From: Inediibacterium massiliense
Lineage (GTDB): Bacteria; Bacillota; Clostridia; Peptostreptococcales; Thermotaleaceae
Length of the DNA: 64,000 bases
Assembly: GCF_001282725.1 (NCBI RefSeq)
Contig: NZ_LN876587.1
Coordinates: forward strand, 739,695-803,694
Reading direction: 5' to 3'
Part shown: one piece after another, positions 1-64,000 of the stretch
How positions within the stretch are numbered: the stretch's first letter is position 1
How the letters are laid out: each line of letters begins with the position of its first letter
Translations under genes and position numbers: made by a program
The notes under the pieces: generated by a model
What the model saw: the letters and a program-made list of their open reading frames with translations, nothing else
What the model was told of the DNA's origin: nothing
Databases searched by the model: none

Positions 1-440
1 TTGGAAATGCAGGTACGGTGTATTATATGCCAAATTTAAACCACCCAGCTTCTTTGGCAATGAATTTATTTGCCTTAAGAATTTCATCACATATAAATTC
101 AAAATATATTTATTATCATCTAAAGACAATAAGTTCCAAAAAAGATATCATGCAGTATGTTAGAGGTGTAACAACCAAATCAATTGATAAGAAATCAGTC
201 AGGAGTATTTTTATAGCAATACCATCTAGAGAAGAACAAGATGAAATAGTGGATATAATAGAAAATTTACTCGATAAGGAAAATTTACTTGACGAACTAA
301 CCCAACTAGAAGACCAAATAGAACTTATAAAAAAATCAATCTTATTAAAAGTCTTTAGAGGAGAATTAGGAACAAACGATCCTACAGAAGAAAGTGCTCT
401 TGAATTACTTAAGGAAGTACTTAAAGAAAAAATTAAATAG
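1..440 (+). CDS. hsdS: Type I restriction-modification specificity subunit HsdS, C-terminal part (5' end outside window)
   Basis: The frame is open through the left window edge, so only about the last 146 residues are present. The visible part reads like the second target-recognition domain and distal conserved helix of HsdS: a GNAG-type turn, then KSIDKKSVRSIFIAIPSREE, the usual end of a TRD ('the IPS/PLEEQ' motif), followed by a long amphipathic helix rich in L/E/K that spaces the two TRDs and contacts HsdM. HsdS decides which DNA sequence the HsdMR complex methylates or cuts. The partner hsdM and hsdR genes are not in the window and may lie to the left. The family call is from motif recognition; the sequence specificity cannot be read from this fragment. 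Confidence 0.85.
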   Translation, partial: GNAGTVYYMPNLNHPASLAMNLFALRISSHINSKYIYYHLKTISSKKDIMQYVRGVTTKSIDKKSVRSIFIAIPSREEQDEIVDIIENLLDKENLLDELTQLEDQIELIKKSILLKVFRGELGTNDPTEESALELLKEVLKEKIK

Positions 441-457
441 CTCTTAATTATATAAGT

Positions 458-488
458 AAAGCCTAAGAAATAGATGATCTTGGGCTTG
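458..488 (+). terminator. Weak hairpin after hsdS
   Basis: A nine-pair stem with one G-U pair (AAGCCTAAG / CTTGGGCTT) starts about 18 bases after the hsdS stop. No clean T run follows, so it may only be a 3'-end stabilising hairpin. Confidence 0.4.
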
Positions 489-580
489 CATATTATATTT
501 AATTGGAGTCTATTTGAATAGAAAAAGACTAATATGCAAATTTTTATTAGATAGAAGAGATTTGATGGTAGGTGTTAAAA

Positions 581-1279
581 ATGAATAAAAGTAGAGAAAT
601 TCTTTGGTTAATTTGGCAAGATCCAGTAAAGAGACAACGTTATAAAATTGGAGAATTGTATAAAGAAAATGAAATGTATTATTTTAGATATGATTTAGAA
701 GGAGTAAAGGAAGCAAAAAAATACAACTTCGAATTATTACCATCTTTTTCACAATTAAACAGCACATATGAAAATGACAAAATGTTTCCAGTATTTTCTA
801 CTAGACTTCCAGATAAGAGAAGAAGAAATATTGATGAAATTTTGAAGAAATATGGACTAGAGAGATATGATGCTTTTGAATTCTTAAAGAAAAATGGAGG
901 TAAGTTACCAATTGATACATTAGAGTTTGTTGAGCCTATTTTTTTAAGCTATGATTTTGAAAAAATTGAGAGAAAATTTTATGTAGCAGGTACGAGATAT
1001 TATCTAAAAGAATCTAAAACAAACTTTCAAGATTTAAATATTAAAGAGGGCTTTGAACTTAAATTATTTCAAGAAAATAACAATGAGTTTGATCAATTTG
1101 CAGTAATAGTATGTAATGATCAAAAAATAAAATTAGGGTATATTCCTAGATATTTCAGTAAAACTGTATCTATGGCTATAGAAAAAAAATATATGATTGA
1201 ATGCATTGTAGATATGATAAACCTATTCGATTTTCAAGAATGTCTTAAGGTAAAGTTGATTATTAAAAAAGTGGAATAA
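581..1279 (+). CDS. HIRAN-domain protein
   Basis: A 232-residue protein whose C-terminal half (from about residue 130) matches the HIRAN pattern: FYVAGTRYY, then a G-F-E-L strand, ENNNEFDQFAVIV, and LGYIPRYFS. HIRAN domains bind DNA ends and are found in HLTF/Rad5-type helicases and as stand-alone genes near restriction or defence loci. The first 120 residues are not recognised. The ATG at 581 is chosen because GGTAGGTG lies seven bases upstream; a GTG at 572 is also in frame but has no ribosome site. It lies between an hsdS end and a helicase island, so a role in DNA-end sensing or defence is a reasonable inference but is not shown. Confidence 0.75.
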   Translation: MNKSREILWLIWQDPVKRQRYKIGELYKENEMYYFRYDLEGVKEAKKYNFELLPSFSQLNSTYENDKMFPVFSTRLPDKRRRNIDEILKKYGLERYDAFEFLKKNGGKLPIDTLEFVEPIFLSYDFEKIERKFYVAGTRYYLKESKTNFQDLNIKEGFELKLFQENNNEFDQFAVIVCNDQKIKLGYIPRYFSKTVSMAIEKKYMIECIVDMINLFDFQECLKVKLIIKKVE

Positions 1280-1298
1280 AATTTTTTTATTTAAGAGA

Positions 1299-1328
1299 AA
1301 AACTCGATTCGTTCTGAATCGAGTTTTT
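1299..1328 (+). terminator. Rho-independent terminator after the HIRAN gene
   Basis: A perfect 12-bp stem (AAAACTCGATTC / GAATCGAGTTTT), five-base loop and trailing T run, 20 bases after the stop codon. Confidence 0.9.
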
Positions 1329-2174
1329 AATATATTTTGAAATTATTATACATTGAACCTGATTTATAGAATTTTTTAGATGAAAAAGGATGATAATAAG
1401 TATTTTTATGTCCATGACGTATCTATTATATATCAATAAATCTATTATAGAGTATCGTATTTGTGGTAAAATTGCAGTAAATGCAGTATACATTAATATT
1501 TTAATTAAGGCTGGTTTGATAGATGATGTGTTAGGCGAGAAAAATTATATTTCAATCAATAAAGATTTGAGCTTATTTAGGAGTCAGCATAGTTTCAAAT
1601 AACGCTAATTTCTACTATTTTTTTAGAAATGTTATGAGAGACGATTAAAGATTATAAAATTGGAGTTATAAGTTTATTTTATAAGTTCATACTTTACAGT
1701 GATATTTGTCTGAATGAGATTATGATAATATGCATTAAAGAATGATAATTTAGCTTATATAACAAACGAAAAATATTCAGTATTTAACAAGAATTGGGAG
1801 TTGATGTGTGAAGTGATTCTCGTTTTTGAATTGACGAAACAAGGGAAAAAACGACAATAATAGTCAAAGGAATTCTACAAAATTCATCTAATTAATATAT
1901 TAGATGTAGATTAAATTGAAATCATGGCAGTATTAATAATGACAAAGAGTATTGTATTATTTTGTTATAAATGATTGTTCTTTAATATCACATATACTTA
2001 GTATGTCCATAATGAGAAGCGAAGGTATGTAGTTGTTTAAGATATGAAATGGAGAACCGTATCACAAGTAAGTTCGGGTTTTGAGGAATCGCTTCTATTT
2101 GAGTTATGGAAGTGGGTAATGGGGATAATGGCGGTTAATTGGATTGATTACTATAGATGATGAGGAGAATACTG
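1329..2174. other. AT-rich spacer without a convincing gene
   Basis: About 850 bases. Two short open frames (1390-1602, 70 codons; 2044-2160, 38 codons) have no ribosome site and no recognisable family, so they are not called as genes. The stretch holds one copy of the 22-base direct repeat at 1461 that recurs at 6048. The composition and lack of genes suggest decayed or non-coding element DNA. Confidence 0.5.
1461..1482 (+). repeat. Left copy of 22-base direct repeat (candidate attachment site)
   Basis: Begins TTGTGGTAAAATTGCAGT and matches the copy at 6048-6069 in 21 of 22 positions, same orientation. The two copies enclose the helicase and the integrase remnant. Confidence 0.6.
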
Positions 2175-5100
2175 TTGGAAAAAAAGAAAGTAACAAAAAA
2201 AATAGTAAATTTTTGGTATATAATTGAGATTTTGACTCAAGAGAAGTTTCCTAAACAAGATTATATAAGCCGGAAAATCACAGATAGGGTCAGAGAATAT
2301 TCAATTAATACGAAAAATACTGATCCTAAAGGTATTAAGTATAACAAATTCACGATCTATACTGAATTGAAAGGTCAATGTGAAATCAGTGATAAGGTAA
2401 AAAAAGATGATGAGAATTATAAGTTTCATCAAGAGGTTAGTAGCATAGGTCATATATGCTACGGCAAAGTGCAGCGTGAGGGTATAGTCCGAAAACTCTA
2501 TGAGGTGTTAAAGGTTGAGGACAAAAGACAGGAGAAGGAAATTGATGATATTTGTTTATTCACATTTAAAAGTTCTTTCACCGGGGAATATGAGGAAAAA
2601 AGCTTGCAAGTGTCCCCACTCATTTGGGGCGTCTACAAATGTTATGCAAATAAGGATAAGAAGCATAAAGGGATTTCTCATGATGATTATCAAGATGAAG
2701 TTGAATTGATTGAGCGAGAATTTGGTGATGACTTAAAGGTTAATAATGAGTTCATCGATAAGATTTACAAGTTACTGTTTGACAAATATATTGTGCCACT
2801 GGAACTAGAATCATACACGAAAAAAGTGGGCGTATTCATTTATTCAAGATTTAAAAATGAGGAGATAAAAGAAAAGGAAGAGGAGAAACTAGAAGATGTC
2901 AGTGAACTAGTCAAGAGCTTTTACTCAGATGATTTATCAATGATAAGTAGCGAGCTAAGTCAACTAGATTCGTTTAATGATATGCAAAATGATGTTATTG
3001 AATATATAATAAATCGATATTATTCAGATAAGAAACCAAAACATATTGAAGAAAATAAAATAAATATACGTACTGACAAGCATGAGCTGGAATCTGTGCT
3101 TTCTATTGAAAATATTTCACTGGGTAAATGGCCTTCGAAGTTTAATCCTGCGTTGATGCAACAAGTAGCAATTAATTATGGAATGTTTGAAAATGAATTG
3201 CAGAATATATTTTCGGTAAATGGACCTCCCGGAACAGGTAAAACAACACTGTTAAAAGAAATAATTGCACACAATATTGTTGAGCGAGCAATAAAGTTAT
3301 CTGAATATGATAATCCAGATGACGCATTTTTTCCCATTTCATTTTATGATGATCAAGGGAAGAAAAAAGTATATCATCAATTTTTTCCTAACTATTATGT
3401 ATTTAAAGATGAGTCTATTAATCATCATAGTATGTTGGTTGCATCTAACAATAATGCTGCAGTCGAAAATATTACTGTTGAACTTCCGAACTCAAACAGC
3501 CTGCTAAAAGGGTTAAGTCCAAGTCTATCTGATAATACTAAAGACACAATGAAATTAAGACAAAATCATGATTTGTTTGATATTTCGAAATGCAAGACCA
3601 AAGAATTGTACAGTGAATATAGAGATAATCCTGAAGCTGAAAAAGATAAGAATGCTAAGAAAAAAATTGAAGTTAAAGAGTTTAAAGAAGATATATACTT
3701 TTCCTGGTTAGCCCACAAAAGGCTCACTAATGGGGAGAACGGAACAGATCCAAAAGAGATCAATACATGGGGATTAATTTCAGCTCCTCTTGGAAAAAAA
3801 TCTAATTTAAATACTTATTACTATAATGTTTTAAGTCACTTTGTTAAAACCGCAATGAAATATACAAAAACCTGTAGTGAACGGTTAATTCAGTATGAAG
3901 TTTCTAGAAAGAAGTTTCTTAGTCAATTAAAACTGGTAGAGAAGCTAAAGAAAGAGCTAATATTAGATTTAAAAGCAGAAAAAGATTTTGAAATTAGGAA
4001 AAAGAAAATTGAGAAGAAACTTCGCGATCTTGAAGACTCTGAGAATAAGTTAAAGAAACAGATCAATAAAGTTATAGATGAGAATAATAACTTATCAAGG
4101 AGTAAAAAAATTAAAGAGATTGAGGTTTCTAAGATTGAAGAGAAGAGGCAGGATGAATATGTCGAAGTTGAATTGTTAGAAGCCGATGTATTTCAAAATG
4201 AAGAGAACCTAAAAAATATTAGTGACACGATTAAAAAAATGGAAGAAAACATTGGACTTATCGATAAGCTTATCTACAAATTCTATAAAACAGAAAAGAT
4301 GAATGAAGTAGATAGAGAAAAAGTAAAGCGCACTGAGATTCACAATGATCTAATGAAAGTAAGAAAAAAGCTAAAGGAACATAAAGGTGAGATAAAAAAA
4401 CTCTTGAGACAACAACGTGATCTTCAAAAGAAAATTAAAAAAATTGATAATAGTATTGATGATAATTTGAATGTTTTAGAAGAGTACAGAAAGAAGTTAA
4501 ATGAAATTGACAGTTCAAAATTAGAATTACATCAAAAAATTGAGCAAGCAATGAAAGTTCTGAATGAAAAGCTTGATTATATAAAAGCAACTAGAGCTAT
4601 TATTGACAATGAATTTTGGGAAAATTTGAACTCAAAAGATGAGAAAGCGTCTACCAAGGCTCAACTTACTAACCCTTGGATTACTAGTGATTTTAATAGA
4701 GAACGAGAGAAGTTATTTTACTATGCTCTACAGCTGCATAAAAATTTTATTTTATCATCAAAATCGTGTAGATGTAATTTCAACTTACTTGGAATGTTAT
4801 GGGGATATGTAGGTGATGAAAATAATGAAATTAAGGTTTTTTATCCTGAACATAAAGACCAGGCATTTCCTCATTTGTTAAATACATTGTTTTTGCTTAC
4901 ACCAGTTTTTTCAACGACATTTGCATCAGTAGGAAGATTCTTAAAAAATGTAAAACAAGGAAATAGTATAGGGTTGCTTATTGTTGATGAGGCAGGTCAG
5001 GCAACCCCACAAATTGCGTTAGGTGCTCTTTGGAGATCTAGGAAAGCAATCATAGTTGGTGATCCTAAACAAGTTGAACCTGTTGTTACATCAGATACGG

Positions 5101-5867
5101 AAATCATTATGAAGGCATTCTCCGATGATATTTTATCTTCCTATCAGAATAAGACGCTTTCTGTACAAGGCTTTGCGGATGCGATTAATCCAATTGGATC
5201 TTTTATAAAAGATCAATCATTGATAGAAAGTAAAGGGGATTGGGTGGGTTGTCCACTGGTTGTACATAGAAGATGTATTAATCCTATGTTTGATATTTCG
5301 AATGAACTTTCCTATGGAAAAACTATGAAGTATCAGACGAATCAGCCTGATGAATCATCATGTAATAAATTCCTGATCTTAAACTCGTGTTGGATAGATA
5401 TTAAAGGTACAGAAGTAGGGCATAAGAATCATTATGTCAGAGAGCAAGGGAAGGCAATATTGGAGTTGGTTAAGAAGAGTTTTAATACATATAGTAGTAC
5501 GGCTGGAGATTCTAGCAAGCCTAGTCTATATATAATTTCACCATTTACTACGGTAATTAACGCATTGAGAGATTTACTAAGTAAAGACAAAAGTTTATCT
5601 AAATTTGATTACTTTGAGGACTGGCTTGATGAGAGTCTGGGTACTGTTCATAAGTTTCAAGGCAAAGAAGCAAATGAAGTGATTTTTGCACTAGGTTGTG
5701 ATAAAAATGCAATGGGCGCTGTTAAGTGGGTGAATAGAAACATACTGAATGTAGCAGCAACAAGAGCAAAGTATCGATTTTATATTATTGGTGATTACGA
5801 GATTTGGACAAAATCCGAAATTTTCGAAATAGCATCTAGACATCTGCCTAAGTTAGAGAATTATTGA
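2175..5867 (+). CDS. Superfamily 1 (Upf1-like) DNA/RNA helicase with a long coiled-coil insert
   Basis: A protein of about 1230 residues. Seen in order: an N-terminal domain of unknown fold; Walker A NGPPGTGKTTLLKEI near residue 348; a highly charged coiled coil from about 570 to 805; motif II VDEAGQATPQ near 935; motif III GDPKQVEPV near 960; and motifs V/VI GTVHKFQGKEANEV and NVAATRAKYRF at about 1155-1205. This is the Upf1/SMUBP-2-like AAA_11/AAA_12 layout, with the coiled coil splitting the two RecA halves. TTG at 2175 is chosen because GAGGAG lies seven bases before it; the upstream ATG pair at 2157 has no ribosome site. Such long helicases are common as single genes in accessory islands and some act in phage defence, but the function here is not known. 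Confidence 0.8.
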   Translation: MEKKKVTKKIVNFWYIIEILTQEKFPKQDYISRKITDRVREYSINTKNTDPKGIKYNKFTIYTELKGQCEISDKVKKDDENYKFHQEVSSIGHICYGKVQREGIVRKLYEVLKVEDKRQEKEIDDICLFTFKSSFTGEYEEKSLQVSPLIWGVYKCYANKDKKHKGISHDDYQDEVELIEREFGDDLKVNNEFIDKIYKLLFDKYIVPLELESYTKKVGVFIYSRFKNEEIKEKEEEKLEDVSELVKSFYSDDLSMISSELSQLDSFNDMQNDVIEYIINRYYSDKKPKHIEENKINIRTDKHELESVLSIENISLGKWPSKFNPALMQQVAINYGMFENELQNIFSVNGPPGTGKTTLLKEIIAHNIVERAIKLSEYDNPDDAFFPISFYDDQGKKKVYHQFFPNYYVFKDESINHHSMLVASNNNAAVENITVELPNSNSLLKGLSPSLSDNTKDTMKLRQNHDLFDISKCKTKELYSEYRDNPEAEKDKNAKKKIEVKEFKEDIYFSWLAHKRLTNGENGTDPKEINTWGLISAPLGKKSNLNTYYYNVLSHFVKTAMKYTKTCSERLIQYEVSRKKFLSQLKLVEKLKKELILDLKAEKDFEIRKKKIEKKLRDLEDSENKLKKQINKVIDENNNLSRSKKIKEIEVSKIEEKRQDEYVEVELLEADVFQNEENLKNISDTIKKMEENIGLIDKLIYKFYKTEKMNEVDREKVKRTEIHNDLMKVRKKLKEHKGEIKKLLRQQRDLQKKIKKIDNSIDDNLNVLEEYRKKLNEIDSSKLELHQKIEQAMKVLNEKLDYIKATRAIIDNEFWENLNSKDEKASTKAQLTNPWITSDFNREREKLFYYALQLHKNFILSSKSCRCNFNLLGMLWGYVGDENNEIKVFYPEHKDQAFPHLLNTLFLLTPVFSTTFASVGRFLKNVKQGNSIGLLIVDEAGQATPQIALGALWRSRKAIIVGDPKQVEPVVTSDTEIIMKAFSDDILSSYQNKTLSVQGFADAINPIGSFIKDQSLIESKGDWVGCPLVVHRRCINPMFDISNELSYGKTMKYQTNQPDESSCNKFLILNSCWIDIKGTEVGHKNHYVREQGKAILELVKKSFNTYSSTAGDSSKPSLYIISPFTTVINALRDLLSKDKSLSKFDYFEDWLDESLGTVHKFQGKEANEVIFALGCDKNAMGAVKWVNRNILNVAATRAKYRFYIIGDYEIWTKSEIFEIASRHLPKLENY

Positions 5868-6004
5868 GAATGAATGAACATCCGAAAGTAGTTCAAGAGT
5901 TATTAGGACATAGTAGTATCACAACAACCTTAGATATTTATTCTCATGTTTCATTAGATATGAAAGAAGAAGCTGCTGAAAAACTTAATACGATTTTCAA
6001 ATAG
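5861..6004 (+). pseudogene. C-terminal remnant of a tyrosine recombinase/integrase
   Basis: The frame reads MNEHPKVVQELLGHSSIT, TTLDIYSHVSLDMKEEAAEK and LNTIF. This is the end of a phage-type integrase with the conserved H (LGHSS) and the catalytic Tyr (DIYSHV). The matching frame begins inside the last codons of the helicase gene, which it overlaps in another frame. The N-terminal arm-binding domain and catalytic R-K-H-R residues are gone. It is followed by a terminator and then by the right copy of the 22-base repeat. Confidence 0.85.
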
Positions 6005-6005
6005 G

Positions 6006-6041
6006 AAAACACCTCTAAAGTTGAATTTAGAGGTGTTTTTT
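6006..6041 (+). terminator. Rho-independent terminator after the integrase remnant
   Basis: A perfect 14-bp stem (AAAACACCTCTAAA / TTTAGAGGTGTTTT), six-base loop and T run. It directly follows the remnant's stop codon. Confidence 0.9.
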
Positions 6042-6047
6042 AACCGG

Positions 6048-6069
6048 TTGTAGTAAAATTGCAGTAAAT
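6048..6069 (+). repeat. Right copy of 22-base direct repeat (candidate attachment site)
   Basis: Begins TTGTAGTAAAATTGCAGT; one mismatch (A for G at position 5) to the copy at 1461-1482. It lies seven bases after the integrase terminator. Confidence 0.6.
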
Positions 6070-6169
6070 TATTAAATTACTGTTTTATAAACCAACAAAA
6101 TAATGTGTTATATGGTTGATATCAAGCTATTTATAGATGATATTCATTTGTTTTTAACTTCAATATTAT

Positions 6170-7261
6170 TTACACATTAAATCTAAATAATATTACATCT
6201 CCATCTTGTACAACATATTCTTTTCCCTCAAGTCTTACAACGCCTTTTTCTTTTGCAGTAGTCATATTTCCTGCTTGTACTAAATCATCAAAGGAAATAG
6301 TTTCAGCTCGAATGAATCCTCTTTCAATATCTGTATGGATTTTTCCAGCAGCTTGTGGTGCCTTGGTACCTATTTTAATAGTCCATGCACGTACTTCTTG
6401 AGGACCAGCAGTTAAAAAGCTCATAAGACCTAATAATCTATATCCAGCTTTGATTAATTTATCAAGTCCAGATTCTTCAAGTCCTAATTCTTCTAAGAAT
6501 TGTTGTTTTTCTTCATCATCAAGCTCTGATATTTCAGCTTCTATTTTTGCACAAACTACTACTACTTCTGCATTTTCTTCTTGAGCATGACCTCTTACTT
6601 CTTTTACCATATCATTTTCTGCACCTTCTAAAAGGTCTTCTTCAGAAACGTTAGCAACATAGATAATAGGTTTATAAGAAAGAAGGCTATATCCTTTTAC
6701 TACTTCTCTTTCATCATCTGTTAAATCTAGAGTTCTAGCAGATTTTCCTTCTTCTAGTGTTTCTTTAATACGTTCTAGAAGTTCTAATTCTTTTTGAAGA
6801 GATTTATCTCCTTTAAGTAATTTTCTAGTCTTTTGAATACGACGATCAATTACCTCAATATCTGAAAAAATAAGTTCAAGATTGATAGTTTCAATGTCTC
6901 GTAGGGGACCTACAGATCCTTCTACGTGTACAATATTTTCATCTTCAAAACATCTTACTACATGAACAATTGCTGCAACTTCACGAATATGAGATAGAAA
7001 TTTATTTCCTAAACCTTCGCCTTTACTTGCTCCTCTTACAAGGCCTGCAATATCATAAAATTCTATAGCAGTTGGAACAATTTTTTGAGAATCATACATT
7101 TTTTGTAATACATCTAATCTGTGATCTGGAACAGAAACTACACCTACATTTGGTTCTATCGTACAAAATGGATAATTTGCAGATTCAGCACCAGCTTTTG
7201 TAATAGCGTTGAATAATGTACTTTTTCCTACGTTGGGTAGACCTACGATACCTAATTTCAT
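6170..7261 (-). CDS. ychF: Redox-regulated ribosome-binding ATPase YchF
   Basis: 363 residues, the standard length of this universal Obg-family ATPase. The P-loop is GLPNVGKST at residues 6-14, followed by the YchF hallmarks NAITKAGAESANYPFCTIEP and, at the C terminus, a TGS domain ending FRAETISFDDL-type sequence and VVQDGDVILFRF. YchF prefers ATP over GTP because its G4 motif is altered. It binds the 50S subunit and affects translation and oxidative-stress responses. It is the only gene on the reverse strand in this part, alone between the accessory island and the divergent membrane-protein gene. The family call is secure. Confidence 0.97.
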   Translation of the reverse strand: MKLGIVGLPNVGKSTLFNAITKAGAESANYPFCTIEPNVGVVSVPDHRLDVLQKMYDSQKIVPTAIEFYDIAGLVRGASKGEGLGNKFLSHIREVAAIVHVVRCFEDENIVHVEGSVGPLRDIETINLELIFSDIEVIDRRIQKTRKLLKGDKSLQKELELLERIKETLEEGKSARTLDLTDDEREVVKGYSLLSYKPIIYVANVSEEDLLEGAENDMVKEVRGHAQEENAEVVVVCAKIEAEISELDDEEKQQFLEELGLEESGLDKLIKAGYRLLGLMSFLTAGPQEVRAWTIKIGTKAPQAAGKIHTDIERGFIRAETISFDDLVQAGNMTTAKEKGVVRLEGKEYVVQDGDVILFRFNV

Positions 7262-7306
7262 CTATAATTCTTCCTTTCAAACGATCTGTGTTTTTATACA
7301 AATTCA

Positions 7307-7335
7307 ATTATAACGGATAAATGTAGAGAAGGCAA
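7307..7335 (-). promoter_or_regulatory. Candidate sigma-A promoter for ychF
   Basis: On the reverse strand TTGCCT, a 17-base spacer and TATAAT, ending about 45 bases before the ychF start. The -10 is perfect and the -35 matches in 4 of 6 positions. Confidence 0.5.
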
Positions 7336-7397
7336 TCCTCTATATTCTTCACATATTTTATAAAAAGCTTCAATACAATACAATAAGGGGTGAGACT

Positions 7398-8594
7398 ATG
7401 ATATCTAGTAAAAGTATGAAGGATTTGTCTTTATCTATTTTATTTGGAATACTCATTATTGTGTATCTTGTAGGGGATTGTCATATAGAGAGAGTAAGTA
7501 TAGTATGTATTACTATATTTTTATATACATTTATAAAGAATATAAAAATAAAAAATGTATATTCTTTATGGGTAGCTATTTTAGGAATAATAATAGGTAT
7601 GTGTATAGGCGGATATAATTTGCATTTTTTTGAATATGAATCCAATGTGCAAAGTGAGGGTATCTCTATAGAGAAGAATCATAATACAGCTGTATTGTTA
7701 ATTTTTGATGGAGAACCTATGCAATATAATATCCCTATATTATTATATAATATGAATAGAAAACCCAATATAAAGGATAAGATCCTTATGCCCTATGAAC
7801 TTTATTCTTATAAAAGAATATATGAAGAAGCAGGGATGAGTAGATATATAGATACTGCCCAAAAGATTCATACAGAACTTAAAAATAAATTGGATCATGG
7901 ATATGATGTGTATGTATCTTATTTGAATAATACGCCTTATTATTCTCAGGTGATTCAGATGATTATAAAGGGAAATTATGAAAAAATAGTGGTAGCTCCT
8001 GTTTTTTTGACAGAAACAAAAGATTATGAATATATTGTACATACTTTAGAGGTAGAGAATCTTTATAAAGCAAATGATCAAATTAAATTTATGCCTTCAC
8101 TATGGGATAGTGAAAAAATTCCTAAGTCTATTGCAAACAAAATAGTAGATACAGAATATAAAAAAGTAGAAACAGGGATCATACTTATGGGAAGTGTTTT
8201 TGAAAAGATGGATCGTTCCATCAATCCTAAAGCTCTTCAGCAGGAAAGAGTTTTTATGGATAAAATCAAAGAGGAACTAATAAGTATTGGATATGAGGAA
8301 AGAAAAATAAAATTTGTTCAAATGAGATCAAAAAAAGAAGAGATAGAAGACAGTATACAACAATTGCAACAATATGGAGTGGGTAAAATATTTTTGATTG
8401 GAGTAGATGACATTGTAGATAAAATAGAAGATCAACATTATCTTAAAGATTTTATAAAGGAAAAAAAGACAGAAAGTATAGAATTTGAATATATGAAGGG
8501 TTGGGGAAAAACAAATCAAGTCACTGAAGAATTAGAATTTAGGATACGTTTGATGAATGTAGATGATTGGAGCATAGATGATTTAAATGAATAG
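7398..8594 (+). CDS. Membrane-anchored protein with a ferrochelatase/CbiX-like soluble domain
   Basis: 398 residues. Three short hydrophobic segments (about 9-26, 33-47, 55-71) are followed by a soluble domain beginning TAVLLIFDGEP. The pattern of a strand followed by Y-N-I-P-x-L-L, a later SYLNNTPYYSQVIQMII and an IVVAPVFLTETKDYE segment resembles the chelatase fold of ferrochelatase and sirohydrochlorin chelatase. The normal catalytic His is not evident, so chelatase activity is doubtful. A good GGGGTGAG site precedes ATG 7398. It stands upstream of the ymfF/ymfH pair, about 90 bases apart, possibly in one transcript. The domain assignment is a pattern judgement only. Confidence 0.5.
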   Translation: MISSKSMKDLSLSILFGILIIVYLVGDCHIERVSIVCITIFLYTFIKNIKIKNVYSLWVAILGIIIGMCIGGYNLHFFEYESNVQSEGISIEKNHNTAVLLIFDGEPMQYNIPILLYNMNRKPNIKDKILMPYELYSYKRIYEEAGMSRYIDTAQKIHTELKNKLDHGYDVYVSYLNNTPYYSQVIQMIIKGNYEKIVVAPVFLTETKDYEYIVHTLEVENLYKANDQIKFMPSLWDSEKIPKSIANKIVDTEYKKVETGIILMGSVFEKMDRSINPKALQQERVFMDKIKEELISIGYEERKIKFVQMRSKKEEIEDSIQQLQQYGVGKIFLIGVDDIVDKIEDQHYLKDFIKEKKTESIEFEYMKGWGKTNQVTEELEFRIRLMNVDDWSIDDLNE

Positions 8595-8686
8595 ATTGGA
8601 AAAAATTAACCATAATAAGTAGTGACAATATGCAGGTTTTAAGATATAAATATATAAGGAAATATAAATTTAAGGAGGGAGTTTAT

Positions 8687-9967
8687 TTGTTAAAAAAATT
8701 AAAACCTATTCAAATAGGAGAGCATATAAATCTACATATGATTCAAACAGACAAATTTAAAACCAATTTGATTAGTGTATATTTTCAAAGACCTCTTAAA
8801 AAAGAAGAAGTTACCCAAAATGCACTACTCTCTATGATTCTACCAAGAGGAACCAAAACATATCCTACTTCTAAAGAGATCGCAAAAGTATTAGAGTATT
8901 TGTATGGCTCATATATAGGTTGTGATGTAGCTAAAAAAGGAGAAAGAAATATTTTACAATTTTTTATGAAGCTTCCTAATGGAAATTATATAGAGGACCC
9001 AGAAATTTTTCAAAAGGGAATGAATATTTTAAATGAATTTATCAATGATCCTTATATCACAAATGGTTTGTTTAAAAAAGATTATGTAAATCAAGAAAAA
9101 GAAAATTTAAAAGAAAAAATTGAAGGCAGAAAAAATGATAAAATGAAGTATGCATATGACCGTTGCGTAGAAGAAATGTGCAAAGATGAAAATTATGCTT
9201 TATATGTTTATGGAAGTGTAGAAGAATTAGAAAAATTATCTGAAGAAGAACTTTATAGACATTATCAAGAAATTCTTCATACATCTGTTGTGGACATTTG
9301 TGTAGTGGGAGATTTTAATCCAGACAATATGGAGAAAATGATCAAAGAAAATATTAAAATTGATCAAAAGGAAGTTGTTTTGGTAGAAAGAGAAAAAATA
9401 GAGAAAGACCTATATGAAGTAAAACTTATAAAAGAACCTATGGATGTAAACCAAGGAAAGCTTTCTTTAGGATATAGAACAAATATTCCTTTTGAAAGTG
9501 AGCTTTATCAGCCTTTAATTGTTTATTCTAATATTTTAGGAGGAGGAGCCAATTCCAAATTATTTAGAAATATACGTGAAAAAGAAAGCCTCTGCTATTA
9601 TATTTATTCTAGAGTGGACAAGTTTAAGTCACTTATGCTTATAAGCTCTGGAATAGAATTTGAAAATTATGAGAAAACTTTATCTTTAGTAAAAGAACAA
9701 GTATCATCTATGAATAAAGGAGAGTTTTCACAAGAAGATATAGAAAGTGCAAAAAATTCTATTATTACTTCTATTCGCTCTATGACAGACAGTCCTTATA
9801 TGCTTTCTGATTTTTATTATACCCAAGCTATTTCTCATAACGAAGATACGATAGAAGAGATGATAGAAAAAATTAGGAGTGTCACAAAAGAAGATATTAT
9901 AAAAGTAGGACAAAATATAAAGCTAGATACTATATACTTCCTTACAGGGAAAGAGGAGGTTAAATAA
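8687..9967 (+). CDS. ymfF: M16-family peptidase homologue without the zinc motif (YmfF-like)
   Basis: About 426 residues in two M16 halves. At the place where active M16 enzymes carry HxxEH this protein has LSMILPRGTKTYPTSKEIAK, so it is expected to be catalytically silent. The second half has the usual glycine-rich loop ILGGGANSKLFRNIREKESL. TTG 8687 is chosen because AAGGAGGGA lies eight bases upstream. The stop abuts the next gene. Pairs of silent and active M16 proteins form heterodimers; the Bacillus ymfF-ymfH pair has been linked to 5-aminopentanol modification of EF-P. The family is secure and the substrate is not known here. Confidence 0.85.
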   Translation: MLKKLKPIQIGEHINLHMIQTDKFKTNLISVYFQRPLKKEEVTQNALLSMILPRGTKTYPTSKEIAKVLEYLYGSYIGCDVAKKGERNILQFFMKLPNGNYIEDPEIFQKGMNILNEFINDPYITNGLFKKDYVNQEKENLKEKIEGRKNDKMKYAYDRCVEEMCKDENYALYVYGSVEELEKLSEEELYRHYQEILHTSVVDICVVGDFNPDNMEKMIKENIKIDQKEVVLVEREKIEKDLYEVKLIKEPMDVNQGKLSLGYRTNIPFESELYQPLIVYSNILGGGANSKLFRNIREKESLCYYIYSRVDKFKSLMLISSGIEFENYEKTLSLVKEQVSSMNKGEFSQEDIESAKNSIITSIRSMTDSPYMLSDFYYTQAISHNEDTIEEMIEKIRSVTKEDIIKVGQNIKLDTIYFLTGKEEVK

Positions 9968-11263
9968 ATGAGTGGAAATGAAATAAACAGTAAAGTATTA
10001 AAAGAAAAAATGTTTGTAAAAGAATTATCCAATGGACTTAAGATTTTCTTTATGCCCAAAGAAGGATATACGAAACAATATGCGATCTTTGCTACCAACT
10101 ATGGATCAAATGATAGTAAGTTTATCATTCCAGGAGAAAGTGAAGTAACACAAGTTCCAGATGGCATTGCCCATTTTTTAGAGCATAAATTATTTGAAGA
10201 ACCAGAGGGAAGTATATTTGATAAATTTTCTGAATTAGGTTCTAATGTAAATGCATATACAAATTTTAATTCTACTTGCTATCTTTTTTCTTCAACTGAC
10301 AAATTTTATGAAAATCTTGAGCTTTTGGTTCATTTTGTGCAATCTCCTTATTTTACAGATGAAAATGTAGAAAAAGAAAAGGGGATTATTGGGCAAGAAA
10401 TAAAAATGTATGATGATAACCCAAATTGGAAGGTGTTTTTTAATTCTCTAAAGGCAATGTATCACAATCATCCTGTAAAAATAGATATTGCAGGTACGAT
10501 AGAAAGTATTTCTAAAATAACAAAGGAAGACTTATATAAGTGCTATAATACTTTTTATGATCCTTCGAATATGATTTTATTTGTGGTAGGCGATCTAGAT
10601 TGTGATAAGGTATTTTCTATTATTGAAAAAAATCAAAAAAAGAAAGAGAAGATAAAAGAAAAGATCGAAAGAATTTATCCTGATGAGCCAAATACTATTG
10701 TACAAAATACCATAGAAGAACATTTAGATGTTTCTATTCCTCTTTTTAATATTGCATTTAAAGATATAGAAAATTCTTTAGATGGAAAAGAGTTGTTAAA
10801 AAAAGATATTGCTACAAAAATAATATTGGATATGGTATTTGGAAGAAGTTCCTCCTTCTATACAAAGCTTTATGAAGAAGGGCTTATCAATGATACATTT
10901 GAAAATGAATATACAGGAGAAATGGGCTATGGACATTCTATGATTGGAGGAGAATCTAAAAATCCAAAGGAAGTATTTAAAAAAGTTTTAGATCACATTG
11001 AAAATCTTAAAATGTCAGGTCTTAATCAAGAAGATTTTGAAAGAATCAAAAGAAAACATATTGGAGAGCATGTAAGTTATTACAATTCTGTAGAATTTAT
11101 TGCTACTACTTTTGTCGCTTATCATTTTAAGGGGATTAATATTTTTGATTATATTACGACTCTTAAAGAAATGGAATTTGACTATATTCAAAAAAGATTT
11201 AAAGAACATTTTAATCAAGATCGTTGCGTATTATCTATTATTTCTCCAAAAGACTTTGAATAA
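9968..11263 (+). CDS. ymfH: Zinc-dependent M16 peptidase (YmfH-like)
   Basis: 431 residues starting at the base after the ymfF stop. The inverted zinc motif is intact: HFLEH in GIAHFLEHKLFEEPEGS near residue 60, with the downstream third ligand Glu in the NVEKEKGIIGQEIKMYDD helix (about residue 135). The second half has VFGRSSSFYTKLYEEGLI. This is the active partner of the upstream silent homologue and probably works with it as a heterodimer in the cytoplasm. One in-frame ATG fits directly after GAGGAGG; no alternative start is needed. Confidence 0.88.
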   Translation: MSGNEINSKVLKEKMFVKELSNGLKIFFMPKEGYTKQYAIFATNYGSNDSKFIIPGESEVTQVPDGIAHFLEHKLFEEPEGSIFDKFSELGSNVNAYTNFNSTCYLFSSTDKFYENLELLVHFVQSPYFTDENVEKEKGIIGQEIKMYDDNPNWKVFFNSLKAMYHNHPVKIDIAGTIESISKITKEDLYKCYNTFYDPSNMILFVVGDLDCDKVFSIIEKNQKKKEKIKEKIERIYPDEPNTIVQNTIEEHLDVSIPLFNIAFKDIENSLDGKELLKKDIATKIILDMVFGRSSSFYTKLYEEGLINDTFENEYTGEMGYGHSMIGGESKNPKEVFKKVLDHIENLKMSGLNQEDFERIKRKHIGEHVSYYNSVEFIATTFVAYHFKGINIFDYITTLKEMEFDYIQKRFKEHFNQDRCVLSIISPKDFE

Positions 11264-11312
11264 AAAATATGAATTTTAATATGTATACGATTTGGAAAAG
11301 GAGTTGATTTTA

Positions 11313-12056
11313 TTGGATCCCATTGCCTTTCAATTATTTGGATTAGAAATAAGATGGTATGGAATTTTGATTTCTATAGGAATGGTATTAGGAACTCTTT
11401 TAGTATTAAAAAGAGCAAAAAAAGAAAATATTAAAGAGGATCATATCTTTGATCTTCTTCTTTTTGCTATTCCTGTAGCTATTATAGGAGCAAGAACGTA
11501 CTATGTTCTTTTTAACTTTAGTGATTATGCAGGAAATATTTATCATATGGTCAATATTAGAGAAGGAGGATTGGCCATTCATGGAGGTGTTATAGGAGGA
11601 GTTTTAGTAGGATACTTTTATTGCAAGAAACATAAACTTTCCTTTAGAAAGATGGCAGATTTATTTGCACCAAGTATTATTTTAGGGCAAGCCATTGGAA
11701 GATGGGGGAATTTTGTGAATCAAGAAGCATATGGAAGGCCTACAAATCTTCCATGGGCTATTACAGTAGATGGTGTACGAGTACATCCTACTTTTTTATA
11801 TGAATCTACATGGAATTTATGTGTATTTATATTTCTTCTTTGGTATGATAAAAAGAAAAAATTTAATGGAGAAATATTCCTACTTTATGCAATGTTATAT
11901 TCTGTAGCAAGATTTTTTATTGAGGGTCTTCGCATAGATAGTTTAATGCTTGGTTCCTTTAGAGTTGCACAATTGGTAAGCCTTGGTGCTGTTATGATTT
12001 GTGGAATTTTACTGTATATAGGTCGAAAAAGACAAGTAATTAAAAAAGTCGAATAG
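11313..12056 (+). CDS. lgt: Prolipoprotein diacylglyceryl transferase
   Basis: 247 residues with about seven membrane helices. It carries the Lgt signature as GQAIGRWGNFVNQEAYG (about residues 128-144) and HPTFLYESTWNL, and opens DPIAFQLFGLEIRWYG. Lgt transfers diacylglycerol from phosphatidylglycerol to the lipobox Cys of prolipoproteins such as PstS in this window; LspA, encoded at the right edge, then cuts the signal peptide. TTG 11313 is chosen since AAAAGGAG ends nine bases upstream and gives the family's usual N terminus; an in-frame TTG at 11292 lies before that ribosome site. Confidence 0.95.
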   Translation: MDPIAFQLFGLEIRWYGILISIGMVLGTLLVLKRAKKENIKEDHIFDLLLFAIPVAIIGARTYYVLFNFSDYAGNIYHMVNIREGGLAIHGGVIGGVLVGYFYCKKHKLSFRKMADLFAPSIILGQAIGRWGNFVNQEAYGRPTNLPWAITVDGVRVHPTFLYESTWNLCVFIFLLWYDKKKKFNGEIFLLYAMLYSVARFFIEGLRIDSLMLGSFRVAQLVSLGAVMICGILLYIGRKRQVIKKVE

Positions 12057-12131
12057 AGTATATATTTTAATGAATTTTCATGAATACATAGAAATGTCAT
12101 AAAACTGTAATTATATTGTCATAGAATGCTG

Positions 12132-12160
12132 TTGACATGAATTGGAAATTGTAATAGTAT
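12132..12160 (+). promoter_or_regulatory. Sigma-A-type promoter for the Spo0E-like gene
   Basis: TTGACA (perfect), 17-base spacer, TAGTAT, 38 bases before the small gene's start. Confidence 0.6.
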
Positions 12161-12197
12161 ATACACGTATGAATTTTACAAAACATGGGGTGTAGAG

Positions 12198-12350
12198 ATG
12201 GTGAAGAAAGAAATAGAAATTTTAAGACAGAGATTAAATGACCTTATACAAGTAGAGTCAAATTACGAGCAAATTTATAGAGTTAGCGTTCAATTAGATG
12301 AATTAATTACTACATTTTATAAAAATCAAAATAAAGAAGTAGTTGTATAA
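12198..12350 (+). CDS. Spo0E-like aspartyl-phosphate phosphatase (50 aa)
   Basis: A 50-residue helical hairpin: MVKKEIEILRQRLNDLI, a short turn, then YRVSVQLDELITTFY. The S-x-x-L-D-x-L-I core is the Spo0E signature that docks on and removes phosphate from Spo0A-P, so the product probably delays sporulation. In Bacillus the motif is SQxLDxLI; here the Q two before L is present (SVQLD), one residue shifted. It has its own promoter and a long hairpin terminator whose stem starts inside its last codons, so it is a monocistronic unit between lgt and mraZ. The target is inferred from the family. Confidence 0.8.
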   Translation: MVKKEIEILRQRLNDLIQVESNYEQIYRVSVQLDELITTFYKNQNKEVVV

Positions 12351-12400
12351 AACAAAAATACCTTTAAGCATGAGCTAAAAGGTATTTTTGTTTTATACAA
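12343..12400. terminator. Long bidirectional hairpin terminator after the Spo0E-like gene
   Basis: A perfect 20-bp outer stem (12343-12362 with 12381-12400, GGTATTTTTGTTTTATACAA on the right arm) plus a mostly paired inner part around loop ATGA. The left arm overlaps the last codons and stop of the Spo0E-like gene. It has T-rich arms on both strands. Confidence 0.85.
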
Positions 12401-12512
12401 TAAAAAATGCTAATTTAGGAAGAAATTTCATTACTCTTATAAAAATAGGAGCATCTACCTATAAAAAAATATATTTTATTAGAAGGATTTTTTCTATTCC
12501 TATAGAAATAGT

Positions 12513-12542
12513 AGTGGTGAGAAGTGGTGAGAAGTGGGGACT
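12513..12542 (+). promoter_or_regulatory. MraZ operator: three 10-bp direct repeats
   Basis: AGTGGTGAGA, AGTGGTGAGA and AGTGGGGACT in tandem, 26 bases before the mraZ start. MraZ binds arrays of short GTGG/TGGGN-type repeats at about 10-bp spacing upstream of its own gene, so this is very probably the autoregulatory box of the dcw cluster. Confidence 0.8.
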
Positions 12543-12567
12543 CTTTCCTAAAATGGGGTGAAAAAAT

Positions 12568-12999
12568 TTGTTTATTGGAGAATATTTTCATACAATTGAT
12601 ACTAAGGGAAGAGTGATTATTCCTTCAAAATTCAGAGATGAATTAGGGGAAAAATTCATTATGACAAAAGGTTTAGATCATTGCTTATTTGTATATGCTC
12701 TTAAGGAATGGAGAGAAATTGAGGAAAAATTAAAAAGTTTGCCATTCACTAATAAAGAGGCGAGAGCTTTTGTAAGATTTTTTTTCTCCGGAGCTACTGA
12801 ATGCGAATTAGATAAGCAAGGGAGAATTACCATTGCACCGAATCTAAGATCTCATGCAAAGGTGGAAAAAGAAGTAATTATTATTGGAGTATCTACAAGA
12901 GTAGAAATCTGGAGTAAAGAAGAATGGGAAACTTATAATGATATGGCAGATCTAAGCTATGATGATATAGCAGAAAAAATGGTTGAACTAGGAATTTAA
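12568..12999 (+). CDS. mraZ: Transcriptional regulator MraZ
   Basis: 143 residues, full length, starting at TTG after AATGGGGTGA. Two SpoVT/AbrB-like repeats are visible: [20 protein letters not shown] (residues 7-26) and [19 protein letters not shown] (about 74-92). MraZ forms a ring that represses the dcw operon through the repeats just upstream (12513-12542). First gene of the division cluster, 56 bases before rsmH. Confidence 0.97.
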
Positions 13000-13055
13000 A
13001 TATTTTAGATCCTATGTGTAGATAATATGTTAAAAAGTAGAAAGCAGGTGTAGTT

Positions 13056-13991
13056 TTGGATTTTAAACACGTTTCTGTATTATTAGAAGAATGTATTGAA
13101 AATTTGAATATAAAGCCTAATGGCATTTATGTAGATGGAACATTAGGGGGAGGAGGTCATTCGCAAAAAATTTGTGAAAAATTAGGAAAAGATGGACTCC
13201 TTATTGGGATAGATCAAGATCAAGAAGCTTTATGTGCAGCTCAAAATAGATTAAGCATCTATGATAATCAAAAACTTTTTGTACATAATAATTTTTCTAA
13301 TATTAAAAAGATATTAGAAGACAATCAAATAGAAAAAATAGATGGTATTTTATTAGATTTAGGGGTTTCCTCTTATCAACTTGATGAAGAAAGTAGAGGT
13401 TTTTCTTATATGCACGATGCTCCTTTGGATATGAGAATGGATCGAAGAGGAAATTTTACTGCAAGAGATGTTGTCAATGATTATGATGAAAAAGAGATAG
13501 CAAGAATTATCAAAGAATATGGTGAAGATAGATGGGCTAAAAGAATTGCAAGCTTTATTGTAAAAGAAAGAGCATCAAAGCCTATTGAAACTACAGGGGA
13601 ATTAGTAGAAGTCATTAAAAAGGCAATTCCTGCTGCAGCAAGAAGAGAAGGGCCTCATCCTGCCAAAAGAACTTTCCAAGCCATAAGAATAGAAGTAAAT
13701 AATGAATTGGGAATTTTAGAAGATACAGTACGAGATGTTTCAGAAAAATTAAATGAAGGAGGAAGAATTTGTATTATTACATTTCATTCTTTAGAAGATC
13801 GTATTATTAAGAATGTTTTTAAAGATTTGAGTACGGCTTGCAAATGTCCTAAAGAGTATCCTATATGTCAATGTGGAGGAGTAGCTGTTTTAAAAAGAAT
13901 ATCTAAAAAACCTATTTTACCATCTGATACAGAGGTGGAGGAAAATCCAAGATCTAGAAGTGCGAAATTAAGAGTAGCAGAGAAGATTTAA
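13056..13991 (+). CDS. rsmH: 16S rRNA (cytosine1402-N4)-methyltransferase
   Basis: 311 residues. The SAM-binding loop is [13 protein letters not shown], followed by GIDQDQEAL and the catalytic-region [20 protein letters not shown]. The late motif [20 protein letters not shown] is typical. RsmH methylates C1402 in the ribosomal P site. Starts at TTG after AGCAGGTG. Its place between mraZ and ftsL is the conserved dcw order. Confidence 0.97.
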
Positions 13992-14022
13992 AAGTTCTAA
14001 AAAAAGAGGGGGGGGAATAAGT

Positions 14023-14514
14023 TTGATAATAGCACAGCGGAAATATAAGCATATGAATGAGAAATATTTACAACCTGAACCTAAAAATGAGAGAAAGAAA
14101 AATACAGAGAAAAAAATCAAAGCAAGTCACAAGCTACAAATTATTTTTGGACTTTTAATAGTAGGAAGTTTATGTATAGGAATTTTATTAGGATATGCGA
14201 AACTAACAGAATTAAAATATAAAATTAATGGAATGAATAAAGATATTCATCAAATGGAGGCACAAATAGAAAATTTAAAAGTAGAAGTGGAAGAAATCAA
14301 AAGAAGTGATTGGATTGAAAAAAAAGCAACAGAAGAACTAGGAATGCAGTATCCTGAAAAATCACAAATGGAATTTATTCATGTAAATAGCAATAGCATA
14401 CAAAATGCTTTAAATACACAAGAAAAAGCACAAAAATATGAAGAAAGAGATCAGACTGGTCTAGTAGCAGTCATCAAAAAAACTGCAAGCAAAATAATAG
14501 GGTTATTAGATTAG
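14023..14514 (+). CDS. ftsL: FtsL-like division protein
   Basis: 163 residues with a basic cytoplasmic start, one membrane segment (about 40-62, LQIIFGLLIVGSLCIGILLG), then a short coiled coil containing MNKDIHQMEAQIENLKVEVE and the region DWIEKKATEELGMQYPEKSQ, which is the typical FtsL/DivIC end. FtsL pairs with DivIB/FtsQ and DivIC to activate septal synthesis. It starts at TTG after a GGGGGGG run. The assignment relies on topology, motif and position between rsmH and the PBP; overall identity in this family is low. Confidence 0.85.
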   Translation: MIIAQRKYKHMNEKYLQPEPKNERKKNTEKKIKASHKLQIIFGLLIVGSLCIGILLGYAKLTELKYKINGMNKDIHQMEAQIENLKVEVEEIKRSDWIEKKATEELGMQYPEKSQMEFIHVNSNSIQNALNTQEKAQKYEERDQTGLVAVIKKTASKIIGLLD

Positions 14515-14540
14515 TATTTGATTATAAGGGGGCAGTATCA

Positions 14541-16529
14541 TTGGCAACACCTACTATTGCTAATAAAAAAAGATTAGTTCTTTTATTATTTGTAGTAAGC
14601 ACTGTATTGTTTTTATTGATTTTTAGAGTTGGATGGATTCAAATTGTAAATGGAGAAAAATATAGACAGCTTGCACATATTCAGCAGACAAGGGATATTC
14701 CTATTCCGGCTAAAAGAGGAACTATTTATGATCGTAAAGGAAAGGAATTAGCTATTAGCGCAAGTACCAATACAGTGTGGGCAAGACCAGTAGAAGTGAT
14801 TGAATCTAAAGAATTGGATGCAACAGTAAAGAAACTAGCTAAAATTCTTGAAATGGATGAGAAAGAATTAAAAGAAAAGTTATCTCAAAGAAATGTTGGA
14901 CTTATAAAACTTAAAATGTGGATTGACAAAGATAAAGCAGATCAAGTTAGAAAGGCAAAATTAAAGGGCATATGGATTGCAGAAGATAATAGAAGACATT
15001 ATCCCTTTGGAGATTTCGCGTCTCATATTTTAGGTCATACCACTTATGATAACCAGGGACTTATAGGTATAGAGCTTCAATATGATAAATATTTAAGTGG
15101 TTTACCAGGAAGATGGATTAAAAATACAGATGCAGCAGGAAGACAGCTACATTATGGAACAGATAAGTATTATGAAGCAGAAAATGGATTAAATGTTGTA
15201 TTAACTATAGATGAAGTAATACAACATTTTGTAGAAAAAGCAATTGAAGATGCTGCTATGAAGACTCAAGCTAAAAGAGTATTTGGAATTGTTATGGAAC
15301 CTAAAACAGGAGATATTTTGGCTATGGCCGTAAAGCCAGATTATAATCCAAATGATCCGAGAACCCCTTTAGATGAAAATCAAAAAAGAGAATATGAAAA
15401 TACAGATCAAAAAGGGAAAAGTAAAATATGGAATGATATGTGGAGAAATCCAATTATTAGTGATACTTATGAACCAGGGTCTACCTTCAAGCTGATTACA
15501 TCCGCAGCTGGGTTAGAAGAAGGAGTAGTGACTCCAAATTCTCCTTTTTATTGCAAGGGATATATTATGGTAGCAGGGCAAAGATTAAGATGTTGGAGAT
15601 ATTATAATCCTCATGGAGCAGAAACTTTTACACAAGCGGTTCAAAATTCATGTAACCCAGTTTTTATAGAAGTAGCTCAACGATTAGGAGTAGATAAATA
15701 CTATGATTATATAGAAGCTTTTGGATTTAAAAAGCCTACAGGAATTGATTTGCCAGGAGAAAGTGGTGGGATTTTACAAAATAAAAAATATGTAGGGCCT
15801 GTGGAGTTAGCTACCATGTCTTATGGGCACGGAATTTCTGTGACACCACTACAACTAATCAATGCTATATCTGCTATTGGAAATGATGGAAAACTCATGC
15901 AACCTAGAATTGTAAAAGAATTAGTAGATGATTCTGGAAATGTTATGCATCGATATGAACCTAAAATGATTAGACAGGTAGTTTCTGAAAAAACAGCAGC
16001 AGATTTAAGATTAATTATGGAATCTGTAGTATCTAGTGGATCAGGAAAAAATGCATATATTCCTGGGTATAGAATTGGTGGAAAGACTGGAACAGCAGAT
16101 AAAATAGAAAATAGAAAGTATGCTAAAGGAAAAGTATATTCTTCATTTATAGCACTTGCACCTGTTGATGATCCTAAAATTGCTGTTTTAGTAGTAATTG
16201 ATGAACCACAAGGAGTGCATTTTGGAAGTCAAACAGCAGCGCCTGCGGCTCATGATATTTTACAAGACACTCTAAGATATTTAGATGTAGAACCAAAATT
16301 TAATGATGTAGAGGCTAAGGAATACAAGAAAAATCAAGTAGTAGTTCCAGAAGTGAGAAATAAGACATTAACTGCTGCTGCGAAAGTATTAGGAGAACAT
16401 AAGTTGCAATATGAAACAGAGCCTTATGAAGTAGACAATCCAGATACAATTATTGTAGATCAATTTCCAAAACCAGGAGCAAGTATTCCAGAACAATCTG
16501 TAATTATTTTATATCTAAAAAAACAGTAA
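14541..16529 (+). CDS. spoVD: Class B penicillin-binding protein with PASTA domain (SpoVD/FtsI type)
   Basis: 662 residues. One N-terminal membrane helix (about 11-31) is followed by the PBP dimerisation motif RGTIYDRKGKELA. The transpeptidase domain has SxxK as EPGSTFKLITSAA, SxN as QNSCNPVF and GGKTGTADK. A single PASTA domain closes the protein (about 598-662). It makes cross-links in septal and spore-cortex peptidoglycan. Only one class B PBP gene is present at this locus, whereas Bacillus has both pbpB and spoVD, so this one may serve vegetative division as well as sporulation. It starts at TTG 14541 after AAGGGGGC. Confidence 0.9.
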   Translation: MATPTIANKKRLVLLLFVVSTVLFLLIFRVGWIQIVNGEKYRQLAHIQQTRDIPIPAKRGTIYDRKGKELAISASTNTVWARPVEVIESKELDATVKKLAKILEMDEKELKEKLSQRNVGLIKLKMWIDKDKADQVRKAKLKGIWIAEDNRRHYPFGDFASHILGHTTYDNQGLIGIELQYDKYLSGLPGRWIKNTDAAGRQLHYGTDKYYEAENGLNVVLTIDEVIQHFVEKAIEDAAMKTQAKRVFGIVMEPKTGDILAMAVKPDYNPNDPRTPLDENQKREYENTDQKGKSKIWNDMWRNPIISDTYEPGSTFKLITSAAGLEEGVVTPNSPFYCKGYIMVAGQRLRCWRYYNPHGAETFTQAVQNSCNPVFIEVAQRLGVDKYYDYIEAFGFKKPTGIDLPGESGGILQNKKYVGPVELATMSYGHGISVTPLQLINAISAIGNDGKLMQPRIVKELVDDSGNVMHRYEPKMIRQVVSEKTAADLRLIMESVVSSGSGKNAYIPGYRIGGKTGTADKIENRKYAKGKVYSSFIALAPVDDPKIAVLVVIDEPQGVHFGSQTAAPAAHDILQDTLRYLDVEPKFNDVEAKEYKKNQVVVPEVRNKTLTAAAKVLGEHKLQYETEPYEVDNPDTIIVDQFPKPGASIPEQSVIILYLKKQ

Positions 16530-16611
16530 ACAACTGAATTTATTTAGTGAATCCATAATAATTTTAAAGAAAGATAAAAATTATGTGCTATAATGAAAAT
16601 AAATACTATAT

Positions 16612-16661
16612 AAAAGGCAACTTCATTCATAGTAAAATTATTTGGGATGAAGTTGCCTTTT
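16612..16661 (+). terminator. Hairpin terminator between spoVD and murE
   Basis: A perfect 15-bp stem (AAAAGGCAACTTCAT / ATGAAGTTGCCTTTT). The T run is part of the stem's end (TTTT, then GCTG). It divides the cluster into two transcription units; a TATAAT at 16695 may belong to a murE promoter. Confidence 0.75.
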
Positions 16662-16736
16662 GCTGAGTTTTGTTTATGAAATAAAATAAAAGTCTATAAT
16701 ATGAAGATACCAAATTATTGACTAAGGGGAGATCAT

Positions 16737-18194
16737 ATGAAAATAGATCAATTACTGGAAGGATTAAATGTTACTAAAATTATAGGGAAAAAAGATGTAG
16801 AAGTAAAAGGAATTGCTTATGATTCAAGACAAGTACAAAAAGGATATGCTTTTGTAGCCATTATGGGGTTTAAGGCAGATGGACATGAGTATATTGATCA
16901 AGCAGTAAAAAACGGAGCCAAAGTAGTGATTGTTCAAAAAAATATAAATCCTATAGAAGGGGTTACCATCATTCAAGTAGAAAATAGCAGAAAGACATTA
17001 GCTTATATTTCATCTCAGTTTTATGATAATCCTACCAAAGAGATGCGTATTATTGGGGTGACAGGAACCAATGGAAAAACTACAATTACTCATTTGATAA
17101 AAAGCATATTAGAAAAAAATCATGTAGCTACTGGACTGATTGGAACTATAGCTCATGAGATTTTAGATAAAAAATATAAGGCAAATAATACAACTCCTGA
17201 ATCTTTAGATCTACATAAGCTTTTTAAAGAAATGGTAGACAACAAAGTAAATACTTGTGTGATGGAAGTATCTTCTCACTCTTTAGATTTAGATAGGGTA
17301 GCAGGCATACCTTATGAAATAGGAATATTTACAAATTTAACACCAGATCATATGGATTTTCATGAGACGATAGAAAATTATAAAAGAGCCAAGACAAAGC
17401 TTTTTTATCAAACTACAAAGGCAAATGTCATCAATGTAGATGATCCATATGGCCATGAAATTGTACAAGAAGTAAAAAAATTAGATACAAAGATTGTTAC
17501 TTATGGAGTTTATAATCAAGCAGATATTTATGCAAAAGACATAGAGACTTCTTCAAAGGGAACAACCTTTACTTTGATGACACCTAAATTTAATGGAAAA
17601 ATTTCTATAAAGACTCCAGGAATGTTTTCTGTATATAATGCTTTGGCGGCTATGGGTGTATGTTATGTGTTAGGATATAGCTTTGAAGAAATAAAGTTAG
17701 GGATAGAATCAGTAAAAGTACCAGGAAGATTTGAAACAGTTCCTGATACAAAAGATCATACAATTATTGTAGACTATTCTCACACTCCTGATGCATTAGA
17801 AAATGCATTAGATACTATAAAAGAGTTTGTAGAGGGAAAAATTATTACTGTTTTTGGATGTGGAGGAGACAGGGATAGAACAAAGAGACCTATGATGGGA
17901 GAAATTGCTGGGAAAATTTCTGACTATTGTGTAATTACAAGTGATAATCCTAGATCAGAAGATCCAGATGCAATTATGAAAGATATAGAAGTAGGAATAA
18001 AAAAGACTTCATGTAAATATAAAATGATAGTAGATAGAAAAGAAGCAATCAAAGAAGCTATTAAAATGAGTAAGCCTGAAGATGTAATTTTAATAGCAGG
18101 AAAGGGTCATGAAACTTATCAAATTCTTAAAGATAAAATTATTGATTTTGATGATAAAGCAGTAGCTTCTGAAATACTTAGGGAGGAAATGTAA
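16737..18194 (+). CDS. murE: UDP-MurNAc-tripeptide ligase MurE (meso-diaminopimelate adding)
   Basis: 485 residues. ATP-binding loop GVTGTNGKTTITHLI near residue 106, the carbamylated-Lys region around YKRAKTKLF, and VPGRFE. The substrate motif is DNPR (in ITSDNPRSEDP, about residue 400), the form that selects meso-diaminopimelate; Lys-adding enzymes have a different tetrapeptide. So the cell wall is probably of the A2pm type. First gene of the second dcw unit; the next gene starts two bases after its stop. Confidence 0.96.
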   Translation: MKIDQLLEGLNVTKIIGKKDVEVKGIAYDSRQVQKGYAFVAIMGFKADGHEYIDQAVKNGAKVVIVQKNINPIEGVTIIQVENSRKTLAYISSQFYDNPTKEMRIIGVTGTNGKTTITHLIKSILEKNHVATGLIGTIAHEILDKKYKANNTTPESLDLHKLFKEMVDNKVNTCVMEVSSHSLDLDRVAGIPYEIGIFTNLTPDHMDFHETIENYKRAKTKLFYQTTKANVINVDDPYGHEIVQEVKKLDTKIVTYGVYNQADIYAKDIETSSKGTTFTLMTPKFNGKISIKTPGMFSVYNALAAMGVCYVLGYSFEEIKLGIESVKVPGRFETVPDTKDHTIIVDYSHTPDALENALDTIKEFVEGKIITVFGCGGDRDRTKRPMMGEIAGKISDYCVITSDNPRSEDPDAIMKDIEVGIKKTSCKYKMIVDRKEAIKEAIKMSKPEDVILIAGKGHETYQILKDKIIDFDDKAVASEILREEM

Positions 18195-18196
18195 AT

Positions 18197-19576
18197 ATGA
18201 AATTAACCATAAAAGAGATTGTAGAGGCTACCAAAGGAGACCTTTTAGAAGGAGACATACAAAAAGAAATAAAAGGGATCTGTATAGACTCAAGGAAGGT
18301 AGTAAAAGATGAATTGTTTATTCCTTTAGTGGGAGAAAATTTTAATGGACATGATTTTATAAAAGATGCAATCGAAAAAGGGGCCTGTGCAGTACTAACT
18401 AGTGAAGGGAATTTTGAGGAAATAGATAACATATCTATTATTAAAGTTAAAAATACTTTACAAGCACTTCAGGATCTTGCAAGATATTATGCATCAAAAT
18501 TTTCTATTCCTATTATAGGAGTGACAGGCAGTACTGGAAAAACATCTACAAAAGATATGATCTATAGTGTCTTATCTAAAAAGTATAAAGTTCTAAGAAA
18601 TAAAGGGAATTTTAATAATCATATTGGTCTTCCTTTGACTATTTTTGAGTTGACGAAAGAACATGAGATGGCTATTTTAGAGATGGGAATGAGTGCACTT
18701 GGTGAAATAGATTTACTTGCTAGTTTAGTAAAGCCTCATGTAGGGGTGATTACAAATGTAGGACTTTCTCATATCGAACATTTAAAAACTCAAGAGAATA
18801 TTATGAAGGCGAAGATGGAGATTACTAACTACTTTCAAGATGATCATATACTTATTGTCAATGGAGATGATGATCTTTTAAAGACATTAAAGGGAAAGAA
18901 AACTCATTACAAGAAATATTTTGTAGGAAGAGAAAGATGTGACTATAGAGTAAGCAATATAAAGGATTTGGGGGAAAAAGGAATATCTTTTGATTTGATC
19001 CTTGACAATGAAGAATATTCTTTCTTTTTAAAAGTACCTGGAATTCATAATGTATATAATGCTTTGTGTGCTATTGCAGTTGGAATCTTATTTAAAGTAG
19101 ATATGAATTTGATCCAGAAAGGGATTAGAGAATTTGAAGGAAGCAATATGCGTCTTCATATTTTTACTACTAAAGAAGAAATAAAAGTGATTAATGATGC
19201 ATACAATGCAAGTCCAGACTCTATGAGAGCAGCTTTATGTGTCCTTGATAAAATGAAATGCAAAAGGAAGATTGCTGTTTTAGGAACTATGCTAGAGATG
19301 GGAGAATATGCTCAAATTGGGCACTATCATGTAGGTAGTGATGTAGCAAAAGCAAATATAGATTATTTGATAGCTGTAGGAAATCAAGGAGAACATATGG
19401 TTATGGGGGCCACAGAGAATGGATTTAAGAAGGAAAAAACCTATGTATGCAAAAATAATCAAGAGGCGATAGAAGTATTAAAAAAATTATTACAAAAAGA
19501 AGATGCAATACTTATTAAAGGTTCGAGGGGAATACATATGGAAGAGATCGTAGACTATATACAAGAGAGGAGTTAA
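18197..19576 (+). CDS. murF: UDP-MurNAc-tripeptide--D-alanyl-D-alanine ligase
   Basis: 459 residues. ATP loop GVTGSTGKTSTKDMI near residue 110, FNNHIGLPLTIFELT, and the C-terminal domain with DAYNASPDSMRAAL. It adds D-Ala-D-Ala to the tripeptide to complete the Park nucleotide in the cytoplasm. GGAGGAAATG within the murE end serves as ribosome site. MurE-murF spacing of two bases suggests coupled translation. Confidence 0.96.
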   Translation: MKLTIKEIVEATKGDLLEGDIQKEIKGICIDSRKVVKDELFIPLVGENFNGHDFIKDAIEKGACAVLTSEGNFEEIDNISIIKVKNTLQALQDLARYYASKFSIPIIGVTGSTGKTSTKDMIYSVLSKKYKVLRNKGNFNNHIGLPLTIFELTKEHEMAILEMGMSALGEIDLLASLVKPHVGVITNVGLSHIEHLKTQENIMKAKMEITNYFQDDHILIVNGDDDLLKTLKGKKTHYKKYFVGRERCDYRVSNIKDLGEKGISFDLILDNEEYSFFLKVPGIHNVYNALCAIAVGILFKVDMNLIQKGIREFEGSNMRLHIFTTKEEIKVINDAYNASPDSMRAALCVLDKMKCKRKIAVLGTMLEMGEYAQIGHYHVGSDVAKANIDYLIAVGNQGEHMVMGATENGFKKEKTYVCKNNQEAIEVLKKLLQKEDAILIKGSRGIHMEEIVDYIQERS

Positions 19577-19580
19577 ATAA

Positions 19581-20543
19581 ATGATGCAGTATAAACAACT
19601 TATTATTACAATTATCACATCTTTCCTCATTACACTAATTTTAGGGCCTCTAGTAATACCTATATTACAAAGATTAAAGGTAGGACAAAGTATAAGAGAT
19701 GAAGGACCAAAATCTCATATGAAAAAATCTGGGACTCCTACTATGGGTGGCCTAATTATGATTGTTGCTATTTTAATTACAACATTGACTTCAGGAAATG
19801 AAAACAAAGATTTATATGTAGTTTTGTTTGCTACTATTTCATTTGGGATTATAGGTTTTATAGACGATTTTATAAAAGTTGTTCTAAGAAGAAATTTAGG
19901 ACTTAAAGCTTATCAAAAGTTAATTGGTCAAATTATTGTTGCAATTATTATAGCTATTTATCAATCTTCTATATCTATATCAGGAACAAAAATATTAGTT
20001 CCTTTTATAAACGAGTATCTAGACCTTGGTATTTTATATATTCCTTTTATTGCTACAGTGGTAGTAGCAACAGCCAATAGTGTAAATCTTACAGATGGCT
20101 TAGATGGATTGGCGGCAGGAGTTACGTTGATTGTTTCTTCCTTTTTTAGCTTGGTAGCTATGAACTTAGGATTTACTAGTATTGCTGTGTTTAGTGGAGC
20201 ACTTACAGGTGCTTGTTTAGGTTTTTTAAGATTTAATGCTCATCCTGCAAAAGTATTTATGGGAGATACAGGATCTATGGCATTAGGTGGGGCTATTGCA
20301 ACGATAGCCATTTTAATGAATTTAACTTTAATCATTCCAATTGTAGGAGGAATTTATTTCGTAGAGGCATTATCTGTTATTTTACAAGTAACGTCTTTTA
20401 AACTTACAGGAAAGAGAATATTTAAAATGAGTCCTCTTCATCATCATTTTGAGCTTATAGGATGGAAGGAGACAAAAGTGGTAGCTGTATTTTGGTCTAT
20501 AACTTTATTATTATGTATCATAGGCTTATTTGGCTTAAATTAA
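19581..20543 (+). CDS. mraY: Phospho-MurNAc-pentapeptide transferase
   Basis: 320 residues, ten predicted membrane helices. Conserved cytoplasmic motifs: GPKSHMKKSGTPTMGGL, FIDDFIKVV, NSVNLTDGLDGLAAG (Asp triad), MGDTGSMALGG and SPLHHHFELIGWKE with the HHH cluster. MraY loads the Park nucleotide on undecaprenyl phosphate to make lipid I. Starts four bases after murF behind GAGAGGAG. Confidence 0.97.
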   Translation: MMQYKQLIITIITSFLITLILGPLVIPILQRLKVGQSIRDEGPKSHMKKSGTPTMGGLIMIVAILITTLTSGNENKDLYVVLFATISFGIIGFIDDFIKVVLRRNLGLKAYQKLIGQIIVAIIIAIYQSSISISGTKILVPFINEYLDLGILYIPFIATVVVATANSVNLTDGLDGLAAGVTLIVSSFFSLVAMNLGFTSIAVFSGALTGACLGFLRFNAHPAKVFMGDTGSMALGGAIATIAILMNLTLIIPIVGGIYFVEALSVILQVTSFKLTGKRIFKMSPLHHHFELIGWKETKVVAVFWSITLLLCIIGLFGLN

Positions 20544-20575
20544 ATAATTTTAAAATAGGAAAGCAGGTGTAGATC

Positions 20576-21934
20576 ATGAAACTTAAAGATAAAAAGGTTT
20601 TAGTAGTAGGGCTTGGAACTTCTGGGATTCCTACAGTGAATACACTCATAGATTTAGGGGCAAAGGTAACTGTAAATGATCAAAAAACAAAAGAAGAGTT
20701 AAAAGAAATTACAAAAGATTTAAAAGAAGATAAAGTAGATTTTATTTTAGGAAAGCATCCAGAAAACATGGTAATGTTTGATGTAGTTGTTTTAAGTCCA
20801 GGAGTCCCTACAGATCTTTCTTTTATTCAAGAAGCTAAAAAATTAGGAATGATTGTTATTGGAGAATTAGAACTAGCTTACAGGTTATGTAAGGGACAGT
20901 TTATTGCCATTACAGGTACCAATGGAAAAACTACCACAACTTCTTTAGTAGGAGAAATTTTTAAAAATGCACAAAAAGAAACTTATGTGGTAGGAAATAT
21001 TGGTGTAGCTGCTGTATCTAAAGCACAAAAGGCCAGTGAATACGCCTTTATGATCACAGAGGTAAGTAGTTTTCAACTAGAAAGCATTATTGATTTTAAG
21101 CCTAAGATTGCAGCTATTCTTAACATTACACCAGATCATTTAAACAGACATAAGACAATGGGAAATTATATAAATGCAAAGGCCAATATATTTAAAAATC
21201 AAAACAAAGATGATATACTCATTCTAAATTTAGATAATTCTACGACTTATGACTTAAAGGAGATAGCAAAATCAAAAGTCATTCCTTTTAGTAGAAAACT
21301 AATATTAGACAATGGAGTTTTTGTAAAAGATGAATATATTGTTGTAAAAGAAGAAAATAAGGAATGTGAAAGAATCTGTAAAGTGGATGATTTAAAAATT
21401 CCAGGAAAACACAACTTAGAAAATGCACTGGCAGCTGTAGCTATTGCCCATTTTGCAGGAATTGATCAAAACATCATTGAAGATACATTAAAAAGTTTTA
21501 TGGGAGTAGAGCATAGGATAGAATTTGTAGATGAAATTCATAAAGTACGCTTTGTAAATGATTCGAAAGGAACCAATCCAGATGCAGCTATGAGAGCTAT
21601 AGAAGCTATGAAAAGTCCTATTGTTTTGATTGCTGGAGGAATGGATAAAGGAAGTGACTTTACAGAGTTTATTCAAAGCTTTAATGGCAAAGTAAAACAT
21701 ATGATTCTTTTTGGAGAAACATCAGAAAAAATTAAAAACACAGCAGTAGAAAATAATTTTTTAGAATGTAGTATGGTAAGAGATATGGAAGAAGCAGTTT
21801 CATTGTCAGCAAAGATTGCAAAAGAAGGAGATTGTGTGTTATTATCACCTGCTTGCGCAAGCTGGGATATGTATCCAAGTTATGAGGTAAGAGGAAGACA
21901 TTTTAAAGAAAGTGTGAAAAAATTAAGGGGGTAA
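20576..21934 (+). CDS. murD: UDP-MurNAc-L-alanine--D-glutamate ligase
   Basis: 452 residues. N-terminal Rossmann start VLVVGLGTSGIPTVNTLIDL, ATP loop AITGTNGKTTTTSLV near residue 113, NITPDHLNRHKTMGNY and a C-terminal FVNDSKGTNPDAAMRAIEAM. It adds D-Glu in the cytoplasmic precursor pathway. Preceded by AGCAGGTG. Confidence 0.97.
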   Translation: MKLKDKKVLVVGLGTSGIPTVNTLIDLGAKVTVNDQKTKEELKEITKDLKEDKVDFILGKHPENMVMFDVVVLSPGVPTDLSFIQEAKKLGMIVIGELELAYRLCKGQFIAITGTNGKTTTTSLVGEIFKNAQKETYVVGNIGVAAVSKAQKASEYAFMITEVSSFQLESIIDFKPKIAAILNITPDHLNRHKTMGNYINAKANIFKNQNKDDILILNLDNSTTYDLKEIAKSKVIPFSRKLILDNGVFVKDEYIVVKEENKECERICKVDDLKIPGKHNLENALAAVAIAHFAGIDQNIIEDTLKSFMGVEHRIEFVDEIHKVRFVNDSKGTNPDAAMRAIEAMKSPIVLIAGGMDKGSDFTEFIQSFNGKVKHMILFGETSEKIKNTAVENNFLECSMVRDMEEAVSLSAKIAKEGDCVLLSPACASWDMYPSYEVRGRHFKESVKKLRG

Positions 21935-21940
21935 TAAATA

Positions 21941-23044
21941 GTGCCCAAGAAAAAGACAAGTGATTTTACCCTTATGCTTACAGTTTTAGTATTGGTGGTA
22001 GTAGGAGTTGTAATGGTTTTTAGCTCAAGTCATTATTATGCTTTGTCTAAGATGAATGATTCCTATCATTTTTTAAAAAAAGAATTGATATGGGCGGGAC
22101 TTGGTCTTGTAGCTATGTTTTTTACTATGAATTTTGACTATTGGAAATATAAAAAACTAGCACCTTATGCTTACATAGTAAGTTTAGTGTTATTGATATT
22201 AGTACTTACACCTCTAGGAAAGGAATTTAATGGTGCCAAAAGATGGTTAGGAGTAGGAGGCTTTACCATTATGCCTGGAGAAGTGGCAAAAATTTGTGGA
22301 ATTTTATTTGCGGCATCTTATCTTTCTAGAAAACCTGAAAAAATTAAAGATTTTTTCACAGGGGTAGTTCCAACTCTGATGATTATAGGAATATATTTTG
22401 TTTTAATTATACTGCAGCCTAATATGAGTACAGCATTAACTATTAGTTTAATTATAGCATCTATGATGTTTGTAACAGGAATGAGATGGCTTCATGTTAG
22501 TATGATGGGACTAGGTGGAGTAGGATTAATTATTGTGATGATCATCTTGGAACCTTATCGTATGAGAAGGCTAACAGGGTTTTTAGATCCTTTTGCAGAT
22601 CCTCAAGATACAGGATATCAAGTGATCCAGTCTTTGTACGCATTAGGATCAGGAGGATTATTTGGAGTAGGTCTTGGAAAAAGCATACAAAAATATCTTT
22701 ATATTCCAGAACCTCAAAATGATTTTATATTTGCCATTATAGGAGAAGAACTAGGATTTATAGGATGCATTGTAGTGATTACTTTATTTCTTATACTTAT
22801 TTGGAGGGGAGTAAAAATTGCCATTAATGCACCAGATCTATTTGGGTGTCTGATTGCAACAGGTATTACAGCTATGGTTGCTGTACAAGTAGTTATCAAT
22901 ATTGCAGTTGCAACCTCTTCTATGCCTGTTACAGGGATTCCACTACCTTTTATTAGCTGGGGAGGAAATTCATTAGCTATATTTATGGCAGCGATAGGAA
23001 TATTATTAAATATTTCTAGGTATTCACATTTAGATAGGAGTTGA
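21941..23044 (+). CDS. ftsW: SEDS-family lipid II polymerase FtsW/SpoVE
   Basis: 367 residues and about ten membrane helices. SEDS signatures: GAKRWLGVGGFTIMPGEVAK, LDPFADPQDTGYQVIQSLYA, GLGKSIQKYLYIPEPQNDFI and GIPLPFISWGGNSL. It polymerises lipid II at the septum with the class B PBP encoded upstream. GTG start at 21941 after AAGGGGGT. Whether it acts in vegetative division (FtsW), sporulation (SpoVE) or both cannot be told; no second copy is in the window. Confidence 0.94.
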   Translation: MPKKKTSDFTLMLTVLVLVVVGVVMVFSSSHYYALSKMNDSYHFLKKELIWAGLGLVAMFFTMNFDYWKYKKLAPYAYIVSLVLLILVLTPLGKEFNGAKRWLGVGGFTIMPGEVAKICGILFAASYLSRKPEKIKDFFTGVVPTLMIIGIYFVLIILQPNMSTALTISLIIASMMFVTGMRWLHVSMMGLGGVGLIIVMIILEPYRMRRLTGFLDPFADPQDTGYQVIQSLYALGSGGLFGVGLGKSIQKYLYIPEPQNDFIFAIIGEELGFIGCIVVITLFLILIWRGVKIAINAPDLFGCLIATGITAMVAVQVVINIAVATSSMPVTGIPLPFISWGGNSLAIFMAAIGILLNISRYSHLDRS

Positions 23045-23048
23045 AGCA

Positions 23049-24155
23049 ATGAAAGTATTAATTTCAGGTGGAGGAACGGGAGGACATATTTACCCTGCTA
23101 TTGCAATTGCTAATAAAATAAAAGAAGAAATCAAAGGGGTAGAAATATTATTTGTAGGCACAAAAAAAGGTCTAGAAAGTGATTTGGTTCCTAAAGCTGG
23201 CTATTCATTAAAAACCATTACTGTAAGTGGGTTTAAAAGAAAAATATCTTTAGATACAGCAAAATCTGTAAAAGATTTATTGATAGGAATAAAAGATGCT
23301 GTAAAAATTGTTAAAGATTTCAAACCGAATTTAGTGATTGGAACAGGTGGGTATGTATGTGGCCCTGTTGTATTTATTGCTTCTTTATTCAATATTAAAA
23401 CTGTAATTCATGAGCAAAATGTAATTCCAGGAATGACAAATAAAATATTAGGCAAATTTGTAAGTAGGATTTTTGCTAGTTTTGAAGAGTCTAAGCCCTA
23501 TTTTAATCATAATGAAAAAATTGTAATAACCGGAAATCCAGTTAGAAAAGACTTTATCCATGTTCATAAAAGTCAGTGTCGGAAGTCTTTAGATATCAAA
23601 GAAGATCAATTTGTCATTATGTCATTTGGAGGAAGCAGAGGAGCAGAAAAAATTAATGATACTATGATAGAAGTATTAAAAAAATTTAACGGGAACAAAA
23701 ATATCACAATGATTCATATAACAGGAAGTAAACATTATGAAAAAACAGTTCATAAGTTGAAAGAAAATGGGTTAAAGATTGAAAATAATATTATTATTAA
23801 AGAATATGTTTACGACATGGCAAAATTTATGGGAGCGAGTGATTTAATTATTAGTAGGGCAGGAGCCATTGCATTAGCAGAAATTGCAGCAATGGGACTT
23901 CCTTCTATTTTGATTCCATCTCCCTATGTAACAAATAATCATCAAGAACATAACGCGAAAGCAATCGAAAAAAATGGAGCGGCTGTATTGCTTTCTGAAA
24001 AAACATTACAATCCAATGAAATGATAAATTTAATAGATACTTTATATAAGGATGAAAAAAAACTAAAAGATATGGCTCATAAAAGTAAATTATTGGCAAA
24101 ATCAAATGCAACAGATTTGATTTATGACAATATTTTACAAATCATAGAATCCTAA
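23049..24155 (+). CDS. murG: UDP-GlcNAc:lipid I N-acetylglucosaminyltransferase
   Basis: 368 residues, GT28 fold. Opens ISGGGTGGHIYPAIAIA (donor-independent G loop), then TGGYVCGPVV, HEQNVIPGMTNK, SFGGSRGAEKIN and the UDP-binding ISRAGAIALAEIAAMGLPSI. It turns lipid I into lipid II at the inner face of the membrane. Starts four bases after ftsW behind TAGGAG. Confidence 0.97.
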   Translation: MKVLISGGGTGGHIYPAIAIANKIKEEIKGVEILFVGTKKGLESDLVPKAGYSLKTITVSGFKRKISLDTAKSVKDLLIGIKDAVKIVKDFKPNLVIGTGGYVCGPVVFIASLFNIKTVIHEQNVIPGMTNKILGKFVSRIFASFEESKPYFNHNEKIVITGNPVRKDFIHVHKSQCRKSLDIKEDQFVIMSFGGSRGAEKINDTMIEVLKKFNGNKNITMIHITGSKHYEKTVHKLKENGLKIENNIIIKEYVYDMAKFMGASDLIISRAGAIALAEIAAMGLPSILIPSPYVTNNHQEHNAKAIEKNGAAVLLSEKTLQSNEMINLIDTLYKDEKKLKDMAHKSKLLAKSNATDLIYDNILQIIES

Positions 24156-24193
24156 AGGATTTTTCCCTTTCTATGGGAACACCTTTGAGAATT

Positions 24194-24233
24194 ATGCATA
24201 AAATGATTAATATATTATTGATTATTTATGTAT
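24194..24233. other. Imperfect dyad in the murG-murA spacer
   Basis: ATGCATAAAATGATTAAT and ATTGATTATTTATGTAT are near reverse complements around a five-base centre. No T run follows. It could be an operator or an RNA hairpin in front of murA. Confidence 0.35.
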
Positions 24234-24278
24234 AAAAGGAATGATTGCCTTAAAGGATATATCTCGGAGGTGAAGTTT

Positions 24279-25532
24279 GTGAGTAGTTTTTTAATAGAAG
24301 GGGGAAATCCGTTAAAGGGTACAATAAGAATTGGAGGAGCTAAAAATGCAGTTCTTCCAATTTTAGCTGCGACTGTCATGAATGGAGGAGAAAGTATATT
24401 ATTTGATTGTCCTAATTTAAGAGATGTCCATTCTATGATTGAAATTTTAAGATCTATAGGTTGTAGAGTACATTTTGACCAATCTACACTTACAGTTGAT
24501 TCTAGCACTTTATCTTCTTATGAAATTCCAGAGAATTTGGTAAGAGAAATGAGATCTTCCATATTTTTAATGGGGCCTATGTTAGCTAGATGTGGTAAAA
24601 TAAAAATTAGTTATCCAGGGGGATGTGAAATAGGTCCTAGACCTATAGATCTTCATTTAAAAGCTTTAAGGGAATTAGGAGTAAAAATTACAGAAGTCCA
24701 TGGCTTTTTAGAATGTGAAGTAATAAGCTTAGAAGGAAAAGAAATTCATCTAGATTATCCAAGTGTAGGAGCTACTGAAAACGCCATGCTTATTGCAGTG
24801 ATGGCAAAAGGAACTACAAAAATACGTAATGCGGCAAAAGAGCCAGAAATAATAGACTTGCAGGATTATTTAAATAAAATGGGTGCTAAAGTAGTAGGGG
24901 CAGGTACGAGTGAAATTATTATTGAGGGAGTAGAAAAACTGCATAATGTAGAACATCAAATTATTTCTGATAGAATTGTAGCAGGAACCATTGCTACAGC
25001 AGTAGCGATTACAGGAGGAGAAGCTGTCTTAGACAATGTAATAGCAGATCATTTAGGTCCTATTATTGCAAAGTTAAAAGAAGCAGGATGTCTAATACTT
25101 CAAAAAAATAAAGCTTTAAAAATAAAAATGATACACAGACCTAAAGCAATAGAGATGACCAAAACATTGCCTTATCCCGGATTTCCAACAGATATGCAGG
25201 CTCAATTTATGGCTTTTATGACTATAGCGCAAGGAACAAGTATTATTACAGAAACAGTTTTTGAAAACCGATATAAACAGGTAGATGAATTAATAAGAAT
25301 GGGAGCAAATATCAAAATTGATGGTAGGGTAGCAGTAATTCAAGGAGTTAAAAAGCTTACGGGTGCAAGAGTGTATGCAAAGGATTTAAGAGGAGGAGCA
25401 GCTTTAGTGATTGCAGGTTTAGCTGCTGAAGGATTTACAACCGTTGAAAATATTAAACACATAGATAGAGGTTATGAAGATTTAGATTGTATGCTTAAGA
25501 GTTTAGGAGCAAATGTTCATAGAATGGATTAA
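24279..25532 (+). CDS. murA: UDP-N-acetylglucosamine 1-carboxyvinyltransferase
   Basis: 417 residues. Opens with NPLKGTIRIGGAKNAVLPIL; the catalytic Cys is in YPGGCEIGPRPIDLH (about residue 116), so fosfomycin sensitivity is expected; later GFPTDMQAQFMAFM and NRYKQVDELIRMGA are family marks. First committed step of peptidoglycan synthesis. GTG 24279 is chosen because CGGAGG lies eight bases upstream; an in-frame ATG at 24228 lacks a ribosome site and would add an unusual 17-residue tail. Confidence 0.95.
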   Translation: MSSFLIEGGNPLKGTIRIGGAKNAVLPILAATVMNGGESILFDCPNLRDVHSMIEILRSIGCRVHFDQSTLTVDSSTLSSYEIPENLVREMRSSIFLMGPMLARCGKIKISYPGGCEIGPRPIDLHLKALRELGVKITEVHGFLECEVISLEGKEIHLDYPSVGATENAMLIAVMAKGTTKIRNAAKEPEIIDLQDYLNKMGAKVVGAGTSEIIIEGVEKLHNVEHQIISDRIVAGTIATAVAITGGEAVLDNVIADHLGPIIAKLKEAGCLILQKNKALKIKMIHRPKAIEMTKTLPYPGFPTDMQAQFMAFMTIAQGTSIITETVFENRYKQVDELIRMGANIKIDGRVAVIQGVKKLTGARVYAKDLRGGAALVIAGLAAEGFTTVENIKHIDRGYEDLDCMLKSLGANVHRMD

Positions 25533-25556
25533 GAGGTGGCTTTTACGCCTCTTAAA
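25530..25556 (+). other. Hairpin between murA and divIB
   Basis: A perfect 8-bp stem (TTAAGAGG / CCTCTTAA) overlapping the murA stop codon, with no T run after it. It could reduce transcription or stabilise the upstream message rather than terminate. Confidence 0.45.
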
Positions 25557-25598
25557 CAAGAAAAAACATAGGACAACCTTGCAGTGAGGGTGGAAAAT

Positions 25599-26342
25599 AT
25601 GAAAAAATTCATGCTAGAAGAAAAAGTTCATAGGAGCAATAAAAAACTATTCTCTTTAATTTTGTTACTCATAGGAATTGTGGCTTTTATTGTTATTTTT
25701 AAAACGGATGTATTTACTATTAAAAATGTAGAAGTAATAGGAAACAAGCAAATTTCAGAAAATGCAATTATCTCAAAATCAGCTATTACCATAGGAAATC
25801 ATATTTTAAAAGAAAAATTAGAAAATGCAAAAATAAATTTGTACAAAGATCCATATATTAAAACGGTTGAAATAGAGAGAAAGTTTCCAAATAAAATTGT
25901 GATTCATATTACAGAAAGAAAAGAAGAAGCGCTCATTCAATTTATGAATGAATACCTTATTATTGATGAAGATGGCATGGTTTTAAGATCATCTTCTCAA
26001 ATGGAGAATTTAAAAGTAATAAAGGGTTTGGCTTTTTCAAATTTTATGGCAGGATCTATACTAAAGGTAAAGGATAAGAGCCAATTTAAACAAGCACTTG
26101 AAATTGTAAGAGGTTTGAACAGACATAAAGTTATGATTCAAGAGTTAGATATTAGCAATAAAAAAGATATTAAAATTAAGATTACAAATGATTTGATTTG
26201 TAAAATAGGAAAAGGAAATGATTTAGATTATAGATTAGAAGCATTAAATGAAATATTAAAAGATTTAAGCAAAAGACAAATTACAAGAGGGGTGGTGGAT
26301 ATTAGTCATGAAGGCTATCCAACCTATAGGCCTGTGGAGTAG
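25599..26342 (+). CDS. divIB: FtsQ/DivIB-type division protein
   Basis: 247 residues. A short cytoplasmic tail, one membrane segment (about 18-38), then a POTRA domain: FTIKNVEVIGNKQISENAI, KDPYIKTVEIERKFPNKIVI and TERKEEALIQF. A DivIB beta domain follows. The protein bridges FtsL/DivIC and the septal PBP. ATG 25599 is taken since GAGGGTGG lies just before; a GTG at 25584 is in frame. The position after murA is the usual dcw order. Confidence 0.9.
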   Translation: MKKFMLEEKVHRSNKKLFSLILLLIGIVAFIVIFKTDVFTIKNVEVIGNKQISENAIISKSAITIGNHILKEKLENAKINLYKDPYIKTVEIERKFPNKIVIHITERKEEALIQFMNEYLIIDEDGMVLRSSSQMENLKVIKGLAFSNFMAGSILKVKDKSQFKQALEIVRGLNRHKVMIQELDISNKKDIKIKITNDLICKIGKGNDLDYRLEALNEILKDLSKRQITRGVVDISHEGYPTYRPVE

Positions 26343-26353
26343 GAGGAAGTAGT

Positions 26354-27088
26354 ATGAAAAAAGTCAAAGCACAATTGGCTATTGGAGGAATATGTATTAT
26401 ATTAGGACTTGTTCTAACCCTTCAATTTAGAACTGTACAAAATAATATTTTAGGAGGAATAGCTTCTGGCCAAAAGGCTCAAGAACTAGCTGCAGAATTA
26501 AAAAAAGCAAGAGATGAAAAAGATGCTTTAGTAGGAGAAGTAAATTCATTAGAAGCTAAATTAAAAGAAATTGAAGAATCAGAATCCAAAGAAGATGTTT
26601 TGGTAAAAAGTATAAGTGCAGAATTGGAGAAATACAAGATTATTTCAGGGCTTAGAGAAGTAAAAGGACCAGGGGTAGTTGTAGTAGTAGATGATCCACC
26701 GGCTAATCCAGAATTTCCATCAGATATAAGTGTCATTATGTATAATTTTGATCTTTTATTAAGTTTAATTAATAGACTCAATGATGCAGGGGCAGAAGCC
26801 ATTTCTATTAATGGACAAAGAATTGTATCAAGAACAGAAATTAGTCTTGCAGGAAATAATGTAAATATTAATTCTGTACCTACAGCACCTCCTTTTGAAA
26901 TCAAAGCCATTGGAAATGCAGATACACTAGAATCGGCATTAAATATTCGATTTGGAATTGTAGAGCAAATGAAAAGTGAAGCATATAATCTATCTGTGTC
27001 TGTAAAAAAGAAAGATGAGATTGTAATTCCTAGATATAATGAAGTGATAAAATTTAGATATGCTAAGCCTGTTGAAGATAAGGAATAG
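26354..27088 (+). CDS. DUF881-family membrane protein (first of a pair)
   Basis: 244 residues. One N-terminal membrane helix (about 8-26), a coiled coil (about 43-90) and the DUF881 domain with GPGVVVVVDD, LINRLNDAGAEAISINGQRI and FEIKAIGNADTLESAL. Function unknown; members sit next to division genes in many Firmicutes (YlxW/YlxX of Bacillus). Eleven bases after divIB and 16 before its paralogue. The two share about one third of residues by eye, indicating an old tandem duplication. Confidence 0.88.
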   Translation: MKKVKAQLAIGGICIILGLVLTLQFRTVQNNILGGIASGQKAQELAAELKKARDEKDALVGEVNSLEAKLKEIEESESKEDVLVKSISAELEKYKIISGLREVKGPGVVVVVDDPPANPEFPSDISVIMYNFDLLLSLINRLNDAGAEAISINGQRIVSRTEISLAGNNVNINSVPTAPPFEIKAIGNADTLESALNIRFGIVEQMKSEAYNLSVSVKKKDEIVIPRYNEVIKFRYAKPVEDKE

Positions 27089-27104
27089 TGATTGAGGTGA
27101 ACTC

Positions 27105-27830
27105 ATGAAGCACAATATGTGGAGAATCAATATTTTAATGTTTTGTATATTATTAGGAGTAGTTATTGCAATGCAGCTTAAAAATGTCCAAGGACATTAT
27201 CAGTATGTACCATTAAAAGTGATTCATGATTATAAGTTATCTATTGAGAGTCAAAATAAAGAAGTAGAAAAATTAAAAGAAATGTTAAAAGACCGAACAA
27301 AAAGTATTCATGAATACGAACAAAGTAAAGAAGAAGGTGGTAAATTTAAAGAGACGATGATCAAAGAATTAGAAGAACAAAAATTGATTAGTGGCTTTAC
27401 AGATGTAGAAGGATCTGGTGTTGTGATAACTTTAGATGATAGTACTAGAGAACTATATGAAGGAGAAAAAGCTGAAGATGTAATAGTTCATGATATATAT
27501 GTTCTAAATATTGTAAATGATTTAAAAGTAGCAGGTGCAGAGGCTATATCGATAAATGGACAGAGATTGCTTTCTATGAGTGAAATGGTATGTGCAGGAC
27601 ATACCATAAGAATTAACAACCAAGTTTTTGCCCAACCTTTTATTATCAAAGCCATTGGAGATCCTAAAAAGTTAGAAGCAGCAATGTTGGCACCTGAAAG
27701 TACTGCTCAGTATATAAAAGAAATTTATGAATTGTATGTTGAAGTGAATACAAGTATCAACATAAAAATACCTAAGTTTTCTGAAGAAGTAGATTTTAAA
27801 TATTTAAAAGTTGTAGAAGAGGGTGAATAA
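27105..27830 (+). CDS. DUF881-family membrane protein (second of a pair)
   Basis: 241 residues with the same plan as its upstream neighbour: membrane helix (about 7-22), coiled coil (about 45-90), DUF881 domain with GSGVVITLDD, VNDLKVAGAEAISINGQRLL and FIIKAIGDPKKLEAAM. It ends two bases before the small basic protein gene. A direct role in division is inferred from position only. Confidence 0.88.
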   Translation: MKHNMWRINILMFCILLGVVIAMQLKNVQGHYQYVPLKVIHDYKLSIESQNKEVEKLKEMLKDRTKSIHEYEQSKEEGGKFKETMIKELEEQKLISGFTDVEGSGVVITLDDSTRELYEGEKAEDVIVHDIYVLNIVNDLKVAGAEAISINGQRLLSMSEMVCAGHTIRINNQVFAQPFIIKAIGDPKKLEAAMLAPESTAQYIKEIYELYVEVNTSINIKIPKFSEEVDFKYLKVVEEGE

Positions 27831-27832
27831 AG

Positions 27833-28174
27833 TTGATCATTGCAATTATAGGTTTGATTATAGGAGTATCTTTAGGATGGTATCTTCCAGTTACCTATCC
27901 TACATCCTATTCTCTATATATGTCTGTAGCAATACTAGCTGCACTAGATTCCGTATTTGGAGGGATTAGAGCATATATGGAAGAAAAGTTTAATAGTGCT
28001 ATATTTATATCAGGTTTTTTTGGAAATGCTATTTTAGCTGGATTTTTAGCATATACTGGAGATCGATTAGGGGTTCCATTGTATTACGCTGCTATATTTA
28101 CATTTGGAGGAAGGTTATTCCAAAACTTCGCAGTGATTCGAAGATTATTTATTGAAAAAATAGGACAAAAATAA
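27833..28174 (+). CDS. sbp: Small basic protein family (Sbp, DUF1290)
   Basis: 113 residues, three membrane helices. It matches the family sequence ALDSVFGGIRAYMEEKFN and FGNAILAGFLAYTGDRLGV, with FGGRLFQN and VIRR at the end. Sbp proteins lie immediately before ftsA/ftsZ in Bacillus and many Clostridia; the function is unknown. TTG start at 27833 behind AGAGGGTG. Confidence 0.92.
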   Translation: MIIAIIGLIIGVSLGWYLPVTYPTSYSLYMSVAILAALDSVFGGIRAYMEEKFNSAIFISGFFGNAILAGFLAYTGDRLGVPLYYAAIFTFGGRLFQNFAVIRRLFIEKIGQK

Positions 28175-28201
28175 ACTTTTTATTTAAAAAAAAAAGGATA
28201 T

Positions 28202-28230
28202 TTTACGATTACGTTGAATTTAGTTATAAT
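28202..28230 (+). promoter_or_regulatory. Candidate sigma-A promoter for ftsZ
   Basis: TTTACG, 17-base spacer, TATAAT (perfect). It leaves a leader of about 135 bases before the ftsZ start, in which no clear structured element was recognised. Confidence 0.5.
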
Positions 28231-28372
28231 GGATGAGACATTATGCCCTTATGAAATTTAGAAGTAAGAGGATGGATGAGAGTAGCGTAGAATCCTTAAT
28301 ACATAAAAGTAAAGAATAGTAATTTATTAGGCTAGTTGAATATTTTCATAGCTGTATGGAGGAGGTAAACTT

Positions 28373-29464
28373 ATGTTAGAATTCGACGTAGATATGGAAC
28401 AATTTGCACAAATTAAGGTAATAGGTGTTGGAGGCGGTGGGAATAATGCAGTCAATAGAATGATAGAATCTCAACTTAAGGGTGTACAATTTGTGGCCAT
28501 TAATACGGATAAGCAAGCTTTATTTACATCTAAAGCTGAGTATAAAATACAAATAGGAGACAAACTTACAAAAGGTTTAGGAGCTGGTGCAAATCCTGAA
28601 ATAGGAAGAAAAGCTGCTGAGGAAAGTAGAGAAGACATTTGTCAAGCATTACAAGGAGCAGATATGGTATTTGTTACTGCTGGAATGGGTGGAGGAACTG
28701 GAACAGGAGCTGCACCTGTAGTGGCACAAATTGCAAAAGAAATGGGTATTTTAACAGTAGGTGTTGTAACAAAGCCATTTACTTTTGAAGGAAAGAGAAG
28801 ACTACAGCATGCAGAACTGGGAATTGAACAATTAAAAGATAAAGTTGATACTTTGGTAACGATTCCAAATGATAGACTTTTACAGGTTGCAGAAAAGAAA
28901 ACATCTATTATGGATGCTTTTAAGATTGCAGATGATGTTTTAAAACAGGGTGTACAAGGTATATCTGATTTAATAGCAGTTCCTGGACTTGTAAACTTAG
29001 ACTTTGCGGATGTAAAGACCATTATGTTTGAACAAGGCCTTGCTCATATGGGAGTAGGAAGAGTAAGTGGAGAAAATAGAGCTGCAGAAGCAGCAAAACA
29101 AGCAATACAAAGTCCGCTTCTAGAAACTTCTATTGAGGGAGCTAAGGGAGTTCTTTTAAATATTACAGGAGGACAAAATTTAGGATTGTTTGAAGTGAAT
29201 GAAGCAGCTGAATTGGTAGCACAAGCAGCAGATCCAGAGGCAAACATCATTTTTGGTGCTGTTATTGATGAAAACTTAAAAGATGAATTGATTATTACAG
29301 TTATTGCTACAGGATTTGAAAGTAAAAAAACAATTAATAAAAAAATCATAGAAAAGCAAAATGAACAGCCTAAGCCAAATGAACAAATAGTTGAAAAAGA
29401 GGTAGCTGAAAATCCAATTTCAGATGATTTAGACATACCAACTTTTTTAAGAAGAAGAAGATAA
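28373..29464 (+). CDS. ftsZ: Cell division GTPase FtsZ
   Basis: 363 residues. [13 protein letters not shown] near residue 20, tubulin signature [13 protein letters not shown] near 105, and synergy loop [11 protein letters not shown]. The conserved C-terminal peptide is [13 protein letters not shown], the docking site for SepF (encoded at 59829) and other partners. It forms the Z ring. Preceded by GGAGG. No ftsA lies in front of it, so SepF is the likely membrane anchor. Confidence 0.98.
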
Positions 29465-29496
29465 AGATCGTTTAGTTTACTAAACGATCTTTTTTT
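29463..29496 (+). terminator. Rho-independent terminator after ftsZ
   Basis: A perfect 12-bp stem (AGATCGTTTAGT / ACTAAACGATCT) with a two-base centre and seven T. It closes the dcw cluster; the catabolic island starts on the opposite strand about 75 bases further. Confidence 0.92.
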
Positions 29497-29572
29497 AAAA
29501 GGTGTTTAATAGTATGGACGAAAACTAGAGGTATCCTTTTACGCTATTCGTCTTTATTTTTATAACGTTTAC

Positions 29573-30718
29573 TTATAGATAATTCGTTACTTTTACTATT
29601 TTACCCCCTTTAACGTAAACTCTAGGGGGTCTCATTGTAATACGTGCTGCAATCTCATTTTTATTTGTTTGGGCTAGTTCAGAGGCCTCTTGGATGCTCA
29701 TGGTATTGTCTGTTCCATCTCCATAAATTATCACCTCATCTCCTTCTTTTACAGGACCTATATCTGTTAAATCTACCATGCACTGATCCATACAAATTAC
29801 ACCAATAATGGGCGCTTTTTTGCCATTGACTGTAACATATCCCTTATCTCTCATATTGCGGGGATAACCATCTGCATATCCAAATGGTAGTGTGCCAATG
29901 ATACTATCTCTTGTTGCTTTCCATAGATAATCGTAGCTGACACCCTCTCCTTTAGATAGTTCCTTGATATAAGAAATCTTTGTTTTGAAAGTAAAAGCCT
30001 GATAAATATTTAGCTCTCCTTTGTGAAACCCTTTCAATCCATAAAGAATGGCACCTGGACGAATCATATTCATACGATATTGTGGATAATCTACTGAAGC
30101 AATGCTATCAGCAATATGCTTAAAGGTAAAAGTAACGCCTTTTGCTTTTAAATAATCTAAAGCTTTCGTAAATTTTTCATATTGAATTTTATTTTCTTCA
30201 TCATTTTTCAGTGCTAGATGAGAGAATATTCCTTCTATTTCTAAAAATTCTAACTTACTAATTTTTTCAATATCCTCTAGGCTCTTTTTATTGTCTTTAA
30301 ATCCTAATCGATTAAATCCTGTATCATACTTGATATGAACCTTTACTTTTTTTTCATATTCTTTCCCCAATGCATTCAACAGCTTTGCTTGATGTAGCGT
30401 AAAGATTGTTTGAGTAAGATCATTTTCTACAACATATAAAAGATTGCTATCTGGTGTATGTCCCATAATTAAAATAGGATAGTTTCCATATACCTTTCTT
30501 AAGTTCAATCCTTCATTGAGTGCTGCAACAGCTAGATAATCCCCTCCGTTTTCCATAATGGTTTGAGCTATTCCTATAGCCCCAAGTCCATACCCATTAG
30601 CTTTTACTACAGCTGCTATAGCTACATTTTTTCCTGCCATTTCTTTGATTTTTCTAACGTTATGAGCAATTCGATCAAGATTGATTTCTACAATGGTATC
30701 TCTTAATATTGGGTTCAT
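29573..30718 (-). CDS. alr: Alanine racemase (PLP-dependent)
   Basis: 381 residues. PLP lysine in AAVVKANGYGLGA (Lys39); catalytic Tyr in GVSYDYLWKA (about residue 265); PFGYADGYPR and GVICMDQCMVDLTD complete the family set. Alr makes D-Ala for peptidoglycan, or turns D-Ala or another D-amino acid into the L form for catabolism. Here it is the second gene of an operon with an M20 amidohydrolase under a sigma-54 promoter, which suggests an inducible catabolic role rather than the housekeeping one. A good CAGGAGG site precedes it. The precise amino acid is unknown. Confidence 0.93.
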   Translation of the reverse strand: MNPILRDTIVEINLDRIAHNVRKIKEMAGKNVAIAAVVKANGYGLGAIGIAQTIMENGGDYLAVAALNEGLNLRKVYGNYPILIMGHTPDSNLLYVVENDLTQTIFTLHQAKLLNALGKEYEKKVKVHIKYDTGFNRLGFKDNKKSLEDIEKISKLEFLEIEGIFSHLALKNDEENKIQYEKFTKALDYLKAKGVTFTFKHIADSIASVDYPQYRMNMIRPGAILYGLKGFHKGELNIYQAFTFKTKISYIKELSKGEGVSYDYLWKATRDSIIGTLPFGYADGYPRNMRDKGYVTVNGKKAPIIGVICMDQCMVDLTDIGPVKEGDEVIIYGDGTDNTMSIQEASELAQTNKNEIAARITMRPPRVYVKGGKIVKVTNYL

Positions 30719-30734
30719 CTAAACGCCTCCTGTT

Positions 30735-31913
30735 TTATTTTTTCAAAAGCTTTAATACACTCATTACTTCCAAAACTATTCCGTATTTTATACAATTTTC
30801 ATCTGGGAGAAATTGATCATTGTGAAGGGGTGCATTTTCCTTTTCTTTAAAACCGCATCCCAAGTGAAAAAAAGCACCTTTCGCCACTTCGTTAAAAAAT
30901 GAGAAGTCTTCTACCCCAAGGCTTGGGTACTCCTTATATTGAATATGCTCTTTCCCTATAAAATCTTCTGCACAAGAAACAATAACATCTAAAACATCAT
31001 CATCGTTAATAAGAGATGCATAGCCATCTTCAATACGTACTTCTGCCCATGCACCGTATGCCTTAGCTGTGTTTTCGCATATCTCTTTGATTCTATCCTT
31101 TGTCTGCTGTCTTGTAGCAGGATCTAACGTCCTAAATATGCCTGAAAAAGTGGCTTCTCCTGGTATAATGTTGTTGCGTGTGCCTGCATTAAATTTCCCA
31201 ACAGATAAGACAACAGAATTCAGCGGTGAAACATTCCTGCTGACAAGGCTCTGAAGAGCATTTACTATATTGCACCCAACCAAAAGACTATCTACTGATT
31301 TTTCAGGATATGCTCCATGACCAGAGATACCTTTTACCTTAATATAAAATTCGTTAGATGCAGCGTTTAGTTTTCCATGACGTATTTCAATCCATCCAGT
31401 AGGCAGATAAGGCATCACATGAAGACCTATTACATAATCTACGTCTGGATCTTTCATACAACCCTCCTGTACCATACGTTTTGCCCCTCCTACCGTTTCT
31501 TCAGCTGGCTGGAAAAATAGCTTGACATTTCCTTCTATATCCTTCTCCATAGACTTTAGCAGTTTTGCAGCTCCAAGGAGAATACTGGTATGTAAATCAT
31601 GGCCGCAAGCATGCATGACGCCATCGTTTACTGACTTATAGGGTATATTATGGTTTTCAGAAATAGGTAGAGCATCTATATCTGCACGAATAGCCACAGT
31701 TTTTCCAGGCTTTGCCCCGTGAATTATTCCTACCACACCTGTTTGTGCGATGTCATTTTGGTATTTTATTCCAAAAGATTCAAGATGCTCGCAGATCTTT
31801 TGGGATGTTCTGAATTCCTGTTCACTAAGTTCAGGATGTTGATGAAAGTCTCTCCTTATTTCTACAATTTCTTCAAATATCTCATCCGCCATATCTATAA
31901 TACGTTCTTTCAT
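30735..31913 (-). CDS. M20-family amidohydrolase (hippurate/N-acyl-amino acid hydrolase type)
   Basis: 392 residues. Metal-binding and catalytic segments: AIRADIDALPI, MHACGHDLHTSILLGAAKLL, FQPAEETVGGAKRMV and a GLHVMPYLPTG lid entrance; the dimerisation domain begins near residue 180. The M20D group cleaves N-acyl amino acids, aminobenzoyl-glutamate or short D-containing peptides. First gene of the operon, 16 bases before alr and downstream of a -24/-12 promoter. Together with alr and the YfcC permease it looks like a set that imports an amide or dipeptide, cleaves it and racemises the product; the substrate is inferred. Confidence 0.9.
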   Translation of the reverse strand: MKERIIDMADEIFEEIVEIRRDFHQHPELSEQEFRTSQKICEHLESFGIKYQNDIAQTGVVGIIHGAKPGKTVAIRADIDALPISENHNIPYKSVNDGVMHACGHDLHTSILLGAAKLLKSMEKDIEGNVKLFFQPAEETVGGAKRMVQEGCMKDPDVDYVIGLHVMPYLPTGWIEIRHGKLNAASNEFYIKVKGISGHGAYPEKSVDSLLVGCNIVNALQSLVSRNVSPLNSVVLSVGKFNAGTRNNIIPGEATFSGIFRTLDPATRQQTKDRIKEICENTAKAYGAWAEVRIEDGYASLINDDDVLDVIVSCAEDFIGKEHIQYKEYPSLGVEDFSFFNEVAKGAFFHLGCGFKEKENAPLHNDQFLPDENCIKYGIVLEVMSVLKLLKK

Positions 31914-31975
31914 TTTATAGTTTCCTCCAATCTATATATAACTGTTTTATTTACCTTAATTTACTTAGATATATT

Positions 31976-31991
31976 TGCAATTATTATGCCA
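31976..31991 (-). promoter_or_regulatory. Sigma-54 (-24/-12) promoter for the amidohydrolase-alr operon
   Basis: On the reverse strand TGGCATAATAATTGCA: the invariant GG and GC are exactly ten bases apart, with TTGCA at -12. It lies about 60 bases upstream of the amidohydrolase start. A near copy stands in front of the YfcC gene (35748-35763). Confidence 0.85.
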
Positions 31992-32085
31992 ATTATTAAA
32001 TAATATTTAATCACTCGCTTATGATATAATGTAAGTAAATGTATCGGATAAGTATTTTATACAATAATGGAATTAGGTGATTGAA

Positions 32086-34158
32086 ATGGATACAAAACAC
32101 ATTCTTATTCTTACGATGAATACAAAAGCCGGAAATTTTTATAAGGAGACACTACTAGAACTTTTTCCGCCCAATAGTATTGACGTGGTGGTTCACACGC
32201 CTGTTTCCTATACAAAAGAAACGCCATTGTCACATATTGATTTGTATCTTATTTCAAAAAACGCAATTGAAGGTGCCAGTGATATCACTTGCTCTATTCC
32301 GTTTGGTGTTCCTGTGGTGGACCTCAAAGTTGATTACAAGGAAGATTCTATCAAGGTGCTCCGTAGCATTAAAAAAGGGAAGAAATGTCTTTACGTCAAT
32401 ACGTCTGAAAACTTATCTCTAGAAGGTATTGTAAATTTGCGCCACCGTGGCATTCACAACATTGCACTTTATCCCTATGCACCTGGAATGGAAATCTGGG
32501 AGGATATCAGCTTTGCTCTAACACCAGGAGAACATCAGCTAGTCCCGTCCTTTGTAAATGAGGTGATCGACCTCGGTTATCGGTATCTGACTCCACGTAC
32601 CTTGCTGGAAATCGCTCTGAAATTACATATTGAAAATCTCTTGCTAAACGAAAAATTTAGTGACTACTCTGAACAATTTCCTTCCAATACATATAATTCA
32701 TCTGTTCTATTTCAGAAAACATCCCAGCTGGAAATATGGCTGAATAATCTGATGGAAATCATGGATACAGGTGTCATTGGTATTGATGAACATGGTCGCG
32801 TATTTTGCATTAATCAAAAGGCGAAAAATATATTGCAAATGGATGGCAAAAAAGAGCAGGAAATGCATTACAAATCTATACTTCCTTTTATTGACTTCGA
32901 ATCGACGAGCAAAAAGCAGCTTCAAATGATAAATAAAATTGTCCATTATCTTCACACAGATATTATGGTGACTATTCATCCAATTGTCATTGACAGCAAA
33001 TTTCGTGGTCACTTCGTCATTCTTGAAAAATTCATGGAAATGGAGAACAAGCAGCAAAAAGCGAGAGCTCAAATCCTTAAGAAAGGTCATCAGGCTAAAT
33101 ACTATTTTTCAGATATTCTTAGCATTAGTTCAAAAATGACTGCTACTTTGCAACTGGCACAGAAGATGTCAAAAACATCCTCTGCAATACTCATTACAGG
33201 AGAAAGTGGTACGGGCAAGGAGCTTCTTGCAAGTGCAATTCATAATGCCTCTACCAGAGCAGTCCATCCATATATAGCAATAAATTGTGCAGCTATGCCT
33301 GAGAATCTTCTGGAAAGTGAATTGTTTGGTTATGAAGGAGGTGCATTCACAGGGGCTAAAAAATCTGGAAAGCTTGGACTCTTTGAGTATGCCCATAGAG
33401 GAACTCTTTTTCTTGATGAAATTGAAGACATGAGTCCGTCTCTACAGGTAAAACTTCTTCGTGTATTACAGGAAAAAGAAGTTATGCGTATTGGTGGTCA
33501 TAAAATCATCAATGTGGATGTTCGAATTATTGCAGCAACCAATGTAGAGATAGACCAAATGGTGAAAAATGGCGCTATCAGAAAAGACTTGTATTATAGA
33601 TTAAATACATTGCAGCTAGAGCTTCCACCTCTACGTGAGCGCATAGAAGATATTCCACTCCTTGCAAATCATTTTATCCATAAGAACAACTTTCACTTTA
33701 TCCTAAGAGAAGATGTTTTGGATGCATTTCGTAATCATCCTTGGAACGGCAACATTAGAGAGCTAGAAAACTGCATTGAATATTTTTATTGTCTAGATAA
33801 AGAAATTATTACAAAGAAAGATCTACCTAAATCCTTTCACAAGGAAAATTTAAGACAACAACGGGGAGCTCTGTCTAAATTGCTGGAGCTACCAAAAGAA
33901 ATCATCTACAACCTTGAACAACCTGACCTATTATTATTTGTTCTGGATACAATTTATTACTATAATTGTCAGAAAAAATCTATAGGAAGAAGAAGTATTC
34001 TAAAGGAATCTAAACTACATTCTGTAAATCTTTCGGAATCAGAAATCAGGAAAATTATGAGAGAATTAGCATCCAATCAATGGATAGAGATCCGTATTGG
34101 TAGGGCTGGTGCAAAAATAACAGCTGCTGGCATTGACTACCTAAAGTCCAGACAATAA
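32086..34158 (+). CDS. Sigma-54-dependent transcriptional activator
   Basis: About 690 residues. N-terminal domain (1-200) resembling the PrpR-type receptor region; a PAS domain (about 215-330, containing [18 protein letters not shown]); an AAA+ domain with Walker A GESGTGKE near 371, sigma-54 contact loop GAFTGA near 420, LDEIEDM near 440 and [13 protein letters not shown] near 555. The C terminus (about 620-690) looks like a winged helix, not the usual Fis helix-turn-helix. It is divergent from the amidohydrolase-alr operon and convergent with the permease gene. Since both of those carry -24/-12 promoters, it most likely activates them in response to a ligand of the PAS or N-terminal domain. 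ATG 32086 follows TTAGGTGA. Confidence 0.93.
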
Positions 34159-34162
34159 TACA

Positions 34163-34204
34163 ATAAAACCGAAGGGGCATCTTCAAGAAGACCTTCGGTT
34201 TTAT
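34163..34204. terminator. Bidirectional terminator between convergent genes
   Basis: A perfect 13-bp stem (ATAAAACCGAAGG / CCTTCGGTTTTAT) with T-rich sides on both strands, between the activator and permease stop codons. Confidence 0.85.
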
Positions 34205-34246
34205 GATCTCATCTATATCTAGATATGGTTATTTCTAATAGCTAAA

Positions 34247-35695
34247 CTATAAACCTAACATCATAGCCACACCTATAAAGACTACTTGCATTGCGAATAG
34301 TATACCTGCAAGAGGTAAAAACCATTTCCACCATTTTTGTAGTGAAATACCACCTATCCCACAAACAATGACACATCCACATGTGGGCCACACTAGATTT
34401 GAAAGTCCATCGCCAAATTGAAAGGTAAGACAAGCTATTTGTCTGCTTACGCCTAACATATCAGCAAGGGGAGCCATGATTGGCATGGTTGCAGCAGCCT
34501 GCCCACTTCCTGATGGGATGAAAAAGTTTAATATTGTCTGGAAAACTAGCATTGCTTGAGCAGACAGCATGCTTGGAAATCCTTTTAATAAATTGGACAA
34601 TGTATAAATAATTGTATCCATAATAGAAGCATCTTTCATTACAATTACGATTGCCTTTGCAACCCCTGTTAAAAGACCACCCCATACAACAGTTTTTACT
34701 CCTGTCATAAATTCATCTACATATTTATTTGGAGACCATCCGTCAATACCAGCAGCCACCATGGACATGATAAGGAATAGACCACAAAGCTCACCATAAC
34801 CCCATCCCAGCTTCATCATACCATACATTAAAAAAGTAAGGGTAATCACTACGTCAATCATGATCAGTATTGATTTTTTGTTCATTTGGTATTGATCCAA
34901 ATCTTTCTTTTTAAATTCATGAACAGACCTTTCTCCATATACAACAGATAACTTTGGATTATTCTTTATCTTTTTACCATAAAGAATAACATAAACAGAG
35001 CATGCAAGGATAAAGCATATTAAACAAAATGCTCGAAAACCTGTAGAAGAATAAATGGGGACACCTGCGATGGCCTGGGATACTCCTACAGTATACGGAT
35101 TCAAAGTAGCTCCCATGAATCCAACATACTCTCCCAGCACGATTATTGCAAATCCAAACATGGCATCATAGCCCATGGCAACACCGAGTCCTACCATAAG
35201 GGGAATAAAGCCATAAAATTCACTCAACATTCCAAACATGGATCCACCCAGCGCAAATATAGACATCAAAATTGGTACAAGTATGATATCTTTATTACCC
35301 ATCTTCCGAAGAACTGATCCAATACCTGCATGAAATGCCCCTGTCTTAACTAAAATACCAAAAGTCCCTGCGCAAGTAAAAATTACAAAGATGATATCAG
35401 CAGCATCTACACATCCTGCATAAAGGGATTTGAAGTACTCAAGGAATCCTGTTGGATTTGCTTCAGATCTGGCCAAATAATGGAATGTACCATCGATGGC
35501 GATGGTTCTCATTTTTCCGTTAATATCCACTTCCTGATAATCGTATGTTCCAGGAGGAACAATCCAAGTTAGTAGTGCCATTAACATAACAATAAATGCT
35601 ACAATTATGTAAGTATCTGGCATGACAAACCTTTTTTTGTTTTTTGATTTTTCTTCTTTCGATAATCCATTTTTCTCTCCCATACTTTTCTCCAT
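34247..35695 (-). CDS. YfcC-family (C4-dicarboxylate/arginine-antiporter-like) permease
   Basis: 482 residues with about 12 membrane helices. Family features: LTWIVPPGTYDYQEV after the first helix, GEYVGFMGATLNPYTVGVSQ in the middle, and the PSGSGQAAATMPIMAPL and LVWPTCGCVI loops near the C terminus. YfcC proteins belong to the DcuC/AbgT-like ion transporter superfamily and are usually annotated as amino acid or peptide-like substrate carriers. AAGGAGG lies seven bases before ATG 35695. It has its own sigma-54 promoter and probably brings in the substrate of the amidohydrolase. Confidence 0.88.
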   Translation of the reverse strand: MEKSMGEKNGLSKEEKSKNKKRFVMPDTYIIVAFIVMLMALLTWIVPPGTYDYQEVDINGKMRTIAIDGTFHYLARSEANPTGFLEYFKSLYAGCVDAADIIFVIFTCAGTFGILVKTGAFHAGIGSVLRKMGNKDIILVPILMSIFALGGSMFGMLSEFYGFIPLMVGLGVAMGYDAMFGFAIIVLGEYVGFMGATLNPYTVGVSQAIAGVPIYSSTGFRAFCLICFILACSVYVILYGKKIKNNPKLSVVYGERSVHEFKKKDLDQYQMNKKSILIMIDVVITLTFLMYGMMKLGWGYGELCGLFLIMSMVAAGIDGWSPNKYVDEFMTGVKTVVWGGLLTGVAKAIVIVMKDASIMDTIIYTLSNLLKGFPSMLSAQAMLVFQTILNFFIPSGSGQAAATMPIMAPLADMLGVSRQIACLTFQFGDGLSNLVWPTCGCVIVCGIGGISLQKWWKWFLPLAGILFAMQVVFIGVAMMLGL

Positions 35696-35747
35696 CAGAA
35701 ATCCTCCTTAATATAGTTATTTATAAATACATCTGATTTCATTAATA

Positions 35748-35763
35748 TGCAATAAATATGCCA
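35748..35763 (-). promoter_or_regulatory. Sigma-54 (-24/-12) promoter for the YfcC permease
   Basis: On the reverse strand TGGCATATTTATTGCA, with GG and GC ten bases apart. It differs from the amidohydrolase promoter only in the spacer. About 53 bases upstream of the start codon. Confidence 0.85.
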
Positions 35764-35929
35764 GAATATTCTGCGTTTTGCAATTGATTATTTTGAAGTA
35801 TAGTAATCATTATACAATAAACTTGTACTATGATTTTCTCTTTAAAAGGGAAATCTACCCTTTTAATCCCCTTTAATCATCCCTTTTTTCCCTTTTAAAT
35901 ATGGTAGTTAAATTGAATGTATTTTTTAA
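35764..35929. other. Upstream region of the permease with reiterated CCCTTTTAA motifs
   Basis: A perfect 9-bp dyad, TTAAAAGGG / CCCTTTTAA, at 35843-35867, followed by three further CCCTTT-type motifs up to about 35900. This lies 80-135 bases upstream of the sigma-54 promoter, where activator sites normally stand. The same motif is not seen in front of the amidohydrolase operon, so the assignment is weak. Confidence 0.3.
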
Positions 35930-36070
35930 AAAGAATTTATATAAAAGGACAAATTGTGGATAATTTTAGAAAATTAGATTTTCATAAAATTTTAAGTAAA
36001 GAAAATTTTCAATGAAATAAAGAATTTTATTGATTTCAAGAACAATTCTCTTAGGAATATAGATTTTTTT
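35930..36070 (+). repeat. Intergenic structured repeat, copy A (diverged)
   Basis: About 141 nt, aligned to copies B (39937) and C (43456). It carries the hairpin AATTTT-AG-AAAATT, the segment TAGATTTTCAT, a second weaker stem ending GAATTTTATTG, and a final T7. The most diverged of the three copies, it lies upstream of spoIIGA. Confidence 0.7.
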
Positions 36071-36087
36071 ATCATAAAATAGTCTTT

Positions 36088-36134
36088 TTCGACTTCAGAG
36101 AATGACAAAGTTTGAATCAAAAATTATATATAAT
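36088..36134 (+). promoter_or_regulatory. Candidate spoIIG promoter with wide spacer and Spo0A-like box
   Basis: ATGACA (36102) and TATAAT (36129) are separated by 21 bases; a box TTCGACTT (36088) resembles a reverse Spo0A site (6 of 8). The Bacillus spoIIG promoter is unusual in just this way, having an over-long spacer and Spo0A-P activation. About 70 bases before spoIIGA. Confidence 0.45.
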
Positions 36135-36203
36135 AGTTATAAGTAAAAGGACAATTGAATATTTCTATAACAAGTAGAGTATCTCCTTGTTGGAGGCGTG
36201 TAT

Positions 36204-37100
36204 ATGTTTGAAGTATATGGAGAATATTTGTTTATTGAAAATTTATTAATGAATTGGCTGATCCTTCATCTGACTGGATATTTTAGCAAATATGATATGA
36301 AGAAATGGAAAATCTGGGTTGGAGCTTCTATTGGGGCATGCTATGCTTTTGTAATTTTTTTCCCATCATTAAGTTTTTTATATTCTTTTTTAATGAAATT
36401 TATTGTTTCTATATTTATTATTATTGTTACATTTACACCTTATAAATTTAAAGATTTTGCAAAGCTTTTAGGTATTTTTTATTTGATTTCCTTCATGTTT
36501 GGAGGGGCAGCATTTGCATTGTTTTATCTTACAGATTTTCATGGAATGGTTAGTAATGGTATTTTTTATATGGGAAATTTTACAATGAAGCTTTTAATCT
36601 ATTCTGGAATTGTTGCATACATATTGATAAAGTTTTGTCTAGAATATATTCAAGTAAGGATTTCAAGAGATGAGCTATATATTCCCATTTGTATCGAGGT
36701 AGAAAATCATAGTAGTAAATTAAATGCTTTATTAGATACAGGAAATTCTTTATTTGATCCATTATCTAAATCTCCTGTGATTATTGTAGAATATACAGCC
36801 ATTAAGGATTTGTTTCCTACAGATATACAAGATGTATTTTCTAAGGGAGAGAGTGGGAATTTAGACTTGATTACTCAGATTATTGACGGTTCTAAATGGA
36901 TTCATCGATTTAGAATGATTCCATTTAAGTCTTTAGGGCAAGAAAATGGAATGCTCATGGGATTTAAACCGGATCAAGTCAAAATGCAAGATGAAAAGAA
37001 TTTAAAATGTATCCAAAATATTATTATAGGCGTATATACAAAAAAGTTATCTCAGGATGGAGACTATGAAGCCTTATTACATCCAGATCTATTAAAATAA
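36204..37100 (+). CDS. spoIIGA: Sigma-E processing aspartic peptidase SpoIIGA
   Basis: About 298 residues: five membrane helices in the first 140 residues, then a retropepsin-like domain with the catalytic motif NALLDTGNSLFDP near residue 176. SpoIIGA cuts the pro-peptide from sigma-E in the mother cell after a signal from SpoIIR. ATG 36204 has GGAGG seven bases upstream; GTG 36198 is too close to it. It is followed by sigE 28 bases later, the conserved spoIIG operon. Confidence 0.95.
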   Translation: MFEVYGEYLFIENLLMNWLILHLTGYFSKYDMKKWKIWVGASIGACYAFVIFFPSLSFLYSFLMKFIVSIFIIIVTFTPYKFKDFAKLLGIFYLISFMFGGAAFALFYLTDFHGMVSNGIFYMGNFTMKLLIYSGIVAYILIKFCLEYIQVRISRDELYIPICIEVENHSSKLNALLDTGNSLFDPLSKSPVIIVEYTAIKDLFPTDIQDVFSKGESGNLDLITQIIDGSKWIHRFRMIPFKSLGQENGMLMGFKPDQVKMQDEKNLKCIQNIIIGVYTKKLSQDGDYEALLHPDLLK

Positions 37101-37128
37101 GCTGATGGATTAAAGGGGAGGAGTTACA

Positions 37129-37863
37129 GTGATTAGGGTTATCCAAAAAACAAAGCGATTCTTCAGAGCATTGATTGTAAAATTATTTAAAAAATTAAAA
37201 TGGATAGATGAAGAAAGTGTATTTTATATAGGAGGCAGTGAGGCATTGCCTCCTCCATTGACTCCTGATGAAGAATTAATTTTAATGGATCGATTGGAGC
37301 AAGATAATGGTGAAATAAGAAGTATATTAATAGAAAGAAACTTAAGATTAGTAGTGTATATTGCAAGAAAGTTTGAAAATACTGGAATTGGAGTAGAAGA
37401 TCTTATTTCTATTGGAACGATAGGACTTATTAAAGCTGTGAATACCTTTGATCCTAAGAAAAAAATTAAATTAGCTACGTATGCATCTAGATGTATTGAA
37501 AATGAAATTTTAATGTATTTAAGAAGAAATAGTAAGGCAAAATCAGAAGTATCATTTGATGAGCCACTTAATATTGATTGGGATGGAAATGAATTATTGC
37601 TCTCAGATATATTAGGAACAGAAAACGATTTGATTTATAAGTTTCTTGAAGAAGAGGTAGATAAAGAATTATTAGGAATTGCATTAAAGAAGTTGTCTAA
37701 AAGAGAAAAGAAAATTATGGAACTTAGATTTGGTCTAAATAATGGAGAAGAGAAAACTCAAAAGGAAGTTGCAGATTTATTAGGAATTTCTCAATCTTAC
37801 ATATCAAGGTTAGAAAAGAGGATTATTACAAGGTTAAGAAAGGAAATTAAGAGATTAACATAA
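37129..37863 (+). CDS. sigE: Sporulation sigma factor sigma-E (pro-form)
   Basis: 244 residues. The N-terminal amphipathic pro-sequence (about residues 1-28, [13 protein letters not shown] and [13 protein letters not shown] at the cleavage area) keeps it at the membrane until SpoIIGA cleaves it. Sigma region 2 has [16 protein letters not shown] and [18 protein letters not shown]; region 4 has [15 protein letters not shown] and [20 protein letters not shown]. It drives early mother-cell genes such as spoIVA. GTG start at 37129 after GGGGAGGAG. Confidence 0.96.
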
Positions 37864-37888
37864 AGAAGTCATACGACTTCTTTTTTTT
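37863..37888 (+). terminator. Rho-independent terminator after sigE
   Basis: Stem AAGAAGTC / GACTTCTT, four-base loop ATAC, eight T. It separates spoIIG from sigG. Confidence 0.88.
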
Positions 37889-37905
37889 ATGGTATAAAAC
37901 GGAAA

Positions 37906-37935
37906 GTATAAAGAAAAAGCAATGAGGCAATAATT
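37906..37935 (+). promoter_or_regulatory. Sigma-F/sigma-G-type promoter for sigG
   Basis: GTATA, a 15-base spacer and GGCAATAATT. This fits the forespore consensus (G-y-w-TA, 15 bp, GGnrAnAnTw) at every defined position. It lies 44 bases before the sigG start. In Bacillus sigG is transcribed first by sigma-F and then by sigma-G, so the site is functionally well placed. Confidence 0.8.
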
Positions 37936-37979
37936 TCTATTGTAAGGGGGCAATAATCCATAGAAATGGAGGCATTGTC

Positions 37980-38753
37980 ATGCATATTAATAAAGTAGAA
38001 ATTTGCGGAGTAAATACAGCAAAGTTACCAGTTTTAACAAATGCACAAATGAAAAAACTATTTGAAAGAATCTATCAGGGAGATTTAACAGCAAGAGAGG
38101 AGTTTATAAGAGGAAATTTGAGATTGGTTTTAAGTGTAATTCAAAGATTTAACAATAGAGGAGAGCATGTAGATGATTTGTTTCAAGTAGGATGTATTGG
38201 TTTGATTAAAGCTATAGATAACTTTGATTTAAGTCACAATGTAAAGTTTTCTACATATGCTGTTCCTATGATCATAGGAGAAATCAGAAGATATTTAAGA
38301 GATAATAATTCTATACGTGTAAGTAGGTCTCTAAGAGATACAGCTTATAAGGCACTTCAAGTAAGAGATCAATTAATTAGTAAAAATTCAAAAGAACCTA
38401 CTGTATCAGATATTGCAAAAGAATTAGATATTCCAAGAGAGGAAGTAGTATTTGCACTAGATGCCATACAAGATCCTATATCTTTGTTTGAACCAATATA
38501 TCATGATAGTGGAGATGCGATATTTGTAATGGATCAAGTGAGTGATGAAAAAAGTGAAGATGAAACGTGGTTAGAGAGTATTGCTCTAAAAGATGCTTTA
38601 AGAAAATTAACTGGAAGGGAAAAACATATATTAACCTTAAGATTTTTCGAAGGAAGAACTCAAATGGAGGTGGCAGATGAAATTGGAATATCTCAAGCAC
38701 AAGTGTCTAGACTTGAAAAAACAGCACTAAAACATATGCGCAAATATGTTTAA
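37980..38753 (+). CDS. sigG: Forespore sigma factor sigma-G
   Basis: 257 residues. The start KVEICGVNTAKLPVLTNAQM is the SigG-specific N terminus. Region 2 has NLRLVLSVIQRFNNRGEHVD and LFQVGCIGLIKAIDNFDLS; region 3 RVSRSLRDTAYKALQVRD; region 4 LTGREKHILTLRFFEGRTQM. It drives late forespore genes. A GGAGG site and a sigma-F/G-type promoter precede it; no pro-sequence, as expected. Confidence 0.96.
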   Translation: MHINKVEICGVNTAKLPVLTNAQMKKLFERIYQGDLTAREEFIRGNLRLVLSVIQRFNNRGEHVDDLFQVGCIGLIKAIDNFDLSHNVKFSTYAVPMIIGEIRRYLRDNNSIRVSRSLRDTAYKALQVRDQLISKNSKEPTVSDIAKELDIPREEVVFALDAIQDPISLFEPIYHDSGDAIFVMDQVSDEKSEDETWLESIALKDALRKLTGREKHILTLRFFEGRTQMEVADEIGISQAQVSRLEKTALKHMRKYV

Positions 38754-38783
38754 AACAAAAGCATTTTTATGCTTTTGTTTAGC
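38753..38783 (+). terminator. Rho-independent terminator after sigG (left copy of a duplicated hairpin)
   Basis: Stem AAACAAAAGCAT / ATGCTTTTGTTT around TTTT. 25 of 27 bases recur at 38986-39012. Confidence 0.85.
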
Positions 38784-38786
38784 TTA

Positions 38787-38961
38787 TAGAAAAAGCCATA
38801 AAAAACTTCACTAATTTTCAAATTTGGAAAATATAAAGAAACGATCGAAAATAGCATTACAAACTGGCTTATGCTCAAACAGTGTAATGTTAATCATTTT
38901 CTCACTTATTCTATATTTTCGCAAATTTTTAATAAATGTTTCGTATTTTATAGCTTTTCTA
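38787..38961. repeat. 175-nt imperfect palindrome (miniature-insertion-like)
   Basis: Arms of about 80-85 nt (38787-38868 and 38882-38961) are imperfect reverse complements around the loop GCTTATGCTCAA. Matching blocks include TAGAAAAAGC/GCTTTTCTA at the tips, CAAATTTGGAAAATATA/TATATTTTCGCAAATTT in the middle and CATTAC/GTAATG next to the loop. Flanked on both sides by near-identical terminator hairpins. The open frames on both strands are by-products of the symmetry. Confidence 0.75.
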
Positions 38962-38985
38962 AAATATAATTTTTTAAATAGTATG

Positions 38986-39015
38986 AACAAAAGCATTTCG
39001 ATGCTTTTGTTTTTT
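38986..39015 (+). terminator. Second copy of the sigG-type terminator hairpin
   Basis: AACAAAAGCAT / ATGCTTTTGTT around a TTCG tetraloop, followed by T5. Direct duplicate of the hairpin at 38753, on the far side of the palindrome. Confidence 0.8.
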
Positions 39016-39084
39016 AATGCATATATTTTATGGACAGATTATATAATGGTATAAAAGACAATATAAGTAAAAGTGGGTGAGAAA

Positions 39085-39360
39085 ATGATTAGTACCTATG
39101 ATTTAAGAGAAAAAGAAATTATCAATATAACAGATGGAAGAAGATTAGGATATGTATCAGATATAGAGGTAAACTTAGAAAAGGGAAGAATAGAAGCACT
39201 TGTATTACCAGGTCCAGGAAAAATATTAAATTTTTTTGGAAAAGAGAATGATTATTTAATTACATGGAGTGAAATAAAAAAAATTGGAGTAGATGTAATA
39301 TTGGTTGCATTAAGAGATGAAATCATCGTAAAAGATGAGGAAAATGGAAAAAATGAGTAG
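39085..39360 (+). CDS. ylmC: YlmC/YmxH-family PRC-barrel protein
   Basis: About 91 residues. A PRC-barrel fold: STYDLREKEIINITDGRRLG, YVSDIEVNLEKGRIEALVLP, GPGKILNFFGKENDYLITW and a final IGVDVILV strand. YlmC and YmxH are sporulation-linked in Bacillus, and genes of this group follow sigG in many Clostridia; the function is unknown. ATG 39085 is chosen after GTGGGTGAG; a GTG at 39073 is in frame. Confidence 0.88.
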   Translation: MISTYDLREKEIINITDGRRLGYVSDIEVNLEKGRIEALVLPGPGKILNFFGKENDYLITWSEIKKIGVDVILVALRDEIIVKDEENGKNE

Positions 39361-39437
39361 ACATCCCCTATTAAGCATATTATAATTGGGATAACAGCAG
39401 ATAATCAAGTTTCCAGTTGTATAGGGGGGGGAGAGAG

Positions 39438-39893
39438 ATGAATTGTCCATTTTGCGAATATTTTGATACAAAAGTAGTAGATTCAAGACCTACAGAGGAA
39501 GGACAAGCAATTCGCAGAAGAAGAGAATGTGGAAAGTGTAAAAAGAGATTTACGACCTATGAAAAAATAGAAGAGATTCCGTTAATCGTTATAAAAAAAG
39601 ATGGCAATAGAGAAGCTTATAATAGAAATAAAGTTTTAAATGGAATTATACGAGCTTGTGAAAAAAGACCTGTACCTATGAAAGAGATTGAAATGATGCT
39701 AGACGATATAGAAAAGAATCTTCATAATACTATGGAGAAGGAAATAAGGAGTACTTATATAGGAGAACAAGTTATGAATCATTTGAAGGACTTAGATGAA
39801 GTAGCTTATGTAAGATTTGCTTCTGTGTATAGACAATTTAAAGATATTAATACATTTATGGAAGAATTAAGAAAAATGCTTAATGAAAAATAG
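39438..39893 (+). CDS. nrdR: Ribonucleotide reductase repressor NrdR
   Basis: 151 residues. N-terminal zinc ribbon CPFC at 3-6 and CGKC near 31, the basic RRRRECGKC stretch, then an ATP-cone (about 46-136). NrdR senses dATP/ATP and represses nrd operons. ATG 39438 has GGGGGGGAGAGAG immediately upstream; an in-frame ATG at 39417 would put extra residues before the zinc ribbon, unlike the family. No NrdR-box pair was recognised near it. Confidence 0.97.
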
Positions 39894-39898
39894 TGTAG

Positions 39899-39929
39899 AT
39901 AGCAAGTTATGAAATAACTTGCTATTATT
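39899..39929 (+). terminator. Rho-independent terminator after nrdR
   Basis: A perfect 12-bp stem (ATAGCAAGTTAT / ATAACTTGCTAT), loop GAA, followed by ATTTT. Confidence 0.8.
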
Positions 39930-39936
39930 TTGCCCT

Positions 39937-40080
39937 TTAGGAAATTATATAAATGAATAAATTGTGGATAACTTTAGAAAGTTAGATTTTCATCAAATTT
40001 TAAGCAACGGAAATTCTAAATGAAATGAAAGAATTTCGTTGGCCATATGAGCAGTGACCATAGGAACATGCGAATTTTTT
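39937..40080 (+). repeat. Intergenic structured repeat, copy B
   Basis: 144 nt, close to copy C (43456) over its whole length. Visible elements: TTAGGAAATTATATAAATGA, hairpin AACTTT-AG-AAAGTT, TAGATTTTCATCAAATTTTA, stem CAACGGAAATTC / GAATTTCGTTG with one bulge, a variable segment, and GCGAA followed by T6. It fills the spacer between the nrdR terminator and pgeF and ends 28 bases before the pgeF start. Confidence 0.85.
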
Positions 40081-40107
40081 GTATAGAATAAAAGAAGGAG
40101 GAAAAAT

Positions 40108-40926
40108 ATGTATCCTTTTATAGAAAATAAAAGTACAGATGAAGTAGTTTTTTTTACCATTCCTAGTTTTGAACAAACGAATCTTGTAAAACATGGATTT
40201 AGTAGCAAAATAGGAGGCGTGAGTCAAGGAAAATATGCAAGCTTAAATTTAGGATTTAAAACAGAAGATTCAAACGAAAAGGTAGAAAATAATTATAAAA
40301 AAATAGCTAAGGCTTTAGATATTTCTATAGAAAATCTAGTTTTTTCTGATCAAGTTCATAAAGATCATATCAAAATTGTTACAAAAAAAGATTGTGGAAA
40401 GGGAATCATAAAAGAAAGTGATATAAAAGAGATTGATGCACTCATTACCAATGAAACAAATGTAGCTTTAGCAACTGTTTATGCAGATTGTGTACCTATT
40501 TTTTTATTAGATCCTGTAAAGAAGGTTATTGCTTTAGCTCATGCAGGATGGAGAGGTACTGTTCTTAAAATTGGAAAAAAAACTGTTGAAAAAATGATAA
40601 ACGTCTATGAAACAAATCCAAAGGATTGTTTAGCAGCTATAGGACCATCAATTGGAAAGTGTTGCTATGAAGTAGATGAAAATGTTATAAAAGAATTTAA
40701 CAAAGATTTTACAAATCTCAATAAGTTTGTATTTTCCAAGGGGAATGGAAAGTATATGCTAGATTTATGGAAAGCAAATCAAATTACTTTAAAGGAAATA
40801 GGACTTTTAGAAAGAAACATAAGCATAAGTAATATGTGTACCATGTGTCATAGTGAAAAATTTTTCTCTTATAGAAGAGATCAGGGTATAACTGGAAGGA
40901 TGGCTGCCATCATAGAATTAAAATGA
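40108..40926 (+). CDS. pgeF: Peptidoglycan-editing/purine nucleoside enzyme PgeF (YlmD, laccase-domain)
   Basis: 272 residues. Family motifs: GGVSQGKYASLNLGFKTEDS, DQVHKDHI with a metal-site His, ATVYADCVPIFLLDP (Cys), LAHAGWRGTVLKIG (His) and AIGPSIGKCCYEVD. The YlmD/YfiH enzymes have been shown to act on purine nucleosides and, in E. coli, to correct muropeptide errors. AAGGAGGAAAA precedes the ATG. It ends 21 bases before phoB; co-transcription is possible. Confidence 0.9.
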   Translation: MYPFIENKSTDEVVFFTIPSFEQTNLVKHGFSSKIGGVSQGKYASLNLGFKTEDSNEKVENNYKKIAKALDISIENLVFSDQVHKDHIKIVTKKDCGKGIIKESDIKEIDALITNETNVALATVYADCVPIFLLDPVKKVIALAHAGWRGTVLKIGKKTVEKMINVYETNPKDCLAAIGPSIGKCCYEVDENVIKEFNKDFTNLNKFVFSKGNGKYMLDLWKANQITLKEIGLLERNISISNMCTMCHSEKFFSYRRDQGITGRMAAIIELK

Positions 40927-40946
40927 TGGGTGAAAGGAGAGATCAA

Positions 40947-41639
40947 ATGCCTAAAAGAAAAGTTTTAGTGGTAGATGATGAACAGCATATCATAGAGCTT
41001 ATTCAATTCAATCTAGAAAAAAATGGATTTTTTGTAATCACTAGTGAAAATGGAGAAGATGCTATCAAGATTGCACAAAAGGAAATTCCAGATTTGATTT
41101 TATTAGATTTGATGCTTCCTGGAATAGATGGATTTGAAGCTTGTAAACAAATTAGAAATCATGAAGCTACTAGTAAAATTCCTATTATTATGCTTACAGC
41201 AAAAGGAGAAGAAACAGATAAAGTTTTAGGGTTAGAATTAGGTGCAGATGATTATCTTACAAAACCTTTTAGTGTTCGTGAATTAATTGCTAGAATGAAA
41301 GCTGTTTTGAGAAGATTTGAAGAGCCTTCAAAAGAAACTCTTCAAGTCATTAAATTTAATGATATTGTAATTGATACACAAAAACATGAGGTCATCAAAG
41401 ATGGAAAGCAATTAGAATTAACTTTAAAAGAATTTGAATTGTTAAAGATATTAGCTAAAAATAGAGGAAAAGTTTTATCACGAAATTTCTTATTAGATGA
41501 GGTATGGGGATATGACTATTTTGGAGAAACTAGAACTGTAGATGTTCATATTAGACATCTCAGAAAGAAAATAGAAGATAATGATAAATATCCTATCTAC
41601 ATAGAAACCATCAGAGGAATAGGATACAAAATGAAATAG
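40947..41639 (+). CDS. phoB: PhoB/PhoP-like response regulator
   Basis: 230 residues. Receiver domain with phospho-acceptor Asp in DLILLDLMLPGIDGF (about residue 53), LTAKG and KPFS (Lys). OmpR-type winged helix ends GETRTVDVHIRHLRKKIEDN, then YIETIRGIGYKM. Next to a PhoR-like kinase and upstream of pst genes with Pho boxes, so it is taken as the phosphate-starvation regulator. ATG 40947 follows GAAAGGAGAG; ATGs at 40923/40926 overlap the pgeF stop and lack spacing. Confidence 0.92.
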   Translation: MPKRKVLVVDDEQHIIELIQFNLEKNGFFVITSENGEDAIKIAQKEIPDLILLDLMLPGIDGFEACKQIRNHEATSKIPIIMLTAKGEETDKVLGLELGADDYLTKPFSVRELIARMKAVLRRFEEPSKETLQVIKFNDIVIDTQKHEVIKDGKQLELTLKEFELLKILAKNRGKVLSRNFLLDEVWGYDYFGETRTVDVHIRHLRKKIEDNDKYPIYIETIRGIGYKMK

Positions 41640-41648
41640 GTGAAGAAA

Positions 41649-43436
41649 ATGCAAAAAAAAATTTTTGCAACTTATATGGTATTAATTTGTTTAGGAATTA
41701 TTTTAACAGGAGCATTGACTCTTAATTTTATCAAAACAGGGTATATAGAGCATATAGAAAACAAATTGATAACAAATGCCAACTTAATGAATTGTTTTAT
41801 AGAAGAAAAAATTGAAAATAAAACATCTAATCCCATAAAATTTTATGATTTTGCACATAAATATTCAAAAGAAATCAATGCAAGAGTAACGTTTATTGAT
41901 AAAAATGGAAATGTCATAGGTGATTCCCAAGTACTAGAAAAAGATATAAGTTATATGGAAAATCATTTATCTAGACCAGAGGTTAAAAGTGCATTAAAAG
42001 GAGAGATAGGAAAAAATGAAAGAAGAAGTACTACTACAAATATAGATTATTTGTATATTGCTGTTCCTATTATAGTAGATAATGAGGTATATGGAGTAAC
42101 AAGGCTGGCTTTTCCATTTATAGAACTAAGAGAGTTAAATAGTAGGCTTTTGCAAAGTATATTGATTGCTGCTTTGTGTGGTTTTTTGGTAACGATTATA
42201 TTAGGATATAGATTTGTAAATAAAGTTACAAAACCTATTGAAGAAATTACAAAGAGTGCAAAAAAAATAGCAAATGGACACTTTCATCATAAAGTTTATA
42301 CAAAAAGTAATGATGAAATAGGTATTTTAGCAGATACATTTAATCTGATGGCACGAAAGCTTAATCATACTATATCGGAGATAAGAGATAAAAATACAAA
42401 ATTGCAATCTACATTAGAAAGTATGAATGAGGGATTGTTTGCAATTGATAAAAATTATAATATTATGCTTATGAACTCTATTGCAATGAAGCTTTTTCAT
42501 ATTGAAGATAAAGATGTGGATGGAAAGCACATATTAGAAGTCATCAGAAATAATAAAATTCATGATATATTAAAAAATATTTTAGATAATAATTGGATTG
42601 GAAGCAAGGAAATTAGTATAGATTATCCGGATACTAAGATACTTAAAATTCATACCAATTTTATTCGATTAGATATGGACCCTACAAGAATTATTGGTGT
42701 AATGGCACTCATTCAAGATGTAACAGATATGAGAAAGCTCGAGAATATGCGTTCTGAATTTGTTGCAAATGTATCTCATGAATTAAAAACCCCTCTTACT
42801 TCTATTAGCGGATTTATAGAAACACTAAAAGAAGGCGCGATGGATAATGAGAAGGTACGAAATCGTTTTTTAGACATTATCGATATAGAAACAGAGAGAC
42901 TCAAAAGATTAATTGATGATTTGCTTACCTTATCTTCTATTGAAAATCATAAGATTGCAGTAAAAAAAGACCCTCTCTGTATCCATGAAGTATTTCAAGA
43001 AATTCATGTCATGATGAAATCATTAGCAGATCACAAAGAGATTGATTATACTACAGAAATAGAGGTGGATTTACCTAGAATTTATGGAGATCGAGATTGG
43101 TTTAAACAAATGATTTTAAACTTAATAGAAAATGCAATTAAATATACAGGGGAAAAAGGAAAGGTGAAGGTTTTTGTATATGAAAGATACAATAATATCT
43201 TTATCATGATAAAGGACACAGGAATTGGAATACCTAAAGAACATATTCCAAGATTATTCGAAAGATTTTATAGAGTAGACAAAGCAAGATCTCGAAAGGT
43301 AGGGGGAACTGGATTAGGACTTGCTATTGTAAAGCATATTGTTCTATCTTTTGGTGGTGATATAAAAGTAAATAGTAAAGTAGGGAAAGGTTCAGAGTTT
43401 ACTGTAAGAATTCCTATTGAAGAGAAAACAAACTAG
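41649..43436 (+). CDS. phoR: PhoR-like sensor histidine kinase
   Basis: About 595 residues. Helix 1 (about 8-28), an extracytoplasmic sensor domain (30-170), helix 2 (about 173-193), HAMP (to 245), PAS (about 255-355), HisKA with phospho-His in NVSHELKTPLTSISGFIETL near 375, and HATPase with NLIENAIKYTG, DTGIGIP and GGTGLGLAIVKHI. Starts a few bases after phoB; ATG 41649 fits AGGTGA upstream, GTG 41640 is the alternative. A terminator stem overlaps its stop. Confidence 0.92.
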   Translation: MQKKIFATYMVLICLGIILTGALTLNFIKTGYIEHIENKLITNANLMNCFIEEKIENKTSNPIKFYDFAHKYSKEINARVTFIDKNGNVIGDSQVLEKDISYMENHLSRPEVKSALKGEIGKNERRSTTTNIDYLYIAVPIIVDNEVYGVTRLAFPFIELRELNSRLLQSILIAALCGFLVTIILGYRFVNKVTKPIEEITKSAKKIANGHFHHKVYTKSNDEIGILADTFNLMARKLNHTISEIRDKNTKLQSTLESMNEGLFAIDKNYNIMLMNSIAMKLFHIEDKDVDGKHILEVIRNNKIHDILKNILDNNWIGSKEISIDYPDTKILKIHTNFIRLDMDPTRIIGVMALIQDVTDMRKLENMRSEFVANVSHELKTPLTSISGFIETLKEGAMDNEKVRNRFLDIIDIETERLKRLIDDLLTLSSIENHKIAVKKDPLCIHEVFQEIHVMMKSLADHKEIDYTTEIEVDLPRIYGDRDWFKQMILNLIENAIKYTGEKGKVKVFVYERYNNIFIMIKDTGIGIPKEHIPRLFERFYRVDKARSRKVGGTGLGLAIVKHIVLSFGGDIKVNSKVGKGSEFTVRIPIEEKTN

Positions 43437-43450
43437 TTTTCTCTTTTTTT
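43421..43450 (+). terminator. Rho-independent terminator overlapping the phoR stop
   Basis: A perfect 9-bp stem (AGAGAAAAC / GTTTTCTCT), six-base loop, then T7. The phoR stop codon lies in the loop region. Confidence 0.85.
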
Positions 43451-43455
43451 ATTCA

Positions 43456-43601
43456 TTAGGAAACTATATAAATGAATAAATTGTAGATCATTTTAGAAAG
43501 TTAGATTTTCATCAAATTTTAAGCAACGGAAATTCTGAATGAAATGAAAGAATTTCGTTGGCGATATGAGCAATTTCGAGAGGAATATGCGAATTTTTTT
43601 T
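43456..43601 (+). repeat. Intergenic structured repeat, copy C
   Basis: 146 nt, same orientation and order of elements as copy B: TTAGGAAACTATATAAATGA, hairpin ATTTT-AG-AAAGT (one G-U pair), TAGATTTTCATCAAATTTTA, the identical CAACGGAAATTC / GAATTTCGTTG stem, a variable segment, and TGCGAA with T8. It lies between the phoR terminator and the pstS Pho box. Confidence 0.85.
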
Positions 43602-43609
43602 ACACATAT

Positions 43610-43652
43610 TTAACAATCTGTTTATTTGTTTTTAACAAGAGAACAATATACT
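43610..43652 (+). promoter_or_regulatory. Pho box and promoter of pstS
   Basis: Four six-base units at 11-bp steps: TTAACA, TTTATT, TTAACA, ACAATA (43610-43648), with -10 TATACT (43647-43652) at the end. Tandem TT(A/T)ACA units with five-base spacers are the PhoP/PhoB recognition pattern of Firmicutes. Confidence 0.8.
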
Positions 43653-43721
43653 AAGAATGTAAAGTTTGAAAGAAAAATGAAATAGCAAACTTTAAATTTT
43701 ATAAAAATGGGGGAAAGTGAG

Positions 43722-44579
43722 ATGAAGAAAATATTATCTTTAATGATGGTACTTATTTTAAGTTTGGGAGTTTTAGCAGCTTGTGGACAAAAGGAAGAAC
43801 CAAAAGATCAACAATCAGAATCAAAAGTATCGGGTAAAATTATTATTGCAGGATCTACATCGGTACAACCATTATCTGAGGAATTGGTCAATGCATTTAA
43901 TCAAAAATATCCTGACGTATCTATTGAAGTACAAGGTGGAGGATCAAGTGTAGGAGTGAAATCTGCAAATGATGGGATTGCAGATATTGGAGCTAGCTCA
44001 AGAGAATTAAAAGAAGATGAAAAAGATTTGGGGCTAGAAGTATATACTATAGCTAAAGATGGTATTGCTGTTTCGGTGAATCCATCTAATGAAGTAGAAG
44101 ATTTGACATTAGAGCAAATTAAAAAGATTTTTACAGGTGAAATTAAAAACTGGAAAGAAGTTGGAGGAGACGATCAAGAAATTATAGTCGTAAGTAGAGA
44201 AGAAGGATCTGGAACAAGAGGAGCTTTTGTAGAAATTACAGGAGTAGAGGCTAAAGATGCAAATGGAGAAAAAATAGATCAAACTACTAAAAAAGCATTA
44301 GTACAACCATCTACAGGAGCAGTAAAACAGACAGTTGCAAATACACCAAATGCAATTGGATATATATCTATGGGAGCAAAAGATGATACAATAAAGAGTA
44401 TAAAAGTTGAAGGAGTAGACGCTACAGAGGAAAATGCAAAAGCAGGAATCTATAAGATCTCTAGACCTTTTAATTATCTAATAAAGGGAGAGAAATCAGA
44501 AGCAGTAAAACAATATATAGATTTTGTAATGAATGAAGGACAAGAGATTGTAAAAGAGGAATTTATCTCAATTAAATAG
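43722..44579 (+). CDS. pstS: Phosphate ABC transporter substrate-binding lipoprotein
   Basis: About 285 residues. Signal peptide with lipobox LAAC (Cys about residue 21), so Lgt and LspA should process it. PBP-like domain: IIIAGSTSVQPLSEELV, QGGGSSVGVKSANDGIADIG, ASSRELKEDEKD and VVSREEGSGTRGAFVE, which form the phosphate site. ATG 43722 follows GGGGGAAAGTGAG. Preceded by a Pho box; followed by a strong hairpin that should raise pstS over pstC. Confidence 0.96.
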   Translation: MKKILSLMMVLILSLGVLAACGQKEEPKDQQSESKVSGKIIIAGSTSVQPLSEELVNAFNQKYPDVSIEVQGGGSSVGVKSANDGIADIGASSRELKEDEKDLGLEVYTIAKDGIAVSVNPSNEVEDLTLEQIKKIFTGEIKNWKEVGGDDQEIIVVSREEGSGTRGAFVEITGVEAKDANGEKIDQTTKKALVQPSTGAVKQTVANTPNAIGYISMGAKDDTIKSIKVEGVDATEENAKAGIYKISRPFNYLIKGEKSEAVKQYIDFVMNEGQEIVKEEFISIK

Positions 44580-44588
44580 ATATGGAAT

Positions 44589-44626
44589 AAAATACAAAAG
44601 ATGGAGAAATCCATCTTTTGTATTTT
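44589..44626 (+). terminator. Strong hairpin between pstS and pstC
   Basis: A perfect 17-bp stem (AAAATACAAAAGATGGA / TCCATCTTTTGTATTTT) capped by a GAAA tetraloop. A second Pho box follows, so this is probably a full terminator or an attenuator. Confidence 0.88.
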
Positions 44627-44635
44627 GGTTATGAA

Positions 44636-44663
44636 TTAACATGAAATTAACAAAAAGTTAATG
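44636..44663 (+). promoter_or_regulatory. Second Pho box, in front of pstC
   Basis: TTAACA, TTAACA and TTAATG at exact 11-bp steps. It lies 73 bases before pstC and behind the pstS terminator, giving pstCAB its own phosphate-controlled start. Confidence 0.75.
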
Positions 44664-44735
44664 GTTCCATAAACAAGTAAATGAAAATTCTAGATAAAAT
44701 GAAAATGAGAGATTTCATAGTGGGAGGAAATAAAA

Positions 44736-45620
44736 ATGAAAATATATGAAAAATGGATCGAAATCTTTTTATTTGTTTGTGCCACCATAGCAACCTTATC
44801 AGTTTTTTTAATTACTTTTTTTATTTTCAAAGAAGGAATGCCTATGATTAAAAGTTATGGATTATTTTCCTTTGTATTTGGGAAAGATTGGAGCCCTACA
44901 AATGGACAATATGGAGCATTTCCTATGATTGTAGGCTCTATATCCGTTACACTAGGAGCATTAGTGATTGGAATTCCAGCGGGAATTACTTGTGCAGTAT
45001 TTTTAGCAGAAATTGCACCGAAATCGATTGTAAGGATTTTCAAACCCGCTATTGAGTTGTTAGCAGGTATTCCATCTGTTGTATATGGATTATTTGGACT
45101 TTCTATATTGGTACCTTTTATTAGAGTATATATATTACCTATTGTACAAAAATTTAATGCTGATGCTTATACATCTGGATATAGTATTTTGGCAGGATCA
45201 ATCGTACTAGCTATTATGATTCTACCAACTATCGTAAGTATTTCAGAAAATGCTATAAGATCAGTACCAGATGAGTATAAAGCAGGATCACTAGCTCTAG
45301 GGGCAACTCATTTTGAAACTATTACAAAAGTTATTCTTCCAGCAGCTAAATCAGGAATCATAGCATCTGTAGTTTTAGGAATGGGTAGAGCGGTAGGAGA
45401 GACTATGGCAGTTATATTAATCACTGGGAATATGCCAAAAGTTCCAGGCGGAATATTAGATTCAGTTTCTACACTAACAGGAACCATTGCCATGGAAATG
45501 GGTTATGCAACCCCTACTCATCAAAAGGCTTTATTTGCTACAGGAATCCTCCTCTTTGTATTTATTATGCTTTTAAATATGACAGCAACTTTTACCATGA
45601 AGAGAATGGGGGCGAAATAA
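44736..45620 (+). CDS. pstC: Phosphate ABC transporter permease PstC
   Basis: 294 residues with six membrane helices. PstC region LLAGIPSVVYGLFGLSILVP and the ABC-coupling loop EYKAGSLALGATHFETITKV; GMGRAVGETMAVILITGN is typical. Forms the channel with PstA. Preceded by GGGAGG. Confidence 0.96.
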   Translation: MKIYEKWIEIFLFVCATIATLSVFLITFFIFKEGMPMIKSYGLFSFVFGKDWSPTNGQYGAFPMIVGSISVTLGALVIGIPAGITCAVFLAEIAPKSIVRIFKPAIELLAGIPSVVYGLFGLSILVPFIRVYILPIVQKFNADAYTSGYSILAGSIVLAIMILPTIVSISENAIRSVPDEYKAGSLALGATHFETITKVILPAAKSGIIASVVLGMGRAVGETMAVILITGNMPKVPGGILDSVSTLTGTIAMEMGYATPTHQKALFATGILLFVFIMLLNMTATFTMKRMGAK

Positions 45621-45623
45621 AAT

Positions 45624-46508
45624 ATGGTAGTTCATACAAAAGTTCATACACCAAATGTATTGTTTAAAAAAAATAAATTAAATATAAAAGAAAAAATTGT
45701 ATCTATATGGATTTATGCGATAGCTTTTCTTACAATTTTAGCGTTATTATCTATTATTGGTTATATACTCATAAATGGAATCAAACATTTAAATCTTGAG
45801 TTTTTTATTCAAGAGCCAAAAAGCATGGGAAGAGAAGGTGGAATTTTTTCAGTTATTGTAGGAACAATTTATTTAACAGTAGTATCTATTGGAATTGCAA
45901 CACCTATAGGAGTTTGTGCAGCTATTTATTCAACAGAATATGCAAAAGAAAATAAGTTTGTAAAATTGATTCGGTTTGGAACAGAAACTTTAGCAGGAAT
46001 TCCATCTATTATATTTGGATTGTTTGGATTTGTATTCTTTGTTATTTTTTTAGGATTTAGGTGGTCTATTTTATCAGGTGGACTCACTCTAGCTATGATG
46101 ATTTTGCCAACTCTCATTCGAACAACGGAGGAATCCATCAAAACTGTGCCGAGATCATTTAGGGAAGGAAGTTTAGCACTAGGTGCTACAAAATGGCAAA
46201 CTATAGTAAAAGTAGTTCTTCCAAGTAGTATATCAGGAATTTTAACAGGACTTATTTTAGGAATTGGAAGGGCTGTAGGAGAAACGGCAGCAGTGATGCT
46301 TACAGCAGGAAGCTCATTAGGAGTTCCTACTTCTATACTAGATCCTACGAGAACTATGTCGGTGCACTTATATTTATTGGCATCTGAAGGACTATCTAAA
46401 GAAAAGACTTTTGCTACAGCATCAGTACTCATTATATTGGTTTTATGTATCAATTTTTTATCTAATGTAGTTGTCAATAAATTTATAAAGAATACAAAAG
46501 TTTCATAG
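45624..46508 (+). CDS. pstA: Phosphate ABC transporter permease PstA
   Basis: 294 residues, six membrane helices. TLAGIPSIIFGLFGFVFFV, coupling loop SFREGSLALGATKWQTIVKV and GIGRAVGETAAVMLTAGSSL. Three bases after pstC. Partner of PstC. Confidence 0.96.
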   Translation: MVVHTKVHTPNVLFKKNKLNIKEKIVSIWIYAIAFLTILALLSIIGYILINGIKHLNLEFFIQEPKSMGREGGIFSVIVGTIYLTVVSIGIATPIGVCAAIYSTEYAKENKFVKLIRFGTETLAGIPSIIFGLFGFVFFVIFLGFRWSILSGGLTLAMMILPTLIRTTEESIKTVPRSFREGSLALGATKWQTIVKVVLPSSISGILTGLILGIGRAVGETAAVMLTAGSSLGVPTSILDPTRTMSVHLYLLASEGLSKEKTFATASVLIILVLCINFLSNVVVNKFIKNTKVS

Positions 46509-46522
46509 AAGGGAGATAAATT

Positions 46523-47281
46523 ATGAGCAATGTAAAGATTCGTGTCAAAGATCTCCAACTGTACTATGGAGAATTTCATGCACTTATGGATATTAATATG
46601 GATGTTATGGAAAATAAGGTTACAGCTTTAATAGGACCTTCAGGTTGTGGAAAATCAACTTTTTTAAGAACTTTAAATAGGATGAATGACTTGATAGATC
46701 ATGTGAAAATTAAAGGAAATGTATTTATAGATGAAATGGATATTTATGATTCTTCATGTGATTTAATACATTTAAGAAAAAGAGTAGGAATGGTTTTTCA
46801 AAAACCAAATCCTTTTCCGAAAACAATTTATGAGAATATTGCATATGGACCTAAGATTCATGGAATAAAGGAAAAATCAGTATTAGATGAAATTGTAGAA
46901 AAAAGTTTAAAGAAGGCTGCACTTTGGGAGGAAGTAAAGGATAGATTAAACAAGCCTGCTTTAGGATTATCAGGAGGGCAACAGCAAAGACTTTGTATTG
47001 CTAGATGCTTAGCAGTAGAACCAGATGTTATTTTAATGGATGAGCCAACTTCCGCATTAGATCCTATTTCTACTTTAAAGGTTGAAAATTTATTAGAGGA
47101 ATTGAAAAAAGATTATACCATTGTTATTGTTACTCATAATATGCAGCAAGCAGGAAGGGTATCAGATTATACATCTTTTTTCTTAAATGGAGAAATTATA
47201 GAGACTGACCTTACAGATAATATATTTTCAAAACCAAGAGATAAAAGAACTGAAGATTATATTACTGGAAGATTTGGTTAA
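46523..47281 (+). CDS. pstB: Phosphate ABC transporter ATPase PstB
   Basis: 252 residues. Walker [21 protein letters not shown] near residue 34, [12 protein letters not shown] (PstB-specific Q loop), signature [20 protein letters not shown] and Walker [14 protein letters not shown]. Energises phosphate uptake. AAGGGAG precedes it. In most Firmicutes phoU follows directly; here an IS110 element intervenes. Confidence 0.97.
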
Positions 47282-47426
47282 AAAGACTTGTGGTAATAAG
47301 TCAAGATAGAAAAAGATAGGTTTTGATTAAACTTACAATAATATTTTCTAAAAAAGTCAGCACTTAATAAACCTAAGGTAAATTAGGATTAAAACGAAAA
47401 GATTGCGCATCGAAGATTATTCGATA

Positions 47427-48653
47427 TTATACACTCCTTTCTGGTGCATAAAGTTGGTGATTGCGTAGCAGCACATCCACCATGCGCACAAATTTTCTTG
47501 CAGTAAGGACGAGAGCTCTTTTATGTTGATGCTTAGGAACTTCATGATATTTCTTGAGATAGTATTCTCTATAAACAGGTTCATTACGCATAAGTGAATT
47601 GGCAGCTTCAATCAAGTAATAGCGAAGGTAATGATTCCCTGTTTTAGTCATTGTAGTTCTTTCAGATTCAAAATTACCAGATTGTTTTCGCTTCCAGTAA
47701 AGACCTGCATACTTGGCAATTTTGGCTTCATTTTCGAAGCGTTGAATTTGACCAATTTCGGCTATTATGCCAGCAGCATAAACTGGTCCAATGCCTGGAA
47801 CACTAAGCAATGATTTGGATTCAGGTAAAATTTCAAATAATTGCTGAATTGCTTTATCAAGTTCTTTGATCTGTTTTTTTATGGTTTTAATCATCATAGC
47901 ATATGAAGCCAAAATAACATCGACTGAATTTTGCATGACTTTTCCTAGTCGATAAGAGTCTCTAATGGCTTTTGAAAGTGATTTCGCAAGCTTTTCAGGA
48001 TTGCTAAATCGACCACGGCCTTTTTCTTGTAAAATAGCAGCCAAATCCTCTAAAGACATATTGGCGATGTCTTCAAGAGTCATAGAGTCGGTTACTAAGT
48101 CCATCATGGTTGTACCAAAGACAGATGTATCAATTTCTTTAGTGAGGGTATTACACTTGTAATAAATATTTTCTAAAAAATGTTGCTTCATTTCAGTCAA
48201 TTGGCCAATGAGCTGGTAACGTGATCTAGTTAATCTTTGTAAAGCCATATATTGTTCTTCTTTAATCAAGGAAGTATTGAAACGATCAAAGCGAAGAAAG
48301 TCAGCAATACGATAAGCATCTATTTTATCGGTTTTATCTTCTTCAAATAGGCCTTTAAACCGATGTATAGCCTTAGGATTCATAACAACAACTTCGACTC
48401 CTAAAGACTTAAGCTCACAGTCTTCTGCTAGAAAAGTTGAAGGGTGAAAGCTGTAAATAGAAGTTGCTTCCATACCGATTATAATACGATCATACTGAAT
48501 TAGATCAGTGAAATGGCTAATATGTTCTTTGATTTTACTAGCACCAACAACATTATTGGGTAGAGAAACTTCTAGTAAAATTTGATCTTCACTGGTGAGA
48601 AAACAAGTATCAAGTTTTTCAGAACTAACATCAATACCAACAAATAATTTCAT
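47427..48653 (-). CDS. IS110-family DEDD recombinase/transposase
   Basis: 408 residues, full length. N-terminal RuvC-like domain: KLFVGIDVSSEKLDTCFL, GMEATSIYSF, and DKTDKIDAYRIADFLR near residue 110. C-terminal Tnp domain: LLSVPGIGPVYAAGIIAEIG near 283, KIAKYAGLYWKRKQSG with the likely nucleophilic Ser near 322, and TKTGNHYLRYYLIEAA. IS110 recombinases work with a structured RNA from the element's noncoding end that pairs with both donor and target. AGAAAGGAGGT precedes the start. The gene appears intact, so the element may be active. Confidence 0.95.
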   Translation of the reverse strand: MKLFVGIDVSSEKLDTCFLTSEDQILLEVSLPNNVVGASKIKEHISHFTDLIQYDRIIIGMEATSIYSFHPSTFLAEDCELKSLGVEVVVMNPKAIHRFKGLFEEDKTDKIDAYRIADFLRFDRFNTSLIKEEQYMALQRLTRSRYQLIGQLTEMKQHFLENIYYKCNTLTKEIDTSVFGTTMMDLVTDSMTLEDIANMSLEDLAAILQEKGRGRFSNPEKLAKSLSKAIRDSYRLGKVMQNSVDVILASYAMMIKTIKKQIKELDKAIQQLFEILPESKSLLSVPGIGPVYAAGIIAEIGQIQRFENEAKIAKYAGLYWKRKQSGNFESERTTMTKTGNHYLRYYLIEAANSLMRNEPVYREYYLKKYHEVPKHQHKRALVLTARKFVRMVDVLLRNHQLYAPERSV

Positions 48654-48683
48654 GGATAGGACCTCCTTTCTATGAATTTGGAA

Positions 48684-48953
48684 CGGCTTGGATACTGAAA
48701 CCTATCCCTAGTTACCAACCGGATGGCAACAACCTCGCGTATGAGTATTCAATACTTGTCCACCATAAGCTGCCCGAAGCTACTAACATTCGGTATGATA
48801 GGCAAGAGATACAGCTTGTGAGTTTGCAGTACACCTGTTGGCTGGGAGACAGTCTTTAAATGCAGTCTTGCTGCAGGAGAGAACAGCCTTAATCCAGATA
48901 GATCCTTATTCCATACTTCTATTATCTAGGAATAGGACTCAATATCCAAGTCG
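48684..48953 (-). ncRNA. Candidate IS110 bridge RNA (5' noncoding end of the element)
   Basis: About 270 nt upstream of the recombinase gene. Its two ends are inverted repeats: 48684-48711 and 48926-48953 match in 23 of 28 positions, and three of the five mismatches become G-U pairs in RNA, so a closing stem of up to 26 pairs is possible. Inside are smaller hairpins such as TGCAG/CTGCA and AGTAT/ATACT (recombinase orientation). Long structured 5' ends encode the guide (bridge/seek) RNA in the IS110 group. Loop pairing with target and donor was not resolved by eye. Confidence 0.55.
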
Positions 48954-49002
48954 ATAGATGAAAATTTTTAAATTTAAATATATTATACGAGGAGAGTAGA
49001 GT

Positions 49003-49659
49003 ATGCCAAGATTACAATTATCTCATGAACTACAAAAACTTCATAATGATTTATTAAAGTTAGGGAGTATGACAGAAGAAGCTATATTAGACAGCATTAA
49101 ATCGTTAAAAGATCAAGACAATATTCTTGCTCAAAAGGTAATTGATTTTGATAAAAATATTAATATATTAGAAGAAGCTATAGAAGACAAATGTATAAAA
49201 TTAATTGCAACTCAACAACCTATGGCTATTGATTTAAGAGAGATCTGTTCTATATTAAGACTCATTGCAGATTTAGAGAGAATGGCAGACCATGCTGAAG
49301 ATATTGCCAAAATAACTATTAAATTATCAGGAGAAAAATATATGAAGTCTCTTATAGATATCCCTAGGATGGCAGATTTAGCTACTCATATGGTAAAAAG
49401 ATCATTAGATGCTTTTGTAAAAAAAGATATTGCTTTGGCTAAAGAAACTTGGGCTTTGGATGAAACAGTAGATGAAATTTATAAGCAAGTGTATAGAGAA
49501 CTATTAACTTATATGTTAGAAGATCCTAAAAAAATCACTCAATCTACCTATTTTTTATTTATTTGTTCTCATATAGAAAGAATTGCGGACTATGCAAAAA
49601 ATGTGTGTGAAAAGGTAGTGTATATTCAGACGGGTAATTATAATATGAAGATGGATTAA
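49003..49659 (+). CDS. phoU: Phosphate signalling protein PhoU
   Basis: 218 residues of two three-helix PhoU repeats: LKLGSMTEEAILDSIKSL, DLREICSILRLIADLERMAD with HAEDIAKI, and the second copy LFICSHIERIADYAKNVCEK. PhoU restrains PhoR and Pst when phosphate is ample. GGAGAG precedes ATG 49003. It is cut off from pstSCAB by the IS110 element, so it now needs its own promoter or read-through. Confidence 0.95.
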   Translation: MPRLQLSHELQKLHNDLLKLGSMTEEAILDSIKSLKDQDNILAQKVIDFDKNINILEEAIEDKCIKLIATQQPMAIDLREICSILRLIADLERMADHAEDIAKITIKLSGEKYMKSLIDIPRMADLATHMVKRSLDAFVKKDIALAKETWALDETVDEIYKQVYRELLTYMLEDPKKITQSTYFLFICSHIERIADYAKNVCEKVVYIQTGNYNMKMD

Positions 49660-49685
49660 AAACAGCCCAGTGAGGCTGTTTTTTT
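49659..49685 (+). terminator. Rho-independent terminator after phoU
   Basis: AAACAGCC / GGCTGTTT around CAGTGA, followed by a T run. Confidence 0.88.
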
Positions 49686-49743
49686 CATAAAACCTTAAAA
49701 ATAACAAATAATAGAGTTATCATATAAAAATAGGAGGACTTTT

Positions 49744-50679
49744 ATGGGAAAATTTAGTGTTCAAATTATGGTAGCTCTATTTATGGGACTTTTGGCTAGA
49801 ATATATATGATTAGAATTGATCAAAGACAATATCCAAGCTATCCACAAGGATTGATTTCTCATTTAACATTAGGAGTGATTGCATCATCTTTAGGAGCAG
49901 TGGCATTACCATCTTTACTTCAAAAAGAATATAGTGCAGTTACTTTTTTAGCATTAGCTGCTCAACAATTTAGAGATGTTAGAAATATGGAAAGACAGAG
50001 TCTTGACAATATTGAAGGCACAGAGTTAGTACCTAGAGGAACAGCATACATTGAAGAAATTGCAAAAGCCTTTGAAGCAAGAAATTATATGGTAATCATT
50101 ACATCTCTTACTACGAGCATATTTTTTTATATAGGCCAAAAAATGAAATTTCCTATTTACGGGCAAATTTTTTTAGGAGTTTTGACAGGAATGATTATGG
50201 CAGCTATATTAAAAAGAGTATTAAAAAGACAGTTGGTCGAAGAAATTGCAGAAGTTAAACCTGCCAAAATACATTTTGAAGGACCCCTTCTTATGGTAAA
50301 TGATGTAGTGATTATGAATATAGGACTAAAAGGTTCTAGAAAAATATATGAAGAGGTAGGAATAGCTGTAGAAATTATTCCTCATGATGCCAATGGAAGA
50401 GAGACTTTAGCAAATCTAGGACAAAGACAAGCTATTGCACATAATACGGCTGTTCAGCTTGGAATAAGAAAAGATGTAGATGAGCCTGATTTTACTCCTA
50501 TGCTTAGAAGAAATCCTAATAATGGAAATATTGTATTCTCTCTTATTCCTATGGAACCTGATATAGATCTTTTAGTAGAAGCAGTCAAAAGAACACCAGT
50601 TTTAGAAACTGCAAAAAGAAAACCTTTAGAATCTAAAAAAGGAACAGCAGAAAATAATCAATTGAAAGGAGAACTTTAA
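49744..50679 (+). CDS. YIEGIA-family membrane protein
   Basis: 311 residues. About four to six membrane helices in the first 165 residues, then a soluble domain to the end. The name-giving motif is YIEEIAKAFEARNY (about residue 100) here, with E for G. Found in spore-forming Firmicutes; the molecular function is unknown. It overlaps the next gene by one base (TAATG), and that gene encodes its known companion, so the two almost certainly work as a complex. Confidence 0.88.
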   Translation: MGKFSVQIMVALFMGLLARIYMIRIDQRQYPSYPQGLISHLTLGVIASSLGAVALPSLLQKEYSAVTFLALAAQQFRDVRNMERQSLDNIEGTELVPRGTAYIEEIAKAFEARNYMVIITSLTTSIFFYIGQKMKFPIYGQIFLGVLTGMIMAAILKRVLKRQLVEEIAEVKPAKIHFEGPLLMVNDVVIMNIGLKGSRKIYEEVGIAVEIIPHDANGRETLANLGQRQAIAHNTAVQLGIRKDVDEPDFTPMLRRNPNNGNIVFSLIPMEPDIDLLVEAVKRTPVLETAKRKPLESKKGTAENNQLKGEL

Positions 50680-50873
50680 TGGATTTTGGAATTAAAGATA
50701 ATATTGTTGCAATTGTCACTACAGATAAAAATATGATTTCTACTACAACTGTACCTGTTTTTTATGCCAATTCACAAGAACAACAAGAAAAAACTGCTCT
50801 TTTGGTTGCAAAAGTTACAATGGGTATGGTTCATGATTTAGAAAATGGTTCTTATGTCATTGTGAAGCATTAA
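50679..50873 (+). CDS. Capping complex subunit for YIEGIA
   Basis: 64 residues, small alpha/beta protein: NIVAIVTTDKNMI, VPVFYANSQEQQEKTALLVA and MVHDLENGSYVIVKH. Start and stop are coupled to the YIEGIA gene. The name comes from database families that always pair the two; what is capped is not established. Confidence 0.85.
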   Translation: MDFGIKDNIVAIVTTDKNMISTTTVPVFYANSQEQQEKTALLVAKVTMGMVHDLENGSYVIVKH

Positions 50874-50879
50874 AGATTC

Positions 50880-50909
50880 TTGACGTGTAATAAACTACCG
50901 TGATATGAT
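50880..50909 (+). promoter_or_regulatory. Extended -10 promoter for the DUF512 gene
   Basis: TTGACG, 18-base spacer, TGA-TATGAT with the extended TG. Begins seven bases after the previous stop. Confidence 0.5.
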
Positions 50910-50993
50910 TACTAATTGTGGTGAAGGTTAGCAAAAATTATGATATAATATTAGTAGCAGGTATTAAAACTAGATTTTAAGTGGGTGGATATA

Positions 50994-52301
50994 ATGCATA
51001 AAAACATCATTTCAAAAGTATATGATCAAAGTAGAGCAAAAAAATTAGGAATTGAAGAAGGAGATCAACTTCTAAAAATAAATGGAGAAGAGATTGAAGA
51101 CATTATTGAATATATGTTTTTGATGGCAGATGAATATATAGAGATAGAAATTAAAAAGAAAGATGAATCTATTCAAAAATATTCTCTTTATAAAGATTTT
51201 GATGAAGATTTAGGAATGGAATTTGAAAATCCTATTATTGATAAAGCAAAGAGTTGTCAAAATAAATGTGTATTTTGTTTTATAGATCAATTACCACCCG
51301 ACATGAGAGAAACTCTTTATTTTAAAGATGACGATTCAAGGCTTTCATTTCTTCAAGGAAATTTTATTACCTTAACCAATATGGCAGATCAAGATATAGA
51401 AAAAATGATTAGATATAGAATTAGTCCTGTGAATGTTTCTGTTCATACTACAAATCCTGCTTTACGTGTTAAAATGCTTCATAATAAAAAAGCAGGAAAT
51501 ATATATGAAAGAATTGAAAAATTAGCTCATGCAGGAATTAAAATGAATGGACAAATTGTTCTTTGTAGAGATATTAATGATAAGGATGAGTTAGAAAAAA
51601 CAATAAAAGACTTATCTAGCTTATATCCTCATATGGAAAGTGTTGCAGTAGTTCCAGTTGGAATTACAAAATTTAGAGAAGGGTTGTATCCACTTAAAAT
51701 ATATGATGAAAATTCATCTAAAGAAGTGATTAAGCAAGTAGAAAAGTTACAAAATATTTTGTTAAAGGAGATAGGAACTCGATTTGTTTATCTTTCAGAT
51801 GAATTTTATGTAGTGGCAAAGGAGCCGCTTCCATCCTATGAAAAATATGAACAATTTTTGCAGATAGAAAATGGAGTAGGACTTATGGCTAAATTTCAAC
51901 ATGAAGTTATCCATTATCTTAAAGAATTAGAATCAGATCCTAAAGTACATAAAAAAGTATCTATTGCTACAGGAAAATCTGCGAAAGAATTTATAGAAAA
52001 AATAGCACGACAAGTTGAAAAAAAATTCTCATCTGTAGAAATCAATGTGTTTGAAATTAAAAACTTTTTCTTTGGAGAAACAATCACGGTAGCAGGATTA
52101 ATTACAGGTACAGATTTAATCTATCAGTTAAGAGAAAAATCTTTAGGGGAGAAGCTGCTTATACCTACAAGTATGTTAAAGACAGGAGAAGAAATTTTTT
52201 TAGATGATGTAACACTACAAGATGTAGAAAAAGAATTAAATATTAAAGTTGTAGTTTCTGAGGTAGAAGGAAAAGATTTTGTAAATAAAATTATTCAATA
52301 A
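50994..52301 (+). CDS. DUF512 radical-SAM-type protein with N-terminal PDZ
   Basis: About 435 residues. PDZ-like start (GIEEGDQLLKINGEEIED), then CQNKCVFCFIDQ near residue 88, the CxxxCxxC iron-sulfur motif of radical SAM proteins, MRETLYFKDDDSRLSFLQGN, SVHTTNPALRVKMLHNKKAG and a C-terminal DUF512 domain with TGKSAKEFI. Widely conserved in Clostridia, reaction unknown. It stands just before der, 17 bases apart. ATG 50994 follows GGGTGGATATA. Confidence 0.88.
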   Translation: MHKNIISKVYDQSRAKKLGIEEGDQLLKINGEEIEDIIEYMFLMADEYIEIEIKKKDESIQKYSLYKDFDEDLGMEFENPIIDKAKSCQNKCVFCFIDQLPPDMRETLYFKDDDSRLSFLQGNFITLTNMADQDIEKMIRYRISPVNVSVHTTNPALRVKMLHNKKAGNIYERIEKLAHAGIKMNGQIVLCRDINDKDELEKTIKDLSSLYPHMESVAVVPVGITKFREGLYPLKIYDENSSKEVIKQVEKLQNILLKEIGTRFVYLSDEFYVVAKEPLPSYEKYEQFLQIENGVGLMAKFQHEVIHYLKELESDPKVHKKVSIATGKSAKEFIEKIARQVEKKFSSVEINVFEIKNFFFGETITVAGLITGTDLIYQLREKSLGEKLLIPTSMLKTGEEIFLDDVTLQDVEKELNIKVVVSEVEGKDFVNKIIQ

Positions 52302-52318
52302 ATATGGGAGGTGCGTAT

Positions 52319-53641
52319 ATGTCTAAACCAGTAGTTGCAGTTGTAGGAAGACCCAATGTAGGAAAATCTACTTTTTTTAATAAACTTGCAGGAAAAAGAA
52401 TATCTATTGTAGAAGATCATCCAGGAGTTACAAGAGATAGAATATATACAGATGTAGAGTGGTTAAATCATTCATTTACATTAATTGATACAGGAGGAAT
52501 GGAACCAGATACAAAAGATATTATTTTATCTCAAATGAAAAATCAAGCCCAGATGGCTATAGAAACTGCAGATGTAATAGTATTTATGGTAGATGGAAGA
52601 ACAGGACTAGTAGCAGATGATGAAGCCATTGCTACTTTACTTAGAAGAACTGGAAAACCTGTTTTAGTAGTGGTCAATAAAGTAGATACTAGTAAATTGC
52701 CAGATTCATTTTATGAATTTTATCAATTAGGACTTGGAGATCCTATATGTATTTCTTCAACCAATCAATTAGGACTTGGAGATTTATTAGATGAAATTGT
52801 AGCTAGATTTCCTGATGAACATGGAGAAGAAGAGAATCAAGAAAGAATAACAGTAGCTGTAATTGGAAAACCAAATGTAGGAAAATCTTCTATTATCAAT
52901 ACTATTTTGGGAGAAGAAAGAGTCATTGTAAGTGATATTGCAGGAACAACAAGAGATGCTATTGATACTCCTTTTATGCATGGAGAAGATGAATATGTAT
53001 TTATAGATACAGCAGGAATTCGAAGAAAAAGTAAAGTAAATGAGAATATAGAAAAATATAGTGTGATCCGTTCTTTAAATGCTATTGATCGAGCTCATGT
53101 ATGTATGCTTATGATTGATGCTACAGAAGGAGTTACAGAACAAGATAAAAAAATTGCGGGATATGCGCATGAAGCAGGAAAAGCAACTGTAATTGTAGTA
53201 AATAAGTGGGACCTTTTAGAAAAAGAAACCAATACTATGAATCAATTTACAAAAGATATTAGAAATGAACTTGCATTTATGTCGTATGCGCCTATTTTAT
53301 TTGTTTCAGCAGTTACTAAGCAGAGGGTTGGGCAAATTCTAGAGACGATTAAGTTTGTCTCTAATCAACATGCTTTGAGAGTGCAAACAGGTAGATTAAA
53401 TGATGTAATAGGAGAAGCAATCCTTCTCAATCAGCCACCATCAGATAAAGGAAAAAGACTCAAAATATTTTATGTCACTCAAGCATCTGTTAGACCTCCT
53501 ATGTTTGTGATCTTTGTAAATGATAAGGAACTTACACATTTTTCATATTCTAGATACCTTGAAAATAAAATTAGAGAAGCATTTGGATTTGAAGGAACAC
53601 CAATAAGTATTTTATATAGAGAAAAGGGTGAAGAAATTTAA
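52319..53641 (+). CDS. der: Ribosome-assembly GTPase Der (EngA)
   Basis: About 440 residues with two G domains: GRPNVGKST near residue 9 and GKPNVGKSS near 182, DTGGME and DTAGIRRKSKVNE (G3), VNKVD and VNKWD (G4), and a C-terminal KH-like domain. Acts in 50S assembly. GGGAGGTG precedes ATG 52319; an ATG at 52304 lies before that site. Overlaps plsY by one base. Confidence 0.97.
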   Translation: MSKPVVAVVGRPNVGKSTFFNKLAGKRISIVEDHPGVTRDRIYTDVEWLNHSFTLIDTGGMEPDTKDIILSQMKNQAQMAIETADVIVFMVDGRTGLVADDEAIATLLRRTGKPVLVVVNKVDTSKLPDSFYEFYQLGLGDPICISSTNQLGLGDLLDEIVARFPDEHGEEENQERITVAVIGKPNVGKSSIINTILGEERVIVSDIAGTTRDAIDTPFMHGEDEYVFIDTAGIRRKSKVNENIEKYSVIRSLNAIDRAHVCMLMIDATEGVTEQDKKIAGYAHEAGKATVIVVNKWDLLEKETNTMNQFTKDIRNELAFMSYAPILFVSAVTKQRVGQILETIKFVSNQHALRVQTGRLNDVIGEAILLNQPPSDKGKRLKIFYVTQASVRPPMFVIFVNDKELTHFSYSRYLENKIREAFGFEGTPISILYREKGEEI

Positions 53642-54216
53642 TGTTTAAAATACTTGCTATGGTTATCAGTTACCTATTGGGAAATTTTTCAACTTCTGTT
53701 ATTGTATCAAAGGTGTTGGCAAATATAGATATTAGAAACTATGGTAGTGGAAATGCTGGAGCTACCAATGTATATAGGACTTTAGGGGCGAAGGCTGCTA
53801 TTATAACACTTTTAGGAGATGCCTTAAAAGGTGTGGTTGCAGTAGCTTTGGGAAGAGCATTAGGGGGAGAAAATACTGCGTTGATTTGTGGCGTTTTAGT
53901 GATTATAGGTCACAATTGGCCAGTACTATTTGGATTTAAAGGTGGAAAAGGAATTGCTACAGCCATAGGAGTAGGACTTTCTGTCCATTCTCTTGCTGCA
54001 ATGATTTGTATATTTATAGGAATTATGATTTTAATAAAAAGTAAATACGTATCTTTAGCGTCTATTACAGCTATTAGTATATTTCCTTTTTTGCTGTTAT
54101 TTGATAAAGGTATAAATTATTTTATTTTTGGTTTAGTAATCGCTATTATGGCATTGTATAGACATAGACAAAATATAGAAAGACTGATGAAGGGGATTGA
54201 ATCTAAAATAAGGTAA
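53641..54216 (+). CDS. plsY: Glycerol-3-phosphate acyltransferase PlsY
   Basis: 191 residues, about six membrane helices. Motifs [35 protein letters not shown] and [14 protein letters not shown]. It uses acyl phosphate to acylate glycerol 3-phosphate, supplied by GpsA encoded next. Confidence 0.96.
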
Positions 54217-54242
54217 CTTTTCATCATATAGGGGGCCTTGTT

Positions 54243-55271
54243 ATGAAACATAATATTTGTGTACTTGGAGCTGGAAGTTGGGGAACAGCTTTAGCTATTT
54301 CTCTTTCTAAAAAGGGACATGATGTAAATTTATGGATGAGAAATAAAGAACAATTTGAACAAATGCAAAAAACGAGAGAGAATATAAAGTATTTATCAGG
54401 AGTACTTTTACCAGAAAATATACATCTATTTTCTGATATTCATGAAGCAGTAAAAGATACCCAAGTCATTTTACTTACTGTATCATCTCAAGCTGTTAGA
54501 AAAGTAATTGGTCAATGCAAAGAAATTATTTCTAGTGATCAAATTATTGTCAACGCAGCAAAGGGTCTTGAAAATAATACATTACTTAGAATTTCTCAAG
54601 TAGTAGAACAGGAATTACCCAAAAATTCATTTGCTGTTTTATCAGGACCTTCTCATGCAGAAGAGGTATGTAGGGATATGCCCACTACGTTAGTAGTTGC
54701 ATCCAAGTCAAAAAAAGTTGCTGAGTATATACAAGATATATTTATTTCTCCAAAGCTTAGAATATATACAAATCCAGATGTGGTAGGAGTAGAACTAGGA
54801 GGAGCTCTTAAAAATGTCATTGCATTAGGGGCTGGGGTGTCAGATGGCTTAGGGTTTGGAGATAATGCAAAAGCTGCACTTATGACAAGAGGAATTACAG
54901 AAATAGCAAGACTTGGGTCAGCTATGGGAGCAGATATGAGTACCTTTGCAGGACTTACAGGTATTGGAGATTTGATTGTAACTTGTACGAGTATGCATAG
55001 TAGAAATAGAAGATGTGGAATTAAAATTGGAGAAGGAAAAAAGCTAGAAGAAGCCATTGAATCTATAGGTATGGTTGTAGAGGGAGTGGTAACTACAAAG
55101 GTGGCTTATGAACTTTCTAAAAAATATAATATAGATATGCCTATTACTTCTGAAATTTATAATATTTTATATCATAACCATAATGTAAAAGAAGCTGTAG
55201 TCAATCTTATGATGAGAAGTAGGACTCATGAAATTGAAGAAGTAGTTGCAAATGAAAAATTTAATTGGTAA
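54243..55271 (+). CDS. gpsA: NAD(P)H-dependent glycerol-3-phosphate dehydrogenase
   Basis: 342 residues. Rossmann start [60 protein letters not shown] with the catalytic Lys, and [10 protein letters not shown]. Makes sn-glycerol 3-phosphate for PlsY. Confidence 0.97.
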
Positions 55272-55298
55272 AGATAGCCTTAGGCTATCTTTTTTTTA
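55270..55298 (+). terminator. Rho-independent terminator after gpsA
   Basis: AAAGATAGCC / GGCTATCTTT with a two-base centre (TA shared), followed by T7. Confidence 0.9.
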
Positions 55299-55299
55299 G

Positions 55300-55328
55300 T
55301 CATAATGTTTATAAAGAGGTCATATATA
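55300..55328 (+). promoter_or_regulatory. Possible sigma-E promoter of spoIVA
   Basis: TCATAAT, 14-base spacer, CATATATA; compare the sigma-E pattern (ATATT-like, 14 bp, CATACA-T). Partial match; spoIVA is a sigma-E gene in Bacillus. Confidence 0.3.
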
Positions 55329-55472
55329 TATACTGTTAGTACAATTATTAAATAAAACTATAATAATGATCAGTAGATCAAATTGTAATTTTTTATGTAT
55401 TAAAAAAGCTTACTTATGATGTTTGTAAAGAAAGGTTTTTTATAAATATTTTTAAATAAAGGAGTGAACGGA

Positions 55473-56951
55473 ATGGAGAAATTCGATATATATAATGACA
55501 TTGCTGAAAGAACACAAGGAGATATTTATATAGGAGTTGTAGGTCCAGTTCGAACAGGAAAATCTACTTTCATCAAAAGATTTATGGAATTACTAGTATT
55601 ACCCAATATTGAAAATGCATATAGAAAAGAAAGAGCCACAGATGAATTGCCACAAAGCGGAGCAGGAAAAACAATTATGACTACAGAACCTAAATTTGTA
55701 CCTAATGAAGCTATTGAGCTAACATTAAAAGATCATGCAAAATTTAAAGTCAGGTTAGTAGATTGTGTAGGATATTTAGTAAAGGGAGCCATTGGCCATG
55801 AAGAGAATGGAAAGCCTAGAATGGTAACTACTCCTTGGTATGAAAAGGAAATTCCTTTTGAAGAAGCTGCAGAAATAGGCACAAGAAAAGTTATTAAGGA
55901 TCATTCTACGATAGGACTGGTAATTACAACAGATGGAAGCGTGACAGATCTTGAAAGGGCAAGCTATATACAAGCAGAAGAGAGAGTCATAAAAGAGCTA
56001 AAAGAGATTGAAAAGCCTTTTGTTTTAGTTTTAAATTCAATTCAACCCTATGCAGAAGAAACTTTAGTATTAAAAGAAGAATTAGAAAAAAAATATAATG
56101 TACCAGTAGTGGTTACAGATTGTGCAAAAATGGAGATAGAAGATATTAATCAAATATTAGAGAATGTATTATTTGAGTTTCCAATTAAAGAAATTAATAT
56201 TCATCTTCCTGGATGGGTAGAAGGATTAGATATGACCCATTGGTTAAAGGATAAAATCATTTATGCAGTAAAAGAATGGAGTCAAGAAGTTAAAAAAATT
56301 AATCATATTAGAAGTTATGTAGAAAAATTTATAGATATGGAAGTTGTATCTGAAGTAAGTTTAAGTGATATTTCATTAGGAGAAGGAATTGCCCATATTC
56401 AAATGAAAATGAAAGATGGACTTTTTTATAATATATTGCAAGAAATTACAGGATATAAAATAGAAGGAGATCATCAAATACTAGGACTCATTAAAGAATT
56501 TTCTAGAGCGAAAAAGGAATATGATAGAGTAGAAGAAGCATTAAATAATGTAAAAGAAACAGGGTATGGACTAGTAGCTCCTACTCTTGAAGAATTAGAG
56601 CTTCAAGAACCTGAAATCTTCAAACATGGAAATAGATTTGGTGTAAAATTAAGAGCCAATGCTCCATCCCTACATTTAATTAGAACAGATATAAAGACAG
56701 AAGTATCTCCTATTGTAGGAACAGAAAAAGAAAGTGAAGAATTATTAAAATATCTTTTAGATGAATTTCAATCAGATCCTAAAAAAATATGGCAGACGAA
56801 TATGTTTGGAAAGTCTCTTCATGATATGGTGAAAGAGCAAATGCAAAATAAATTGTTTACTATGCCAGAGGATACAAGAGTGAAAATGCAAAGAACATTG
56901 CAAAAAATTGTTAATGATGGTAGTGGTGGATTGATTTGTATCATTTTATAA
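55473..56951 (+). CDS. spoIVA: Stage IV sporulation ATPase SpoIVA
   Basis: 492 residues, the exact usual length. It opens EKFDIYNDIAERTQGDIYIG, with Walker A GPVRTGKSTFIKRFME at 24-39 and LPQSGAGKTIMTTEPKFVP after it. SpoIVA polymerises with ATP hydrolysis on the forespore and forms the base of the spore coat. ATG 55473 follows AAAGGAG; the GTG at 55464 overlaps that site. Confidence 0.97.
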   Translation: MEKFDIYNDIAERTQGDIYIGVVGPVRTGKSTFIKRFMELLVLPNIENAYRKERATDELPQSGAGKTIMTTEPKFVPNEAIELTLKDHAKFKVRLVDCVGYLVKGAIGHEENGKPRMVTTPWYEKEIPFEEAAEIGTRKVIKDHSTIGLVITTDGSVTDLERASYIQAEERVIKELKEIEKPFVLVLNSIQPYAEETLVLKEELEKKYNVPVVVTDCAKMEIEDINQILENVLFEFPIKEINIHLPGWVEGLDMTHWLKDKIIYAVKEWSQEVKKINHIRSYVEKFIDMEVVSEVSLSDISLGEGIAHIQMKMKDGLFYNILQEITGYKIEGDHQILGLIKEFSRAKKEYDRVEEALNNVKETGYGLVAPTLEELELQEPEIFKHGNRFGVKLRANAPSLHLIRTDIKTEVSPIVGTEKESEELLKYLLDEFQSDPKKIWQTNMFGKSLHDMVKEQMQNKLFTMPEDTRVKMQRTLQKIVNDGSGGLICIIL

Positions 56952-56959
56952 AATAAATA

Positions 56960-57000
56960 TTCAATAAAAGAGTTAGCAAAAATCTAACTCTTTTATTGAA
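56960..57000 (+). terminator. Rho-independent terminator after spoIVA
   Basis: A perfect 17-bp stem (56960-56976 with 56984-57000; left arm TTCAATAAAAGAGTTAG) around CAAAAAT, with T-rich right arm. Confidence 0.85.
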
Positions 57001-57017
57001 TTCATATTAGAAATGAC

Positions 57018-57046
57018 TTGAAATTTATGGATATATATTTTATAAT
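57018..57046 (+). promoter_or_regulatory. Sigma-A promoter for tRNA-Pro
   Basis: TTGAAA, 17-base spacer, TATAAT, 36 bases before the tRNA. Confidence 0.75.
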
Positions 57047-57082
57047 AATATTTAAATGAAAAATCAGTTGCTTATGAGCTAT

Positions 57083-57159
57083 CTGGGTGTGGCGCAGTTT
57101 GGTAGCGCGCTAGAATGGGGTTCTAGAGGCCGGGAGTTCAAGTCTCCCCACTCAGACCA
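57083..57159 (+). tRNA. tRNA-Pro (anticodon GGG), CCA encoded
   Basis: 77 nt cloverleaf: acceptor CTGGGTG / CACTCAG (one G-U), D arm GCGC / GCGC with TTTGGTA loop, anticodon stem CTAGA / TCTAG with loop ATGGGGT (anticodon GGG), T arm GGGAG / CTCCC with TTCAAGT, discriminator A and genomic CCA. Confidence 0.96.
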
Positions 57160-57165
57160 AATAGG

Positions 57166-57194
57166 AAAGTAGGTATGAAAGTATTTACTTTTTT
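57166..57194 (+). terminator. Possible terminator after tRNA-Pro
   Basis: AAAGTA / TACTTT with a long loop and T6. Weak stem. Confidence 0.4.
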
Positions 57195-57251
57195 GACAGC
57201 CGATTTATTACACTATTGTTAAAATAGTAGAATAGATCGGCTTTGTTGATG

Positions 57252-57280
57252 TTGACTAAAAAATAGTATACAAGTAAAAT
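57252..57280 (+). promoter_or_regulatory. Sigma-A promoter for the unknown membrane protein gene
   Basis: TTGACT, 17-base spacer, TAAAAT, 43 bases before the start codon. Confidence 0.6.
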
Positions 57281-57323
57281 AGATACAGTAAAATGAATAT
57301 ATTGAAATTTAAGGAGAAGGATT

Positions 57324-57707
57324 ATGTGGATGTATCTAATGAATATCCTATGGGCTATTTTTATTATATTTTTTTTAGGTTATATTTTTACTATATTAAA
57401 AGAAAAATATTATTTATGGAATCATTTTATTTTTATAGATAGCAAAGCCATCTCACAAGAGCATATTGATGAAGTAGAAACAAGATATTTTAAGATTGGG
57501 AAAATAAGAATTATGGCAGGAGATGAAATGAAAATTTATTTTCATAATAAAAATGTAACCAAAGGAATTATAGTGGGAGCAAAATTAAAGGATAATCGTT
57601 TGCTTATTGTGAATCCTAAAGATGAAGTTGAATTTGTAAATGTAGATGAAATTAAAGATATAAAAATTATTAGTCGGTATGGAAAATTTTTTAATTTCTT
57701 TGAGTAA
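57324..57707 (+). CDS. Unknown single-pass membrane protein
   Basis: 127 residues: one N-terminal membrane helix (about 5-24), then a soluble part with alternating strands (RIMAGDEMKIYFHNKNVTKG, LLIVNPKDEVEFVNVDEIKD). No family recognised. It has its own promoter and AAGGAGAAGG site, and stands between tRNA-Pro and the HlyD-like gene. Confidence 0.65.
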   Translation: MWMYLMNILWAIFIIFFLGYIFTILKEKYYLWNHFIFIDSKAISQEHIDEVETRYFKIGKIRIMAGDEMKIYFHNKNVTKGIIVGAKLKDNRLLIVNPKDEVEFVNVDEIKDIKIISRYGKFFNFFE

Positions 57708-57842
57708 CAAGTACGTGAAAGTAATAATTTTCCAATGTAAAGTAGGACTATAAAACTAATTTTAATAAATATAAATAATATGCAGGAAAATCAACAAAAG
57801 TGAAGAATTATTTAAATAAAAGAAAGCGTGCAGGTGAAGGAA

Positions 57843-59105
57843 GTGAAAAAAAAGACTCAGAAGAAAAGAAAAAAGAATAAGTTAAGAACTTTTTTTCTTG
57901 GCATTATTATTTTATATTTAATGATTAAATTTTTGCCTATGATGTGGTCTATGACAAAAGAAACAAGTATTGCTGAATATGGAACTATTCAAATTATAGA
58001 TCAACTCTCCTGCTATATCATTAGAGATGAAAGGCTTGTAAAGAGTTCTGTAGAGGGAGATATAAAATATTTTGCACAAGAAGGAGAAAAAGTTGAGAAA
58101 GGTTATAGAATTGCAGAAATTTATAAAGATACAGTAGATTATACTACAAGGAGAAAGTTAGAAGTTGTCAATCAAAGAATTGATAATATTAAAAATGATG
58201 AAAATGATTTATTTCAAAGCGATGTAACAAAAATTAATCAAGATATTCAAGAAATTATTAAATCTATTCAAGAATGTAAGGAAAAAAATGATTTGCTTAA
58301 AATTGAACAATTAAAAAAAGAATTAGATACAAAAGTAGAGAAGATGAAAATTATTTCAGGAGATAAAAGCTTTGCAGGAAAAAATTTAGAGACATTGACA
58401 GCAGAACAAGAACAATTAGAAGAAAAAATAAATGCTTCTGTTTTAAGAATGAAAAGTCCAATATCTGGAATAATTAGCTATAATATAGATGGATATGAGG
58501 GTGTATTGACTCCTCAGAATATGACTACTATAGAATTAAATAAATTAAAAGATATCAAAAGTGAAGTAACAGATTTGAAAGTAGAAAAGGTGATTCAAAA
58601 TCAGCCATTATTTAAAGTAGTCAATAATAATTTATGGTATATGATTACCTATGTAGACGAGGAGCAGTTAGAAAATTATAAAGAAGGAAAAACAGTAACC
58701 TTTAAATTCTCTAGTGGGGAAGTAAAAGGAAAAGTATGTCGTATTATAGAAAATAAAAAAAAGAGTATGATTGTATTTCAAATAGATCAATATGCTGAAA
58801 AATTTTTTAATACAAGAAAAGTTGATTTAGATGTGATTGCCATCAACTATGAGGGATTAAAGCTTTATAAAGATAGTTTGATACAAAAAGATGGAAAACA
58901 AGGAGTTTATGTTTTAGATATTAATAGATATGCAAAATTTAAGCCAGTAAAAGTGATTGGTTATGATGAAGATTATGTAATTATTCAAAATAATATTTTT
59001 TATGAAAAAGAAGGAGAAGAAATAAAAGCTGTATCCACTGTAAAATTATATGATGAAGTAGCTAGAAATGCTTCCAAAGTAAAGGAAGGTCAAATGATTT
59101 ATTAA
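57843..59105 (+). CDS. HlyD-like membrane-fusion/adaptor protein
   Basis: About 420 residues. Very basic start, one membrane helix (about 17-36), a split barrel-sandwich (VEGDIKYFAQEGEKVEKGYR early, RMKSPISGIISYNIDGYEG later) with a coiled coil between (about 95-195), then a beta-barrel region. This is the HlyD/RND-adaptor plan in Gram-positive form. No ABC or MFS exporter is next to it. It lies 16 bases before yggS and may be co-transcribed with the sepF group. GTG 57843 fits AGGTGA five bases upstream; GTGs at 57828 and 57834 are alternatives. Confidence 0.8.
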   Translation: MKKKTQKKRKKNKLRTFFLGIIILYLMIKFLPMMWSMTKETSIAEYGTIQIIDQLSCYIIRDERLVKSSVEGDIKYFAQEGEKVEKGYRIAEIYKDTVDYTTRRKLEVVNQRIDNIKNDENDLFQSDVTKINQDIQEIIKSIQECKEKNDLLKIEQLKKELDTKVEKMKIISGDKSFAGKNLETLTAEQEQLEEKINASVLRMKSPISGIISYNIDGYEGVLTPQNMTTIELNKLKDIKSEVTDLKVEKVIQNQPLFKVVNNNLWYMITYVDEEQLENYKEGKTVTFKFSSGEVKGKVCRIIENKKKSMIVFQIDQYAEKFFNTRKVDLDVIAINYEGLKLYKDSLIQKDGKQGVYVLDINRYAKFKPVKVIGYDEDYVIIQNNIFYEKEGEEIKAVSTVKLYDEVARNASKVKEGQMIY

Positions 59106-59121
59106 ATGGAGGGAATATATA

Positions 59122-59814
59122 ATGTCTATTGAGGAAAATATTATACATATTAGACAAGAAATTCATAAGGCTTGTGAAAAATCTAACAGAAATCCAGAGG
59201 AAGTAAAACTCATTGCTGTTACAAAGACAGTAGATAGTTCTAAAATCAATGAAGCAATTGCACAAGGAATAGAAGATGTAGGAGAGAATAAAGTTCAAGA
59301 AATTATCAACAAATATGATCAAGTATCCCCAGTTTCTTTTCATATGATTGGTCATTTACAAACGAATAAAGTGAAATATATTATAGATAAGGTAAAACTT
59401 ATTCATTCATTAGATAGAATCAGTTTGGCAAAGGAAATTGACAAAAGAGCAAAACAAAATAATAAAGTTATGGATGTACTGGTTCAAATTAATGTGGCAA
59501 AAGAAGATACTAAATTTGGTATGTATAAAGAAGAGGTATATGATTTTTTAGAACAAATAAAATGTTTTGAGAATATAAAGGTGAAAGGGTTGATGACGAT
59601 TGCTCCTTATGAGGAAGATCCTGAGGAGGTAAGAAAATATTTTAAAGAACTTAAAGAAATATTTGAAGAAATTAAGACAAAAGATTTTTCTCATGTAGAA
59701 ATGAAATATTTATCCATGGGAATGACAAATGATTTTCAAATTGCCATTGAAGAGGGCGCTAATTTCATCCGAGTAGGAACTGGAATTTTTGGAAAAAGAA
59801 ATTATAATCAATAG
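59122..59814 (+). CDS. ylmE: PLP homeostasis protein (YggS/YlmE)
   Basis: 230 residues. PLP lysine in LIAVTKTVDSSKINEAI near residue 35, FHMIGHLQTNKVKYI, KGLMTIAPYEEDPEEVRKYF and LSMGMTNDFQIAIEEGANFI with RVGTGIFG. Binds PLP without known catalysis and keeps B6 and amino acid pools in balance. First gene of the ylmE-sepF-ylmG-ylmH-divIVA order known from Bacillus. Confidence 0.95.
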   Translation: MSIEENIIHIRQEIHKACEKSNRNPEEVKLIAVTKTVDSSKINEAIAQGIEDVGENKVQEIINKYDQVSPVSFHMIGHLQTNKVKYIIDKVKLIHSLDRISLAKEIDKRAKQNNKVMDVLVQINVAKEDTKFGMYKEEVYDFLEQIKCFENIKVKGLMTIAPYEEDPEEVRKYFKELKEIFEEIKTKDFSHVEMKYLSMGMTNDFQIAIEEGANFIRVGTGIFGKRNYNQ

Positions 59815-59828
59815 AGAGGAGATATGAT

Positions 59829-60269
59829 ATGAGTAAATTAGTTGAAAAGGTAAAATATTTTATGGGTTTAGATGATTATGAAGAAGAGGAAGAAGAAGTA
59901 ATGGAAACTACTGTTGAAGAAGAAGAAGATAATATTACACCTTTCCCTACTAAAAGAAATAGAATTGTTAATATACATACAACGACTCAAATGAAAGTAG
60001 TACTTTACGAACCTACTGATTTTGAAGAGTCTCAAAGTATTGTTGATAATCTAAAAAACAGAAAGCCTGTAGTGGTCAATTTAGAAAATTTAGATTCAGA
60101 ATTAGCAAAAAAAATATTTGATTTTGTAAATGGAGCAGTCTATGCACTTGATGGAAGTATTCAAAAAGTTTCAAAGGGTATTTTTATTTTAGCTCCTAGC
60201 AATGTAGATATATCTGCCAATATTAATGAAGAAATAAAAAATAAAGCTTTATTTCCATGGAGTAAATAG
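59829..60269 (+). CDS. sepF: Cell division protein SepF
   Basis: 146 residues. N-terminal amphipathic membrane-binding helix (KLVEKVKYFMG), acidic linker (EEEEEEV), then the SepF core with VVLYEPTDFEESQSIVDNLK, RKPVVVNLENLDSELAKKIF and DFVNGAVYALDGSIQKVSKG. SepF links FtsZ tails to the membrane; since ftsA is not in the dcw cluster, it is probably the main anchor. Confidence 0.97.
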   Translation: MSKLVEKVKYFMGLDDYEEEEEEVMETTVEEEEDNITPFPTKRNRIVNIHTTTQMKVVLYEPTDFEESQSIVDNLKNRKPVVVNLENLDSELAKKIFDFVNGAVYALDGSIQKVSKGIFILAPSNVDISANINEEIKNKALFPWSK

Positions 60270-60287
60270 ACCTTAGGTGGTGAAAAA

Positions 60288-60554
60288 ATGTGGATGATGG
60301 TGCGATCTGTTGAGTATTTTTTTAGAGTATTAAACTTTTTAATTTTAGTAAGAATCTTATTATCTTGGATTCAGCCTCATGGATATGGAACCATTACAAA
60401 AGTTATTTATCAATTAACTGAGCCTATATTAGCACCTTTTAGAAAATTACTTCAAAATTTTAATATAGGAATGGGAATGATAGATATATCTCCTATTTTA
60501 GCTGTATTATTTTTAGACCTTATTAGAAAAGTTATTCTTAGCTTACTTTATTAG
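60288..60554 (+). CDS. ylmG: YggT-family membrane protein (YlmG)
   Basis: 88 residues, two membrane helices (about 10-28 and 65-85) joined by the family loop WIQPHGYGTITKVIYQLTEP and LAPFRKLLQ. Function unknown; conserved next to sepF. Confidence 0.93.
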   Translation: MWMMVRSVEYFFRVLNFLILVRILLSWIQPHGYGTITKVIYQLTEPILAPFRKLLQNFNIGMGMIDISPILAVLFLDLIRKVILSLLY

Positions 60555-60567
60555 AAAGTGTGATTTT

Positions 60568-61356
60568 TTGATTGACAAAGAAATGATAATCAAACATATA
60601 AAAGATGACGAAGAAAGAAAAGTAGTCATGAAAGTACTTAATAAAATGGAAAGTACATTTAGAGGACATACTATAAAATCTAGCGATTTTTATGATCCGT
60701 ATCAGATTTCTCTCTGTGTTCCTATTTTTCATCATTTTCATGATATTACTTATAAAATATTTGGAGGATATGAAAAAGCAGAGAGAAAAGTAATGATTTT
60801 TTATCCGGAATATTTGACATTAGAAGAAAAAGATTGTCCCATTTGTGCTATTCGGATTTATGGAAAGTTTAGCAAAGAAGATATTAGTCATAGAGATTTT
60901 TTAGGAGCGATTTTAAATTTAGGATTAAAAAGAGAGAAAATAGGAGATATTTTAATTGACGATGGACAAGCCCATGTAATTATATTTAAAGAATTATATG
61001 AGTATATTCAAATGAATTTGGAGAAAATATCTAAGTATAAAGTAAATGTAGAGCTTATTCCTTTTTCTAATATCATAGATATAGAAGAAAAAGTGGAGTG
61101 GATACATACTACAGTGGCTTCTCTAAGGCTAGATAGTATTTTAAGTGCAGGATTTAAAGAATCAAGAAGTTCCATAGGAAAAAATATTCAATATGATAAA
61201 GTGAAGGTGAATTTCAAGCCTGTCAATCAGTCCTCATATATTTTAAAACAAGGGGATTTGATTTCGGTAAAGGGAAAGGGCAGGATTATATTAGATCAAA
61301 TTGAAAATAAGACAAAAAAGGACAGATATAGGGTGATCATAAAAAGAATGATCTAG
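60568..61356 (+). CDS. ylmH: S4-domain RNA-binding protein YlmH
   Basis: 262 residues. YlmH core (YPEYLTLEEKDCPICAIRIY, HRDFLGAILNLGLKREKIGD) and C-terminal S4 domain with ASLRLDSILSAGFKESRSSI and QGDLISVKGKGRI. Binds RNA; Bacillus YlmH is reported to help rescue stalled ribosomes. TTG start at 60568. Confidence 0.93.
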   Translation: MIDKEMIIKHIKDDEERKVVMKVLNKMESTFRGHTIKSSDFYDPYQISLCVPIFHHFHDITYKIFGGYEKAERKVMIFYPEYLTLEEKDCPICAIRIYGKFSKEDISHRDFLGAILNLGLKREKIGDILIDDGQAHVIIFKELYEYIQMNLEKISKYKVNVELIPFSNIIDIEEKVEWIHTTVASLRLDSILSAGFKESRSSIGKNIQYDKVKVNFKPVNQSSYILKQGDLISVKGKGRIILDQIENKTKKDRYRVIIKRMI

Positions 61357-61369
61357 AGGAGAGGATAAC

Positions 61370-61840
61370 ATGATTACACCACTTGAAATTCAAAATAAAG
61401 AGTTTAAAAAAGTATTAAGAGGCTATAAAGAAAGTGAAGTAGATGAATTTTTAGACCAAGTGATTATGGATTATGAAAATTTATACAAAGAGAATATTGA
61501 ATTAAAAGATAAAATTGTTCTTTTAAATGATCAAGTGAATAAATATGAAAATTTAGAAAAAACTCTTAACAATACATTAGTTTTTGCACAGAGTACAGCT
61601 GAAGAAGTAGCTCAAAATGCACAAAAAAAAGCAGAGTTAATTATAGAAGAAGCACAAAGTAAAGCTACTAGAATTATAAAAAATGCAGAAGATGAAATAA
61701 TAAAAATTCAAAGAGAATATGAACAAGGGAAAAAGCAGTTGCAAATTTTTAAAACTAGATTTAAGACGCTTTTAGAAGCACAGCTTGAAACCATTGATAG
61801 AGAGTCAGAAGAACTTGTAGAAGAAACTGAATCCATATAA
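61370..61840 (+). CDS. divIVA: Pole/septum organiser DivIVA
   Basis: 156 residues. N-terminal membrane-curvature domain TPLEIQNKEFKKVLRGYKES, EVDEFLDQVIMDYENLYKEN, then coiled coil to the end. Recruits Min and chromosome-anchoring proteins at curved membrane. Behind GGAGAGG; last gene of the ylm group, followed by a hairpin terminator. Confidence 0.95.
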   Translation: MITPLEIQNKEFKKVLRGYKESEVDEFLDQVIMDYENLYKENIELKDKIVLLNDQVNKYENLEKTLNNTLVFAQSTAEEVAQNAQKKAELIIEEAQSKATRIIKNAEDEIIKIQREYEQGKKQLQIFKTRFKTLLEAQLETIDRESEELVEETESI

Positions 61841-61843
61841 TTG

Positions 61844-61878
61844 AAAATTCTCGTTTACGGCGAGGATTTTATTTTTTG
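61844..61878 (+). terminator. Rho-independent terminator after divIVA
   Basis: AAAATTCTCG / CGAGGATTTT (one G-U) with loop TTTACGG, then ATTTTTT. Confidence 0.85.
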
Positions 61879-61903
61879 ATATATGATATGAAAAATAAAA
61901 TCC

Positions 61904-61931
61904 TTGAAAAGGATTTGATCTTAAGTATAAT
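61904..61931 (+). promoter_or_regulatory. Sigma-A promoter for mtnN
   Basis: TTGAAA, 16-base spacer, TATAAT, 52 bases before the start. Confidence 0.6.
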
Positions 61932-61982
61932 AAAGAAAGAATTGATAAAGTTTTTTAAAATAAGATATAGGGAGGAAATATA

Positions 61983-62681
61983 ATGAATACTATAGGAATT
62001 ATAGGAGCAATGGATGAGGAAATTGAAATTTTAAAAGATAAAATGGAATTAAAAGAAGAAACTGTATTTGCAGGAATGAAATTTTATAAAGGAAACTTAG
62101 AAAATAAAGAAATTGTTTTAGTAAGAAGTGGAATTGGAAAAGTGAATGCAGCTATTTGTGCACAAATATTGATTAGTAATTTTTCTGTAGATGCTATTAT
62201 GAATACAGGAGTTGCTGGAGCTGTTTTTGAGGAATTAGAAGTAGGAGACATTGTAGTATCAGAAGACGTGATTGAACATGATTTTGATGTGACAGCATTT
62301 GGAGGATATAAACTAGGACAAATTCCTAGAATGGAGGAATACATATTTAAAGCAGATGAGAAATTGATAAAAGCAGCTATAGAAGCACAGAAAAATGAGA
62401 ATTATGAAGTAAAGAGGGGAAGAATAGTATCAGGAGATATATTTGTAGCTTCAAAAGAAAAGAAAGATTTTCTATGGAAAGAATTTAGTGGATATTGTGC
62501 GGAAATGGAAGGAGCTGCAATTGGACATACTTGTTATTTAAGTAATATTCCTTTTTTAATTATTCGTGCCATGTCTGATAAAGCAGATGGAACAGCAGAT
62601 GTAAATTTTAATGAATTTGTTCATACGGCAGCAAGAAATTCTGTTGATATTGTAATACATGTATTAAAAACTATAAGATAG
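61983..62681 (+). CDS. mtnN: 5'-methylthioadenosine/S-adenosylhomocysteine nucleosidase
   Basis: 232 residues. IGIIGAMDEEIEILKDKM with the catalytic Glu near 12, VRSGIGKVNAAICAQILI, VSGDIFVASKEKKDFLWKEF, EMEGAAIGHTCY and the proton-donor Asp in RAMSDKADGTA. Splits adenine from MTA and SAH in the methyl cycle. GGAGG precedes it. Own promoter and terminator. Confidence 0.97.
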   Translation: MNTIGIIGAMDEEIEILKDKMELKEETVFAGMKFYKGNLENKEIVLVRSGIGKVNAAICAQILISNFSVDAIMNTGVAGAVFEELEVGDIVVSEDVIEHDFDVTAFGGYKLGQIPRMEEYIFKADEKLIKAAIEAQKNENYEVKRGRIVSGDIFVASKEKKDFLWKEFSGYCAEMEGAAIGHTCYLSNIPFLIIRAMSDKADGTADVNFNEFVHTAARNSVDIVIHVLKTIR

Positions 62682-62707
62682 AATGTGAAAACATTCTATC
62701 TTTTTTT
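62676..62707 (+). terminator. Rho-independent terminator after mtnN
   Basis: AGATAGAATGT / ACATTCTATCT with GAAA loop, T7. The stop codon lies in the left arm. Confidence 0.92.
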
Positions 62708-62798
62708 GTGGATAGAATAATGAAGAAATTTTTACATATAAGAATCACGAAGAGGGAAAAATAGCATAAAATAATCTTTTTAAAATGAGGGAATAATA

Positions 62799-63077
62799 AT
62801 GGATGATAAAAGATTAATGAAATTTGAAAAAAATATAGAAAAATTAGCAACAGATTTAGAAAAAACGAAAATATGTGAATATGTAAACATCATGAATGAT
62901 TCTAAAAGATTGTTGTATATAAACTTTATAGCAGGTTTAGCAAGAGGATTAGGAACAGCTATAGGACTTACTATATTGGCAGCCGTATTTTTTTATATGC
63001 TAAAGAGTACAGTAGATTTACCTCTTATAGGAAAATATATTGCCCAATTGATTAAAATTATTGAAAATTATAAGTAA
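62799..63077 (+). CDS. DUF5665-family membrane protein
   Basis: 92 residues: coiled start, YVNIMNDSKRLLYINFIAGL, then a membrane helix (about 52-68, GTAIGLTILAAVFFYML) and LPLIGKYIAQLIKIIE. Matches the DUF5665 pattern of spore formers. Function unknown. Confidence 0.85.
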   Translation: MDDKRLMKFEKNIEKLATDLEKTKICEYVNIMNDSKRLLYINFIAGLARGLGTAIGLTILAAVFFYMLKSTVDLPLIGKYIAQLIKIIENYK

Positions 63078-63091
63078 AGGAGGAATTGAGT

Positions 63092-63751
63092 TTGAAAAGG
63101 GAGAAATTAAATTATTATAAAAATAAGTTATTGAATGAAAAAGAAGAAACCATAAAAACTATTGAACGTATGAATGAAAATGAACCCAATGCTTCTTTGC
63201 AGGAATATTATGATGAATTATCTGTATATGACAATCATCCTGCTGATATAGGCACAGAAACTTTTGAAATGGAAATGAATTTTAATCTTAAAAATAATGA
63301 GGAACTATATTTAAAAGAAATTGAAGATGCACTAGATCGAATCCAAAGAGGCACATATGGAAAATGTATAGATTGTGGAGGAGATATTCCAAATGAAAGA
63401 CTTGAAATGCTTCCTACTGCACTACAATGCATGAACTGCCAAAAGGACAAATTAAGTGTAGATTATGAGGTTCGTACAAGACCTGTAGAGGAACAAAATC
63501 TATATCCCCCTTTTGGAAGAACTTATATGGATACAAATGAAGATTATAATGGATTTGATGGGGAAGATGCATGGCAAGCTGTAGCTCGATTTAATAAAAC
63601 AGATGAACATAATATGGCTCTTGATTGGTATGATAACAATATGTATGATGAAAATGTATCAGGAACAGTAGAATATGTGGATCAAATTAGTAATGGTTTT
63701 TATAAAGGACAATTAAAGGACGAAGAAAGAGAAGATATACCTAAAAAGTGA
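63092..63751 (+). CDS. YteA-type TraR/DksA zinc finger protein
   Basis: About 219 residues. Coiled N-terminal part, HPADIGTETFEMEMN, RIQRGTYGKCIDCGGDIP and the second half QCMNCQKDK, giving a four-Cys zinc finger (CxxC ... CxxC) near 110-130; C-terminal acidic extension typical of YteA. TTG 63092 lies eight bases after AAGGAGG; TTG 63086 is too near. Possibly sporulation-linked. Confidence 0.9.
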   Translation: MKREKLNYYKNKLLNEKEETIKTIERMNENEPNASLQEYYDELSVYDNHPADIGTETFEMEMNFNLKNNEELYLKEIEDALDRIQRGTYGKCIDCGGDIPNERLEMLPTALQCMNCQKDKLSVDYEVRTRPVEEQNLYPPFGRTYMDTNEDYNGFDGEDAWQAVARFNKTDEHNMALDWYDNNMYDENVSGTVEYVDQISNGFYKGQLKDEEREDIPKK

Positions 63752-63769
63752 AGCTATGCTTCACTTTTT
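63743..63769 (+). terminator. Rho-independent terminator after the YteA-type gene
   Basis: A perfect 12-bp stem AAAAAGTGAAGC / GCTTCACTTTTT with TAT loop. Confidence 0.88.
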
Positions 63770-63852
63770 GTATGAAAAATAGACAAAGCTAGTACGAAAC
63801 CCATATAAGTTATGTTATAATCAGATAGATATGTATTTTAGGGAGGTGTATA

Positions 63853-64000
63853 ATGAATTACTTTTTAATTATTTTATTGATTTTTTTAGATCAATGTTCT
63901 AAATGGATCATCCAAAGTAGATTTTCAGTCCATGAGTCTATACCTATTGTAAAAAATATATTCCATATTACTTATGTTCAAAATGTAGGAGCAGCTTTTG
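63853..64000 (+). CDS. lspA: Signal peptidase II, N-terminal part (cut by window edge)
   Basis: 49 codons visible. Starts NYFLIILLIFLDQCSKWIIQ with the first conserved block (D-Q-x-S-K), and reaches YVQNVGAAF, the N-x-G-A-A-F block before the catalytic Asp pair. It removes lipoprotein signal peptides after Lgt action. GGGAGGTG precedes ATG 63853. Confidence 0.93.
   Translation, partial: MNYFLIILLIFLDQCSKWIIQSRFSVHESIPIVKNIFHITYVQNVGAAF

What the first reader, a model, noticed from the sequence alone, without database searches (positions are those of the whole stretch)
48684..48953. IS110 5' noncoding end closed by a 28-base terminal stem: candidate bridge RNA
The ends of this noncoding region (48684-48711 and 48926-48953) are inverted repeats with 23 of 28 matches; as RNA three of the five differences are G-U pairs. 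Smaller hairpins lie inside. IS110 recombinases use an RNA from the noncoding end to choose donor and target, so a full-length closing stem suggests a compact guide RNA whose layout may differ from described ones.
Basis: partly seen in the sequence, partly recalled or inferred. Interest (0 to 1): 0.68.

Follow-up and report, generated by a model that had tools for sequence, protein, structure and literature searches.

The report
Bridge RNA with a closing stem
This stretch of a jumping gene very probably encodes the guide RNA that steers the element into the ribosome-binding sites of other genes, and the whole guide is clamped by a long, evolutionarily maintained double-stranded stem that the best-studied guide of this kind (IS621) is not described as having.

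Summary
The two 28-base arms match at 23 of 28 positions, with three G-U pairs and two mismatches in the minus-strand RNA; none of 1000 shuffles reached 23. The region is the left end of an IS110-group element with eight near-identical annotated copies, plus one broken by an assembly gap. All main parts of a canonical bridge RNA are present: target loop, donor loop, handshake bases and a promoter rebuilt at the circle junction. Across 11 distinct relatives both target guides match their own insertion sites better than shuffled partners (P 0.00015 and 0.0006). The donor guide changes together with the element end.

The closing stem is a separate, conserved RNA helix. Over 14 relatives (50-92% protein identity), 95% of cells pair and 15 of 25 pairs show compensatory double changes. 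It encloses the standard modules rather than replacing them. It is not part of the described IS621 layout and was not detected in E. coli ISEc20.

The target is the Shine-Dalgarno sequence: 22 of 26 copies sit just upstream of an open reading frame. IS900 is already known to target such signals. What the stem does is inferred; RNase III processing is the favoured guess.

The parts
47286..48991 (-). Complete IS110-group element, 1706 bp including one core dinucleotide (CT on the element strand, AG at 48990-48991); the other core copy is at 47284-47285. It sits between pstB and phoU.
   Evidence: Alignment of eight copies with different flanks; empty site in a same-genus genome
47427..48653 (-). 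IS110 recombinase, 408 aa (DEDD_Tnp_IS110 plus Transposase_20)
   Evidence: Pfam PF01548 E 2.7e-28 and PF02371 E 1.8e-24
48654..48991 (-). Left end (338 nt including core): leader, bridge RNA, recombinase ribosome-binding site
   Evidence: Copy alignment and boundary search
48982..48987 (-). -10 box TATAAT at the left-end terminus
   Evidence: Junction TTGACW-17-TATAAT-like in all 19 element copies of the clade with both ends
47299..47304 (-). -35 box TTGACT in the right end, 17 nt from the -10 once the ends join in the circle
48926..48950 (-). 5' arm of the closing stem
   Evidence: 94.9% of cells pair over 14 sequences, 15 of 25 pairs with compensatory change
48687..48711 (-). 3' arm of the closing stem
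   Evidence: 0 of 500 shuffles reach the observed values, and slid registers fall to 28-50% paired
48896..48927 (-). Region in the place of the 5' stem-loop (AGATA...TATCT), just inside the closing stem
   Evidence: Position and inspection only; no consensus helix was predicted here
48842..48897 (-). Target-binding loop: lower stem (CTGG with CCAG, GGC with TGT), both target guides, upper hairpin GCAG/CTGC
   Evidence: Consensus fold; coordinates
48875..48884 (-). Left target guide GTTCTCTCCT; matches target ...CTCTC|CT
   Evidence: 6-8 of 9 matches in the seven copies with both ends; permutation P = 0.00015 over 11 elements
48854..48861 (-). Right target guide ATTTAAAG; complementary to CTTTAAAT-like right target
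   Evidence: permutation P = 0.0006 over 11 elements
48852..48853 (-). Handshake bases of the target loop (AC); A where the donor base left of the core is T, T where it is A
   Evidence: Alignment A1 read against right ends
48813..48822 (-). Left donor guide CTCACAAGCT; matches right end CACAAG(T)CT
   Evidence: Co-varies: CACAAG/CACAAG, CGCAGG/CGCAGG, CATTAG/CATTAG
48734..48742 (-). Right donor guide ATACGCGAG; pairs discontinuously with left-end CTCGTAT (9 nt against 7, as in IS621)
   Evidence: Sequence; pattern described in PMC11208160
48659..48670 (-). Recombinase Shine-Dalgarno region GAAAGGAGGTCC, strongly conserved
   Evidence: Alignment of relatives

Best explanation
The region is the bridge-RNA gene of an IS110-group element. 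On excision the two ends join and build a promoter (TTGACT-17-TATAAT) that transcribes the left end and then the recombinase. The RNA carries a target loop whose two guides read CTCTC-CT-TTTA and so place the element in the Shine-Dalgarno sequence (TAAAGGAGAG on the gene strand) a few bases before a start codon. It also carries a donor loop that reads the joined element ends. The recombinase exchanges strands at the CT core. The gene keeps AGGAG and its start codon, and there is no target duplication. The 25-bp outer stem is an additional RNA helix that holds both ends of the guide together. I think its most likely job is to mark and release the guide from the recombinase message, for example by RNase III cutting, and to protect it. 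Shown by comparison: the modules, guide-target and guide-donor agreement, the stem's existence as a conserved RNA helix, and the target site. Inferred: transcription, protein binding and the stem's role. The stated confidence is for the bridge-RNA identity with a conserved enclosing helix; for RNase III release as the stem's role I would give about 0.4.
For: Eight near-identical annotated copies share the ends and differ in flanks. The joined window flanks read GGTTAAAAAGGAGAG..ATG, and the same-genus empty site reads GGTTAAAAAGGAGG..ATG between pstB and phoU, without duplication. Left and right guides match their own flanks better than permuted ones, P = 0.00015 and 0.0006 over 11 distinct elements. 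L129 (TTTTAG with CTAAAA), L132 (GGATAG with CTATCC), L131 (TTTAAG with CTTAAA) and L120 (TTTCCTCCT, 9 of 9) show natural reprogramming. The donor guide has three states that track the right end, and the handshake base switches A/T with the donor base. The junction promoter is present in all 19 copies with both ends. The closing stem has 15 compensated pairs, 0 of 500 shuffles. 22 of 26 insertions lie 7-14 nt before an ORF of at least 60 codons; random positions give 14% within a 3-24 nt window and 1.6% at 12-14 nt.
Against: No RNA, protein-binding or transposition data exist here. Folding energy alone does not favour the RNA strand. Rfam holds no model that matches. L132 matches its target on the right but hardly on the left (2 of 9). 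The relatives are phylogenetically linked, so permutation and pair counts overstate the number of independent changes. Nothing here tests RNase III cutting.
Confidence: 0.93

Rival explanations
1. The inverted repeat is a regulatory hairpin of the recombinase message (attenuator or fold-back inhibitor as in IS10) and not part of the guide RNA.
For: The 3' arm ends 16 nt before the recombinase Shine-Dalgarno region, and guide and message would share one transcript.
Against: The Shine-Dalgarno sequence lies outside the stem. Both arms lie downstream of the junction promoter, so the stem could not distinguish the element's own transcript from incoming ones. The stem encloses all guide modules at nearly constant length (263-279 nt). 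It could still have this role in addition.
Confidence: 0.12
2. The repeat acts as DNA: a recombinase-binding inverted repeat like the subterminal repeats of IS1111 elements.
For: IS1111 elements carry 7-17 bp subterminal inverted repeats (PMC11208160).
Against: Both arms are inside one end, about 40 and 280 nt from the terminus, rather than flanking the donor core. Several positions are kept as G-U pairs (columns 14/279 in 12 of 14, 25/268 in 9 of 14), which are mismatches in a DNA repeat.
Confidence: 0.03
3. The true guide starts from an internal promoter in the 5' arm (TTGGAT-17-GATAAT), so the closing stem is not in the working RNA.
For: The window has TTGGAT and GATAAT 17 nt apart within 48921-48949, and GATAAT is conserved in many relatives.
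Against: The TTGGAT box is lost in L133 and L120 while pairing is kept by changes on both sides. The junction promoter is invariant. The simple scan finds only a weak site there.
Confidence: 0.1

Closest known systems
IS621 bridge RNA (IS110 group; PMC11208160, PMC11208158)
   Same: Guide in the left end, transcription from the joined ends, 5' stem-loop then target loop then donor loop, CT core, discontinuous 9-against-7 right donor guide, handshake bases.
   Different: No enclosing stem is described for the 177-nt IS621 RNA in the text read. Here a 25-bp stem closes about 265 nt and the left end is 338 nt. IS621 has its own different target; this element targets Shine-Dalgarno sites.
ISEc21 seekRNA (IS110 family; PMC11187229)
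   Same: Upstream noncoding region, promoter created by the joined ends, guide copurifies with the transposase and sets the target; proposed to be co-transcribed with the transposase and processed.
   Different: Different target. A closing stem did not come up in the passages of that paper that I searched.
IS900 of Mycobacterium avium subsp. paratuberculosis
   Same: Target motif CATGNNNNNNTCTCCTT (PMC8141618), essentially the same as here; Doran et al. 1997, cited there, is titled 'IS900 targets translation initiation signals'.
   Different: Different phylum. The guide RNA of IS900 was not examined here.
Enterococcus and Lactobacillus IS110 elements (L119, L120, L153)
   Same: 53-62% protein identity; the same closing stem with different sequence (about 30 positions in L153); CCTCCT guide.
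   Different: Donor end CATTAGACT in L120 with matching donor guide.

Membership tests
IS110 family recombinase | N-terminal DEDD domain and C-terminal Transposase_20 domain | tested here: met
   PF01548 and PF02371, both far above cut-off
IS110 group (versus IS1111) | Long left end carrying the guide, short right end | tested here: met
   Left end 338 nt, right end about 144 nt
Bridge RNA | Two loops complementary to both strands of target and of donor, including the core | tested here: met
Bridge RNA | Guide-target and guide-donor covariation across relatives | tested here: met
   Permutation P 0.00015 and 0.0006 for the target; three donor states by inspection
Bridge RNA | Promoter reconstituted across the joined ends | tested here: met
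   TTGACW-17-TATAAT-like in 19 of 19
Bridge RNA | Conserved 5' stem-loop | tested here: inconclusive
   A short AGATA/TATCT pairing is possible at 48896-48927, but no consensus helix was predicted
Bridge RNA | RNA is made and binds the recombinase; recombination depends on it | not testable with these tools
   No expression or biochemical data
Bridge RNA | Match to a published covariance model | not tested
   The published models are not on hand; Rfam 15 gave no match
Closing stem as an RNA helix | Compensatory changes above shuffled and slid controls | tested here: met
   In more distant relatives (about 40%) single-sequence stems are strong in some (L072, L078, L108, L116), but the joint alignment is weak

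The most novel reading that the evidence does not exclude
A large clade of Bacillota IS110 elements makes bridge RNAs as closed, double-strand-clamped molecules that RNase III frees from the recombinase message. Because their target guide is an anti-Shine-Dalgarno sequence (CTCCT, in places identical to 8 nt of the 16S rRNA tail as I recall it), the same RNA may also pair with the recombinase's own ribosome-binding site and limit its translation.
Probability: 0.2. Interest if true: 0.72.

Novelty: new variant of a known kind. Interest (0 to 1): 0.52.

Why it matters
Bridge recombinases are being developed as programmable DNA-rearrangement tools, and the described IS621 guide has no closing stem. 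A covarying 25-bp clamp around both loops suggests a built-in way to produce and stabilise the guide, which can be tested and possibly borrowed. The clade also offers a natural series of reprogrammed guides with their insertion sites, and it links RNA-guided transposition to translation-start signals.

Tried and rejected
Rfam: no match at the locus even at E 1 except a chance hit to IS009 inside pstB. Folding energy: not decisive, and the plus strand scores slightly better. The 33-bp extra left-end match at C13:127005 looked like a solo end but borders an N inside the recombinase gene, so it is a ninth copy across an assembly gap. A HEARO RNA next to one relative (L133) looked like a guide inside the element but lies just outside its right end. 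The viral-contig scan found no relatives. A joint alignment of about 50 distant left ends gave only weak support for the outer helix (62.6% against 57.2% at the best slide in the far set), so I do not claim the long stem for the whole group. IS116 showed no significant long stem.

Full report
What was checked. The arms at 48684-48711 and 48926-48953 match at 23 of 28 positions; as minus-strand RNA they form 23 Watson-Crick and 3 G-U pairs with 2 mismatches. In 1000 dinucleotide-preserving shuffles of the 332-nt region the best 28-base inverted repeat never exceeded 21 matches. The fold keeps the stem with mean pair probability above 0.9, although overall folding energy is not exceptional for either strand.

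The element. The minus-strand gene at 47427-48653 is an IS110 recombinase. Eight near-identical annotated copies lie in the genome, one cut short at its right end, with a ninth interrupted by an assembly gap. Copies with different flanks set the ends: the element spans 47286-48991 with a CT core (AG on the plus strand). Joining the window flanks gives GGTTAAAAAGGAGAGTAGAGTATG. The same-genus genome has GGTTAAAAAGGAGGATGTATAGATG between pstB and phoU. Insertion was therefore exact and without duplication.

The target is a Shine-Dalgarno site. On the gene strand the site reads AAAGGAG. In 26 copies from this and related elements, 22 have an open frame of at least 60 codons starting 7-14 nt from the core, nearly always with a start codon at 13-14. 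Random positions give 13.7% for a start at 3-24 nt and 1.6% at 12-14 nt; only 13 of 64 AAGGAG sites in the window are followed by such a frame. The gene keeps AGGAG and its start codon. IS900 has the same motif, CATGNNNNNNTCTCCTT (PMC8141618), so this kind of target is known in the family.

The bridge RNA. The consensus fold of 14 left ends shows a target loop with lower stem CTGG/CCAG and upper hairpin GCAG/CTGC. Its 5' side GTTCTCTCCT matches the left target and its 3' side ATTTAAAG is complementary to the right target. Over 11 distinct elements, own-site matches exceed permuted ones for both sides (P 0.00015 and 0.0006). The elements are related, so these values are optimistic, but single cases are clear: L129, L131, L132 (right side) and L120 have changed guides and changed sites that agree. 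The donor guide CTCACAAGCT reads the right end CACAAG(T)CT; in L133-L138 both are CGCAGG and in L120 both are CATTAG. The base after the right target guide is A where the donor base before the core is T and T where it is A, as expected for the handshake bases of IS621 (PMC11208158). The right donor guide ATACGCGAG pairs with CTCGTAT by skipping two bases, as described for IS621 (PMC11208160). The joined ends form TTGACW-17-TATAAT-like promoters in all 19 copies with both ends in hand.

The closing stem. Over 14 relatives the 25-pair stem is 94.9% paired, 15 pairs have compensatory changes on both sides, all measures beat 500 of 500 shuffles, and sliding by one to three columns drops pairing to 28-50%. 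It encloses the 5' stem-loop position, target loop and donor loop and ends 16 nt before the recombinase ribosome-binding region. The IS621 papers describe 5' stem-loop, target loop and donor loop. I found no significant long enclosing stem in E. coli ISEc20 or in IS116, while L. crispatus L153 has one of about 30 positions with unrelated sequence, and distant elements such as L072, L078, L108 and L116 have strong ones. Support for the most distant set as a whole is weak. I could not see the published diverse bridge-RNA figures or supplements, so someone may already have drawn such a stem.

What it probably does. That the region is a working bridge RNA is inferred from comparison but strongly. 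The stem's role is a guess: a long regular helix around a guide that shares a transcript with the recombinase is a natural RNase III substrate and would release the guide. The seekRNA authors also argue that guide and message are co-transcribed and then processed, though they suggest the transposase as the processing agent (PMC11187229). A role in recombinase translation is possible, because the CTCCT guide can pair with the recombinase's own AGGAG, but nothing here tests it.

Noticed in passing
L133 356-597 (+) and its left-end flank: This relative is inserted between a HEARO (omega) RNA and the gene it accompanies; the downstream frame begins MLVFVQNKHGEALMPCKPRK, which looks like IscB. The insertion splits a guide RNA from its presumed nuclease gene.
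   Followed up: partly
L130, L131, L132 and L137, L138: left ends of 547-563 nt: These left ends are about 200 nt longer, with an extra G+C-rich, apparently structured stretch before the closing stem (GGGAGTCCAGAGGGTGCAGGGGCCCC...; GGTAGGCTCATTAGCCGCACAG...). No Rfam family matches.
   Followed up: partly
L026 about position 1006 (G000 C13:127005): A ninth copy is collapsed at an N inside the recombinase gene, an assembly artefact; it too lies directly before a start codon.
   Followed up: yes
window 48659-48670: The recombinase's own Shine-Dalgarno region GAAAGGAGGTCC resembles the element's target, so self-insertion or pairing with the left target guide is conceivable.
   Followed up: no
window 47286-48991: The element separates pstB from phoU in the phosphate-transport operon; phoU keeps AGGAG and its ATG, but its transcription must cross or start in the element.
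   Followed up: no
L024: One copy in the same genome lacks its right end but keeps the whole left end and guide.
   Followed up: no
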